The position numbers were made by a program, and so were the translations under genes. From positions 2,856,225 to 2,920,224 of the forward strand of contig OY987308.1 in the NCBI GenBank assembly GCA_963920635.1: 64,000 nucleotides of DNA, in the 5' to 3' direction. A model generated the notes under the pieces. The model had not been told where the DNA came from. It saw nothing but the letters and a program-made list of their open reading frames with translations, and did no database searches. Shown here one piece after another: positions 1-64,000 of the stretch (position 1 is the stretch's first letter; each line of letters starts with the position of its first letter). The DNA is from Pseudeuparius sepicola. Lineage: Eukaryota; Arthropoda; Insecta; Coleoptera; Anthribidae.

Positions 1-1194
1 TAAATGTAAATCATAGTTGGCTATGGCCTTACAAAATCTGCCATTTTTTGAGCTTTCCAAAAATATAATACTCTGCATAGTTATTATAAGAAATAAAAGA
101 GCTGTGGCTAATTTTCTGATTTTCACATAGTCAGCCATGGAATATTATATAATTCATAATTACGTTCTATTTTATAATTAGACATACTTCAAACTTTCTA
201 ATATTTTGTTTTTAGCTGGTAACAAAATGTAACAAAATAAAAAAAAATTAAAAAACTCAAATTCAAATTATTATTATTTTAGAGGGTAACCCTTTAAAAT
301 AAAAAAGGTGTTCAAACAATCCACCATTATTATTTACGCAAATATTGCATCTTTTTAAAACTGTATTTGTCGCCTTTCTTAGAGAGCGCCTGTCAATACT
401 GGCAATTACTTCTAAAACAGCTGCTCTTAATTCAACAATTGTCTCATACTTTAGTTTGTACTGTTTCCCACAAAAGGAAATCCAAAACAGACAAATCGGG
501 GGATCGGGGCTGCCAGGAAATAGGTCTATTTCTCCATATCCAACTATTTGGATAGAGCTGATCTAGGTAGTTTCTTACGGGCAAATAATTATATGGTGGA
601 GCTCCATCATGATAATTTTTGTTATTTTGTTACATTTTGTCACCAGCTAAAAATGAAATATTTGAAAGTTTGTTGTATGTCTTATTATAAAATAGAACGT
701 AATTATTAAGAAAATATTCCATGGCTAACTATGTGAAAATTAAAAAAAATCAGAAAATTAGCCATAGCTATTTTATTTTTTATAATAACTATGCCGAGTA
801 TTATATCTTTGGAAAGCTCAAAAAATGGCCGATTTGATAAGGCCACAGCCAACTATGATTTACATTTAAAAAAACACAAGTTTAAGTCATATCTCAAACA
901 TCACAAACAACATAAAAAAAATTGGATCAGATTATCTTATTAAGCCCAAAATTATCTACAATTTTTGTCTCTACAGTTTTTCTGTATAATCAGAAATAAC
1001 GGAGCTACAGAGATCTGATGAAATAGCAAAAAATCACTCTTTTCCAAATATCTAGTGAGCCATGAACTTTTTTAAAAATCCAAAATGGGCATTAGATTGA
1101 GCATTCAAAACTGCAAATCTTTCCCCATTTAACCTTTGTTCTAGCTAGCTAGTTTCCGAGATCCCCATACTGGGCATCGAAAAAACTCACCCTG
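1..1194. mobile_element. Family A long-TIR mariner derivative, copy 1 (left end outside window)
   Basis: The right end reads ...CTCACCCTG followed by TA at 1195-1196. Four other copies in the window (28957, 35501, 44623, 58167) share this sequence from end to end. Each has terminal inverted repeats of roughly 500-560 bp around a short central piece of mariner transposase. Here the left TIR is cut by the window edge. It is a non-autonomous derivative: only the C-terminal part of the transposase remains. Confidence 0.8.
305..612 (-). pseudogene. Mariner transposase C-terminal remnant (family A, copy 1)
   Basis: Read on the minus strand, this segment encodes the end of a mariner-type transposase. 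The second catalytic Asp region (HDGAP-like) comes first, then a proline-rich RSPDL..LDFFLWGT block and the closing NGGLFEHLF motif typical of mariner C-termini. The N-terminal DNA-binding half and first catalytic Asp are absent, and the frame is damaged. The Asp-to-Asp spacing, measured in the best preserved copy (36020..36345), is 41 residues, as in DD41D mariners. Confidence 0.75.
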
Positions 1195-1196
1195 TA

Positions 1197-2208
1197 TAAA
1201 TCATAACGTACCACGACTAATTCCTACGGACAATTTACAAACTGAACGACACTAAATTATTGCTCCGTCGACACAGCCGTATTACTTTATGTATTTCGAA
1301 TATTTCGGCTGCACACTTCTTCGCTGAAATATTCCACTGCATAATTCAACATTATAAATGCATGGTGCTATTTTCTGACAGACCAGAGAAAACTGCATTA
1401 AAGTTTTCGAATTAATTTTGTTGGTGTGCCTAGGAATATTATATATTCGTAGCACATTCCAATTGTATTCTACTTTTAACAAACGGACGCTACGTTTGTA
1501 TTCTATGCCAATTCTATTGGCTTATACCAATAGTCATATATTAGGTAGAATTTCGTTTATTTATCTACTCCAAACTACTCTGAACCAGAAATTGTCTCCA
1601 AGACGGTTAGTTTAGAAATAAGGCTCATTGAAATGCATTAAAAACCCACGATTCTTCCCTGGCAATAACTTCGTTGCTTTAATTTTGTTTGGTAACGGAT
1701 GAAAAGATTTTCAAGTGCTTATAAATATTAAAATCAATTAGGCAAGAGCTTCGTTCGTTATGCAGCTGCAGCTGCAGCCGAATATAAAGGGAATAAGCTT
1801 TTTTACTGCCTAGTTAGATTACCCGAGACACCTGCCTTAGAATAAGTGCCTTCCGAGATGGGAGGGCTATAAGGGATTATAATGAGATTATGATGAACTA
1901 CTTATACTATAAAACTGAATTTCAAGAACGAGGCAACCGAGGAAAGTTAATATTGAACATTTCTATTTGCAAATGAATAGATGTTGCCATTTATAAATAA
2001 AAAATGGGTTATAAACATGAACCATAACTTTTGGGATTACATTCGGAAATAATTTCTTCTCAAATTAAATGTATTTTTCCAAGAGTTCATACAGATTAAT
2101 CTATAGACGGTGCTGGAGTCGTTATAAAAACTTTAATGCATTTTTATGGACAGTCATAAAATGGCAGCCTCCATTCACATGACAGTGAACTATTCTTTTA
2201 TGAAATAA
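1197..2208. other. No recognised feature
   Basis: AT-rich sequence with only short open frames lacking recognisable motifs or codon structure. About 2098-2200 resembles 14530-14640, so at least part of it belongs to a dispersed repeat. Confidence 0.5.
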
Positions 2209-2460
2209 ATACAGGGTTTCCAAAAGCAGTTGCTAACTTTGTTATTATTGGAGCTACAAAATCAGGTAAATAGGCAAACTGGTAGCATGATTGTTTTGGA
2301 AGATATTGTCATAATTCCATATCAAAAAGATAACTACAACGCCCTGTATTTCGAAAAACAAAGTCCAAACAAGAAAAGTATATACTATACAATATTATTA
2401 TTTTGAAGAGTGGCTTTGATTGTTGAAATTTTCGACATTAAAAGTGAAACAGCCTGTATA
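2209..2460. mobile_element. Probable small or decayed CAGGG-ended element
   Basis: It begins TACAGGGTTTCC and has a GCCTGTATA-like end near 2451-2459. The ends match each other poorly beyond these few bases, so this is a tentative call based on similarity to the many TACAGGG-ended elements in the window. Confidence 0.3.
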
Positions 2461-3889
2461 CGCCACTCATATTTGACACTGGGAAAATATTGATATCAAT
2501 TTTTCTTCCGTTTACACAAGTTTACAAAATGATCATTGTGGAAAATATTAAAATCCAATTTCACCCCATAGCAACCACACTAGCAGGAAAATAATAATTA
2601 ATTTCCTGCTAAAAATTATTTCTTTCTTAAAGTCGAATGTTGGAAATGAAGGCATTAGTTTATAGGGCCAAAGAATAACCGTTAACACTTTTTGAAATAT
2701 GAAATGTTATATTTTCCTGGCTTACCTTCCTAACTTCCAACTAGTTTAACCTAGTTTTTGCTAGATGCCATGAATTCATAATTATTACACTAAATTATTA
2801 TAATAAGAAGGGAAATGTCTGTTCTAACCTCGCCTTCTGCATACCAAGCATTCTAGTTGAACCCAACTTCTGACAAGTTGATTTTCTTTGGAGAGTCCTG
2901 ACTAGTTGCGCAAAATTTGTTTTGACGGATCCTAGGCGAGCATTTGGGAGTCGGGTGATGAGGAATGATTTTAGTTCGAAAAGTTTTTGTTTGACGTCGT
3001 TAAGGCACAATGGATATAGTTTTGGGGAACTCTACAGAATGCTAAAGCGGTTTTAACAATTCTGAATAGCAATTTTTTACTAATTATTTACTTTGGTAAT
3101 TCTTGGTGGAATCTATATATCATTTGCAAGAAAAGAAATAGTATGTTATCTTTACATGTATGAAGATATTGTGATACGTAAATGTTTTCCAAATGATTTC
3201 CAAAAGGTGTATTTCAATATTCATAAGTTGATTCCTATGATAAGTTATTGAAAGAAACTTTTCCTTCAATTGATACGTTTTATAATGAGCTCACAAGATG
3301 ATTATAAACGCGCTAAAGAGGTAAGGGATATAAGTATAGTAAGGGCAGAATGTAAAGGCGAAGTCGGCAATAAATCATCAAAAAGAGAGCGCTATATGTA
3401 TTGCTTTACTTGCACTTGCACAATTACACTCATGTCTTCTCCTCCAATTTGTATTAGACGTACGTCTTAAAGTTCGCTAAGCACCTTTCATGAAAGGAAG
3501 AGAGATAGAAAAACCTAGTACTTGTCTTGTATTTCTAGTTGATTGTTTAAGGCAGGCACGGTCGGCCTAGAATAAATTATTGCTTTACTACCTGATGTAA
3601 ACGGACGAATTAAAATTTTGTACTTAGGTACCTGTTGTAATTTCATTTGTAATTTTTGAAGATTAATTCGGTAATTTAGGCTGGCAATTAAAAGATAATG
3701 ATCCTGAAATTCAAAGTAGGTCTTAGGTATTTAAATAATTATTGTAATGGTTAGGCAAAATATATATATATATATTTATATTTTTAGTTACAAATTAAAT
3801 ATCAACATAAAATAAACTTTAAATAGTCAGAAGTCAGTATATACATAATAAATAAATAATAATAATATACATTTAATTCGTTATGAATT
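2461..3889. other. No recognised feature
   Basis: I see no supported gene. A 66-residue open frame at 3270..3470 has no recognisable motif. A short (TA)n run lies near 3763-3776. The 3740-3880 part is very A+T rich and may be the flank of the transposase remnant that follows. Confidence 0.45.
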
Positions 3890-4350
3890 TTAGTCAGAAT
3901 ATAAAATACTATCATCCGAATATGAATCGTCATTTAAATGAATAATAATTGGGTCTATGTCAACGTCCAATATATTTTCTTTTTCCCAATAATCCTTAAT
4001 AACGTTCTCGGTGTGTTTTATACAACTGGACCAGTTTTCTTTAGTGACTTCCTGGAGAGCTTCTTTCCAAATAGACATTACCGTGTTATCATCATGCATT
4101 GCCTCAGATACAATTTTCTTATTAAAAAAGTTTTGCATTGGGCCCATATCAATTCTATTGCATTAAATATACGCCTCAACACTTGATGTCCCATTTTATT
4201 AATTATATTGTCCGACGCATAATGCAACTTGGATTTATAATTTTTAACGAACTCTTTTTTTCTTGGAAATATTTCACCACATTTAATATTAATTTTCTAC
4301 TTTGGGCACTGAATACTTCACTCTGCATTGTTATTACAGGAAGTCTATCA
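3890..4350 (-). pseudogene. Tc1/mariner-superfamily transposase remnant with internal deletion
   Basis: The C-terminal 85 codons (4147..3890) include a W.EALQEVTKENWSSCIKHTE stretch and an acidic tail with PIIIHLNDD. This resembles the C-terminal region of insect IS630/Tc1-like DDE transposases, where a Trp/Cys/His-containing helix follows the catalytic core and an Asp-rich tail ends the protein. Just upstream on the same strand (about 4240-4310) another frame resembles the N-terminus of such proteins (QSRKLILNVVKYF). Between them, 4150-4180 resembles the NAIELIWAQ block that carries the last catalytic Glu. The first two catalytic residues are missing and at least two frameshifts are needed. 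The element seems to be an internally deleted, dead copy. Family assignment is from memory of motif style and is moderate. Confidence 0.5.
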
Positions 4351-4549
4351 CCAAAATAAACCAAATATTTAATTACTGCCCTGTTTTATAGGCGTACTCC
4401 CATTTGAGTATATTATCTTTATTAACATAATGTATCAGACAAGGACAGAGCAATAAAAAGTTATTCTTGCGGTTCTTTAAGCCGAACCCCTCGCTCCAAA
4501 ACACAAGGGAGAGCAGGTAGGAAAATCATAGCCCATCTCTCTCGATTTT

Positions 4550-4915
4550 ATGGCCGACTTCGCCTTTACATTCTGCCCTTGCTATAACTGCAAAACTTTG
4601 GGAGATTATTCAGATTTTTATTTAAAATCCGAGGTTCTGCTTTTAGTTGACATATTTGAAAATTTCAGAAGTAATTCTATTAAAACCTATCAGCTAGATC
4701 CAGTACAGTATCGCACCTCTCCGAGTTTATCTTGGGATGCAATGTTAAAAATGACAGATACAAAATTGGAATTGTTGACTGAACCTGATATGATTAATTT
4801 TTTTCAAAAAGAGCATCAGAGGTGGAGTCAGTACTTGTATTTCGAGAAAATCTGAAGCAACCAATATTTTTTACAGAATTTTGACGCGTACTCCTAGACA
4901 ATCCTATTTTCTAAG
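4550..4915 (+). pseudogene. Maverick/Polinton-type DNA polymerase B fragment
   Basis: The translation has a DYSDFYLKSEVLLLVDIF segment followed by an YRTSPSLSWDAML segment. This order is characteristic of protein-primed family B DNA polymerases of Maverick/Polinton elements and related adintovirus-like elements. The frame breaks near 4810-4820 and continues in another frame to about 4915. Only part of the polymerase is present. No integrase, capsid-like gene or TIR was seen nearby, so this is an isolated relic of a self-synthesising element. Confidence 0.65.
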
Positions 4916-5159
4916 CGGAAACAACGATCGTTATCGAAACGATAATAACTAGAAGGCTATGGCGCGATAATTCGTGCGCGTGCTGCGGAATATGCCAACT
5001 TAGGAATTAATGCGAAAGTTGGTCGCGTCTAGGCACATTCTGTTTCCCAATCCGCATGTCGCGTGCATTTCAGTTCATGCGACTCGCAAATATGAAACTG
5101 TTACACCATAGGCGCGCCGAATCATCCACTATTAACTGTTTCTCGATGGCATCTCAACA

Positions 5160-5770
5160 TTTTGCCTAGAGGAAATACTTCCATCAACCAAATACAGTAA
5201 TTTACGTAACAAAAAGGAAATAACTGCGACGAGAAGTATCTTTGTCTTTATCAAACGAAAATAAATGGTTCGAATGTCTTCAAAATCCGTAGAAACGACA
5301 AAAGGACCGTCGTCCCTACTTTGGTTCGTTTCTGGGGGATTCTCTAGACATATCTGGTTTCTAGCATTACTTCTCACATGTGGTGGCGCCCCTGGCAACA
5401 ATAGTTGTTACTCTGTTCTCCTAACGGCCCAAGACGGCGGTAGTTAGTTCTTATTGCGAAGTAGTTATCACAATTAGTATCCGGGCTTCACAAGGGCATG
5501 GCTGGGCTTATTTCCGCTTGTAGCGGTCGGAGGAGGGAGAATCGAATTGAAATATGCAGCAGTAGGAACGGCAACAACATTAGACGCGACTGCATGGTAT
5601 TATAGACGCGGTTTACACATTTCAGCCTTTCCGAGTATAATATTATTTGGTATTAGTATGCAGCTATTTCTGTGGTGTCGTCAATTTTGTTGATGTTCTT
5701 TTCGGTACACTGTTATTGCCTGTTGTGTGCAAACTTTTCTCCCAGTCTAAGTGCAATAAATGAGAGAAGT
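5160..5770. repeat. Dispersed repeat R1, copy 1 (single 82-bp-type unit)
   Basis: This segment aligns in the same orientation with 15035..17490, from the GGAAA.AAC.GCGACG block to the CCCAGTCTAAGTGCAATAAATGA end. Here the part corresponding to the 82-bp satellite is present once (about 5346-5405). The 3' end contains AATAAA. No protein was recognised. It could be an LTR piece or another non-coding element. Confidence 0.65.
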
Positions 5771-5899
5771 AAGACGGAAATTTGCCATGAAACTTTCCAT
5801 AATTTTGAAAAACGAATGCATAAATCACATAAATATCCTACCAAGTAAAAAAATGCAAACAAATTATTATAACCGCAAAAGTTTCTAAACAATTAGCAC

Positions 5900-6460
5900 A
5901 ATGTTCCCTTGATTTTATTGGCCCTCGTGTCTACTGCTTATTTTCTAAGCATATAGGATTAATTCGACTTGAGAGAAATATTCACATTGCAATAGCAACC
6001 GAATACTCCTAGTTTGTGTAAACAAGGGTAATCTATCAGCCAGGCACATTATTGAATACAGAAATACATTTTTGTACGTTAAATAAAAGTAAAATAAATT
6101 CGACGTTTAAAAATAGTAAATGTTTGAAAATAGTAAATCAAGTTGTAGAAAAGATAGTAAAGTTTTCACGAAACTTAATTCACTTCAAAACTGAACGCAA
6201 TTACAAAATTTGCTTATTTTCCCTTATTTCGCAGCCCCAGACAAAATATAAGGAGGAGAATATAATAGAAACCACCTCGAAACTTTTTTAATTTACGAAA
6301 TGGAAGGGTAATTTTCAAATGACAAAAGTCACGGTAATATTGCTAACGTAATTCAATTCCTGGGATCTTTAACAACGAGAACGATAGTTTATAAATTACT
6401 TTGTGTAGGGTTTATTAGGAAAAAACGGAATGTGCATTGTATACCGGCATAATTTGTTAA
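5900..6460. repeat. Dispersed repeat R2, inverted relative to 42940..43313
   Basis: About 330 bp (6050-6390) matches 42950-43310 in reverse orientation. Shared landmarks include the GCAGCCCCAGACAAAATA region and the AACAACGAGAACGAT block. No coding potential was recognised and TIRs were not resolved. Confidence 0.55.
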
Positions 6461-6547
6461 AATATTCGCTGGTCTTGGGGAGTGCACGCACATAAAAATA
6501 TGTGAATAAAAAATTGTGTTTATTTGTCCAACTGAGTTGCTACAATA

Positions 6548-8128
6548 CAGGGTGGGGCAATAGTGTGTCCATGGGCGATATCTCGGAAAATATTGGGTTT
6601 AGAAAAAATTCATAATAATAGTTGTGCAGATCAATGAGCTGCTCATTGTAAAATTATTTTCGTTTAATAAGACTACCAAAACAATTGTAAATAACAAAAC
6701 CAGTTAGGAAAAATTAATTAAAAAAAACTACAACAAATGTTCAAAGAGACCACCCTGCTCTTGCAAACAAAACTCAACCCTTCTACATATGGATCGCTGT
6801 ACGTTGTTTAAGATTTCCGGCGTGGTAGTTCCAAAAGCATTTCTAATTCGGTCTTGCATATTCTCAACTGTCGTTGGTTCGTCGGTATAAACAATATATT
6901 TAACATACACCACATAGTATTGTCAAAAATTCCTGCCCAAACATTGACTGCCCATCTTTGTTGGCTGTGTACCCGAAAACAGTGGGGATTGTTATCTTAG
7001 TAGTAATGAAAGTTATGTCGATTGACAAATCCATTCCGGTGAAAAGTACATTCGTCCGTAAACGTTATGGATTAAAAAAAAAATTTGCATTAGCATTTAA
7101 TTCTTGCTGTATCCAAAGGAAAAATTACTTCTCAGTATTAAATCAGGATCATTTAGTTCCTGATGTACCTAGCTGTATTCGATAAGGATGAAATTTATTT
7201 TTCGATAAAAGTCTTCCTACCGATGTGTTTTCGATTTCTACCTTCTATCACAGCTAATACAAGCCTAAATTCGTTTTCCTCATTTGTTACTGCTTGTTTT
7301 TATTTTTGTTTAAGATAATGAACACTGCCTGTGTTATTGAACCTTTCCAAAGTCTTTGAAAACATTTTTCTCCTGGTTGACGCTCACGCTCAGGATATTT
7401 CGCTCTGTACATACGACTAGCCAGTAGGGGATTTTTATAACATTCTCCAAGAACAAAAATCATGTTGATCAACTCATTTTGAGACAAATTACTATTCATT
7501 ATTATTAACTAGTTACTTATTTTGTTTGAAAAGAACAAGCAATGCACGGGAAGTGACAGATAACTTATGAAATGAAGCAACATGACAGATTCTCCGACTG
7601 TTCTTTTATTATCGAAGTTTCATGGCCTACTGAGAATAGATAGATACCTACAACCTTATATCATTAGAAAGCCTATAAAATTCTACATATAACGGCATAA
7701 ATAGTTATGTAGTGCCATTTGTAAAAATCAAGTTATCCATGATTTTAAAGATTCCAAATTCAACCAATGACTACTCGGAACTACGAAAGGTAGGGAAGCT
7801 AAACAACTAGCTTTAATTAGCACATATGATGCATGTTAAAGCTGCAAAATCGCAGTTGGCTAAATTCAAGGATAACTGAATTATTAAACTTTTTCGAAAC
7901 GTCAATTTTTTAGAAAAAAGTGTAATAGTGGGAGAACCGTACAATTTAGAGTTTCCATTTAAAAAATGCAACTTTGGTATGGCACGCTTTTATAGAACAC
8001 CCTGTGTAAACGAAAGTAATTTTAAAATGAGCAGCTCATTGATCTGCACAACTTTTATTATGAATTGTTTTTTCTAAACCCAATATTTTCCGAGATATCG
8101 TCCATGGACACACTATTGCCCCACCCTG
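6548..8128. mobile_element. Family B mariner element (degenerate, TA target duplication)
   Basis: The ends are CAGGGTGGGGCAATAGTGTG and its inverted match, and similarity extends at least 100 bp inward (to the GAGCTGCTCATT block). TA flanks both sides (6546-6547 and 8129-8130). The right flank (8131-8350) is paralogous to 52206-52410. At 52199-52215 the uninterrupted sequence TACAATATAAACATT is exactly what removing this element plus one TA would give. Inside are scrambled parts of a mariner transposase on the minus strand. Confidence 0.85.
6728..7499 (-). pseudogene. Mariner transposase pseudogene (family B)
   Basis: The N-terminal part (7499..7290) has an HTH-like start (ELINMIFVLGECYKNPLLA) and a YP.R..P motif. 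Around 7085-7020 another frame gives ITFTDECTF, the first catalytic Asp, followed by NRHN. Then the W.VNVWAGI block appears near 6960. The C-terminal part (6913..6728) has a VENMQDRIRNAF helix and ends EQGGLFEHLL. The region carrying the second and third catalytic residues is deleted and several frameshifts are present, so no active protein is possible. The order of the parts matches a standard mariner transposase. Confidence 0.75.
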
Positions 8129-8130
8129 TA

Positions 8131-8350
8131 TAAACATTAAATAATGGAAACATGTTGTGTTCATTACATATGCAGGTTCGCTTTCGATATGTTCATTTGT
8201 ATCAGCATATTATATCCGAAATGCGAAAAAAATAACTTCACCGCTAAACTCACTATACATATGCAGAGATATACAAGTTTTGATATGACCGAGCACCGTA
8301 TGAGGGACATGTGTTGCAGCGAATGCTGATTTCATATGTGTACACACAAA
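8131..8350. repeat. Repeat paralogous to 52206..52410
   Basis: The direct match includes the GTATCAGCATATTATATCCGAAATGCGAAAAA core and a shared GACATGTGTTGCAGCGAATGCTGATTTCATATG block. It is the host sequence into which family B inserted. Confidence 0.65.
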
Positions 8351-8512
8351 TTATCTCTATAAATATTCGTTTTCGCTAAATTCATCGCCCACGTTGTTTT
8401 AAAATAATTTTACTCGTAAAAACATGCACAAGTAAAAACTCATTCATATTGATCTAAAGTTGTTCTGTTTCAACAGTTTGCTGCAAAACTTTGTCAGTGT
8501 ATTAATTACCGT

Positions 8513-9291
8513 ATGTAATATCACAAGTGCCGGAAATTTTATCGATAATTTTTTCGAAAGCGCTATTTTGCCTAGAAAGATCACGAGTAAAAATTGGTCT
8601 CTTATATTCCGATAAAATTCCGAGAGCGAAGCTCAAGGGATTTTATCTCTAAAAATAAAAGACCAATTTGTACGAGAGGTTTTGCTAATGGGCAAAATAG
8701 CGCTTGAGAAAAAAATTATTTAGAAAATTTTCCGGCACGAGTGATATTTGTCGAGTTTATTTCACGAATACAATTTAATAATTTCTCTATTAATTTTTTC
8801 TATGTTTACATTTCCAAAACGGCTCATTTTGAACCAGTTTCTTGACAGCTTCAACTGTAGCGAGTAAACAAACATGGCGCTTGGATATCCAAGGCAAATG
8901 CGATTATACCTACACCCTGTTAGCGTTGGTTTATTTTCTGAATGTGTGTCATAAATTTAAACGGAGACGGAGGTCTAATAACAACAATTTACCAATGTAA
9001 AAGTTATATAAATTCATTTATACAATGCTTAATAATACCGCAACATAATTTATAAGCTGCATAATTTAGAACAGTGTTGTAAAACACACCAATTTTAAGA
9101 AGTACGTGTTTGTATCGAACAGATTCGCGGTTGCTAAGCAACGAAGTGATAGTGGCGCAAGTGGTATTACCGCTTTGCTTTTGCACACATGCAATTATGG
9201 CTAGCAGAGGCATATGATTGGTTGGATTTTTATGGAAGGAGCTACCTTATTGGATGCAAGCAGTATGAGAGAAATAATCTCCTAAATTTTT
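8513..9291. repeat. Inverted copy of 23390..24095, with internal fold-back
   Basis: This stretch matches 24095..23390 in reverse, from the CACAAGTGCCGGAAATTTTATCGATAATTTTTTCG block to GGAAGGAGCTACCTTATTGGATGCAAGCAGTATGAG. Within it, 8530-8580 and 8690-8745 are inverted (GGAAATTTT...AGCGCTATTTTGCC and its complement), forming a hairpin of about 215 bp. No protein motif was seen. The 69-residue open frame at 9004..9213 also lies in the repeat and is unlikely to be a gene. Confidence 0.65.
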
Positions 9292-10029
9292 TCGTTTCCA
9301 TAGGCAAAGCTGGATAATTATCCAGGCCCACTTATCGCGGAATGTTAAATAAACACGGACACGGCTATCAGCCGCCACGAATCTGGAAATCCATAAAATT
9401 TTTCACTTTGCCCGAATAACCGTCGAATAATCATTTGTATATTAGTCGGAATTTTCGGGTGGAGTGGCGTACGGTAGTAGTCCATTATGCAAAACAAAGG
9501 AAATGGTTTTGTCCTTGGTTCACACGAATCGTGGCAACTTTGTTTACATTAAGATGTTATATCGGCGAGAAAAATTAGGTCGACAACTGGTTTGTGATTT
9601 GCGGCGGGAGTTCTATTTATGACTTTTGAATCATAAAATATGTTGATTTCAGTATAGCCTTTAGTAGTCTGGCATTCTCGCAATAGGCCCGCAAAACTCT
9701 CATACAGAGAATATTATATGTTTGTCTGTTTGAAGCAAAGGAGGTACAATTCCTCGTTGAATACTTAATTGATAATCCTCAGAACAAAGCGTTGCACGAG
9801 ATTCGAAGTTAACTACTTCCTACAGGAATTCATAGTACTATAAAAGCCTTGTAGTATTTATTTAAAATTCTCTTTAAGCCATATTGCAAAATAACAATTT
9901 TTTGTATTGAACACCGGCTACTTGTGTTACTACTACTATTAATAACAGAAGTCTTTGTTTGGCCCTTGAGGATGTTTGGGGAAGATGTGATTGTGACGTC
10001 AGGGTTTCATATTAGTTCAAGCGACGTTA
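9292..10029. other. No recognised feature
   Basis: Mixed-composition sequence with no long open frame, TIR or protein motif that I recognise. Confidence 0.5.
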
Positions 10030-10261
10030 CATAAAAAATTTTAACAAAAAAATTAAAACAGACTTCAAAAATTTGCCGGTATGCACACTCCACTAAAAAT
10101 TAAAAAAAAAATTACAAAAAATACCACCGACTTCGCAAATTTGCCTGTATGCACGTTTCAACTAAAATTTTAGAAATATTTTTCTCTTTCTAAATTAAGT
10201 TATCTTTGGAGTCGGTGACAGTAAGTTATGATGTATGTAGGATATGATGTATTCATATCTA

Positions 10262-11449
10262 CAGGGTGAGTCGAAGTTAAACCGCCATACTCAAAATTTG
10301 AGTAGTATTTTTAAAAATAAATGGGGTTCTTCATATAACATTTTGTCCAAAAACGCTTCGTTTTCGACATACAGGGCGTCAAAGTTTTCTTTTAAAAACA
10401 GAAAAAAATTAGTGTTTTCGGTTCCATTTATGCTATCGAGTTGAAAATTGGTACTTTTATGTTTTCTGGGATGGCGATTATGAATTTTCTATCAACTTTC
10501 TTCTAGCCGCTAGAGGGCGTTGGCTACGTCGTTACTTTCGAACAAAAGTGTTTTAAACTTTTTTGTCGTTGAAATATCTGCATTTTAGACAGCGGAATAT
10601 TAAATTTCATTCGATCTTGAACAAAAAATGTCTCTTGTAAAAATACGAAAACCTTAACCGTTTTCATGAAAAACGCAATTTTGTGTCGCGGTGCGCGTGA
10701 ATTCGAAAAAATTAAAATTTCGTAATAGGCTGAGAAATGGGATTTATTCTTTTGGAATTCTTTATTTACAGTAGGTATTGTCCTAAATTAACAATTTTTG
10801 TGAAATTAGTAATAAAAAGAACTTTAACCAAGACAACTTTATTAGCAAAAACATAACGAAAAAATTATAATAAAGTTGTCTTGGTTAAAGTTATTTTTAT
10901 TACTAATTTCACAAAAATTGTTAATTTAGGACAATACCTACTGTAAATAAAGAATTCCAAATGAATAAATCCCATTTCTCAGCCTATTACGAAATTTTAA
11001 TTTTTTCGAATTCACGCGCACCGCGACACAAAATTGCGTTTTCATGAAAACGGTTAAGGTTTTCGTATTTTTACAAGAGATATTTTTTGTTCAAAATCGA
11101 ATGTAATTTAATATTCCGCTGTCTAAAATGCAGATTTTTCAACGACAAAAAAGTTTAAAACACTTTTGTTCGAAAGTAACGACGTAGCCAACGCCCTCTA
11201 GCGGCTAGAAGAAAGTTGATAGAAAATTCATAATCGCCGTCCCAGAAAACATAAAAGTACCAATTTTCAACTCGATAGCATAAATGGAACCGAAAATACT
11301 AATTTTTTTCTGTTTTTAAAAGAAAACTTTGACGCCCTGTATGTCGAAAACGAAGCGTTTTTGGACAAAATGTTATATGAAGAACCCCATTTATTTTTAA
11401 AAATACTACTCAAATTTTGAGTATGGCGGTTTAACTTCGACTCACCCTG
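10262..11449. mobile_element. Family C palindromic CAGGGTG element nested in Z
   Basis: It begins CAGGGTGAGTCGAAGTTAAACC and ends with the inverse, with TA at 10260-10261 and 11450-11451. Nearly the whole element is an inverted repeat, with arms of about 590 bp (10262-10850 and 10865-11449) around a tiny loop. A mirrored 66-codon open frame at 10244..10444 and 11467..11267 arises only from this symmetry. The insertion lies at the centre of the Z palindrome (ATATC-TA-GATAT). Confidence 0.85.
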
Positions 11450-11699
11450 TAGATATGAATACATCATATCCTACATACATCATAACTTACTGTCACCGAC
11501 TCCAAAGATAACTTAATTTAGAAAGAGAAAAATATTTCTAAAATTTTAGTTGAAATGTGCATACGGGCAAATTTGTGAAGTGGGTGTCATTTATTGTTAT
11601 TTTTTTTTAATTTTTAGTGGACTGTGCATACGGGCATATTTTTGAAGTCGGTTTTAATTTTTTTGTTAAATTTTTTTATTTCTTATTTTTTAGTGAATT

Positions 11700-12110
11700 A
11701 TTAGGAATTTTTGAAATCGGTCCAATATTAAATTCCATCCCTTATTTGTCCACCCTTAGGATTGAAAATTTTCTCATCAAATTTAATTTCTCTTCAAATT
11801 TAAATGTAACCACCCCTAAGGTAACCCCTTTCGAATAAAATAAGAATCATCCAAATCGGTCCAATATGAACTTTCATCCCCTATTTATCTACCCTTAGGG
11901 GTGGAATTTTTTCTTTAAATTTAAATGGGACCACACCTAAGGTACCCCATTTCCAATAAACAAAGAATCATCGAAATCGGTTCAACATGAAATTTCATCC
12001 CCTATTTGTCCACCCTTAGGGGTGGAATTTTTTTGTTCAAATTTAAATGGGACCATTCTGTAGGTACACCCTTTCAAATAAAAAAGGATTGTCCAAATCG
12101 GTTTATAAAT
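11700..12110. repeat. Tandem ~125-bp units of element Z
   Basis: Recurring landmarks are AAATCGGTYCAATATGAA.TTTCATCCC, CCACCCTTAGGGGTGG, and AAATTTAAATG.GACCAC.CCTAAGGTA.CCC. Unit spacing is about 120-130 bp. The homologous array at 40210..40660 shows the same units with deletions. Confidence 0.65.
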
Positions 12111-12551
12111 GACGGAGTTCTGAGAGAAACAAACATAAAAATACCCGAATTGATAACATCCTCCTTTTTTGAAGTCGGTTAAAAAAATGTTGACATGGAA
12201 TCGTCGGTTAAGTTTCATGTTTTCATTGTCAGAAGGGCAAGAAGAAGCTAACTTATACGCCACACGTCTGACCGACATCGCACAGGTAAATAGCTATATG
12301 CATATCTGTGCATGTGTATATCAAACCTAAGGAACCACCTTTTTTAGTCTAATACAGGGCGATTTATTCATAAATACAATAATTTAAAATAAAAATAAAA
12401 TTTTTACTGCATTTTTAAATAATGGGGTAAGTTATCCCTACTCCCATGAGCACATGGCGCCGGCAGCGACATTGCAGTTAAGTTTTCATAATTTAAATAC
12501 GAAAAAATCATGCTTATGAATTTACCTGGTTACCTGGTTGATGGGACACAT

Positions 12552-12733
12552 ACAGTGTGTCCCACTTAAGGACTGACCATCCCTGTAAAATTTTTATTTA
12601 TAGCTCGATTTTCATAAACCTTTTTTTGTTGGATAGAGCTTCAAAAATGGCATCAAACACATAATTCAGGTGCCTCGTGCGTTAAAGTCATGGCCCACTG
12701 AGACGGTGTTTTAGTGCTGAAATTTCGGTTTGA
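12552..12733. mobile_element. Solo end of family K element
   Basis: CAGTGTGTCCCACTTAAGGACTGACC through GAGACGGTGTTTTAGTGCTGAAATTTCGG is nearly identical to the start of the full element at 56592. Only one terminus is present, so it is a truncated copy. Confidence 0.7.
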
Positions 12734-12870
12734 GTAAGTATGTTTATATTTATGTGTCACATATTTTGGTTACTTTGGATTTATATTTATGTATAGAATG
12801 CGTTAGAGTATTCATTGGCAAAATATAAAGACATTTTACTAAAAACTAGCTGACTTACATATTCGTAAAC

Positions 12871-13830
12871 ATGACTGTTGCCATATGGCAACGCTAGGCG
12901 CTTACATTCAGTAAATATTTATTTTTCAATTCCAGGAGAGGATTCTCAGTTTCTCAAGCACTAGATATGATTTACAATGATGAAACTTAGACCAATGATT
13001 GATCCACAATTTTGTTCCGGAATTGAACCTAGCATACGATGAAAGTATGGTAAAGTATTATGGGAAGCACAGTTGCAAACAGTTTATTCGGGGCAAGCCA
13101 ATCAGGTTTGGCTACAAAATCTGGAGCCTATAGGCTCCAGATTTAGTGTTTATAAACACTAAAGATGGCTACCAAATAAACTTTGATTTTTATCAGGGAA
13201 AGAGTCCTAAAATGAATTCGGACTATGATGTTCTATTTGGTAAAGCCGCTAGCCCACTTCTGATAATGTTAGATGAACTTCCGCTAGGAAAAAGACAGTT
13301 GGGGTATACTTTCTATATGGATAATTTATTTTCTAATCCAGCACTATTTTCTTTTTGCAATTTCGCGGCTATTCCGCCATTGGGACAATTCGAGAAAATA
13401 GAAGTCCAACACAGTGCACCCTAACTAACAACTCGCGTATCAAGTTCGTCCTAAAGGTGCTGGAAGACATGCAGGATCAATAGAGTCCTTATATAATAGC
13501 CGTAGTTCAGATAATATTAGATTTGATAGAATTGACCACTTTGTTCAGCATACAGAAGGCCATAAAAAAAGAAGGTGCGCGCGCAGTACATGCAAGTCCA
13601 TAATTAGAACAATGTGCTGGAAGTGTAATGTAGCCTTGTGTATTGACTATTTCCAGCCATTCCATTGTCGATAGCATAATCTGCTATTGCATATTATTGA
13701 AAATAATATATACTTGACGATATTACACTGTTTCATTGCTTTCCAAATAACTGCCAAAACCTTTTTGATTTCTTATAAAATTAGACACTTTTCACAAGCT
13801 CCTAGCGTTACCATATGGCAACAGCCATAT
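12871..13830. mobile_element. Short piggyBac-like element
   Basis: The inverted ends CTGTTGCCATATGGYAACGCTAGG (12875-12898 and 13801-13824) flank a decayed piggyBac transposase. Each end itself contains the palindrome-like CCATATGG. No clear TTAA duplication abuts these repeats, so the true boundaries may lie slightly outside. Confidence 0.6.
13020..13674 (+). pseudogene. piggyBac transposase pseudogene, 5'-truncated
   Basis: The first part (13020-13117) encodes [17 protein letters not shown] and a [11 protein letters not shown] block, and a separate frame 13146..13424 continues with KDGYQINFDFYQGKSP, LLIMLDELPLGK and YTFYMDNLFSNPALF. DES and MDNLF fit the catalytic Asp regions of piggyBac (DDE_Tnp_1_7). 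From about 13570 a third frame gives the Cys-rich end, RCARSTCKSIIRTMCWKCNVALC, matching the C-terminal zinc-binding domain. The N-terminus is missing. The break at 13118-13161 consists of two abutting perfect palindromes, and a further frameshift follows 13424. The protein cannot be functional. Confidence 0.8.
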
Positions 13831-14205
13831 GGTATTTATCTCTTAAGGTGTCTAAGATTAAAAACTAACCATTAACATTGGTCCATAATTTCCGCATGCA
13901 TAAGAATATTTGCTTACAATGCAAAATAATCTTGTACTGAAAACATTTCTTTAAATTTATGAAAGTTTCGTGCATCTGGCAACAAAGCTAACGCGCATGA
14001 CGGCAAGCGTCGTCCGATGCCTCATACACGCTTGACGCATGTCAGTGGCAGTGTTAATTCGGGGGCCAAGCAGGTAAAAATGCGGGTTAGAAAAAATTTA
14101 TTCCCTCTTTAAAAAAAGTTATAATTTTTTAAATTACGATTTCACTTTCAGAGTATTTTCCCTACCTACTGTTAAAATTAATGTAGTTATGAATAAATCA
14201 CCCTG

Positions 14206-15030
14206 CAGATGTCTCCTTACGTATCATGTAACGTAACTACCTATCAATTTGAGGCTGAATATCTCTGTATAAGTAAAATAAATGTAGATGTTCTTTCCGA
14301 AGTGAAATATTAGATCAATTTAAACACTAAATTTGAAACCTACAGTGGATTTGTCTCACCATATTTTCCTTACATATCCTTATCCATTGAAAATACAAAA
14401 GGTTCGCTATAAAAAGAAGGAAACGATTTTTTGGTCTTTCGATAAAAACCACAACTTCGGCAATTAGAGTCAGAAATAATTTCCACATTTGTTCTGAAAC
14501 GAAAAGCATTTTTCTTAAGAGTTAATATAGATCCATCATCTATCAACAGTGTTAGAGCCGTCATAAAAACTTTAATGCGATTTTCACAGGCATAGCAATA
14601 AAGTGACAGCCTGCATTCATAAATCAGTGAATTATTATAATATGAAGAGAAATCACCAATCGCAGATGAGGAATTGATTTTTTTGGTGGAACAAGGGTGA
14701 CTTGATTAAGATTATCTTTATAATGAAAATAAAATAGTCATTTTCATTGCAACAAGATATTCTATTTTGAATTAAACTTTAAACAAACTATGGGTTTTTG
14801 AATGATCCCCTCTGCAGGTTTAAATAGGTTATCAATGAAAAAAATTCACGGTGTGACGTTCGTTGTGCTTTAATAATCTTCATAATAAGTACAAGAAAAG
14901 GTGATAATCGGCAAATACCCAAAGTTAACAAAAAGAAAAAACTAGTAACCGCACACACGTGTTTCATGCTATTTGGCAATCACCAGTACGGTGTAACATT
15001 AACCAAATCAAAAGATTTGGTTAAGATTGC
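14206..15030. other. No recognised gene; part shared with ~2.1 kb
   Basis: 14530-14640 (GTTAGAGCCGTCATAAAAACTTTAATGC) resembles 2110-2200. Open frames of about 60 codons on the minus strand have no recognisable motif. A short palindrome (ACCAAATC..GATTTGGT) is at 15001-15022. Confidence 0.5.
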
Positions 15031-15034
15031 TTCA

Positions 15035-17490
15035 CAAATAGGGAAACAACCGCGACGGAAAGTATCTTTATTCCTTATTAAACGAAAGTAAGTGGTGAGA
15101 ATGCCTTCGAAATCGGTAGAAATAACAAAAGGAACGCCGTTGTTCTAATTTTTGTTCGTTTGTGGGGGATTTACTTGCCCCCTAGATATATCCGGTTTCT
15201 AGCATTACTTCTCACATATATGGTAGCGCCTCTGGTATCAGTAGTGTTAGTGTTACTTATTTTTATATTATATCCGGTTTCTAGCATTACTTCTCACATA
15301 TATGGTAGCGCCTCTGGTATCAGTAGTGTTAGTGTTACTTATTTTTATATTATATCCGGTTTCTAGCATTACTTCTCACATATATGGTAGCGCCTCTGGT
15401 ATCAGTAGTGTTAGTGTTACTTATTTTTATATTATATCCGGTTTCTAGCATTACTTCTCACATATATGGTAGCGCCTCTGGTATCAGTAGTGTTAGTGTT
15501 ACTTATTTTTATATTATATCCGGTTTCTAGCATTACTTCTCACATATATGGTAGCGCCTCTGGTATCAGTAGTGTTAGTGTTACTTATTTTTATATTATA
15601 TCCGGTTTCTAGCATTACTTCTCACATATATGGTAGCGCCTCTGGCATCAGTAGTGTTAGTGTTACTTATTTTTATATTATATCCGGTTTCTAGCATTAC
15701 TTCTCACATATATGGTAGCGCCTCTGGTATCAGTAGTGTTAGTGTTACTTATTTTTATATTATATCCGGTTTCTAGCATTACTTCTCACATATATGGTAG
15801 CGCCTCTGGTATCAGTAGTGTTAGTGTTACTTATTTTTATATTATATCCGGTTTCTAGCATTACTTCTCACATATATGGTAGCGCCTCTGGTATCAGTAG
15901 TGTTAGTGTTACTTATTTTTATATTATATCCGGTTTCTAGCATTACTTCTCACATATATGGTAGCGCCTCTGGTATCAGTAGTGTTAGTGTTACTTATTT
16001 TTATATTATATCCGGTTTCTAGCATTACTTCTCACATATATGGTAGCGCCTCTGGTATCAGTAGTGTTAGTGTTACTTATTTTTATATTATATCCGGTTT
16101 CTAGCATTACTTCTCACATATATGGTAGCGCCTCTGGTATCAGTAGTGTTAGTGTTACTTATTTTTATATTATATCCGGTTTCTAGCATTACTTCTCACA
16201 TATATGGTAGCGCCTCTGGTATCAGTAGTGTTAGTGTTACTTATTTTTATATTATATCCGGTTTCTAGCATTACTTCTCACATATATGGTAGCGCCTCTG
16301 GTATCAGTAGTGTTAGTGTTACTTATTTTTATATTATATCCGGTTTCTAGCATTACTTCTCACATATATGGTAGCGCCTCTGGTATCAGTAGTGTTAGTG
16401 TTACTTATTTTTATATTATATCCGGTTTCTAGCATTACTTCTCACATATATGGTAGCGCCTCTGGTATCAGTAGTGTTAGTGTTACTTATTTTTATATTA
16501 TATTCGGTTTCTAGCATTACTTCTCACATATATGGTAGCGCCTCTGGTATCAGTAGTGTTAGTGTTACTTATTTTTATATTATATCCGGTTTCTAGCATT
16601 ACTTCTCACATATATGGTAGCGCCTCTGGTATCAGTAGTGTTAGTGTTACTTATTTTTATATTATATCCGGTTTCTAGCATTACTTCTCACATATATGGT
16701 AGCGCCTCTGGTATCAGTAGTGTTAGTGTTACTTATTTTTATATTATATCCGGTTTCTAGCATTACTTCTCACATATATGGTAGCGCCTCTGGTATCAGT
16801 AGTGTTAGTGTTACTTATTTTTATATTATATCCGGTTTCTAGCATTACTTCTCACATATATGGTAGCGCCTCTGGTATCAGTAGTGTTAGTGTTACTTAT
16901 TTTTATATTATATCCGGTTTCTAGCATTACTTCTCACATATATGGTAGCGCCTCTGGTATCAGTAGTGTTAGTGTTACTTATTTTTATATTATATCCGGT
17001 TTCTAGCATTACTTCTCACATATATGGTAGCGCCTCTGGTATCAGTAGTGTTAGTGTTACTTATTTTTATATTATATCCGGTTTCTAGCATTACTTCTCA
17101 CATATATGGTAGCGCCTCTGGTATCAGTAGTTTGTAACTGCGTTCTCCTAACCGTCCAAGAAGGCGGTAGTTAGTTCTTATCGCGAACTAGTTATCACAA
17201 TTAGTATCCGGGCTTGGCAAGGGCCTGGCTGGGATTACACCAGCATGTAGCGGTCGGAGGGGGGAGAATCTAATTGAAATATGCAGCAGCAGGAACGGCG
17301 ACAACGTTATAGGCGGCTGCACGGCATCATAGACGCGGTTTCCACGTTTCAGTCTTTCCGAGTATAATCTTATTCAGAATAGTATGCAGCTATTTATATT
17401 GTGTCGTCAATTGTGTTGATGTTTTTTTAGTATACTGTGTTATTCCCTATTATTGTGCGCCAAATTTTGTCCCAGTCTAAGTGCAATAAA
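15035..17490. repeat. Dispersed repeat R1, copy 2, expanded by an 82-bp satellite
   Basis: The flanks match copy 1 at 5160..5770: the left flank 15035-15188 and the right flank 17131-17490, ending CCCAGTCTAAGTGCAATAAATGA. Copy 1 has one satellite-like unit where this copy has about 24. Confidence 0.7.
15189..17130. repeat. 82-bp tandem satellite, about 23.7 units
   Basis: The word TATCCGGTTTCTAGCATTAC recurs at 15189, 15271, 15353, 15435 and so on, to 17075, always 82 bp apart. The last unit is partial. Units are nearly identical. The few differences I noticed include a C at about 15644 and a T in TATTCGG near 16503. Such homogeneity points to recent amplification or ongoing unequal exchange. 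Open frames across it are by-products of the repeat. Confidence 0.95.
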
Positions 17491-17908
17491 TGAATGAATT
17501 CGCGGAAATTCGCAATGAAACTCTTCGTGATCTCCTTAATAAAATCTGAGCGGAGGTCCTACCAATTCCCCAGTTTCTCCGACAGTTTGCCCTTCTCTTT
17601 CGTCCCTCTCCTAGGGGAGGAAACATATTTTTTACCCCCGGATACGGCGTAAGTAACACGATTATCCCTTGAGACCGAGGGTTGGGAGAATTGACCGGGA
17701 CCGTTTGATTTAAAAAGAGACCTCGTATGAAAACCGCGGCCGATGGAAATTTAACAGTATATTACAATATTTAAAACAAATCATAACTCAATATAGTATA
17801 GAACCGATATATTATAGGCCCTTATTTGGCACTTCCATCCTTTGGTAACAATCACGTTGTAAAAATGACAGAGGGATGGCTCATAAAACAGTGTTGGTTG
17901 GTAAGGAT
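17491..17908. other. No recognised feature
   Basis: Contains a relatively GC-rich patch (17540-17720) with no protein motif I recognise. Confidence 0.5.
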
Positions 17909-17912
17909 AGTT

Positions 17913-17944
17913 GAAGAATGGAAGTACCAAAGGCACTAAGTGCC
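17913..17944 (+). repeat. Left TIR of the DUF7869-like transposon
   Basis: It contains the 13-bp near-palindrome GGCACTAAGTGCC. Variants recur just inside: GGGCATAAGTGCC at about 18112 and AAGGTTATAAGTAC near 18191. Confidence 0.8.
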
Positions 17945-19355
17945 TTATTCATAATTCTGAGATAATTAAGAAAACAAATTTAGAAAGCAACATTTTTTAT
18001 TTTTTCTATTATAGATATTTTAAAACTAGAAATAATAACTAGTAGAACACAAACTTAATGTTTCTATCAATAACATAAAATATTGAAGTTTATTTAGAAC
18101 TAAAACTGAAAGGGCATAAGTGCCAAAATATTTTTCCTTCAAAGGTTATAAGCAAAAACCAAAATTATGTTTTAATTGCCTCACAACTTAAAGGTTATAA
18201 GTACTAATTAAAGGTGAGATGAGCTGCTGCTTGGGATTCATGGACGATAGGGATTTTTTTTGTTATCAGTAATCTTATTCTCAGGGGGCAAAAGTTTTAT
18301 TTCCCCAGATTTTATATCTTCAATACTTTTTCCTTTTTTCAATATATTGGTTGCTTTCTTCTAACTCGGAGAAAGATTCTTTTATATGAAGTACTGTTGG
18401 ATTTTTATGATCAATCTTTATTCTTACTGCCTTACTGATGTTTAAGGCTTTAGTATTGAGAAATGTGTCAGCAACTTCTTTTATATTCCAAAATCCATTT
18501 ACAGACATGTCAACAACTTCAAATGGCGGATCATTTTGCGGAAGTTATTACATCCTGTAAATCATTTGGCACCATTGCCTTCATAACACGCTTTCTTTTT
18601 TCGATGAGAGCGAAGTCTCTGTCACAAGCCATAAAATTGTGACCACTTATTAGAAAGTTATGCTCTATTGTCTCAAAAACTTCATGAAGAGCAAGGAAAA
18701 CTAAAACAAATATTACCATTCTGTTCTTGTTCTGCCCCGCACAGTTGTCACTCCACAGTTGCAAATGTTTTTTTTTGTGACACCAGAATTTAAAAGTTTG
18801 AGGAGGATAGATGCTACCTCATTACCTTTACGGCCACTAACACCTTCATGCCACATACACATAAAAGCATGGTTAGAGTCCGACAAATGTATCCCCAGGT
18901 TATAACAAGATAGTTGAGACAAATAAAACATATCTGAATGTGCCAACATAGGAACAAATAAAACTTGTTGGAGATCAAACAAAATGCAGCATTTGTCACT
19001 ACCAGGAAGTTGCGAATTTGCGGTTTGATTCTTCATATATTCCAGACTTTGTTGCACTTTTCGGTGGTGAAGTTCGAGTTGTTGTTTCGCACTGCAGCCA
19101 GCACTAGAAGTTTGCTTTGCCTCACAATTTAACCTATCGCAGGTATGGCACGTATCGACTCTAGGACGATGAAAGCTTAGATTCGGGAAATCCTTCTTAA
19201 ACACACCTCTATAAAACTTATAAGTTACAGGAGATTCTTTGTTTTTCGCCAAAAATGCTTTATAAAGTCGATGAATATTTAAATCAGGACTGAGATATTG
19301 CTTATCTGACTTCGCACGTGAATAGTGCGAAGCATCTCTAGGAAAGGAGTTTATA

Positions 19356-20963
19356 CACTCACCGGCACGAAAAACGGAGCACTTACAATTTTTATTTAAA
19401 AAATGTGAAATTTTAATACTTTGCGATGGTTTATTATTATAATAAGTTAAACGCAAACAACAACATGTTTTAAGTAATTTCTAATAACAATTGGGCGCTT
19501 TTTTTTAAATAAAAACTTTTGTTACAATTTAAAAAATTAGAACGATAAACCCACATTGGTGTTGTGGCAAAATGTCCTTAAATGAATCAAAACTTAAACG
19601 ATTTTTGAGCAAAAACTAATGAGGAGCATTTTTAATAACGGGTATTACCCCCGCGAGCTCGAATGATTGCATGCATTCTCCGTGGCATGCCTAAAATCAA
19701 ATGGCGAATGTCCTCTTGAGGAATAAGGTCCCATTCCTCTAAAAGAGCTTGTTTCAACTGATTTATGGTTAAAGGAGCAGGAACACGACTTCGCATTCTT
19801 CGCCCAAGCATGTCCCAAACATGTTCAATCGGGTTCGCATCTGGACTTAACGCTGGCCACTCCAAAACAGGAATGTTTACATCATTTAAATACTGTTGAG
19901 TGATTCTTGCGGTATGAGGTCTGGCATTATCATGCATCAGAAGAAAGTTATTTCCAATAAAATCAACATACGGGACAACAAAATCTTGGAGAATTTCATC
20001 AATGTACCTGGCAGCAGTTAAGGAGCCTCTTGGAACGATGTACAACTCAGTGTGTGCCTCCAGAGAAATTCCAGCCCACACCATTACTGAACCTCCTTGG
20101 TATCCTACTCTAGGACTGAAGGTACATTCTGCAAAACGCTCTTGTGGTCTTCGCCATACTCTCTCGCGACCATCTGGAGATCGCAGGCTAAACCTGGACT
20201 CATCAGTAAATAAAATTCGCCCCCAATCATTTTCACCCCAGTGCTCATGATTTCTGGCAAACCGAAGTCGCGCAACACGATGACGCCTAAGAAGCTCTGG
20301 ACCTGTTGCAGGTCTACGACTGGTAAGATTGGCTTCTCCAAGTCTTCGTCTAACTGTACGTTCGCTTACATTGGTATTCCGAACATGATGAAGTCTATTT
20401 CTGATTTCTACAGCTGTAGCACGACGATCTCGTAGACTTTGCAAGAGGATGAAGCGATCATCATGAGCGTTAGTTTTTCGTTGGGGACCAGTTCCAGGTC
20501 GTCTGGTGTAAGCTCTAGTTTCCAAAAAACGTGTATAAATACGGTGCACAGTGCTATTGGATACGACATATTGTTGGGCAACATATCGCTCAGTTCTTCC
20601 GTCTTGAAGCAACGCAACAATAGCAGCCGCTGTTTCAGGATTAACAGCCATATTTTTACCTTAAATAAACGCAGTACAGCTTTGAACTGTTTCACTTCTT
20701 TAAACTCAGACTTGTCAAAACAATAAAAACAAAAGAAAAGTCATGGCCAACTAAGACTTGTGTACTTTTTAATTTTTGGAAATTTTTATTCAAAACAGTC
20801 TAGTCTTGCTTTTCAAATAAACGTTTAATTGTTGTTAGATATTACTTAAAACATGTTGTTGTTTGCTTTTAACTTATTATAATAATAAACCATTGCAAAG
20901 TATTAAAATTTTACATTTTTTAAATAAAAATTATAAGTGCTCCGTTTTTCGTGCCGGTGAGTG
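19356..20963. mobile_element. Intact Tc1-type transposon nested in the DUF7869-like transposon
   Basis: The ends are CACTCACCGGCACGAAAAAC and its inverse, flanked by TA (19354-19355 and 20964-20965). The inverted repeats are about 137 bp (19356-19492 and 20827-20963) with only a few differences. Deleting the element with one TA rejoins the host gene in frame (DRQLIHQH + INSFPRDASHYS), which proves the boundaries. The element is 1608 bp and holds one intact transposase gene. Confidence 0.95.
19632..20651 (-). CDS. Tc1-type (DD34E) transposase, intact
   Basis: 339 residues, complete from ATG to TAA, and a typical length for Tc1 transposases. An N-terminal paired-like HTH region (residues 1-110, with GTGPQRKT linking the two subdomains) should bind the TIRs. 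The catalytic domain has Asp150 (ILFTDESRFS), Asp241 (MHDNARPHTA) and Glu276 (NPIEHVWD). The 34 residues between the last two give the DD34E signature. It would cut the element out and insert it at TA dinucleotides in the nucleus. The single long frame, with no stop or shift, lies centrally between matched TIRs, so the element could be autonomous. The start at 20651 fits the family N-terminus. Smaller open frames on either strand here are shadows. Confidence 0.95.
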   Translation of the reverse strand: MAVNPETAAAIVALLQDGRTERYVAQQYVVSNSTVHRIYTRFLETRAYTRRPGTGPQRKTNAHDDRFILLQSLRDRRATAVEIRNRLHHVRNTNVSERTVRRRLGEANLTSRRPATGPELLRRHRVARLRFARNHEHWGENDWGRILFTDESRFSLRSPDGRERVWRRPQERFAECTFSPRVGYQGGSVMVWAGISLEAHTELYIVPRGSLTAARYIDEILQDFVVPYVDFIGNNFLLMHDNARPHTARITQQYLNDVNIPVLEWPALSPDANPIEHVWDMLGRRMRSRVPAPLTINQLKQALLEEWDLIPQEDIRHLILGMPRRMHAIIRARGGNTRY

Positions 20964-21344
20964 TATGTTGGTGGATGAGTTGGCGGTCGTTTTCCGTGAA
21001 CTTGCTTGGCTTATTGTTAGAACGTCTATCAGTAAATGTGGTATCTCCCATTTTTTTCTTATTTATTAAACCAACCAAACGTTTCTGAGTGACATCAAAA
21101 ACATTCATAAATGTCTTTCTACATACACGCACAAAATTTCCATCTTGATCTGGAAGTGTGTAGGATATGGAAATTTGCGTTTTGCTATCGGCGGCAGTTT
21201 CATAATTTCCACTGTCACTAAATTTATTAGGCACATCAAGTATGTCCCTTGCGTTTTGTAGTTTTCAGCATAAAATCTCTCAAAAAGTTGAAGCTTTCGT
21301 TCGTACGTTATTTTTTTGCATTCAAAATAACACTTACACGATTT

Positions 21345-21446
21345 CTGAAAGAGATATGCAAATATTTAGGTGTAAATCAATAAAATACTTTTACTTTTAC
21401 ACTACCACTACCTATTAAGCTACCGCCATAACCTAAAATTTCTTAC
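21345..21446 (-). other. Predicted intron of the DUF7869-like gene
   Basis: The donor GTAAGA follows a codon for Glu at 21447, and the acceptor TCTCTTTCAG ends at 21345. Splicing keeps phase 0 and joins the basic N-terminal exon to the CKCYFECKK cluster. An intron argues that this is a DNA transposon and not a processed copy. Confidence 0.65.
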
Positions 21447-21806
21447 CTCTTGATTAGGTGGATTTTTCGGACGAATTTCTCTTTTCTTCCTATTAACGTA
21501 TCCCTTCCCAGCATTCTTTTTCGTTCGCTGCTGTTCTATAAACCTTCCTTTACTCTTTTCTTGCACATCTTCCATGATTAAACTGCAATTTGTTGCCCAA
21601 TAAACGTTAAAAAACAAAGAAGCACGCTAACCTGACTTTGGCACTTATACCCTTTCAAAATAAAACCTTCCAGGACATAGTTCTGAGCACCATCTATTTT
21701 TAAATTACTAAAGCTTAGAAATAAAACTACACTTATAACTTTTGTGGGTACATTGGCGATGGCACTTAAAACCTTTTTAAGCAAATATCTACAAAACTTA
21801 GATTTT

Positions 21807-21838
21807 GGCACTTAGTGCCTTTGGTACTTCCACTCTTC
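21807..21838 (-). repeat. Right TIR of the DUF7869-like transposon
   Basis: Inverted match of 17913-17944 (31 of 32 positions), followed directly by AGTT. Related internal motifs on this side are TGGCACTTATACCC near 21639 and GATGGCACTTAAAACC near 21759. Confidence 0.8.
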
Positions 21839-21842
21839 AGTT

Positions 21843-22985
21843 GTATATTTCCCATCCTGAAGCATCTCGTTACATTTTTATAGTGAGATAGTACAGAGTG
21901 TTCTCTACGATCGTAGTTATGATACCTTATGAAGAAATCAACTGAAACCGCCTACGCTGAAACAGAACTAAACACTACATCTTTCTTACCACTCAGTTTA
22001 CATTATTTGGCAATTGCGTTCTCTCGTCGAATCACAAAAATATTAGTATAACTTTAATCAAGAATTATACAATAAAGATGGAAACGAATGCAAATATTTG
22101 AAGCCGTCTATAAAAGGTTCAAAGCCAGGCAATTTCGTGGCGTTTAAACGAAATATTTCATTTATGCCCGACCATTACGGAGTTCTGCATTTGCAGCTCG
22201 TGCTTTCAATCCGTCTTCATGCATGTTTGAATGTAGCAGGTGTCACACCGTCCAAATGAACGGAAACAATATAGAGCGAGATTAAAAGATTTATTTACGG
22301 TAGAAATGTTCTCATTTGGTACTAGTGCGCATATTATTTAAAAATGTTGTTTGATATCTTCAAAATTACCAACCGAAATTAAACATCATCGTCGATAGAT
22401 TGAAAGTGAGAGGAGCTAGAAGATCATAAAAATCCTATCACAAACATAGTTTTTATTGTTGATAAGAACTATCAAGTAAAATATTTAGTGTGTTGTGACG
22501 ATCTGTATACACTGTATTGTACACTATGATTTGTTTAGTAAGTGTGTGCACAAAGAGGTGTTATTAGCGATACTTTAGACAATAATTCTATCTACCGTAT
22601 GAAACCAAACAATAAACTCGGTTGACGTTCGGGAGATTTCGGATGAACACATTCTGTGAGCATTCACCGCATGCATGCAATTAGAGACTAGCGAATGCGC
22701 AATGCGCAAATAACACTCGCGCTAAATTTTGTGGTCGCATATGCACCAAGCGCATGTGGCCAACTGGTACACATTGTGGCGTTTAATTTTTGCTTCATAC
22801 ACTCCGAAAATACGTAGAAATAACCGTAGAAGGACTTAGACTGCTGTAGCTGTTTAGCTTCTACAAATTTATTTAATGTAGAGTAAGAAAACTAAGATCC
22901 GAAGGCCTTAAAGATACAGTGAAATGTTAGAAAACATTTTATATGCTTTCATAGTTGACAAAACCGCCAAGACAACGTATAGACG
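21843..22985. other. No recognised feature
   Basis: No open frame above about 60 codons with a recognisable motif, and no TIR pair found. GCATGC and ATGCGCA words are frequent near 22660-22760. Confidence 0.5.
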
Positions 22986-22989
22986 CAAA

Positions 22990-23230
22990 TTTCTGCGCCC
23001 CAGTTTCATACAGTTTGTTCAAACAATAGAAAGATAAAAGAGACAAGAAAAGGACCAATACTGCGAATTTAATTCTTAAGGAATCCAGAGCTGTTTGAAG
23101 TTGTTTGGGCAAACGCCAGATTCGGGGACGCTTTAATTACGTCCGAGTTCTTCGCTTTGCAAAGGATAATCGGTTCAAAAGGAACGATAAGGGGCGAGAC
23201 TGCCATAAAACAATCCGAGATGGAAATACT
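22990..23230. repeat. Repeat inverted relative to 57885..58130
   Basis: Shared blocks in reverse orientation include TTGTTCAAACAATAGAAAGAT, TTCTTAAGGAATCCAGAGCTG and GACTGCCATAAAACAATC. Non-coding. Confidence 0.65.
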
Positions 23231-23389
23231 TTGTATGAGTATTTATGAAAACAATCCAGAACTCAGTTTCTCTCTCGCGATGGTTCCAAAGGACTTGTAG
23301 CCAGGCGCAAAGAAAAGATATATACCTTGAGATATCCATTACATAATTATTATGAAAAATAATACCTGAGATAATTCCGAGGATTATTT

Positions 23390-24095
23390 CCCTCATACTG
23401 CTTGCATCCAATAAGGTAGCTCCTTCCATAAAAATCCAACCAATCATATGCCTCTCCTAGCGATAATTTGCACTAGTGCAATTACCGGTAATTACCGGTA
23501 ATTACCGGTAATCGCACTTGTGCAAATTATCAAACACGTAGTTTGTGTGTTTCATACTGTTCTAAATTATGCAGCTTATAAATTATGTTGCGGTACTATT
23601 AAGCATTGTTTCAATGAATTTATATAACTTTTACACTGCTAAATTTTTGATATTGGACCTCCGTCGCCGTTTAAATTTATGACACATTCAGAAAATAAAC
23701 CAACGCTGACAGAGTGTTGGTATAATCGCATTTGCCTTGGATATCCAAGCGTCATGTTTGTTTACTCGAACGCTACAGTCGATGCTGTCAATAAACTCGT
23801 TCAGAATGAATCGTTTTGGAAATGTAAACATAGAAAAAATTAATACAGAAATTATTAAATCGTATTCGAGAAATAGTCTCGACAAACACCACTCGTGCCG
23901 GAAATTTTTCTAGATAATTTTATTCTCAAGCCCTATTTTGCCCATTAGCAAAACCACTCGTACAAATTGGGCTTTTACTTTCAGAGATAAAATAAAATAA
24001 AAGCCCAATTTATACTCTTGATCTTTCTAGGCAAAATAGCGCTTTCGAAAAAATTATCGATAAAATTTCCGGCACTTGTGACATTACATACGATA
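23390..24095. repeat. Inverted copy of 8513..9291
   Basis: Matches 9291..8513 in reverse. It contains an extra hairpin at about 23462-23532 that is absent from the other copy, and the same fold-back of about 200 bp at 23895-24085. Confidence 0.65.
23462..23532. repeat. Small hairpin with repeated TAATTACCGG
   Basis: GATAATTTGCAC...GTGCAAATTATC encloses three to four copies of AATTACCGGT. The paralogous repeat at about 9190 lacks it, so it looks like a short insertion. Confidence 0.55.
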
Positions 24096-24485
24096 ATTCA
24101 CTCGTCTTTTAGAAATTCGGTAATTATTTCCAATGGTGTAATCCACCCCCGATTTTCTCGAAATTTTGGATACCTCCCCTATTTTCGAGATCCCTGAACA
24201 CGAATCCTGCTTTGGTTTTTCCCGGTCGGACGTAGTTTTCGAGAAAATTAATTTTTAAATTTCCTTTTGACATTCCGGACTTCACGACGACATTATTTGC
24301 GGTTGTAATCAGTATGAATTTTTACTGTACGCAGCACAAATTAATCACAACACTATTTTGCACCTTTCGCAACATCGAAAATTCGCGAAAACCCACGGAA
24401 AAACCGAAATTTTGAAAGATTTTTTTAGTCCGTCTTTACGTACGCTATTTTCGCCCATGCCCTACATTCGTCGCGCGCCGACGTA
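24096..24485. other. No recognised feature
   Basis: No TIR, coding motif or repeat recognised; ends at the start of the family L element. Confidence 0.45.
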
Positions 24486-25617
24486 CAGCGTGTCCCAAAT
24501 AATTTGTCCTACCATGTCTTTTAATTCTAAACAACTTTTCTAAATAAATATTTTTGATAATTTTAAACACAAAGGAGTTTCACACTTGGAAATAAAAAAA
24601 CGGAGTTGGCTGATTTGTTTGAAAAGTGACAATCCGACACATCTTTTAATTCTAAACAACTTTTCTAAGTAAAAGTTTTTGATATTTTTAAAAATAAAGG
24701 CAGTTTATTCTTGATTGCATCCATGTTTTTGTATTTTTTGGACACCTTGTATAAAAAATCGAAAATTCTCTTCGTGGACCATATTTTTTCGAGAAGCAGA
24801 AACTTTTATCAAGAATGACTTTTTGTCGAAAAATGAAATTTTTGATCCATTTGTCCTCTTGGGATGTCTATCCGTGGACATACTGTATACGGGTATAGGA
24901 ATTTTATTTCCCGTATTATCTAAAATGACAATTATTTCTGCCACTGTCTGGAAAAATAGTTATGGCTTGCTTGATAAAACCTTCTAACCTGCATGAAAAA
25001 TGCAAAGAAATTTTCTTAAACACTAAATATCTCGAAAACGGGTAGTTTTTGGTATATAATGTTATTTACATAAAATGTGGGGCTTGGACGCCGACATCCA
25101 ACAAACTATAGAAATATGGGTCATTCCATTTGAAAAAAATAAGTTATTGCTGTTTGAAATTATCTGATTTTGAGAGCCTGTTATGAACACACGGTATATG
25201 CACAAACCAATTTCGACATACCACACCACACACAATTGTGCTGTCATACTTCGGCTAAAATATATCTTTGATATTTATTAAAATAAAGATACAGCATTCC
25301 GTTTCCATAACCTCCACGAAGTCCCTAAATTCCAAGAAAAATTCGATATCTTGGCAACGCTGCATCGAAAATACAAAACAAAAGAACGGTTCTGTAGCAA
25401 ATTTCATGGAGAATGCAAAATTCCAAAGGATTAATGCAATTATCAAAATCTAAATATTTTATTTTTGTCCCGCAAATACGAATCGCCCTGTATATATGAA
25501 AATAAAAGAGAGGTTACGTCCACTGCCAACCTTACAACTTCTGTATTCAAGTTTTTTTTTGTATCTCTTACGGTTCCTGAGATCCAGGGGATAGGACAAA
25601 CTGTTTGGGACACGCTG
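24486..25617. mobile_element. Family L element, CAGCGTGTCCC ends
   Basis: The start CAGCGTGTCCCAAATAATTTG and end CAAACTGTTTGGGACACGCTG are inverted, with TA at 24484-24485 and 25618-25619. The terminal match is about 25-30 bp. Interior open frames (both strands, up to 90 codons) lack transposase motifs. Short CCCTGTATA- and CTTGTATA-like words inside suggest older nested ends. Confidence 0.65.
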
Positions 25618-25619
25618 TA

Positions 25620-25880
25620 CTTTCTTTACTCTACTTTACTAGTCTCTACTATACTTACGCCTATGGAGGTGGTTTCACATAGCACTCGACTGCGACCGCA
25701 GTGACTGTTTAGTGGGCGTGGTGCCGCTGCCAAACGAATATTGATGTGATCGGAGTACACTGTTATCGCAGATACTGTTATAACTAGAAATAGTTCTAAT
25801 TTTCTGATGAAAAAATGTATCATCTTATTTCTTATATCGATACAATGAATATCTATGGGACTTTTGAAGTCACCTCAATA
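25620..25880. other. No recognised feature
   Basis: Non-repetitive by eye and without a supported gene; separates two TIR elements. Confidence 0.45.
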
Positions 25881-25882
25881 TA

Positions 25883-26250
25883 CAGTGTGACCCATTTGTT
25901 TTGGGGTCAGTCTGTAAAAAGTGTATCAATCGTGCGATTTGGCTGATTTTTTTTTTAAATTGTAGAGCTCGATGAACTGCACATTTTGAACAAAAATTGC
26001 CTGGTTCGCATAAAATCCAAAGCCTACTATGACCGTTTTTATGAGCAAAATTTTAAGAAACCATATTAGCGTTTTTTTTTGAAAAAATCTGTGTGCGCCA
26101 ATGGATTGAGCACCCCTCGAAATGAGTATGTACAAAATTTCATCAAAATATTTCAAGTAATAACGATTTTGTAGAAAAATTAAAAATGCAGCCAAGGTAC
26201 GTCTTTATTTTCAAAAATTCAAAGTTGGCCATGGAAAATAATTGAATTGT
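25883..26250 (+). repeat. Left 368-bp TIR of element M
   Basis: Mirrors 27454-27821. The paired 89-codon open frames at 25926..26195 (minus) and 27509..27778 (plus) exist because of this symmetry and are not separate genes. Confidence 0.95.
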
Positions 26251-26327
26251 TTACTTTTATTAAGTGTCAAACTGTCTAAATTGAGTTCAGAAATTGTTTG
26301 TGCTCAATACAATTAATTATCATAATT

Positions 26328-27404
26328 ATGGAATATTTAAGCATAAGAGACAAAATAGAAATTGTTCGACTCGTGGGCGACAACGAACGCTCGGCAGCAG
26401 AAGCTGCGGCCGAATTTAACAATAGACACCCAGGTAGATCAGTGAGTCGAAGTACTGTACAACGTATAAACAATATTTTTGATGAAACTGGATCGATTTC
26501 TAAAAATTTATTAAAAACTAGGCAAAATGGACGCCGTGGACTTGTTGAAAATAACAATCAAATTCTGCAATACTTTAGTGACAATCCTCGAAATAGTGTT
26601 CGAACGGCTAGTTTAGACCTTCATATACCCAGAGAGAGTATAAGGAGATGTTTGAGACAAAACAAAATAAAACCGTTTAAGCCAAAATTTTTGCACACCC
26701 TGGAACCAGGAGATGAGGAGAGAAGATTAGAATTTTGCTATTGGCTGCAAGGTGAATATCTCCATAATGGCAACTTTTTAAATGAAATTTTATTCACCGA
26801 CGAAGCCACGTTTACTACAAATGGTGTAGTATCAAGTCAAAACTGCCGTCACTGGTCAGCTGAAAATCCAGAGTTTATAATAAAGGCAAGGAGACAATAT
26901 TCACAAAAAATTAACGTTTGGTGTGGAATACTACGCGACAGAATAATTGGCCCATTTTTCTTTGAAGGGAATTTGAATGCGGCTGGCTTCTTGAATTTTC
27001 TAGAAATTGAATTTAGAAATGCTTTAGATGAGTTACCATTAAGATACCGTTTAAATTTAAAGTTACAGTTAGATGGCAGTCCTATTCATAATGCTCGTTT
27101 AATCAGAAACTGGCTAGATAATAATTTTGAAAACTGTTGGATAGGGCGAAATAGTCCTTTCTGTGAGTGGCCACCGAGATCTCCGGACTTAACTCCTTTA
27201 GATTTTTTTCTTTGGGGTACACTTAAGCAAAATGTTTATAAGTCAAGACCCCATAATTTACAAGAACTGCAAGCTAGGATAAACCGTAGTTGTGAGGAAA
27301 TTACTCCACAGAAAATACGAAATGTAATTTGGAATGTACGCAAGAGGAACGACAAATGCATTGTAGAAAATGGAGGCTTGGTAGAAGTTACAAAAATTTT
27401 ATAA
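26328..27404 (+). CDS. Mariner-type transposase (DD41D-like), intact
   Basis: 358 residues from ATG at 26328 (an upstream in-frame TTG at 26298 is less likely). The N-terminal HTH region includes DKIEIVRLVGDNERSAAEAA and SRSTVQRI. The catalytic triad is Asp158 (ILFTDEATF), Asp249 (LQLDGSPIHNA) and Asp292 (SPDLTPLDFFLWG). There are 42 residues between the last two, against 41 in typical DD41D (rosa/Visitor-type) mariners. A WCGI block lies between the first two Asp. The C-terminus ends CIVENGG.., the usual mariner tail. It would excise and insert the element at TA. The frame is uninterrupted and centred between 368-bp TIRs. No intron is needed. Confidence 0.93.
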   Translation: MEYLSIRDKIEIVRLVGDNERSAAEAAAEFNNRHPGRSVSRSTVQRINNIFDETGSISKNLLKTRQNGRRGLVENNNQILQYFSDNPRNSVRTASLDLHIPRESIRRCLRQNKIKPFKPKFLHTLEPGDEERRLEFCYWLQGEYLHNGNFLNEILFTDEATFTTNGVVSSQNCRHWSAENPEFIIKARRQYSQKINVWCGILRDRIIGPFFFEGNLNAAGFLNFLEIEFRNALDELPLRYRLNLKLQLDGSPIHNARLIRNWLDNNFENCWIGRNSPFCEWPPRSPDLTPLDFFLWGTLKQNVYKSRPHNLQELQARINRSCEEITPQKIRNVIWNVRKRNDKCIVENGGLVEVTKIL

Positions 27405-27453
27405 TTTTAATTGTTTTTATGTTTTGTGTTTATAAGCATAAGGTTGTATTATT

Positions 27454-27821
27454 ACAATTCAATTATTTTCCATGGCCAACTTTGAATTTTTGAAAATAAA
27501 GACGTACCTTGGCTGCATTTTTAATTTTTCTACAAAATCGTTATTACTTGAAATATTTTGATGAAATTTTGTACATACCCATTTCGAGGGGTGCTCAATC
27601 CATTGGCGCACACAGATTTTTTCAAAAAAAAACGCTAATATGGTTTCTTAAAATTTTGCTCATAAAAACGGTCATAGTAGGCTTTGGATTTTATGCGAAC
27701 CAGGCAATTTTTGTTCAAAATGTGCAGTTCATCGAGCTCTACAATTTAAAAAAAAAATCAGCCAAATCGCACGATTGATACACTTTTTACAGACTGACCC
27801 CAAAACAAATGGGTCACACTG
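27454..27821 (-). repeat. Right 368-bp TIR of element M
   Basis: Inverse of 25883-26250, ending in CACACTG followed by TA. Confidence 0.95.
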
Positions 27822-27964
27822 TATGTTTCGTATGGCAGTCGTGTAAAATTTTGAAAATCTCCGTCTACTGTTAATTGAATTCAGTCAAAACGTGGTCTGC
27901 TAAATAAAGGCATTTTCACTCAATACCTTTTCTTCTTATATTTAACATTAACTTTTTTTGATCA

Positions 27965-28670
27965 AAAGGCACATGATAGCATACACCTTTCTTTTATTCG
28001 GAGCCATTTTGTAACTACTTCTGCCAACACACTTTTGCAAATATTATAAACAGTCTCTGTCTCACTTGCAATAATGCATTTATCCTTGTGGATTGCCATA
28101 ATAACCCGTGAGGTCAATTTAAGAGGGGGTTGCCGACAGCGAAAGTGACGTTAGATTTCGTATTTTTTAAAGTTGTATAGCATAAAATCTAATAACATTT
28201 TACCTGGCAAAAATTTAGTACAAACATCTCTGTCTTCATTTTAATCATAAGATATTACAAGTAGTGTTTTGTTTTATAGGTTATGAAAACTTTGGGAAAA
28301 ATAATAATTCCAGTGCATACGCTAAGATCTTATGATTAAAATGAAGACAGAGATGTTTGTACTAAATTTTTGCCAGGTAAAATGTTATTAGATTTTATGC
28401 TATACAACTTAAAAAAATACGAAATCTAACGTCACTTTTGCTGTCGGCAACCCCCTCTTAAAATACGGCCAGGCGGCTAAGGATAGGAATGAATTATTAT
28501 TAGACATTAGTAATCTTGATTCCATTAGTAATAATTGGGGAGTTTTTGCACGAAAATATAATTGAATTTTTTTAAATATAGTTTATTATTAACATAAATC
28601 TTCTTTAATAACGGCTGTACTTAGATATAATTTAAGTAAAATAAAGGGTGTAAGTATATCAGCAAAAATC
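27965..28670. repeat. Dispersed repeat R3 piece holding a TTAA MITE
   Basis: 27975-28118 and 28462-28570 match 33186-33240 plus 33463-33625, the same sequence without the MITE. Shared words are GCATTTATCCTTGTGGATTG and GGAGTTTTTGCACGAAAATATAATTG. Non-coding. Confidence 0.7.
28123..28457. mobile_element. 335-bp MITE with TTAA duplication (piggyBac-type)
   Basis: The ends GAGGGGGTTGCCGACAGCG and inverse are flanked by TTAA at 28119-28122 and 28458-28461. The inverted arms are about 130 bp. The paralogous sequence at 33510-33530 (GGTCAATTTAAGATACGG) is an empty site. TTAA specificity suggests mobilisation by a piggyBac-family enzyme. There is no coding sequence. Confidence 0.85.
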
Positions 28671-28739
28671 ATGTGTTATTTATTCTTTACAATAAACAAA
28701 ATATGGAAATAATCAATAATTTTTCCTATGGTTTCTTAG

Positions 28740-28956
28740 GTACCTTATATTGAAGAATTGATACCAAAAATTATTAAAACTTTTAAAGATGAAAATAATA
28801 TTGGAATAGCCTTTAAAAATGTTAAACAAATTTGAAAATTATGCACTAAGTTAAAAATAAAACTCCACTAATGTGTGAATCTAATGTTGTTTATTCGATA
28901 CCTTGTTATAATAAATGTAATAAGAAATACATAGGCCAAACTTCCCAAAATTTATA
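28740..28956 (+). pseudogene. Penelope-like element GIY-YIG endonuclease remnant, 5' part
   Basis: After a PYIEELIPKIIKTFKDENN segment typical of the region before the endonuclease, a shifted frame gives NVVYSIPCYNKCNKKYIGQTSQ. This is the GIY-YIG motif with its CxxxC insertion as found in Penelope-like retroelements. The open frame is then cut by the family A element. The reverse transcriptase part upstream is missing, as usual for 5'-truncated copies. Confidence 0.75.
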
Positions 28957-30410
28957 CAGGGTGAGTTTTTTTGGTTGCCCACTATGGGGATCTCGGAAAC
29001 TAGCAGAGCTAGAACAAAGGTTAAATGTGGAAGGAATTGCAGTTTTGAATGCTCCATCTAATGCCCCTTTTGGATTTCTAAAAAAGTTCACGGCTCACTA
29101 GATATTTTGAAAAAAGTGATTTTTTGCTATTTCTTCAGATCTCTGTAGCTCCGTTATTTCTGATTATACAAAAAAACTGTAGAGACAAAAATTGTAGGTA
29201 AATTTGGGCTTAATAAGATAATCTAATCTAATTTTTTATGTTGTTCGTGATTTTTGAGATATGACATAAACTTTTGTTTTTTTAAATGTAAATCATAGTT
29301 GGCTGTGGCCTTATAAAATCGGCCATTTTTTGAGCTTTCCAAAGATATAATACTCGGCATAGTTATTACAAAAAATACAAGAGCTATGGCTAATTTTCTT
29401 TTTTTTTTAATTTTCACATAGTCAGCCATGGGATATTTTCATAATTACGTTCTATTTTATAATTAGACATACTTAAAACTTTCTAATATTTTGTTTTTAG
29501 CTGGTAACAAAATGTAAGAAAAAAAAATTAAAAAACTCAAATTCAAATTATCACTATTTTAAAAGGTCACCTTTTAAAATAAAAAAGGTGTTCAAACAAT
29601 CCACCATTATTATTTATGCAAATATTGCATCTTTTTAAAGCTGAATTTGTCGCCTTTCTTAGAGAGCGCCTGTCAATACTGGCAGCTGCTAATTTAACAA
29701 TTGTCTCATACTTTATTTTGTACTGTTCCCCACAAAAAGAAATCCAAAACAGACAAATCGGGAGATCGGGACTGCCAGGAAATAGGTCTATTTCTTCATA
29801 TCCAACTATTTGGATAGAGCTGATCTAGGTAATTTCTTACGGGCAAGTAATTATGTGGTGGAGCTCCATCCTGATAATTTTTGTTACATTTTGTTACATA
29901 TTGTCACCAGCTAAAAATAAAATATTTGAAAGTTTGAAGTATGTCTTATTATACAATAGAACGTAATTATGAAAATATTCCATGGCTGACTATGTAAAAA
30001 TTAAAAAAAAATTAGCCATAGCTCTTTTATTTTTTGTAATAACTATGCCGATTATTATATATTAGGAGAGCTCAAAAAATGGCCGATTTGATAACGCCAC
30101 ATCCAACTATGATTTGCATTTAAAAAAAATACAATTTTATGTCATATCTCAAAAATCACAAACAACATAAAAAATTGGATAAGATTATCTTATTAAGCCC
30201 AAAATTATCTACAATTTTTGTCTCTACAGTTTTTCTGTAAAATCAGAAATAACGGAGCTACAGAGATCTGAAGAAATAGCAAAAAAACACTTTTTTCATA
30301 ATATCTAGTGAGCCATGAACAAAACTGCAATTCTTTTCCCATTTAACCTTTGTTCTAGCTCTGCTAGTTTCCGAGTTCCCCATAGTGGGCATCGAAACAA
30401 ACTCACCCTG
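28957..30410. mobile_element. Family A element, copy 2 (1454 bp), inserted in the Penelope-like remnant
   Basis: CAGGGTGAGTTTTTTTGG... to ...AAACTCACCCTG, with TA at 28955-28956 and 30411-30412. It interrupts the GIY-YIG coding remnant, which continues on the other side. Confidence 0.85.
29580..29880 (-). pseudogene. Mariner transposase C-terminal remnant (family A, copy 2)
   Basis: Same C-terminal block as copy 1 (..LDFFLWGT.., ending NNGGLFEHLF), with a deletion of about 27 bp near 29682 relative to other copies. Confidence 0.7.
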
Positions 30411-30615
30411 TATAATAGAATATCAGGACACCAGTGATGTTAAATTAAATAAAATATCCTCTGCTTTTTCTGATCATATAAATATCATAGGCTATCAAGC
30501 AAATTTTAACAATGTAAAAATTTCACACAGAGAAAAGAATCTATCTAAGAGTTTATTCGTTGAGATGTTTGAAATTAATAAAGAAAATTATCCAATGAAT
30601 AAAAAAATGATATAG
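30411..30615 (+). pseudogene. Penelope-like element GIY-YIG remnant, 3' part
   Basis: Continues the domain with an NRISGH stretch, then a frame giving NFNNVKISHREKNLSKSLF and VEMFEINKENYPMNKK, the typical end of Penelope-like endonucleases. A 1-bp frameshift lies near 30432. Stop at 30613-30615. Confidence 0.7.
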
Positions 30616-30879
30616 AAGATCTTTGTTGCATTTATTCTTAGAATTTAATTTTATATGAAAAACAATCAAAATAACTCACTATAACCCCTACTATTTTCAT
30701 AACTTACAATAATATAAAATTTTCTTTTATTCCAAATTTCTATAACAACCATAAATATTTATTACAAAATTTTCACTAGACAATAACAAAATGTTTAGAA
30801 AACAATTTATTCCATTTTTGGAAGTTTATATCCATTAGGATCATAACTTTTCAATACTCATTTCAGTAGTAAGTATATA

Positions 30880-31400
30880 CAGAGTGTCTCACTTAAGAGT
30901 GAAACAACGTAATAACTTCTTTAATTTTTAACCGACCGAACACAATTTTTATCAAAGGTAGATGTCATTGTTGCCTACTTATTTCCAAAAATTAGTTCCA
31001 AAGCCAAAGACGCCGCTGATGCCACAATCGAGGCTAAAAATCCAAAAATCATATTAGGCATTTAAAAAAAAAAAAATACTGAAAGAAATTGTTTAGAATC
31101 GATTCAGGACCCTAAATCCAAAATTTTGTCAAAATTAAAAAATATAAAATAAAAAATTTTAAAATAAAATTAAAATCTACAAAACAAATTTTAATTTTTT
31201 TGAATTTTTACTTAATTTTTTTTATTGAATATTTTTTGATTTTGACAGAACTTTGGATTTAGGGTTCTGGATCGGTTCTGAACAACTTTTTAGTACATTT
31301 TTTTTAAATGCCTAATATGACTTTCGGATTTTTAGCTTCGATTGTGGCATAGCAGGTGGCTTTGTTACGAGGTTGTTTCACTCTTAAGTGAGACACTCTG
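30880..31400. mobile_element. Family N MITE, CAGAGTGTCTCACTTAAG ends
   Basis: 521 bp. The inverted ends CAGAGTGTCTCACTTAAGAG / CTCTTAAGTGAGACACTCTG are flanked by TA (30878-30879 and 31401-31402). Inner parts (GGCATTTAAAAAAA..., GATTTTTGGATTTTTAGC) are also loosely inverted. Non-coding. Confidence 0.8.
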
Positions 31401-31601
31401 TATATAAATTTTACTTAATATCCTAACACTATTTTAGCCCTGACGAATGCCGAAACCTTGGTTTATTGTAAATAAGATTTTGACTGAAATACCCGTTATT
31501 TTCGTTTATTATTAAACATTGAAAAAAATTTGAAATAAATTAGGTGCGCTAGTTTGATACGCAACAGCATGTTTCGTGATAAGAAAATATGAATATATAG
31601 T

Positions 31602-32318
31602 CCTCCTTACGGCAGAATGCGTGCGACGTAAGGGAAAAGAAGTCGCAAATATTATAGAATTAGTCACAGTTCAGGGGCGTAGTTCAATTTTGTGTAACTC
31701 ACTGACTTAATTTTCATATAATTGTTATTTAATTTATTGTTAATATTGTTCTTAACGGCGATGCCTTAGATTATGGAGGAAGGCAAACCCTTATAATATT
31801 GGCAATTATTTCTAGTGCTTGAAAATGCAACCTTCTTCCCTGTTTACTCATTTTGCACACGTTAATTCCCGAACATACGAAACGCCACTGAGCTCTCTGA
31901 GCCGGCGGAAAAAACTTGCCAGCGGCCGAAAAAATGAGGTCTGTATGGTAGCCCAAATACACAGTTAGCTTTACGTACTATAGAAACAGGCACAAAACGC
32001 GTTGGCTAACTGCTTTTGTCAGCCGACTGCTTGGTAGAAGTGCTGTGCTGCCGTATTTCAAAGGCGATGGTAGACGCGACGATGTTGAAAAAAATATAAT
32101 AGGTGTTTAATCACACCGCGTTAAAAATAAATGTTAAACAAAAATGGGTAAGTGGTCCCGTGATGCGGGCTTTATTTTTTCGGTGTAACAGAGTTCAGAA
32201 ATTCGGCTTCAATATGATAAAACTTGTATTCGCCAATAAATAACGACTACTCGTATAGGAAATCTCGCAACGCTGCCCGCATTCTTTAGAAACGTTTTCT
32301 TTCGTGCTTTGGACTATA
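31602..32318. repeat. Repeat R4, paralogous to 51413..52135
   Basis: A direct match of about 720 bp, from CCTCCTTACGGCAGAAT to CTTTCGTGCTTTGGACTATA. Non-coding, with small differences. The unit ends abruptly at the same point in both copies, which marks a true boundary. Confidence 0.75.
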
Positions 32319-33245
32319 ATAAGAGTGTTTGGTAATAAAACTCCATGTCCGAGTTCATAAACCACAAGATGCGAACCTATTCTGAATTCATGGCGCCCTA
32401 CCATACCAACGATCAAATGACCGCTAGTTTCTAGGTTATGAAATAAAACGAGACTAGCCGCAGTAAAGGGCTTATCTCGCGTAGGGAGTTTTCAGTTTTA
32501 CTGCCGAATAAACAGTGTGGTATCAATAAGGAATGAGATGGGAGATATAAAGGGCATGTGAGCGTATAAAAAGATGTGCAAGGCCTTTATGTCTTTAGAC
32601 CCTAGCGTCTTGTAAAATATGGCATATAAGTGTCGATAGTATTTTTAAATGATTTGTTACAAAATCTGCTATTGGTATTGTACCATTTCTTTTCTGCAGC
32701 TTTTTTATTTGTCGCGGTGGACTAATGCGATAACGATTTTAATCAAGGTTTCTATTTTTATCAGCTTGAATTTCTAAATGTGCCGCTCTGACTGACTTTT
32801 CACACTAGCATACTTCGCAAACCGTCAAATCGGCTCACTCCAACCCAAATCTGGCGGCCAGAATCTGGAATAATCCGGTTTTGATTGGCCCACTGGACTG
32901 TTAGCTACAAATTGAGTTTCGCGCGCTCTAAATTCCGGTTTAGTTTTTATGAACTACACCTAAAAACTCATTGTTAAATTTGGTCCGACATTGAAGGTTT
33001 GAATTTCCATGTTCGTTGCCTACTATACCTATGTCCAATATTGTGGGGAAAGAACAAATAGAAAATTTACATAAGCAACAATAACAAATCTTTACCTCAA
33101 CCCTAAGATCATATCTAGAGTTTTTGTCTAGAATTTGTACAGTTTAGATTAAGATCAACACACATGGCATAGTAATTACAGTGTAATCAAAAACACATGT
33201 TATACACTTTTCTTTTATTCGGCGCCATTTTGAAACTACTACTGT
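32319..33245. repeat. Repeat R5, first copy of a direct pair
   Basis: Aligns with 33749..34712 at an offset of about 1430-1450 bp. Both contain the GTGGTATCAATAAGGAATGAGATGG block, TATAAAAAGATG and the AATCTGGCGGCCAGAATCTGG block. A partial third copy is at 35287..35500, and an inverted partial copy at 53165..53480. It could be an LTR pair around 33246-33748, or a tandem duplication. No retroviral-type genes were seen. Confidence 0.7.
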
Positions 33246-33748
33246 CAACACACTTCTGCAAGTATTGTGAAACACCACATAACAGTTCTGCTATAGCAGT
33301 ATAAGCCTCCCCCACCGAACAGTTGAACTGTGATTGCAGTTGGCTGCTACGTGAAGCCGCCGCTAAAAGCATACATTATGAATGGTCGGCCGTCGACGAT
33401 TTCGTCATCTACTTGTCTCTTTTCGGCTTCAGAGCGGTCGCGTATGCTGTTGTCTCTGTCTCGCTTTCATTGCATTTATCCTTGTGGATTGCCATAATAA
33501 CCCGTAAGGTCAATTTAAGATACGGCCAGGTGGTTGCGGATAGGAATGAACTATTATTAGACATTAGTAATCTCGATTCCATTAGTAATAATTGGGGAGT
33601 TTTTGCACGAAAATATAATTGCATTTTTTAAATATTGCTTGTTATTAAACCAAATGACCTTTGAATGAAGAAACTGAAGAAAACGCGCCTGCCTGTAGCT
33701 GTTATGTTTGATACACATGTTTCATGATAAAAGAAATATGAATATAAT
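33246..33748. other. Spacer between the R5 direct repeats
   Basis: Part (33463-33625) is shared with 28070-28570 (R3). Open frames on both strands (up to 102 codons) have no recognisable motif. If R5 units are LTRs, this is a coding-free interior. Confidence 0.5.
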
Positions 33749-34712
33749 AAGAGTCTTTGGTAATAAAACTCCATGTTCGAGTTCATAAACCATCTTTGTT
33801 CATCTCCTAACATCCAAGATGCGAACCTATTCCGAATTCATGGCGCGATACTATAACAACGATCAAATGGCCGCTAGTTTCTAGGTTATGAAATAAAACG
33901 AGACTAGCCGCAGTAAAGGGCTTATCTCGCGTAGGGAGTTTTCAGTTTTACTGCCGAATAAACCGTGTGGTATCAATAAGGAATGAGATGGGAGATATAA
34001 AGGGCATGTAAGCGTATAAAAAGATGTACAAGGCCTTTATGTCTTTAGGCCCTAGCGTCTTGTAAAATATGACATATAAGTGTCGATAGTATTTTTAAAT
34101 GATTTGTTACAAAATCTGCTATTGGTATTGTACCATTTCTTTTCTGCAGCTTATTTATTTGTCGCGGTGGACTAATGCGATAACGATTTTAATCAAGGTT
34201 TCTATTTTTATCAGCTTGAATTTCTAAATGTGCCGCTCTGACTGACTTTTCACACTAGCATACTTCGCAAACCGTCAAATCGGCTCACTCCAACCCAAAT
34301 CTGGCGGCCAGAATCTGGAATAATCCGGTTTTGATTGGCCCACTGGACTGTTAGCTACAAATTGAGTTTCGCGCGCTCTAAATTCCGGTTTAGTTTTTAT
34401 GAACTATACACCTAAAAACTCATTGTTAAATTTGGTCCGACATTGAAGGTTTGAATTTCCATGTTCGTTGCCTACTATACCTGTGTCCAATATTGTGGGG
34501 AAAGAACAAATAGAAAATTTACATAACCAACAATAACAAATCTTTACCTCAACCCTAAAATCATATCTAGAGTTTTTGTCTATAATTTGTATAGTTTAGA
34601 TTAAAATCAACACACATGGCATAGTAATTACAGTGTAATCAAAAACACATGATATACACTTTTCTTTTATTCGGCGCCATTTTGTAACTACTACTGTCAA
34701 CACACTTTTGCA
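33749..34712. repeat. Repeat R5, second copy of the direct pair
   Basis: Nearly identical to 32319-33245 with scattered substitutions. It includes a CTTTGTTCATCTCCTAACATC stretch that the first copy lacks but the inverted piece near 53420 keeps. Confidence 0.7.
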
Positions 34713-35286
34713 AATAATATAACTTTTTAAACGAACTCCGAATGAGTCCAAAACCAGCCTATCCGACGTAAATTGGCCCGTAGAACAAGGATCCGAGCTC
34801 CAAATTCCTCAAAAAAATTTCTAAGTGCCCGGCCAGCGCACTTTTTCGAATTTCCCAAAATCTTAGCCTGCCCCGAAAATATGTTTTTCCGGCGTAGTTC
34901 GACCAGTAGATGTCGGAAATAGGGATTAAATTCGATTTCGTCCAGTCGTTTCCGAGATTTCGTATTTAAAGTCAAAAATTGACCAAAACCTCCAAAATGG
35001 AAGGGTCGAATTTAAAAAAAAATATATTTGCTCGAAACCGGTGAGCCCTACTCCTTAGGGACCTTGCTAAATTGATTCAGCTGGTCGATTTACTTAGTTC
35101 CATTCCACGGTAGAATTGCGCTTAATTCAGACGCGGCGACAAAATTCAGAAAATCGGGAAATTTTCCTATGCATACCCCATAGCAAAATCAAAATTATCA
35201 AAAATCGATCTCTTGGCATCTGAATACGTATGTACATTATAGTATGATTTGTTTAAATTTAAATTAGGGTTTCTAAATTTAAGTAT
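34713..35286. other. No recognised feature
   Basis: A moderately GC-rich piece (34740-35050) carries an 82-codon minus-strand frame without known motifs. Confidence 0.45.
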
Positions 35287-35500
35287 AGCTCCAACCCAAA
35301 TCTGGCGGCCAGAATCTGGAATAATCCGGTTTTGAATGGCCCACTGGACTATTACCTACAAATTGAGTCCCATACGCTGTAAATTCCGGTTTAGTTTTTA
35401 TGAACTACACTTAAAAACTCATCGTTAAATTTGGTTCCACGTTGAAGGTTAGAATTTCCACGTTAGTTACGAATAGTTACCTCAACCCTCTAACCATATA
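35287..35500. repeat. Partial third copy of R5, interrupted by family A copy 3
   Basis: Shares CCAACCCAAATCTGGCGGCC and the AACTCATYGTTAAATTTGGT block with the R5 units. It resumes at 36967 with TAGAGTTTTTGACTAG, matching 33115-33135. Confidence 0.65.
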
Positions 35501-36966
35501 CAGGGTGACTTTTTTTCGATGCCCACTATGGGGATCTCGGAAACTAGCAGAGCTAGAACAAAGGTTAAATGGGGAAAGAATTGCAGTTTTGAATGCTCCA
35601 TCTAATGCCCCTTTTGGATTTTTAAAAAAGTTCACGGCTCACTAGGTATTTTGAAAAGAGTGATTTTTTTGCTATATGTTCAGATCTCTGTAGCTCCGTT
35701 ATTTCTGATTATACAGAAAAACTGTAGAGACAAAAATTGTAGATAATTTTGGGCTTAATAAGATAATCTTATCCAATTTTTTATGTCGTTTGTGATTTTT
35801 GAGATATGACATAAACTTTTGTTTTTTAAATGTAAATCATAGTCGGCCTTATAAAATCGGCCATTTTTCAAGCTTTCCAAAGATATAATACTCAGCACAG
35901 TTATTACAAAAAATAAAAGAGCTATGGCTAATTTTCTTTTTTTTTTTTAATTTTTACATAGTCAACCATGGAATATTTTCATAATTACGTTCTATTGTAT
36001 ACTAAGTCATACTACCGAAAATTATCATGATGGAGCTCCGACACATACTTATTTGCCCGTAAGAAATTACCTAGATCAGCTCTATCCAAATAGTTGGATA
36101 GGGAGAAATAGACCTATTTCCTGGCAGTCCCGATCCCCCGATTTGTGTGTTTTGGATTTCTTTTTGTGGGGAACAGTACAAAATAAAGTATGAGACAATT
36201 GTTAAATTAAGAGCAGCTGTTTTAGAAGCAATTGCCAGTATCGACAGGCGCTCTCTAAGAAAGGCGACAAATTCAGTTTTAAAAAGATGCAACATTTGCA
36301 TAAATAATAATGGTGGATTGTTTGAACACCTTTTTTATTTTAAAAGGTGACCTTTTAAAATAATAATAGTTTGAATTCGAGTTTTTTAATTTTTGTTTTA
36401 TTTTCTTACATTTTGTTACCAGCTAAAAAGAAAATATTAGAAAGTTGTAAGTATGTCTAATTATAAAATAGAACGTAATTATGAAAATATTCCATGGCTG
36501 ACTATGTGAAAATTTAAAAAAAAATCAGAAAATTAGCCATAGCTCTTTTATTTTTTGTAATGACTATGCCAAGTATTATATCTTTGGAAAGCTCAAGTAA
36601 TGTCCGATTTTATAAGGCCACAGCCAACTATGATTTACATTTAAAAAACACAAGTTTATGTCATATCTCAAAAATCGCAAACAACATAAAAAATTGGATC
36701 AGCTTATCTTATTAAGCCCAAAATTATCTACAATTTTTGTCTCTACAGTTTTTCTGTATAATCAGAAATAACGGAGCTACAGAGATCTGATGAAATAGCA
36801 AAAAATAACTCTTTTAAAATATCTAGTGAGCCGTGAACTTTTTAAAAATCCAAAAGGGGCATTAGATTGAGCATTCAAAACTGCAATTCTTTCCCCATTT
36901 AACCTGTGTTCTAGCTCTGCTAGTTTCCGAGATCCCCATAGTGGGCATCGAAAAAAAGTCACCCTG
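35501..36966. mobile_element. Family A element, copy 3 (1466 bp), inside R5
   Basis: CAGGGTGACTTTTTTTCGATGCCC and inverse, with TA at 35499-35500 and 36967-36968. The R5 paralogue (33099-33131) shows the uninterrupted target. Its transposase remnant is on the opposite strand from the other copies. Confidence 0.85.
36020..36345 (+). pseudogene. Mariner (DD41D) transposase C-terminal remnant, best-preserved copy
   Basis: One frame runs HDGAPTHTYLPVRNYLDQLY through NSWIGRN and SRSPDLCVLDFFLWGTVQNKV before a stop. From the Asp in HDGAP to the Asp in VLD there are 41 intervening residues, so the parental element was of DD41D type. A second frame continues to NNGGLFEHLF. The N-terminal two-thirds is deleted. 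Confidence 0.8.
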
Positions 36967-36968
36967 TA

Positions 36969-37377
36969 TAGAGTTTTTGACTAGTACTTGTAGGGATTAG
37001 ATAAAGATGAACATACATGGCATAGTAATTACAGTGTTATTATTACACCGAACCCCACATACACTGTTTCAGTTTATCTGATTTTTCATAACTGCCTCAA
37101 TCGACTGGTTATAACACTGACGCAAATCGTGAGATCGAATCATGCCGAACCGATTGTTATTTGGATTAGGGATGTCGTTATATGTTTGGGAAAATATACC
37201 GCGCTCGCAAATTACTTATGCGATTTTGATTTATAAAATTAATAGAGATATCAAACTACAGTAGAAAAATTACAAAGTTTGTTTCATAATAAGAATAATT
37301 AAATAAAAATACGTTTTCTTCAACGACATCTTTCAAAAATTACGCATTGTGCTCACTAGTACAATAATACAAATATA
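36969..37377. other. R5 remnant then unrecognised sequence
   Basis: 36969-37040 continues R5 (ACATGGCATAGTAATTACAGTG). The rest has no recognisable feature. Confidence 0.5.
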
Positions 37378-39332
37378 CAGGGTGACCGTATTTCGAGTCT
37401 ATGCATGGGGATCTTGGTTATCTTAAGAGATACGAGGTCGGTTAAATTGGGGTAAAGTTGCGGAATTTGATGCCGAGTAACATGGTAAAAAAAATTCTGG
37501 CTGGCCCTTCTCGTTCTGAAAATGATGCGAAAAAACTGAAAATTGTCATTTTCGTTTTTATTTTTTTAAACGAAAACGAAGGGGCTATACATTTCTAAGT
37601 TAAACATTATTAAGGCACTTTTTTACAAGGAATCTAAATATGACCTGGCATTTTTTTGCCGCCTCCCTGGGCAAATATATGACGATCAACTTTTGTTTTT
37701 CTTATGGGTGCCATATTGGATTTTTGCATTTTTGAAAAGAGTATTTTTTTCTGGTTAAAATGATATTTCACACATTATACTTTACTTTGATTTTCTTGCC
37801 GTAATATCAAATTACCTAATCGTTTGAGTGCCTTGGAAACTTAAGCCCCGTAATGTTTGACGTTTTTGCATAGAATGCCTTGGAAACATAAGCCTAGTTA
37901 CCCATTGTTGCGAAGTGTGCTTTGGAATATTGTTGAATAACGGTTCAGTAAAAATTCAGTTAATAAATCATAAACATACCCCGAGAGTATGGTCTGAGAC
38001 CTTGATGTTTATTCGGTATTTGCCAAATAACACATTAACACTAAAAAAGTCAGACGGGAAACACAAGAACAACAAAAACCTAGAGCAGTAGACAATCCTT
38101 TTTTATAATTTACAATAAATGTTCAATTTTTTTTCCTTAAATGGTTTATGGCTTATGGAATAATAAATTTGAATAATGCAGGGACTCTTTAAAATAAGGA
38201 GACCCAGCATTATACTTTCCAAAGTGAGGCCTATTCTTTCATCATTCTAATGGTACATATCAGTGATGCCAAGTATGTCATTTTATTGGAAAATCTATGA
38301 ATATAACAGGTGCTTTGATTGTTAGTAAAAATTAATAATGGTTTCCATGATTTCTAAAAATTAGACCTGACAATGTTGTGTCTACAATTACAGAATATGG
38401 CAACTGTCAAATGAAACAAATTTATTGTATAGTTGAAATTCTTTAATTGTCACATCTGAGTATCTGAAAGTTAGAAAACTTAAATATTGTGAATTATGAT
38501 GGGAAATTTTTTGCCTCCTTTAGAATCTATGGCACTATCTATCACATAAAACCTGATGGCAGTTGGACACTGACATATAACATAACCTTGTACCAGCCCA
38601 CTTATGTGGTCTCCTTGGAGTATACAGAAAACAAACTTCCCCTCAAGGCTTCACTTTTCCTATGTGATAGACTGTGAAATGCTGGGTCCCCTTATTTTAA
38701 AGAGTCTCTGGAATAATGTCACGCTTTTCTTCATGTGAAAATGGCATTTTTTCAGTAAAAGAAAGTAGCCTTGACACTTAAAATTGTACTGAATAAACTG
38801 TCAAACGTTATATTGCTTATGTTTCCAAGGCATTCTATGCAAAAACGTCAAACGTTGTGGGGCTTATGTTTTCAAGGCACTCTATGCAAAAACGATTAAT
38901 TTGATATTACGGCAAGAAAAACAAAGTTAAGCAAAATGTGTGACATATCATTTTAACCAAAAAATCTATCTTTCAAAAATGCAAAAATCTAATATGGCGC
39001 CCATAAGAAAAACAAAAGTTAATCGTCATGTCTTTGCCCAGGGAGGCGGCAAAAAAAATGCGAGGTCATATTTAGATTCCTTGCAAAAAAGTGCCTTAAT
39101 AATGTTTAACTTAGAAATGTCCAGCCTCCTTCGTTTTCGTTTAAAAAAATAAAAACGAAAACGACAATTTTCAGTTTTTTTGCATTATTTTCAGAACGAG
39201 AAGGGCCAGCCAGAATTTTTTTTACCATGTTACTCGGCATAAAATTCCGCAACTTTGTCCCAATTTAACCGACCTCGTATCTCTTAAGATAACCAAGATC
39301 CCCATGCATAGACTCGAAATTCGGTCACCCTG
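37378..39332. mobile_element. Family D long-hairpin CAGGGTG element
   Basis: CAGGGTGACCGTATTTCGAGTC and the inverse ...TCGGTCACCCTG, with TA on the left (37376-37377) and TG on the right, probably mutated. The arms are about 560 bp (37378-37940 and 38770-39332). The loop holds a hAT-type MITE (38179-38710). No transposase remnant was recognised. The 70-codon frame at 38940..39152 lies in an arm. Confidence 0.8.
38179..38710. mobile_element. hAT-type MITE with 8-bp GAATAATG duplication
   Basis: 532 bp. The TIRs CAGGGACTCTTTAAAATAAGG (38179-38210) and inverse (38679-38710) are about 30 bp. GAATAATG is duplicated exactly at 38171-38178 and 38711-38718. An 8-bp duplication and a CAG start are hAT hallmarks. 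A related copy is at 46958..47986. The 62-codon frame inside is also partly open in that copy but lacks hAT motifs. Confidence 0.88.
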
Positions 39333-39826
39333 TGTAGATATTTTGTATGTACGGGGCGTCCCAATTAAAGTGATAAACTCAATTTGTGTAGAATTTTTCG
39401 AGGAATTTGAATATGATGTCAAACTTAATATACAGGGTGTTGTTAAAAGTTATTTCAAAAATACCCTTTTCCACAAAATGTGAAGTTGGATTTTAACACG
39501 GAGTAATGAGTTCTCATTACTGAGAAGTGAACATCACTTGGTCAGATTTTTGATACATCCTATATACGAGTATTTTGTTTTTTTAGGTTGTTTTTGTTCT
39601 CTCAATTCCAACTATACACATGTAGTTTTATATAGTTATCTCTAAAAATAACCCAGCAGTGAATTTTAATTGTTTGATAAATTTCGTCAAATATGTTAAA
39701 ACTCACATCTTTGCATGGAATGTTTAAAAAACAGCGTGTTTCAAATCTGACCCTCACCATTGGGATCTCCATAACTACAAAAAGAAAATCAAAAGTTGTT
39801 GAAAATCTTGTTTGAAAAATTTACAA
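39333..39826. other. Remnant with one CAGGGTGTTG end
   Basis: A TACAGGGTGTTGTTAAAAG terminus is at about 39431. No partner end was found; the sequence runs into element Z and seems to continue past it near 40744. Confidence 0.45.
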
Positions 39827-40743
39827 AAAAATTAAAACCGACTTCAAAAATTTGCCCGTATGCACATTTCAACTAAAATTTTAGAAATATTCTTCTCTTT
39901 CTAAATTGAGTTATCTTTCGATTTGGTGACAGTCAAGGCAATGAATTTAAATCTATTTAGATATGAATACATCATTCCTACAATATGTACATCATAACTT
40001 ACTGTCACCGACTCCAAAAATAACTCAATGTAGAAAGAGAAAAATATTTCTAAAATTTTGGTTGAAATGTGCATAAGGCAAATTTGTGAATTCGGTGTTA
40101 TTTTTTGTTAATTTTTAGTGGAGTGTGCATACGAACAAAGTTTTGAAGTCGGTTTTAATTTTTTTTGTTAAATTTTTTTTATTTCTTATTTTTTAGTGAA
40201 TTATTAATAATTATCGAAATCGGTCCAAAATTAAATTCCATCCCCTATTTGTCCACCCTTAGGATTGAAATGTTTCTCTTCAAATTTAAATGTGACCACC
40301 CCTAAGGTAACCCCTTTCTAATAATTTTTTTTAATTTAATTAATAAATAATTTTTTCTTTAAATTTAAATGGAACCACACCTAAGGTACCCCGTTTCCAA
40401 TAATCGAAATTGGTCCAATATGAAATTTCATCCCCTATTTTCCACCCTAATGGGTAGAATTTTTTCTTTAAATTTAAATGGGTCCACTTCTAAAGTAAAC
40501 CCTTTCTAATAAAAAAAGAATCATCGAAATCGGTTCAGTATGAAATTTCATCCCCTATTATTTGTCCACCCTTTGGGTGGAATTTTTTCTTCAAATTTAA
40601 ATGGGGCCATTCTGTAGGAATACCCTTTCAAATAAAAAAGAATTGTCCAAATTGGTTTATAAATGAGGGAGTTCTGAGGTAACAAACATAAAAACAAATA
40701 CAACCGAATTGATAACCTCCTCCTTTTTTTAAGTGGGTTAAAA
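39827..40743. mobile_element. Fold-back element Z, copy 2
   Basis: Left AAAATTAAAACCGACTTC and right AAGTGGGTTAAAAA ends, then the palindrome 39830-40170 and the tandem ~125-bp units 40210-40660. It lacks the inserted family C element of copy 1, so it provides the empty-site comparison. Confidence 0.7.
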
Positions 40744-41278
40744 ACTGGAATTAAAAAGGGTGGTTAAAAATGCCTTAGTAATGCCTGTTTTTGCATAACC
40801 ATCTGTTTCTAAAGATATTTAACAAACACGAAAATTGGAAAATACTCGAAAACTATCGCAGCTAGCCTTGATTTCTCAGGGGCATCAGATTGGCCATAAA
40901 ATTCGGTTTATCACGTTACAAATGTAATACTTGCATCAAAATATTTCAGGTGAATCAATATTATGGACAATCGGTGTAATATGTGTCTTTTCATGGTCTG
41001 GATAATGTAGCTTTCGGTTTAATTTTTTGTTTCTTTCCTTTTTTATTGTTCTGTACATTAGTATCAATTTCAGGCTACGGTATATTAGAACTTTATATTA
41101 GCATATTGTATTTTATTTTATTGTGATATATAGGAATAGATAACTCACTCTAATACAAATAACGCAGTTTTATTTTGCTTCTACATTAAGGGGTCGGGGG
41201 GGCTGGAACGTGCCAACAATAACATCTTTTTAAAATCATGAAACAAAACAAGTTGCCTTTGACCTTTGGTATTGTATA
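40744..41278. other. No recognised feature
   Basis: No supported coding sequence or repeat structure. Confidence 0.45.
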
Positions 41279-41745
41279 CTGGGACCGGCAGAAAGTTGGA
41301 CACAAAATTATAATATTTTTAAACTCTGGTTTCGATTAATTTAAATTTCTAGCTGCTAATCGAACAAAATTAAAGTTTAGTAGCAAATTCATGTGTTAAT
41401 CGATGATAAGTTGCGCTTGCGGTATTTTATTTTTTTGTGGGTGGTTAAAAGTTAAATTTCGTTTTTTTTACTAGGTGGCTGTGACTTTAAATCTGACATC
41501 CACCTTTGATTACAAACAACTTTTGTAAGTAACTTTTTACCGTATTTTAAAAAATAAGGGTACTTTACTCTTGATTTATTTTGACATTTTTGAATCTACC
41601 TCGTATCCAAAAAGAGATATTTAAATTTTAATGTGTGCGTTTTAAGTTTGAAATGATGCATCAACTTTTATCAAGAATAAAATTTTCTGAGAAATTAATA
41701 ATAAAAAAAGTTTTCTATTTGTGTCCAACTTTCTGCCGGTCACTG
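41279..41745. mobile_element. MITE with GACCGGCAGAAAGTTGGACAC ends
   Basis: 467 bp. The inverted ends (CTGGGACCGGCAGAAAGTTGG and inverse of CAGTGACCGGCAGAAAGTTGG) are flanked by TA (41277-41278 and 41746-41747). Non-coding Tc1/mariner-type MITE. Confidence 0.8.
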
Positions 41746-41762
41746 TATATTCCTATATATCA

Positions 41763-41816
41763 TTGGCTTTAAGCGTTGAATGAAATTATTCCTCACTCAA
41801 CGCTTTAAGCTAATAC
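41763..41816. repeat. Short hairpin GGCTTTAAGCGTTGA
   Basis: GGCTTTAAGCGTTGAATGA is followed about 10 bp later by TCACTCAACGCTTTAAGC. It is a stable small inverted repeat of unknown role. Confidence 0.6.
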
Positions 41817-41978
41817 TCTTCTTTGTGTTACATGTTTTATACTATTATGCACAATAAACTTATTATTATTTGTGTTTCCATTATAATGTTTCCATTATAG
41901 TAAATCAGACAAATAAAGGCAATGTCTGATAACATATTTTTTCTTCAAGACTATATAAATATGTCAGTAAACATTGTA

Positions 41979-42916
41979 CAGGGTGGCCCACATATCATGT
42001 CATATCCACTTAACGAAATAATAATAAATTAAAATATCATCAAACTATTTTACGTATCTAAGCAAAATTCTTGACTTTTATGGAACAAATAATTATTACC
42101 TTTAAGTTTAATTTCACATTAATCGATATTGATGAGTAGGCCATGGAGAGAATATAAGGAATTGTTTTTATCTGACAGTGTAATAACTGTCAAATAAAAA
42201 CAACTGGTAATAATTATTTGTTCCATAAAAGTCGAGAATTTTGCGTAGATACGTAAAATAGATTGATGATATTTTAATTTATTATTATTTTGGCATCAAT
42301 TTAGAACTGGGAAACGCAATGTAACTAAATTTTGAAGGGTAAATATCATTTTCTTTCGAAAAATACCTATTCTTATCGGTAATTAGTAATAAAAAATTAA
42401 CGGAATGATAAAGCTAGTGATATAAAATAGTTTTTACGATGTTTCGAGTTTTTAAAATTTTCAGAAATTTCATAAATAATATTAAAAATTGGCAAAAAAC
42501 TAAATATTTTAGTAGAGCGTTCAAATTTGGTACACTTACGTAAAATTGAAAAAGAAACAACTTTTTAAAGTAAAACTTTTTGATATTTTAACATATAAAC
42601 CCATTTTTGGCGATATATTTTTTAAATGTAATTTTTGACAGATAACGAAAGTCACATGACCACGTTTGAGTGGGTCATTTTTCATCTTTTTTAAAGCAAA
42701 AGGTAACCCCAAAATTAAATTTCAAAATAATACGTTCATTATTAATAAAAATTTCCCCCCTATGGTGCGAACTTTTTGGAGGACACTGTATACCAATACT
42801 TAAAAATAGGAATTTCCCTTCACTACAAACGACTTGTGTACGAAACTTTTTTCCATAGCTCCACAAATCTCGAGATGATAAGAGGATAGGATATGTATAA
42901 TATGTGAGCCACCCTG
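41979..42916. mobile_element. Family E CAGGGTGGC element
   Basis: CAGGGTGGCCCACATATCATG start and ATATGTGAGCCACCCTG end, with TA at 41977-41978 and 42917-42918. A second inverted pair lies inside (42012-42100 against 42205-42295, TTTACGTATCTA.GCAAAATT). Non-coding. Confidence 0.75.
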
Positions 42917-42939
42917 TACATTCAGTTTTTTCCTCTCTA

Positions 42940-43313
42940 TAACCCTAGACAAAGTGGTTTTCATACGGTCGTTCTCGTTGTTAATATATTATGGCAGGAA
43001 TTTAATTACGTTAGCAAAAAAACAACATAAATTCGAAAAATGCAGAAAACTTCCCTCGAATAAAATAATTATGCTTCTAGACAACCGTGCCTTTTGTCAT
43101 TTGTAAATTAACCTTCCATTTTCTAAATTAAAAAAGTTTCAAAGAGGTTTCTATTATATTCTACCCGTCTTATTTTTTCTTGGGCTGCGAAACAACGGAA
43201 AATAAGCATATTGTGTAATTGGGCTGAGTTTTCAAGTGAATTAAAGTTTCGTGTAAACTTTATCTTTCTAAAAATGTTACTGTAACTTTTCTAAAATTTG
43301 TTTAAACATTATA
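42940..43313. repeat. Dispersed repeat R2, second copy
   Basis: Inverted relative to 5900..6460. Non-coding. Confidence 0.55.
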
Positions 43314-44500
43314 CGGTGAGTTACGTACACCGCCGGGGTTTATATCTTCTACATTGTTAATGCTACAAAAAAGTATAGACAAAACTTGTAGAGAAACATG
43401 AGTACTACATTCCGAAAATATTTTCCATATATATTTTAAAATATATATTCTTTTACTCAATGTTTTGGGCTAGTGAGGATATAAGTTTTCACCATTTGAA
43501 CGGCATAACTGACGGAGTCAGTAAACCAAGTCATTTTTTGTGTGATCTGCCAAAAAAAAAACCTTAATTCAACCCTTTTTCCACACGCTACACTTATGCC
43601 TTTGGGTTTTCGAGGTCGGAATAGTATAAGAAATCATACAGTGAACATGGCATAAGTGAGAATTAGTATCTTTTTTTCTGTTTTGAAAAATCGAATTTTC
43701 CATACGTTTTGCCCGGGGGCCAAACTTATAATTACTATTTTCCGACTCAGCATCGATTTACCTTTCAACAGTCTCCAAGGCATAAATGAGAAAATCAGTA
43801 ACGATAATCTGTCACTGTCTGACGGTCTATATATCTTTTTATTGTTTACAGCTTTAAAAGTGACATTTGGACACCCTAATCATGTAATCGGAAATTTTAA
43901 AGCGCTTTCTTAGAATAAGATGGAAATAACTTCCTAACTTTTAAAGTTAGATCCATAATACCCTATATCAAAAAGTATCTACTCTTTAAGGGCTTTCAAA
44001 AAATGTAATAAAATGTAGGATGTTCCATTTAAAATTAGCGAGTAAACTTAGGACTTGCGTACGTGAATCGCCCGGTATGTTTTTCAGAACAACTTTATCT
44101 CAATATCGGTCCAAAATTGTTAACTAGGCATAACAGGCAATCTCCAGTCCAAGTTATAACCCAAAATCTTATTTGGTTTTTGAGTAATACATTTCCAAAA
44201 GTGGCCCCTTTTTTCTTTTGAAATTAAAATAACTCCCTAACCTTTAAAGATAGACCCTTAATAATACCCTGTACCAAAAAGAACATAATCTTAAAGAGCT
44301 TTTTAAAAATGTAAGAAAATACGGGATGTTCCATTAAAAATAAACAACTTTGGGTAGCCACTACTTATTGGATCACCCTGTATATTGGAAAATATTTTCA
44401 GAATATAGTACTCATGTTTCTCTACAAGTTTTGTCTATACTTTTTCTAGCATTAACAATGTAGAAAATATAGACCACGGCGGCCTGCGTAAATCACCCTG
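43314..44500. mobile_element. Family F element, GTGAGTTACGTAC ends
   Basis: The right end CACCCTG is followed by TA (44501-44502). The left end has CGGTGAGTTACGT after TA (43312-43313), apparently missing two bases of CAGGGTG. The arms share AGAAACATGAGTACTACATTCCG and GCATTAACAATGTAGAA. A related copy runs from 63019 out of the window. An internal ATCACCCTGTATA near 44363 suggests an older nested end. Confidence 0.7.
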
Positions 44501-44622
44501 TATACTATTTCTAAAGATCAAAACCTATACCATAGACATTTTAAAACTCCCACGTCACATGAATCTGTCAATTTAACACCCAAAATTTACCATATAATGC
44601 CTTGATTTACCCTTTTCATATG

Positions 44623-46156
44623 CAGGGTGAATTTTTTTCGATGCCCACTATTGGGGATCTCGGAAACTAGCAGAGCTAGAACAAAGGTTAAATGGGGAAA
44701 GAATTGCAATTTTGAATGCCCAATCTAATGCCCCTTTTGGATTTTTGAAAAAGTTCATGGCTCACTAGATATTTTGAAAAGAGTGATTTTTTGCTATTTC
44801 ATCAGATCTCTGTAGCTCCGTTATTTCTGATTATACAGAAAAACTGTAGAGACAAAAATTGTAGATAATTTTGGGCGTAATGAGATAATCTAACCCAATT
44901 TTTTTATGATGTTTGTGATTTTTGAGATATGACATAAACTTGTATTTTTTTTAAATGTAAATCATAGTTGGCTGTGGCCTTATAAAATCGGCCATTTTTT
45001 GAGCTTTCCAAAGATATAATACTCGGCATAGTTATTATAAAAAAATAAAAGAGCTATGGCTAATTTTCTCATTTTTTTTTAATTTTCACTTTGTCAGCCA
45101 TGGAATATTTTCATAACTGCGTTCTATTTTATAATTAGACTCAAACTTTCTTATATTTTGTTTTTAGCTGGTAACAAAATGTAACAAAATAAAACAAAAA
45201 TTAAAAAAGTCAAATTCAAATTATTATTATTTTAAAAGGTCGCCTTTTAAAATAAAAAAGGTATTCAAACAATCCATCATTATTATTTTTATGCAAATAT
45301 CGCATCTTTTTAAAACTGAATTTGTCGCCTTTCTTAGAGAGCGCCTGTCAATACTGGCAATTGCTTCTAAAACAGTTGCTCTTAATTCAACAATTGTATC
45401 ATACTTTATTTTGTACCGTTCCCCACAAAAATAAATCCAAAACAGACAAATCGTGGGATCGGGGCTGCCAGGAAATAGGTCTATTTCTCCCTGTCCAACT
45501 ATTTGGATAGAGCTGATCTAGGTAATTTCTTACGGGCAAATAATTATTTGGTGGAGCTCCATCATGATAATTTTTGTTTTATTTTGTTACATTTTGTTAC
45601 CAGCTAAAAATAAAATATTTGAAAGTTTGAAGTATGTCTTATTATAAAATAGAACGTAATTATGAAAATATGCCATGGGTGACTATGTGAAAATTAAAAA
45701 AAAAAAAACAGAAAATTAGCTATAGCTATTTTATTTTTTATAATAACTATGCCGAGTATTATATTTTTGGAAAGCTCAAAAAAATGGCTGATTTGATAAA
45801 GCCACAGCCAACTATGATTTACATTTAAAAAAATACGTTATACTTTATGTTATATCTCGAAAATCACAAACAACATAAAAAATTTGATAAGATTATCTTA
45901 TTAAGCCCCAAATTGTCTACAATTTTTGTCTCTACAGTTTTTCTGTACAATCAGAAATAACGGAGCTACAGAGATCTGATGAAATAGCAAAAATCACTCT
46001 TTTCAAAATACCTAGTGAGCCATGAACTTTTTTAAAAATCCAAAAGGGGCATTAGATGGAGCATTCAAAACTGCAATTCTTTCCCCATTTAACCTTTGTT
46101 CTAGCTCTGCTAGTTTCCGAGATCCCCATAGTGGGCATCGAAAAAAACTCACCCTG
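44623..46156. mobile_element. Family A element, copy 4 (1534 bp)
   Basis: CAGGGTGAATTTTTTTCGATGCCC and inverse. TA on the right (46157-46158); TG on the left where TA is expected. The transposase remnant is on the minus strand (45255-45575). Confidence 0.85.
45255..45575 (-). pseudogene. Mariner transposase C-terminal remnant (family A, copy 4)
   Basis: Same fragment as in other copies, with frameshifts; ends in the GG.FE-type tail. No first catalytic Asp. Confidence 0.7.
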
Positions 46157-46158
46157 TA

Positions 46159-46957
46159 TATTTATTAGTTTTACCTCCTCTATTCATGATTTCAGCCGGA
46201 AGACTCAGCTTCCTATTTCCGGTATTTCGAGCGCCCGGTCTCCCGCAGGGCCACAAACTGAAATACGGCCCTGCAGGACTCCCCCCCCCCCGGCCCCTGG
46301 AGATGATGGTTCCTCGAAATTATGTATGTCCGCATTGCTTCGTGCACCCCTTGTATACCGCTGGCGGGATTGTACGTGGAAATTCGGCGAAAATCGAGCT
46401 AAAGCGATCGAACTGACCGAAGTGAACGAAGTGATCGAGTGACCGAAGTGACCGAAGTGATCGAAATGACCGATGTGAACGAAGTGATCGAGTGACCGAA
46501 GTGATCGAAATGACCGAAGTGAACGAAGCGATCGACTGACAAGTGGTCGAAATGACCGAAGTGAATGAAGTGATCCTACTCATACCGTTAATCTTCCAAC
46601 CGACCACACCAACGAATTCCAAACGGCCCGGACCGTCGAATAACGATTAAAGTTCTTGTTCGCCTGGCAAGAGCAGGCAACGCGTTGGCAAATTGAAGAA
46701 AAACATTTCCAGACTAATTGGGTCTGTTAGGCTTTGCCCAAATCAAACTAAACCAGCTAGATATGAGATCAACAGTATTTAACTAGTGCTTACAATGTAA
46801 TTAAAATCTTTCCTCAAGAGTAAATAGCATTCATCGTTTCATTACATTATTTTTCTTGAAATCGGCAGTGAAGCGTCTCAAAACCTCGTTAAAAGCTCAA
46901 AAAACGGCACTGAAGTAGCCCATTATTGTACGATTTTTTCAATAAGTACGCCTTGGC
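46159..46957. other. Unrecognised sequence with a minisatellite
   Basis: Apart from the GACCGAAGTGA array (46415-46575) and a C-rich run near 46282, I see nothing. The 128-codon frame at 46056..46442 begins in family A and is not credible as a gene. Confidence 0.5.
46415..46575. repeat. Minisatellite of ~10-11-bp units (GACCGAAGTGA)
   Basis: Units GACCGAAGTGA, ACGAAGTGATCGA and ATCGAAATGACCGA alternate about 15 times, forming a higher-order pattern. Both strands stay partly open because of the repeat; not evidence of a protein. Confidence 0.8.
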
Positions 46958-47986
46958 CAGGAACTCTTTAAAATAAGGGGACCCAGCATATCACAGTCTA
47001 TCACATAGGAAAAGTGAAGCCTTGAGGGGAAGTTTGGGAAGTTGACTCCAAGGAGACCACAAGGGGGCTGATACAAGGTTATGTTATATGTCAGTGTCCA
47101 ACTGCCATCAGGTTTTATGTGATATGCCACTGCCATAGATTCTAAAGGAGGCAAAATATTTCCCATCATAATTCACAATTTTTAACTTTTCTAACTTCCA
47201 GATACTCAGATATGTCAATTAAAGGTAATGCGGCCGCCTGTAGTAGTCCCAATAATTGCAACCAGATTTTTCCTCTATCACCTTTAGTAATCCTACAATT
47301 CCCATTACGTGGGCATTAAGTATAAGTAGGTAGTTCAAAACAAATCGTATTTCGAAAATTTTAAATTATTAAGCAGGTAGCTTCAGTCAGGTCTTTTTTT
47401 AAAGAGTTTTTATCTACGACTACAAGTTTACTTTAAGTTTGTGAGGTATACCTTGGGAGAGAAATAAAATTACAAAAATTGTATATTGAACACCGAGAGA
47501 AACTACCATCATTAGAACTACTAGACCTAATCTTATTAGTCCATCCCGAAATCTGTGAAAGTTCTTTGGGTAGATACATTCAACAAGGGAAGAAAGTTCA
47601 AGTATACATATTACAAATGGATTGAGGAACCTGGTAACAAGGTGCAATAGCGACAAATTCTTAAATAAGCAAAATCGGCACAACTGACTTACCATACTTA
47701 ATTACTTAAATTCCTGGAATTAATTGCTGGAAACCAATTTTAACTAGAAAATAAATTTCTTTCATTTGACAGTTGCACTTGTATACGCAAAATTGTCAAG
47801 TCTAATTTTTAGAAGTCATGGAAACCATTATTAATTTTTACTAACAATCAAAGTACCTACCTGTTATATTCATAGATTCTCCAATAAAATGGCTACTTGG
47901 CATCACTGAGACCATTAGAATGAGGAAAGAATAGGCCTCACTTTGGCAAGTACATTTCTGGGTCCCCTTACTTTAAAGAGTCCCTG
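46958..47986. mobile_element. hAT-type repeat, second copy with internal insertion
   Basis: Inverted relative to 38179-38710. The ends CAGGAACTCTTTAAAATAAGGGGACCC and ...AAGAGTCCCTG match that MITE's TIRs. About 500-550 bp (47225-47770) has no counterpart there. Flanking 8-mers do not match (GCCTTGGC versus TTCAAAAC), so a target duplication is not preserved. Confidence 0.7.
47225..47770. other. Insertion or retained segment inside the hAT-type copy
   Basis: Contains a 91-codon minus-strand frame (47695..47420) rich in hydrophobic residues without a recognised domain. It may be part of a longer parental hAT element that the shorter MITE lost, or an independent insertion. Confidence 0.4.
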
Positions 47987-48073
47987 TTCAAAACCCTGTC
48001 AATAAAGGCCGATTTAAGTTTTCGTACACATTGCGAAATTGTTACCTATAGCAACGCAATCTTTTAGTATATA

Positions 48074-49590
48074 CACTGTGTCCCGGATAAGAATGAACAG
48101 CATGGGGATATTGCAAACGGTGAGAGATAGGGCAACGGTTAAATGGGGAAAAAGTTGCGCAATTTTGAGGTCAATAAAATGGCACAAACAGATTTCTAAT
48201 ATCTTTTTTCGTTTTTGAGTTATTTTGAAAAAAGTAAAATTTTGCGTTTTCGATTTTATTTTTTTCTGAAGTTGTTGTCACAGATAGAAAAAAAAGAAAA
48301 ACACTTTCTCATGGCACTTTTTAACGGGCTTTAAGACGGCGTTTTTAGATTTGTTCTACAACGTTTCGTTTTTGAGAAACCATCTTCAACTTAATTTTTT
48401 TAAATACGGACCTGGATTTTTTTTTGCAGATTTTGAAAGCACTTTTCATTGCAAATACCATGATGTATGACACGAAATATTTTTAAATTGTTTTGAGACA
48501 ATTATTCTGAAAATACCCTTTTTTCCATTCATTTTTCTCTAATGCGGCCCTGTATTTAATAATAAGAAGTCTAAATATTAATCAGTATTGAAAACAATTT
48601 AACTTACAGTTTATTTTTACTTCGAAAACTTAATATTTTTAAATTTTACGGCCCTGCGTCTGGTAAAGTGTTTTCCTCTGTTGTTGTACAGCAAATAGTG
48701 TCGCATTGTGTTTTGGAGTAAATTCTTCGCTTTTCCTAATTGCGGGAAGAAAGCTTTAAGCCAACGTAATCAATAACTTTTGCCATTTATTAATTGCAAA
48801 AATACATTCGTTCGGCCTCTACACTATTCCTGTGACACAAGATATAACATGCTGACATGTTAAATTTGTCGTCATTTGAAAAAGCACCCTCCATTTGTAA
48901 TGAAATAAATTGTTAACTAAATTATACATTGGGAGTTATGACAAATGACAAGGGATTGGTTTCGTAGTTTCAAAGCCTTCTAGGTGGAGGATTTTTATTT
49001 ATTTTTTATTATCGTATGTGCCGTCCTTTTTTTAGTTCTCCAATTGAAAGATACGTTGTAAGTTAAATTGTTGACAATATTGATTAATATTTAGACTTCT
49101 TATTATTAAATACAGGGCCGCATTAGAAAAAAATTAATGGAAAAAAGGAATTTTCAGTATAATTGTCTCAAAACATTTTAAAAATATTTCTTGTCGTACA
49201 TCATGGTATTTGCAGTGAAAAGTGCTTTCAAAATCTGCAAAAAAAATCCAGGTCCGTATTTAAAAAAAATTAAGTTGAAGATGGTTTCTCAACAACGAAA
49301 CGTTGTAGAAGAAATCTAAAAACTCCATCTTAAGGCCCGTTAAAAAGTGCCATAAGAAAGTGCTTTTCTTTTTTCTCTATCTGTGATAGCAACTTCAGAA
49401 AAAAATAAAATCGAAAACGCAAAATTTTACTTTTTTCAAAATAACTCAAAAACGAAAAAAGATATTAGAAATCTGTTTGTGCCGTTTTATTGACCTCGAA
49501 ATTGCGCAACTTTTTTCCCATTTAACCGTTGCCCTATCTCTCACCGTTTGCAATATCCCCATGCTGTTCATTCTTATCCGGGACACAGTG
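48074..49590. mobile_element. Family J long hairpin, CACTGTGTCCCGGATAAG ends
   Basis: 1517 bp. Arms 48074-48610 and 49054-49590 (about 537 bp each) are inverted, with TA at 48072-48073 and 49591-49592. The 443-bp loop has no recognised coding sequence. Part of an arm resembles 60290-60420 (AAATACGGACCTGGATTTTT). Confidence 0.85.
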
Positions 49591-49814
49591 TATATTTTAG
49601 TAGGTTTGAATATCAATAAATTTGTTATGGAGGCTGCACAACAAGCAGCAGTTTGGATTTTCTGTTCGAAGGCGCCGTGCCTTGTCATACTTGACCTATG
49701 TAGGGCGATCGCCAAAGTCAAGCAACGCCGCGCGTAGTCGGTTCGTGGACGGGTGAAGCCTTATGATAATTTTCATGCCTAATAAAACATTTTTTTTCCG
49801 ATTTAAAAAAAAAT

Positions 49815-49941
49815 TAATATGTACCTCGGCACTGAAGTACTTTTTATAACTCATGTGATTTATTTGCCTTGGCCAGAGGCCTCGGCAACTAAATTCCACG
49901 TGAGTCATAAAAAGTTGAACTTCAGTGCCTTGGTACATAAA
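49815..49941. mobile_element. ~125-bp hairpin MITE
   Basis: TATGTACCTCGGCACTGAAGT and inverse ACTTCAGTGCCTTGGTACATA bracket a loop with GCCTTGGCCAGAGGC. Related words occur near 46905 and 46950. Confidence 0.55.
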
Positions 49942-50266
49942 TAACTATTATCAAACGTTTTTAAAGATCTGCTTTTAGAATCTACAAATTTCATTGTTAA
50001 CATTATAGCATGGATGCAGACCTTCCATTATGTTTAAGCATCTGAAGGTTTTACAGGCATTTTATATTCGTGACATGGTGCAGCTGGCCGATCAGAATTG
50101 CAGCACGTCCGACGTTTATGGAATAAAATGAGCAAGCCTGGCTCGGAAAGATGATATCCAGTTGATGTTTCCATTAGAGTTCCTCTAGTTTGATGTTTCC
50201 ATGCCGAAATTGTCAGTTTTGAAACTGCTATCGTTTGGACGGCTTAAAAAATTAGACGTGTATATA
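49942..50266. other. No recognised feature
   Basis: No motif, TIR or supported frame. Confidence 0.45.
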
Positions 50267-50609
50267 CAGGGTGCCCAATTTAGATGGAAAAATGGATGTG
50301 TTTATTAATAAATGAACAGGCACAATAAATTTTGCAAAAGATCCAAATATCTTTCGACAGTGCAATTACTATTTATAATAAATGGACGAATAATGCGGTT
50401 GTCATAAATACCATTAGTTGCAATGCTCTCGAATTTAAATTTTGGCGTACTTGCAGAAATTCTACTTTTTTTCAAAAATTTTCTCATGCAACCCCAATGA
50501 AATTTTACGCCATAGCAGTGAAATGACTGTCTCCCAAAAAAATTCAAGGTCACCAAAATATGCAGATAGATCAACTGAAAAACTCTTGTCTGAAACATTG
50601 GGCACCCTG
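50267..50609. mobile_element. Family H short mariner element with transposase scrap
   Basis: CAGGGTGCCCAATTTAGATGG and the inverse-like ...CATTGGGCACCCTG, with TA at 50265-50266 and 50610-50611. On the minus strand about 50430-50310 reads GIYDNRIIRPFIINSNCTVE followed by RYLDLLQN, the block between the first and second catalytic Asp of mariner transposases. Everything else of the gene is deleted. Confidence 0.75.
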
Positions 50610-50748
50610 TATACACATTAAATAATAGTACGAAAATATTTTTAAAAATAAGCTTTAATTGAAATGCTCTGAAAAGAAGAAAATAAACTTTAAAATGAAT
50701 CAAACCAAAGCAAATCCATAATTTTGTCCTTTCATTTGATGCCCATAG

Positions 50749-51079
50749 TTGCCGACAGCGAAAGTGACGTTAGATTTCGTATTTTTTTAAGTTGTATAGC
50801 ATAAAATCTAATAACATTTTACCTGGCAAAAATTTAGTACAAACCTCTCTGTCTTCATTTTAATCATAACATCTTACAAGCTGTGTTTTGTTTTGTAGGT
50901 TAAGAAAACCTTGGGAAAAATAATAATTCCAGTGCATATGCTTTTAAGACCTTATGATGAAAATGAAGACAGAGATGTTTGCACTAAATTTTTGCCAGGT
51001 AAAATGTTATTAGATTTTATGCTATACAACTTAAAAAAATACGAAATCTGACGTCACTTTCGCTGTCGGCAACCCGCTC
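50749..51079. mobile_element. TTAA-type MITE, second copy (left tip lost)
   Basis: Matches 28123-28457 from TTGCCGACAGCGAAAGTGACG to GTCGGCAACCCGCTC, with TTAA at 51080-51083. The leftmost GAGGGGG and its TTAA are missing. Confidence 0.8.
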
Positions 51080-51083
51080 TTAA

Positions 51084-51412
51084 GGGAGTTTCTACTCTTC
51101 GAGCCCCATATTAAGGGGGTCGACAAATACATCATCCGACATCTTGGAGCGGCGGCCATTTTGAAAGTATTACAATATTAAGTAGAGCATAAAAAATATG
51201 GTATTGTCACCAGAATTAAAGGAGTACGCAAAATTTCAGCTCAATCGGATGTCAAGAAGTGGTTCTATATATCAGCTTGCAAGATTTGACCGAAACAACT
51301 AACAGATACATTGTAAGTTATAGAAAAGCTTGTAAAAACTACATTGTTTCCTATCCCAAGGACAAAAGTAAGTGTGCAAAGTGTACTAACGACTAACACA
51401 GTTTGTTATACT
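51084..51412. other. No recognised feature
   Basis: Contains CAGCTCAATCGGATGTCAAG and similar moderately GC-balanced sequence, no motif recognised. Confidence 0.45.
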
Positions 51413-52135
51413 CCTCCTTACGGCAGAATACGTGTGACGTAAGGGGGAAGAACTCGCAAATATTATAGAATTAGTCACAGTTCAGGGGCGTAGCTCAATT
51501 TTGTGTAACTCACTGACTTAATTTTCATATAATTGTTATTTAATTTATTGTTAATATTATTCTTAACGGTGATGCCTTAGACTATGGAGGAAGGCAAACC
51601 CTTATAACATTGGCAATTATTTCTCGTGCTTGAGAATGCAATGTTCTTCCCTGTTTACTCATTTTCCACACGTTAACTCTCGAACATACGAAACGCCACT
51701 GAGCTCTGCGAGCCAGTCGGCGGAAAAAACTTGCCAGCGGCCTAAAAAATGAGGTCTGTATGGTAGCCCAAATACGCAGTTGACTTTACGTACTATAGAA
51801 ACAGGCACAAAACGCGTTGGCTAACTGGTTTTGTCAGCCGACTCCTTCGCAGAAGTGCTGTGTTGCCGTATTTCAAAGTCGATGGTAGACGTGACGATGT
51901 TGAAAAAAATATAATAGGTGTTTTATCACACCGCGTTAAAAATAAATGATAAACAAAAATGGGTAAGTGGTCCCGTGATGCGAGCTTTATTTTTTCGGTA
52001 TAACAGAGTTCAGAAATTCGGCTTCAATATGATAAAACTTGTATTCGCCAATAAATAACGACTACTCGTATAGGAAATCTCGCAACGCTGCCCGCATTCT
52101 TTAGAAACGTTTTCTTTCGTGCTTTGGACTATAAA
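51413..52135. repeat. Repeat R4, second copy
   Basis: Direct paralogue of 31602..32318 with small substitutions and a few bases inserted near 51715. Confidence 0.75.
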
Positions 52136-52195
52136 TAGTCGGTAGTCTTGAAGAGAATAATAGGTACACGAACGTTAAAAAGAGAAATTGTGTTT

Positions 52196-52410
52196 TGATA
52201 CAATATAAACATTAAATGGAAATACGCTGTGTTCATCGCATATGCATGTTAATTTTCTACATGTTCATTTGTATCAGCATATTATATCCGAAATGCGAAA
52301 AAAAAACGTCATTGCTAAATTCCCTCGTTTTAATATGACCGTGCACCGTATGAGGGACATGTGTTGCAGCGAATGCTGATTTCATATGCGTACACACAAA
52401 ATATGTATTT
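52196..52410. repeat. Paralogue of 8131..8350, empty site of family B
   Basis: Holds the uninterrupted TACAATATAAACATT that is split by family B at 6546/8129. Confidence 0.7.
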
Positions 52411-52801
52411 GTATCATTGTACTAGAGAGGAAAGCCCATACCTGTTATATTCAGATTACTTAAAAAACGATCGGAAAGTTGAACATTATTTACTGAAAGG
52501 ACCGAAAACGCTGAATTTGACAACTCACTCAAACACACAATCACACATCAAATTCAGCGTTTTCAGTAGGTACCTACTTTCAGTAAATCTCGGAATATAT
52601 GGCCAGACTGCAACAACCAGACCAGTGCGATGGCAGGCAACCATAAATACACTAGCATATTTCACCAATTTCACAATTACAATAATCACAAAAAAAGACA
52701 CAAAACTCATCGGTACTGTTTATAATATAAACAATATTTTACTGACAATTCAAGTAGTAGGTAAACGTAAGTACTGTTGTTTTCAGAATATTATCTATTA
52801 A
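52361..52801 (+). other. 146-codon open frame of doubtful coding value
   Basis: The longest unassigned open frame here. Its first codons lie in the repeat shared with 8310-8350. Its middle covers a hairpin (GAAAACGCTGAATTTGA...TCAAATTCAGCGTTTTC, 52503-52563). No domain was recognised and its composition resembles random AT-rich translation. Probably not a gene. Confidence 0.3.
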
Positions 52802-52949
52802 TTATTTTTAGGTAGGTAGGTACCTATGTATCAATAACATTAACATAACCTAATATTGTCAAGTTGCAAAGAAACTTATTTAGAGAAATTAATAACAACA
52901 TTTAATTGATGGTAGTTATTAATTATTACAGAAAATCTACTAGAATTTT

Positions 52950-53105
52950 CTATAGAAAAATTAATAGAATCTTTACTTGACCATCAACATAACCTTCGGC
53001 CACGGCACTTGATTTCCAGCCACCTAAACTGTAAAACATCACCTCCATTGATAGCTAATATTGTTGCCGCAGTTCTTCTAAAATAAGGTCCAGTGAACGA
53101 ATCGA
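52950..53105 (-). pseudogene. Crypton-like tyrosine recombinase C-terminal fragment
   Basis: On the minus strand, SFTGPYFRRTAATILAINGG is followed, after a frameshift near 53020, by GGWKSSAVAEGYVDGQ. This matches the last part of Crypton-type tyrosine recombinases, where HSFRR contributes the His-Arg pair and GGW...EGY the later catalytic positions including the nucleophilic Tyr. Here the His appears as Pro (GPYFRR). It is a fragment, so inactive. Frame break and missing N-terminus mark it as a relic. Confidence 0.65.
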
Positions 53106-53164
53106 TAAGATTTTGTAACAAATCAGTTAAAATTAATATCGACACTTATTGTATATATACCATA

Positions 53165-53480
53165 TTTTACAAGACGAAATGGTCTAAAGACATAAAGGCC
53201 TTGTACATCTTTTTATACGCTCACATGCCCTTTATACCTCCCATCTCATTCCTTATTGATACCACGCGGTTTATTCGGCAGTAAAACTGAAAACTCCCTA
53301 TGCGAGATAAGCCCTTTACTGCGGCTAGTTCCGTTTTATTCTATAACCTAGAAACTAGCGGCCATTTGATATTTGGTATGGCATGGCGCCATGAATCCAG
53401 AATAGGTTCGCATCTTGCCTGTTAGGAGATGAACAAAGGTGGTTTATGAACACGGACATGGAGTTTTATTACCAAATACC
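53165..53480. repeat. Inverted partial copy of R5
   Basis: Reverse match to 32325-32620 and 33752-34060, including the block reading CTGCGGCTAGTTCCGTTTTAT here. Confidence 0.7.
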
Positions 53481-53610
53481 TTTCTTACATTCATATTTTC
53501 TTCATATCTTAAAATATGCCGTTGGGTATCAATCACAAGATTCTTCCAAATGATATCGCCGTCAAGCTAGTTATACGGGGGCAGGTTCATATTGACTTTC
53601 CATTATTTGC

Positions 53611-53645
53611 CAAAGTCTACAAATATTCTATTTGTAGACTTTGGT
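53611..53645. repeat. Short hairpin CCAAAGTCTACAAATA
   Basis: CCAAAGTCTACAAATA TTC TATTTGTAGACTTTGG is a perfect hairpin with a 3-base loop. The word TGTAGACTTTGG recurs near 54954. Confidence 0.7.
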
Positions 53646-53692
53646 ACAACATTATTTGTGTAGGTGAGTGTACCGTTTGTTTTTGGTAGGTA

Positions 53693-54891
53693 CAGGGTGT
53701 TCAAGAAATATTGGAGACCCCCCTTAACTTTCTTATTTTTGACCAGAGGAAAAAGTGTTTTACTTATATGAAAGTTGTAGAAAATTTTCTCAACTTTCCA
53801 TCGCTGTTTTCAGAAAGAAAATCGAACGTCGCGTTTTCAAGATAGAGACCTAAGTTGCGTTTTTTTAAATGGAACACCCTGTATGTTATTGAATTTTTAG
53901 ATTCTACGCTTCATTTCGATTACAACGACATATATATTTAACATGTTTTATATAACTTTTGTCATAGACAATTGCATTTTAATACAGGATTACACAAAAA
54001 CTAAGGTGGCCATGAAACTAGAACTAACGCATTTAAGAATATTTTTGATTTGTTAAAAGAGAAAAAATCGCAAAAACACAACAGAAAAGCAAATAAATTT
54101 TACTACACAAACAAAATATATAACAAAGTATAACAACAATATTTTTCATAAGAACTGTTCGAACTGTAATCCGTTCACTTGAAGGCATTAGCGATATCTC
54201 TTTTTCAAATTATTAATACTTTTGTTTATATTATATCTTGATTGTTATTTAAAAAATGTATCCGTTGTTACGAAGATCCGAATGAAAATATAGAAGAACT
54301 GCAAAGGAAAATTGTCGAACGGATACATTTTTTAAATAACAATCAAGATATAATATAAACAAGTATTAATAATTTGAAAAAGAGATATTATCCCTCATGC
54401 CTCCAAGTGAACGGATTACAATTTGAACAGTTCTTATGAAAAATATTGTTATTGTTATACTTTCTTATATATTTTGTTTGTGTAGTAAAATTTATATGCT
54501 TTTCTGTTGTGTTTTTACGATTTGTTCTCTTGGAACAAATCAAAAATATTCTTAAATGTGTTAGTTCTAGTTTCATGGCCACCTTAGTTTTTGTGTAATC
54601 CTGTTTTAAAATTCAATTTTCTACCACAAAAGTTATATAAAACATATTAAATATATATATCGTTGTAATCGGAATGAAGCGTAGAATCTAAAAATTCAAT
54701 AACATACAGTGTGTTCCATTTAAAAAAATAAAAGTTAAGTCTCTATCTTGAAAACTCAACGTTCGATTTTCTTTCTGAAAACGGCATTGGAAAGTTGGGA
54801 AAATTTCTAAAACTTTTATATTAAACACTTTTTCCTCTGGTCAAAAATAAGAAAGTTAAGGAGGGGTCTCCAATATTTCGTGAACACCCTG
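53693..54891. mobile_element. Family G fully palindromic element with a transposase-derived loop
   Basis: CAGGGTGTTCAAGAAATATTGG and inverse, with TA at 53691-53692 and 54892-54893. Arms run 53693 to about 54265 and 54318 to 54891. The central 50-60 bp loop encodes, on the plus strand, CYEDPNENIEELQRKIVER, which resembles the mariner C-terminal P..IEEL helix. The element probably arose by inverted duplication around a transposase remnant. Confidence 0.8.
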
Positions 54892-55177
54892 TACAGTTAA
54901 ATTAAAATACAAGGTAGCTATTACCAGAATCTACATAATTAGTAGGTATATCTGTAGACTTTGGTTGGAACATGAATAAAAATGATTTTTTTTATGTTTT
55001 ACATTCATTTTTAATAAAGCCTAACAAAACATAGGGCAGACAAAACATAAATAACAAATAAATATTTGACAACAAAGAGTTAAACTAATCATAATATCTA
55101 CTTTTTCATCCTGTAGTAAATATTTTTATCTTTAAATTGACATAAACAATACAGAACAAAATATTACGCATACGTAC

Positions 55178-55622
55178 CTACACAAGCATGCCCCTTACCA
55201 CAAGCTTCTGGCAATAATCTTAATGGGACAGCCGAGGAGACAGCAGTTTTTACTAAACGTTTTCCGGACGAAGTGAATGACTGAACATCAAAATGTGCCT
55301 TGCAAATTCTTATAGGTTTATATGCCTCTTCAGGTGGAATATTCGCAAATTTATGTTCTCCAATGAACCCTAAGGCATTCTTCCATTGCTGGCACCTTCA
55401 AATTTTCAATATTTTAATATTATATCTATATTATTCATCAATTAATACCTCAGTATTCAAATGTCACATAAAAATGTCTTAATTTTTATAGGTACGTACC
55501 TCAAACTCAATCTTACCTTTCAGGGTCTTTAGGAAATGAAAAAAGGTAATATAGTCTTTTGAACTGGTTTTACAGCCATCCGCACTGCAGTAAAAAGCGT
55601 TACTATAGGCATCACTACAACA
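55178..55622 (-). pseudogene. THAP-domain exons (two), host gene or P-like element remnant
   Basis: Exon 1 (about 55622..55517) encodes CSADGCKTSSKDYITFFHF, the first zinc-binding Cys pair, and ends at donor AAAG|GTAAGA. Exon 2 (55395..55178) encodes CQQWKNALGFIGEHKF, then RICKAHFD and a KTAVSSAVP block, ending at donor TAG|GTACGT. Together these give the C-x4-C ... C-x2-H zinc site, conserved Trp and a variant of the AVP box of a THAP domain, a DNA-binding fold of P-type transposases and of host regulators. A missing base in the FHF/FPKDPE region breaks exon 1. No start Met was found in frame. Further 3' exons were not identified. Confidence 0.6.
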
Positions 55623-55669
55623 CAGTCACGGTCGGTCGGTAATATTTTGCGCGCACCCTAGGGTTTCAT

Positions 55670-55840
55670 CAAGTCAAGTAGCTTGACATTTTAACAAATT
55701 ACTTGACTTGAATTGAAAATCAAGCTTCTGATAAATTAAATACTTGACTTGATATTGGAAAATTACTACTTGACTTGAACTTGACTTGATTTCAAGTCAA
55801 GTCAAGTCAAGTAGCTTGAAGATCAAGTCAAGCCATGAAT
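55670..55840. repeat. Subterminal CAAGT/CTTGA array (left)
   Basis: Dense TCAAG and its complement CTTGA, spaced by about 5-10 bases. Such subterminal motif clusters are typical transposase-binding arrays in hAT elements. Confidence 0.65.
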
Positions 55841-56189
55841 CTCTGGCAATAATAAAATAAAATAAAATTTACTTTTACTTGTGAACATGTTTATTTATTA
55901 TTAACACACAAAATAAGAACAAAGTTTCCGAGAAAAATGTTTATATATTAAGAAAAAAATGTGCTTTGAACGGTGTTAACGTAAAACAAATAGAAGTTTT
56001 TGTTGTCTATGTTACACAGACACAGACACCCAAATAGAAGATTTTGTTGACTATACACATAGTTTTGGTACGGACTTAAAATAGTTTATTTTTGTTCTTT
56101 CCTAGTTTTGCAAAAAAAGTGCACAATGCAAAGGTTTGTTATTATTATTTACCTAACTGTCCTAACTGATAATAAAATTTGAAATTGAT

Positions 56190-56345
56190 AAAAAATCAAG
56201 TAATCAAGTAGCTTCAAGAAAAACTTGATTTTTAAATTACTTGAGAAATAAATACTTGACTTGACTTGATATTGGAAAATTACGAGGAAAATTACTGATT
56301 GATTTCAAGTCAAGTCAAGTCAAGTAGCTTGAATATCAAGTCAAG
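56190..56345. repeat. Subterminal CAAGT/CTTGA array (right)
   Basis: Same motif set as on the left, in direct orientation for the last ~90 bp. Confidence 0.65.
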
Positions 56346-56591
56346 CCGTGAATCTCTAGCGCACCCGGTAGAATGCGAACGAACCGCTCTCAGCTACACC
56401 AAAGTTATATTTTATTCTGTAAACTTTGGCCACTGTGTACAGCTTATTTTCTTATATCATAAGATATCGATCGGCTCTATGAGGAGGGGAGCGGGAGAGG
56501 GCAAGAGGGAAGCGTTTGTTTGCACAAGGTCGAGTGCCCGGACTTATTAGTATATCTCTGGACGCTGATTCTTCTGGATTGCTTTCATATA

Positions 56592-57876
56592 CAGTGTGTC
56601 CCACTTAAGGACTGACCACCCTTGTAAAATTTTTATTTATAGCTCGAACACATAATTCAGGTGCCTCGTGCGTTAAAGTCATGGCCCACTGAGACGGTGT
56701 TTTAGTGCTGAAATTTCGAGAAGTACTATTAGGTACTTTTTTAGAGGAAAATTAATGCCAGATTCTTATTCAGCATTGTTCGAAACCCAAACGTACCAAT
56801 TTGCATTGCCGTAGCTACAGGGAGTTTCAAAATTTTTATTGCCACACTTAAGGGCTGACCACCCCCGTAAAATTTTTATTTATAGCTCGATTTTCATAAA
56901 CTTCTTTTTGTTGGGTAGAGCTTTAAAAATGGCATTAAATGCATAATTCAGGTGCCTCGTGCGTTAAATTCATGGCCCACTGAGACGGTGTTTTAGTGTT
57001 GAAATTTCGAGAAGTACTATTAGGGATTTTTTAGAGGAAAATTAATGCCGGTTTCTTGTTCAGCGTTGTTGGAAACCCAAACGTACCAATTTGCATTACC
57101 ATAGCTCCACAGGGTGTTCCAAAAAAATTAAAAGGAAAAGTAAGGCCGGATTCTTACATGCAGTGAGAGGTTCCAAACAAAAACGTACTAATTTGTAATT
57201 AATTTTCTTAATTTCTGGTAAGTTGGTCACTAAAATATTCATGAGGAACTAATATTCTTTCAAAAATTTATTAGCGAACAAATTTTTTATTTAATTTAAT
57301 ATCATCAAATACATGAATAAACAACAGAACATAACATAAACTCAAATTTCAGTCATTTCAATTAGTCCTGCATTTTCTAATGCAAATTGGTACGTTTGGG
57401 TTTCCAACAACGTTGAATAAAAATCTAGCATTAATTTTTCTCTAAAAATGTCCCTAATAGTACTTCTCGAAATTTCAGCACTAAAACTTCGTCTCAGTCG
57501 GCCATGAATGTTACACACGAGGCACCTGAATTATGCATTTAATGCCATTATTGAAGCTCTATCCAACAAAAAGAAGTTTATGAAATCGTGCTAAAAATAA
57601 AAATTTTACAGGGGTGGTCACTAATTAAGTGGGGCACTAAAAATTTTGAAACACCCTATAGAGCTATGGTAATGCAAATTGGTACGTTTAATAGTACTTT
57701 TCGAAATTTCAGCACTAAAACACCGTCTCAGTGGGCCATGAATTTAAGGCATGAGGTACCTGAATTATGCATTTAATGCCATTTTTGAAGCTCTATCGAA
57801 CAAAAAAAAGTTTATGGAAATCGAGCCATAAATAAAAATTTTACGGGGGTGGTCAGTCCTTAAGTGGGACACACTG
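56592..57876. mobile_element. Family K element, CAGTGTGTCCCACTTAAGG ends
   Basis: 1285 bp, with TA at 56590-56591 and 57877-57878. The terminal unit (GACTGACCACCC...GAGACGGTGTTTTAGTG) occurs twice on the left (56592-56720, 56850-57010) and twice inverted on the right (57450-57620, 57690-57876). The element thus consists mainly of stacked copies of its own TIR. Non-coding. Confidence 0.8.
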
Positions 57877-57884
57877 TAAATACC

Positions 57885-58130
57885 CACATAAAGTACAGAT
57901 TGTTTTATGGCAGTCTCGCCCCCTTTTCGTTCCTTAAACAGATTATCTTTTACAAAGCGGGGAACTCGGACGTAATTAAACCATCCCCGAATCTGGCGTC
58001 TGCCCAAACAACTTCAAGCAGCTCTGGATTCCTTAAGAATTAAATTCGCAGTGGTCCTCCTCTTGTCCCTTTCATCTTTCTATTGTTTGAACAAACTGCA
58101 CGAAACTTGGGGGCAGAAATTTGCTGCCTA
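57885..58130. repeat. Repeat inverted relative to 22990..23230
   Basis: Shares ATTGTTTTATGGCAGTCTCGCC, CAGCTCTGGATTCCTTAAGAA and related blocks in reverse. Confidence 0.65.
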
Positions 58131-58579
58131 CGTTGTGTAGTCGCCTTTGTCAACGTTGAAAACATACAGGGTGAGTTTTTTTCGATGCCCACTATGGGGA
58201 TCTCGGAAACTAGCAGAGCTAGAACAAAGGTTAAATGGGGAGAGAATTGCAGTTTTGAATGCTCAATCTAATGCCCCTTTTGGATTTTTAAAAAAGTTCA
58301 CGGCTCACTAGATATTTTGAAAAGGGTGATTTTTTGCTATTTCATCAGATTTCTGTAGCTCCGTTATTTCTGATTGTACAGAAAAACTGTAGACACAAAA
58401 ATTGTAGATAATTTTGGGCTTAATAAGACAATCTAATCCATTTTTTTATGTTGTTTGTTATTTTTGAGATATGACATAAAGTTGTGTTTTTTTTAATGTA
58501 AATCATAGTTGGCATTTTTTGAGCTTTCCAAAGATATAATACTCGGCATAGTTATTATAAAAAATAAAAGAGCTATGGC

Positions 58580-59113
58580 GAGTGATGTAATAGATACATT
58601 TTTTCGGTATCTAGATACAGATACTGTCTGGCAGATGTATCTAGATACAGATACCGATACATTTTTCCAAAGTATCTGGGTACAAATACAGATACGTTAA
58701 AGAAGTATCTAGATACTTCCAGATACATTCAGATACCTAGTATCAGTTAATTAAGAAAATTTCTGACCTCATAAGGCAATCAATATACTTACCTACTGAG
58801 ATATTTATGAAACAAGTGTGTGTGTAGGTAAAGTAGAACTTTTTAGACGAATGTGAAGTTTAGATTGTCACTAATTGAAACGAGTTGTGGGTTAGTAGTT
58901 TACCGTGTACGTCACTCCAATGTGAGCACTGAGAAGGTACTTTATGTACGGTATTTAAAAGAAAACACTGAATCATACTCCATTTTATTATTTGTATTGT
59001 TTATTTTTTAACATTAGCATCATTTCGAAGTTTTCATCGCCGAGTCTGTTACGCCTTGGAGTTAAAATTTGCCCTCCTGTACTAAAGAGGCGCTCGACTG
59101 GGGCAGATGATAC
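58580..59113. mobile_element. 3' end of a hAT element
   Basis: The left side has a GAGTGATGTAATAGATAC tip (hAT tips usually start CAG) and repeated GTATCTAGATAC palindromes (58607-58725), likely subterminal binding motifs. The right side is the transposase C-terminus. The other hAT end is missing and the right junction coincides with loss of TIR sequence, so it is an insertion followed by deletion. Confidence 0.7.
58988..59113 (-). pseudogene. hAT transposase C-terminal (hATC dimerisation) fragment
   Basis: The open 41 codons read [20 protein letters not shown] and [18 protein letters not shown], then a stop. This is the highly conserved end of hAT transposases (S.P.ERLFS..G and L....E.L..L), which mediates dimerisation. 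The catalytic core is absent. The frame is undamaged over this stretch, suggesting fairly recent origin. Confidence 0.85.
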
Positions 59114-59284
59114 ATAGTCAGCCATGGAATATTTTCATAATTACGTTTTATTTTATAATTAGACACACTTCAAACTTTCTAATATTTTGTTTTTAGCTGG
59201 TAACAGAATGTATCAAAATAAAACAAAAATTAAAAACTCAAATTCAAATTATTATTATTTCAAAAGGTCACCTTTTAAAATAAA

Positions 59285-59590
59285 AAAGGTGTTCAAACAA
59301 TCCACCATTATTATTTATGCAAATATTGCATATTTTTAAAACTGAATTTGTCGCCTTTCTTAGAGAGCGCTTGTCAATACTGGCAATTGCTTCTAAAACA
59401 GCTGCTCTTAATTCAGCTCTTGTCTCATACTTTATTTTGTACTGTTCCCCACAAAAAGAAATCCAAAACAGACAAATCGGGGATCGGGGCTGCAAGGAAA
59501 TAGGTCTATTTCCAACTATTTGGATAGAGCTGATCTAGGTAATTTCTTACGGGCAAATAATTATGTGGTGGAGCTCCATCATGATAATTT
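59285..59590 (-). pseudogene. Mariner transposase C-terminal remnant (family A, copy 5)
   Basis: A 75-codon open frame (59495..59268) covers ..RSLRKATNSVLK.. to NNGGLFEHLFYFKR, in the true C-terminal frame. The preceding block with the second and third catalytic residues lies in a shifted frame. Confidence 0.75.
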
Positions 59591-60179
59591 TTGTTTTATT
59601 TTGTTACATTTTGTTACCAGCTAAAAATAAAATATTTGAAAGTTTGAAGTATGTCTAATTATAAAACAGAACGTAATTATGAAAATATTCCATGGCTGAC
59701 TATGTGAAAATTAAAAAAAAAATCAGAAAATTAGCCATATATCTTTTATTTTTTATAATAACTATGCCGAGTATTATATCGATTATATCTTTGGAAAGCT
59801 CAGAAAATGGCCGATTTTATAAGGCCACATACAACTATGATTTACATTAAAAAAAAAACACAAGTTTATGTCATATCTCAAAAATCATAAACAACATCAA
59901 AAATTGGATGATTATCTTATTAAGCCCAAAATTATCTACAATTTTTGTCTCTACAGTTTTTTCTGTATAATCAGAAATAACGGAGCTACAGAGATCTGAT
60001 GAAATAGCAAAAAATCACTTTTTCCAAAATATCTAGTGAGCCATGAACTTTTTTAAAATTCCAAAAGGGGCATTCAATTAGCATTCAAAACGGCAATTCT
60101 TTCCCCATTTAACCTTCGTTCTAGCTCTTCTAGTTTCCGAGATCCATATAGTGGGCATAGAAAAAAATCTCACCCTGTA

Positions 60180-60720
60180 TATGCGATATGCGCCTCGTAT
60201 AATATTGAAAAATAAATTATACTTTTTCGTTGCAACTTTTTCTGGACTACGTCATGGTCTTTTTAGATTTTCGGGGCGACGTTTCGTTGTTGAGATAGAG
60301 AGATCATCTTCATTTTCTTAAATACGGACCTGGATTTTTATTGCATATTTCGAAATGAATCGTTGTCCTGAGTACAACGATGTATGACACCATACATATT
60401 TTTTCTCGTTTTAGCCGCTAAAATGCACATTTACTATGCTGGACTATGCATTTTCTCTTTTTTTCAAAGCTATTCCAATTATAACAGGTGATCATTATTT
60501 TAATACCTACTGGATTACTAATTGAATTACATGTTTGTCATATTTTGAAATTCTTTTTTATACTTTAGGTAAATAACAACAATAATTATTAACAATAGTG
60601 GGATACATTTTGCCTAAAGTATATAAAAAAAGATTTTCAAAATATGACAAACATAGAGTTTAACTAATCCAGTAGGTATAAAAAAAAGATCACCTGTTAT
60701 AATTGGAATAGCTTCGAAAA
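60180..60720. repeat. Degenerate J-like remnant and central palindrome
   Basis: 60290-60420 resembles family J arms (AAATACGGACCTGGATTTTT, ATGTATGACACC). A separate palindrome of about 250 bp follows (60465-60720: AGCTATTCCAATTATAACAGGTGATC and inverse). No complete TIR element could be bounded. Confidence 0.5.
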
Positions 60721-60764
60721 AAAGAGACAAATGCATAGTCCAGGACCGTATTAACTTGTTTCGT

Positions 60765-60935
60765 TTTTTTCGAACAGATGTTTGTCGAACAGATATTTTT
60801 CGAACAAGGGTTTTTTGAACAAATGTTTTTCGAATAAATGTTTTTTCGAACAAATGTCTTTCGAATTTCGAACAGATGTTTTTCGAACAAATGATTTTTC
60901 GGACATATGTTTTTCGAACAAATAGGGAAGTTTAC
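60765..60935. repeat. Minisatellite of TTTTTCGAACAAATG-like units
   Basis: About ten degenerate 15-18-bp units. Three overlapping minus-strand open frames rich in Phe, Lys and Arg are translations of the array in different registers. Confidence 0.75.
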
Positions 60936-61449
60936 GGTTTTTCAAATTTAGTGCCAATGGATTCTTTTTACCTTCAACAATATCGTAGTATATGTAATTT
61001 GCTATTTTACAGCCTTGTTAGAGAGAAAATCCACTTTATGTTTTCCCGCCAATTTGAGCGATTTTTAAAAATTTACGTCACAATAGTTATATCAAGGTTT
61101 TTCCCTATGTAAACATACTCTGCGATCTCTTCCTCTTCCAACTTGGCTGTATCGGTTATGCCGTAAACCGCTGTGAAGCATGTCACAGAACGATGCCCAG
61201 ATTAGAAGTTCCACTGTTAGATTAGAAATTCCACTATTGTCAGGCTGTGCGTTTTCGAGCAGATTGAACTATGATACCTATTTCATTAGTTATATTTTAC
61301 TTTTTAATAATATTATGTATAATCGATTTTTCATAATATAATTTTATATTTAGAATACCTATTCTGTTGTGACATGAAAGTGAAATAATTTAGGATTGGT
61401 AAAAATAAAATAAACATAAAGCATCTTTCTAATATCATACCCCGATTAA
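60936..61449. other. No recognised feature
   Basis: AT-rich; a 78-codon open frame spanning 60876-61112 has no recognised motif. Confidence 0.4.
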
Positions 61450-61578
61450 ATCTGACAACTGAGTAAATAAACGCTTGACGTTCGACAGTGCACACCACTG
61501 TGGACAGTGTGGACTATTTCGACGACGAAGAATACTGAGAATCATCGAAAGGAGTTATATTTGAGTGTATTTCTTCAC

Positions 61579-61740
61579 AATGACGAAAAAGTGCTTTGTT
61601 AGCTATTGCACAAATACCTACGTCCGATAATACTAACAAAATGTTTGTGACAGTGCCCACTGCGCCAGATAAAAAGAAACTAGGGCTTATTTTTTATTTT
61701 ACCAGAAATCTCTTACTAATACAACGTATACACACTGCAA
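61579..61740 (+). pseudogene. THAP-like N-terminal exon, frameshifted
   Basis: The start MTKKCFVSYCTNTY has the same C-x4-C spacing as the THAP exon at 55.6 kb. After a frameshift near 61627, the second frame gives NKMFVTVPTAPDKKKLG, matching the THAP F..P.....R..W core region (Trp replaced by Gly here or lost by frameshift). The C-x2-H half is not found downstream. It may be the first exon of a P-type element or a host THAP gene fragment. Confidence 0.45.
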
Positions 61741-62785
61741 GAATACGTATAATACTGATAAACTTGTACCTGTAAACGATAAATATATACCTAAGCTGTA
61801 AACCCAGTAAATTAATTACATTAAGATAATTCAATCTGGGATTTCCTACCTACCCTTTTTATACTCCTGGCTTCCTCTTCTTTATTATTGTTTAGACTAG
61901 AAGATAATAATAAACAATATGTTTCTACGACACAAACTATCATCAAAAGCAAAACTGTCCGAAGTTTTTATTTGCTGGTTATGTTGATGTTGTCCCCTGT
62001 CAGACTGTCAGCTGAAGGATATTTCACAATGTCCAATTATTTTTATTTCTGCTTCTTCTGAGCTAGCGTTCGGCAATCTTCGGGAACTATTATGACGTAG
62101 AAACCCCCGTCGGCAAACCGAATGAAGATTTAAAAAATCTTCATTTTATTTTCAAATTATTAATTAATGCAACACTTTTGAGGAAAGTTATATGTGCTAG
62201 TAGTGTAACTTGGTGATACTTCATCCGCTGATTTTTATCTCGAAATTCGATTAGAGGAAACTTCCCTATTTCCGCGACCCTTCTTAAAGAATGATGGATT
62301 TTTGCACCTGTACTAAATAAAGAAGTATGTTTTTGTATGTCAGTCACTATTTCACTCTAAATTTTGTGTTTATCATTCTTCGCACGCGGTTATAAAAGTG
62401 TGAAGCGAAACAATGATTTTCCAGTGGGGGGCAACTGTCCCCCTTGCCCCCCCCCCCTTGCGGGCGCTCATGCTCATCATATCGTTTTTCTGGTTCCAAC
62501 CACCCCTAAAATTTCTTCTCTTTCTTTCAGGTAAGTCAACCCAATAAATCCAACGTTATCGGCTATTCCACGTCCATATTTCTACGGTAAGTACCACGCA
62601 ATTACTCTGTAACGGAAGTCCGGGAAACCGGATTTTTATATTTGCGACGTCCGCCATTTCCGGGAGATTTCCCGGAGTAATAATAATGGTTAAAAATGGC
62701 GGCAGGAATGCCCGGAAGATCATTTTTCTACTTACGGGCCAGTCGTAAAAATATATCAGGAATAAATTGCATTTAGTAAGATGTA
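61741..62785. other. No recognised gene
   Basis: A 68-codon minus-strand frame (62347..62141) has no recognised motif. A C/G-run patch lies at 62425-62465 and could be a transposon tip. The rest is unassigned. Confidence 0.4.
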
Positions 62786-63015
62786 CAGGGGTATTATTTA
62801 AAGATTGCCCACGCCTTAATTTTTTAAACTTTGGACCTAGAAAATAATGATAAACAAGAAAGTTGTAGGAAATTTTCTTGCAATCTCAATGCACTTATCA
62901 GAAAAACAATTGAAAGTCGCATTTTTCAGATATTAACAAAGCATATGTTTTTTAATGGATCACCCTGTATATTATTGGATATTTTAAACCTACACGAAAT
63001 TGAGAGTCCAATGAT
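62786..63015. mobile_element. Fragment related to family G arm
   Basis: GTACAGGGGTATTATTTAAAG... to ATGGATCACCCTGTATA resembles the 53693-53885 arm (AAAGTTGTAGRAAATTTTCT, AAATGGAACACCCTGTAT). A diverged or truncated copy. Confidence 0.5.
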
Positions 63016-63018
63016 ATA

Positions 63019-64000
63019 CAGGGTGAGTTACGTATGCGGCGGCAGTCTATATCTTCTACATGCTAGGAAGAAAGTATATAGAAAAAACTTGTAGAGAAAC
63101 ATGAGTACTACATTCCGACAATATTTTCCAATATACAGGGTGATCCAATAAGTAGTGGCGACCCAAAGTTATGTTTTTTTAAATGGAACACCCCGTATTT
63201 TGTTACATTATTAGAAAGCCCTTAAAGAGTATATTCCTTTTGGTACAGGGTATTAAGGGTCTATATTTAAAGATTAAAGAGTTATTTTAATTTTAAACGA
63301 AAAAAAGGGCCACATTTGGAAATGTAGGTATTACTCAAAAACCAAATATGATTTTGGGCTATAACTTGGACTGGAGATTGCTTGTTACGCCTAGTTAACA
63401 ATTTTGGACCGATATTAAAATAAAGTTTTGAAGAACATACCGGGCGATTCACTTACGCAGATCCTAAGTTTACTCGCTAATTTTTTAAATGGAACACCTT
63501 ATATGTTATTGAAAGCCCTTAAATTAAGGGCTTTCCAAACATGTTTGCGGGCCTTAAAGGGTAGATACTTTTTGTAAAGGTTATTAAAATGTCACTTTTT
63601 AAGCTGTAAAAAATAAAAAGACATATTCTTAATTTTTGGTGTAGGCAAATAGTTGAAACCACCTGTAACGCCATCAATAATAAATACTGCACATGAAGAA
63701 ATAAAGTTACCTCATAATAAATTATGACATCGGCTTATGTTATTTATTTATGGTGTTACAGGTAGGTTTTCAATTATTTCAAATACATCAAAAATAATAT
63801 GTCTTTTTTTATTTTTTACAGCTTTAAAAGTGACATTTTGACACCCTAATCATGTAATCGACCCTATTAAAGCCCTTTCTTAGAGTAAAATGGAAATAAC
63901 TCCCTAACCTTTAAAGTTAGACCCATAATACCCTATACCAAAAAATATCTACTCTTTAAGGGCTTCCCAAACATGTAATAAAATATAGGGTGTTCCATTT
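63019..64000. mobile_element. Family F element, copy 2 (right end outside window)
   Basis: Starts CAGGGTGAGTTACGTATGCGGCG after TA (63017-63018) and follows the 43314-44500 copy: GTAGAGAAACATGAGTACTACATTCCG, GTGATCCAATAAGTAGTGG, GGTACAGGGTATTA. Non-coding where visible. Confidence 0.75.

What the first reader, a model, noticed from the sequence alone, without database searches (positions are those of the whole stretch)
17913..21838. Unnamed insect Cys-rich protein family appears to be the transposase of a TIR transposon with 4-bp target duplication
Directly seen: 32-bp TIRs (31 of 32 identical), an AGTT duplication at both outer edges, and one intron-containing gene filling the interior. The gene matches in style a family (DUF7869-like) that is annotated in many insect genomes as uncharacterised. 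FDLQQ, SDNCAGQNKN and FALIEKRK provide two Asp and one Glu in DDE-like order (48 residues between the last two). If right, many uncharacterised insect genes of this family are transposases or domesticated ones, and the superfamily (Sola-like or new) needs defining.
Basis: partly seen in the sequence, partly recalled or inferred. Interest (0 to 1): 0.88.

Follow-up and report, generated by a model that had tools for sequence, protein, structure and literature searches.

The report
DUF7869 is a jumping-gene transposase
This stretch is a dead jumping gene, split by a second jumping gene that landed inside it, and its near-identical copies and distant relatives in the same genome show that a widespread insect protein family of unknown function (DUF7869) is very likely the cut-and-paste enzyme that moves such elements.

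Summary
The core of the finding holds; its picture of the interior does not. TIRs (31/32) and AGTT duplication are exact. The interior is not one gene: 19356-20963 is a nested, young Tc1 element, and the DUF7869 frame around it is split and frame-shifted. The genome holds 7 more full-length copies; 8 of 8 have both TIRs and a perfect 4-bp duplication (AATT x6, AGTT x2). All 17 genomic TIR sites found belong to these copies or to one single-ended copy. Four divergent DUF7869 groups have TIRs of their own; over five groups 16 of 19 copies have perfect duplications, all A-N-N-T, and one has an empty paralogous site. Another group (2 copies) shows no TIR. The protein is predicted to have an RNase H fold with an Asp-Asp-48-Glu triad invariant in 74 of 74 aligned relatives. 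DUF7869 is very likely a DDE transposase. Whether this is Repbase's Sola (4-bp AWWT sites) or an undescribed superfamily could not be tested without Sola sequences.

The parts
17909..17912 (.). left target-site duplication AGTT
17913..17944 (+). left terminal inverted repeat, 32 bp
   Evidence: same ends in 7 further copies
18109..18208 (+). left subterminal motif sites (AAAGGnnATAAGTGCCAAA-like, starts 18109 and 18190; a weaker one at 18141), possible transposase binding sites (inferred)
18320..19353 (-). 3' part of the DUF7869 transposase gene, frame-shifted; holds FDLQQ, SDNCAGQNKN and FALIEKRK
19354..19355 (.). TA target of the nested Tc1 element, left copy
19356..20963 (-). nested Tc1-type element (transposase frame 19632-20660 minus, D-34-E spacing counted from the frame; about 165-bp inverted ends)
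20964..20965 (.). TA target of the nested Tc1 element, right copy
20966..21344 (-). upstream part of the second exon of the DUF7869 transposase gene (frame-shifted near 21264)
   Evidence: exon limits inferred from relatives
21345..21446 (-). inferred intron (GT...AG)
   Evidence: sequence, placed by comparison with P0010
21447..21575 (-). inferred first exon, starting MEDVQEKSK
21637..21776 (-). right subterminal motif sites (starts 21637 and 21758; a weaker one at 21725), facing inward
21807..21838 (-). right terminal inverted repeat, 32 bp
21839..21842 (.). right target-site duplication AGTT

Best explanation
The element is a dead copy of a DNA transposon whose single gene, a DUF7869 protein, is very likely its own cut-and-paste DDE transposase, and the copy is split by a later Tc1 insertion. 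Shown by sequence: matched TIRs, 4-bp ANNT duplications, several near-identical copies at different sites, an empty site for a sister group, an invariant D-D-(48)-E set, and the nested Tc1. Predicted: an RNase H fold of the retroviral integrase and mariner type, with the triad on strand 1, at the end of strand 4 and in the following C-terminal helix. Inferred, not shown: the DUF7869 protein binds the TIRs and the inward-facing subterminal repeats, cuts the element out with metal ions held by the triad, and joins the 3' ends to a target cut with a 4-bp stagger at A-N-N-T, which repair turns into the duplication. Groups B, C and D, with copies 99.7-100% identical and open frames of 644-691 codons, would be the recently moving ones.
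Against: No activity was measured. Group E (2 copies, 838-codon frame) shows no TIR and lies beside reverse-transcriptase frames. Group F has TIRs but no TSD in 2 of 2. One group D copy (L065) has unequal flanks. Foldseek by itself gave no hit better than E 0.027, and the catalytic domain folded alone from 13 sequences was poor (pLDDT 63.5). All 8 family A copies are frame-disrupted, so family A is not shown to be self-moving. The model is of a relative, not of the window protein, and side-chain distances of the triad could not be measured. The five further groups were chosen because they looked like recent multi-copy groups; most of the 150 scored DUF7869 places were not examined.
Confidence: 0.93

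Rival explanations
1. The element works as described but belongs to the already named Sola superfamily of Repbase (most likely Sola2 or Sola1), so that only the link from Pfam DUF7869 to Sola would be new.
For: Sola2 elements have 4-bp AT-rich duplications, AWWT (PMC3627910, passages); here 12 of the 16 perfect duplications are AWWT. Sola is counted among the DDD/E superfamilies (PMC9587614, passages). DUF7869 lineage E reaches Hydra and a fish; Hydra is a host from which I recall Sola being described.
Against: 4 of 16 duplications are not AWWT (AGTT x2, ACAT, AACT). Sola transposases are recalled as DDD; here the third residue is Glu. One classification puts Sola with the RNases H of retroelements (clade E) and not with mariner and retroviral integrases (PMC3985635, passages), which are the closest folds here; this is weak evidence. 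No Sola sequence was available to compare.
Confidence: 0.5
2. The TIRs are those of an unrelated small element or chance pair, and the DUF7869 gene is host or passenger DNA.
For: The window copy alone, split by another element, could have been read so.
Against: All 16 paired genomic occurrences of the TIR bound a DUF7869 gene, with no short version among the 17 sites; three further groups with different TIRs carry DUF7869 and perfect TSDs in 8 of 9 copies, and a fourth has TIRs.
Confidence: 0.02
3. DUF7869 genes are mainly domesticated host genes that keep a transposase fold.
For: They are annotated as uncharacterised genes in many insects; group E has no TIR here.
Against: At least 150 places in one genome, groups of near-identical copies, and frame-broken copies are what transposons look like. 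Individual domesticated members are not excluded.
Confidence: 0.04

Closest known systems
Sola superfamily (Sola2)
   Same: 4-bp AT-rich target duplication, TIRs, one large transposase gene; AWWT in 12 of 16 here
   Different: sites here are ANNT with 4 of 16 outside AWWT; Glu as third catalytic residue (Sola recalled as DDD); sequence relation untested
Tc1/mariner (Mos1) and retroviral integrases
   Same: predicted RNase H fold of the catalytic domain and D-D-E order
   Different: of the six window frames scanned, the Tc1-type domain DDE_3 (PF13358) is found only in the nested element; 4-bp ANNT instead of TA; 48 residues between D and E; CxxC...H ahead of the first Asp
hAT, P, MuDR, Kolobok, Dada group with the C/DxxH signature (PMC9587614, passages)
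   Same: a D-x-x-H occurs between the second Asp and the Glu in groups B, C, D and E
   Different: it lies four residues before the Glu, and relatives of the window's group A have Phe in place of His; for Kolobok the target duplication (TTAA) differs
KDZ (Kyakuja, Dileera, Zisupton)
   Same: large transposase; Zisupton has TIRs
   Different: 7-bp (Kyakuja) or 8-bp (Zisupton) duplications (PMC12730594, passages), against 4 bp here

Membership tests
TIR (DDE) cut-and-paste DNA transposon | matched TIRs at both ends of multiple copies | tested here: met
   family A 8 of 8 full copies, B 4 of 4, C 2 of 2, D 3 of 3, F 2 of 2; group E 0 of 2
TIR (DDE) cut-and-paste DNA transposon | fixed-length target-site duplication and an empty site | tested here: met
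   perfect 4-bp TSD in 16 of 19 TIR-bounded copies; empty site for the group B copy L062 with a single target copy; none tested for the window's own group
TIR (DDE) cut-and-paste DNA transposon | RNase H-fold transposase with D-D-E/D triad | tested here: met
   fold by prediction only; triad in 74 of 74 and 346 of 360
TIR (DDE) cut-and-paste DNA transposon | catalytic excision and integration | not testable with these tools
   needs a bench assay
Pfam DUF7869 (PF25273) | score over the curated cut-off | tested here: met
   window frame 50.3 bits against 26; 74 of 74 aligned relatives match at E <= 0.5; groups B-F 5 of 5 over the cut-off
Sola | 4-bp AWWT target duplication (as given for Sola2 in PMC3627910) | tested here: inconclusive
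   length fits in 16 of 19; motif fits in 12 of 16
Sola | sequence similarity to Sola transposases | not testable with these tools
   no Sola sequence held; source papers PMC2727372 and PMC3093488 not held
Sola | DDD catalytic triad (recalled from the original description, not from a call) | tested here: inconclusive
   Glu at the third position in 74 of 74, but the Sola definition is recalled only
KDZ | 8-bp (Zisupton) or 7-bp (Kyakuja) duplication | tested here: not met
   4 bp in 16 of 19; source PMC12730594
Kolobok (and piggyBac) | TTAA duplication | tested here: not met
   0 of 16 are TTAA; definition from PMC9587614
Tc1/mariner (for the DUF7869 element) | TA duplication (recalled) and DDE_3-type transposase | tested here: not met
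   TSD is 4 bp; DDE_3 matches only the nested element among six window frames
Tc1/mariner (for the nested element 19356-20963) | TA duplication (recalled), HTH_Tnp_Tc3_2 and DDE_3 domains | tested here: met
hAT/P/MuDR/Kolobok/Dada group | C/DxxH between second Asp and Glu | tested here: inconclusive
   present in groups B-E, Phe instead of His in A and F

The most novel reading that the evidence does not exclude
DUF7869 defines an undescribed superfamily of animal DDE transposons (D-D-48-E, CxxC...H ahead of the first Asp, A-N-N-T target duplication) with at least six divergent groups in one insect genome and relatives in insects, a spider, Hydra and a fish, several groups recently or still moving.
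Probability: 0.4. Interest if true: 0.75.

Novelty: new variant of a known kind. Interest (0 to 1): 0.6.

Why it matters
A Pfam domain of unknown function that is spread through insect gene lists (at least 150 places in this one genome) would get a function. Many genes now called 'uncharacterized protein LOC...' should then be masked as transposons, gene-family expansion counts in insects would change, and real domesticated members could be sought. Groups with near-identical copies and long open frames (B, C, D) offer testable, possibly active transposons.

Tried and rejected
Rejected: 'one intron-containing gene' (nested Tc1); chance TIR pair or MITE; KDZ, Kolobok, piggyBac and Tc1 membership by target duplication.

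Full report
Observation. The TIRs at 17913-17944 and 21807-21838 are 31 of 32 identical and are flanked by AGTT on both sides. A pattern from the first 24 bases (3 mismatches allowed) finds just these two sites in the window and none in 100 shuffles. Inside both ends lie inward-facing repeats of an AAAGGnnATAAGTGCCAAA-like motif. The scan motif was taken from the element; of six sites with at most 3 mismatches in the whole window, four lie inside the ends (18109, 18190, 21637, 21758), one overlaps the right TIR (21804) and one lies just outside the left TSD (17825). They are candidate transposase binding sites (inference).

The interior is two things. 19356-20963 is a Tc1-type element: TA on each side, about 165-bp inverted ends, and a 342-codon frame with HTH_Tnp_Tc3_2 and DDE_3 domains. 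Of 369 candidate places in the genome 40 were scored; one was the window itself and 39 matched this part only, at 99-100% identity. It splits the DUF7869 gene, whose frame 18531-18818 scores 50.3 bits against a cut-off of 26. The gene is also frame-shifted, and the copy lacks about 70 bp near 18234 that the seven others have. The window copy is dead.

Copies in the same genome. With the left part as query, seven more full-length copies appear (L010-L016, 2393-2430 bp). All eight, window included, have both TIRs and a perfect 4-bp duplication: AATT six times, AGTT twice. One further locus (L018) has a single end. A genome-wide pattern search with up to 3 mismatches finds the TIR at 17 sites: 16 are the paired ends of these eight copies and one is L018; the reversed control finds 0. 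The TIR and the gene therefore belong together, and no short element with this TIR was found. The copies are 98.8-99.8% identical over aligned bases, and all eight are frame-disrupted against relative P0001; in five (L011-L014, L016) the frame changes at a poly-A run, whose length varies among copies, just before the second catalytic Asp, and in the window the frames also change there.

Other DUF7869 groups. The Pfam model finds 535 candidates in the genome; 150 were scored and all 150 exceed the cut-off; 14 control genomes gave 0. I fetched members of five further groups, chosen because their scores or open-frame lengths suggested recent copies: B (4 of 5 places), C (2 of 3), D (3 of 3), E (2 of at least 3), F (2 of 2). 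B: 3934 bp, three copies 99.95-100% identical to the fourth, own TIRs, duplications ATAT, ATTT, ATAT, ACAT, 4 of 4. C: own TIRs, duplications ATAT and AACT, 2 of 2. D: own TIRs, ATAT and ATAT, 2 of 3; L065 has unequal flanks. F: TIRs but no duplication, 0 of 2. E: no TIR, beside reverse-transcriptase frames. In all, 16 of 19 TIR-bounded copies have perfect 4-bp duplications and all 16 read A-N-N-T; in eight fetched loci A..T is 11% of 4-mers, and two random 4-mers agree in 0.66%. Next to the group B copy in L062 an inverted copy of the same host repeat lacks the element and has a single target, AAAT against ACAT, in an otherwise similar but not identical stretch of 139 aligned positions: an empty paralogous site.

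Protein. Relatives of the window protein (261 at E <= 0.001, 120 listed) are named, where named, from beetles, aphids and another hemipteran, Lepidoptera, a cockroach and a spider; lineage E reaches Hydra vulgaris and Astyanax mexicanus. In 74 aligned relatives the two Asp and the Glu are invariant, with 48 residues between the last two in 73 of 74. Across six groups (A stood for by its relatives P0010 and P0001), 20-39% identical to one another in this region, CxxC, His, D, E (of WHE), D, D and E are identical in 7 of 7 proteins. In the 360 listed relatives, fragments included, the triad reads DDE in 346. The model of P0010 from Onthophagus taurus has mean pLDDT 88.7 and the order strand (D306), strand, strand, helix, strand (D383), helix, strand, helix (E432), which is the RNase H order. 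All 50 structures shown by VIA-align, out of the 1000 that Foldseek ranked highest, are retroviral integrases or mariner-type transposases; the core matches at 2.6-3.4 A over 119-150 residues, while the full-length Mos1 rows have the highest Z (up to 9.7) with large overall rmsd, 13.5-14.4. Foldseek alone is weak. In two rows the alignment starts at model residue 300 against integrase residues 60 (FIV) and 58 (Rous-associated virus); if ungapped this puts D306 on the first catalytic Asp, residues 66 and 64 (recalled numbers).

Mechanism. From this the DUF7869 protein is very likely the transposase of its own element, working by DDE chemistry with a 4-bp staggered target cut at ANNT. Excision, TIR binding and strand transfer are inferred; none was measured.

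Known or new. KDZ (7-8 bp, PMC12730594), Kolobok and piggyBac (TTAA, PMC9587614) and Tc1 (TA, recalled) do not fit. Sola2 has 4-bp AWWT sites (PMC3627910); 12 of 16 duplications fit and 4 do not. Sola is recalled as DDD, while here the third residue is Glu, and one classification puts Sola in another RNase H clade than mariner and the integrases (PMC3985635). No Sola sequence could be compared, so Sola membership stays open at about even odds. No paper in the library names DUF7869. I therefore call it a new variant of a known kind: DDE/TIR transposons with a transposase domain that Pfam still lists as unknown.

Noticed in passing
window 29001-30370, 44668-46115, 48119-49548, with related pieces at 1-1154, 35541-36925 and 58207-60135: About 1.4-kb elements with inverted arms of roughly 440-550 bp and ends like AAAGGTTAAATGGGGAAAG; one family is about 88-93% identical among copies, and 48119-49548 is a separate family with 94.5% identical arms. 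They look like long-TIR or foldback elements.
   Followed up: partly
window 17820-17847, minus strand: GGATGGAAGTGCCAAATAAGG just outside the left TSD resembles the element's own TIR and subterminal motif; possibly the remnant of an older end or an accidental likeness.
   Followed up: no
L010-L016 and the window near 18770: A poly-A run whose length varies among family A copies lies in the frame just before the second catalytic Asp. It may only be decay, or a slippage site as known from some bacterial insertion sequences (recalled).
   Followed up: no
L067 and L068: Group E DUF7869 frames of 838 codons lie beside reverse-transcriptase-like frames whose pieces are in swapped order in the two loci, and no TIR is seen.
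   Followed up: partly
relatives P0147 and P0214: Some DUF7869 proteins carry misleading or chimeric annotation, e.g. an RNA polymerase subunit name for P0147 and an extra Pfam domain in P0214.
   Followed up: no
window 19356-20963: The nested Tc1 family has at least 39 other copies at 99-100% identity and so has probably moved very recently.
   Followed up: partly
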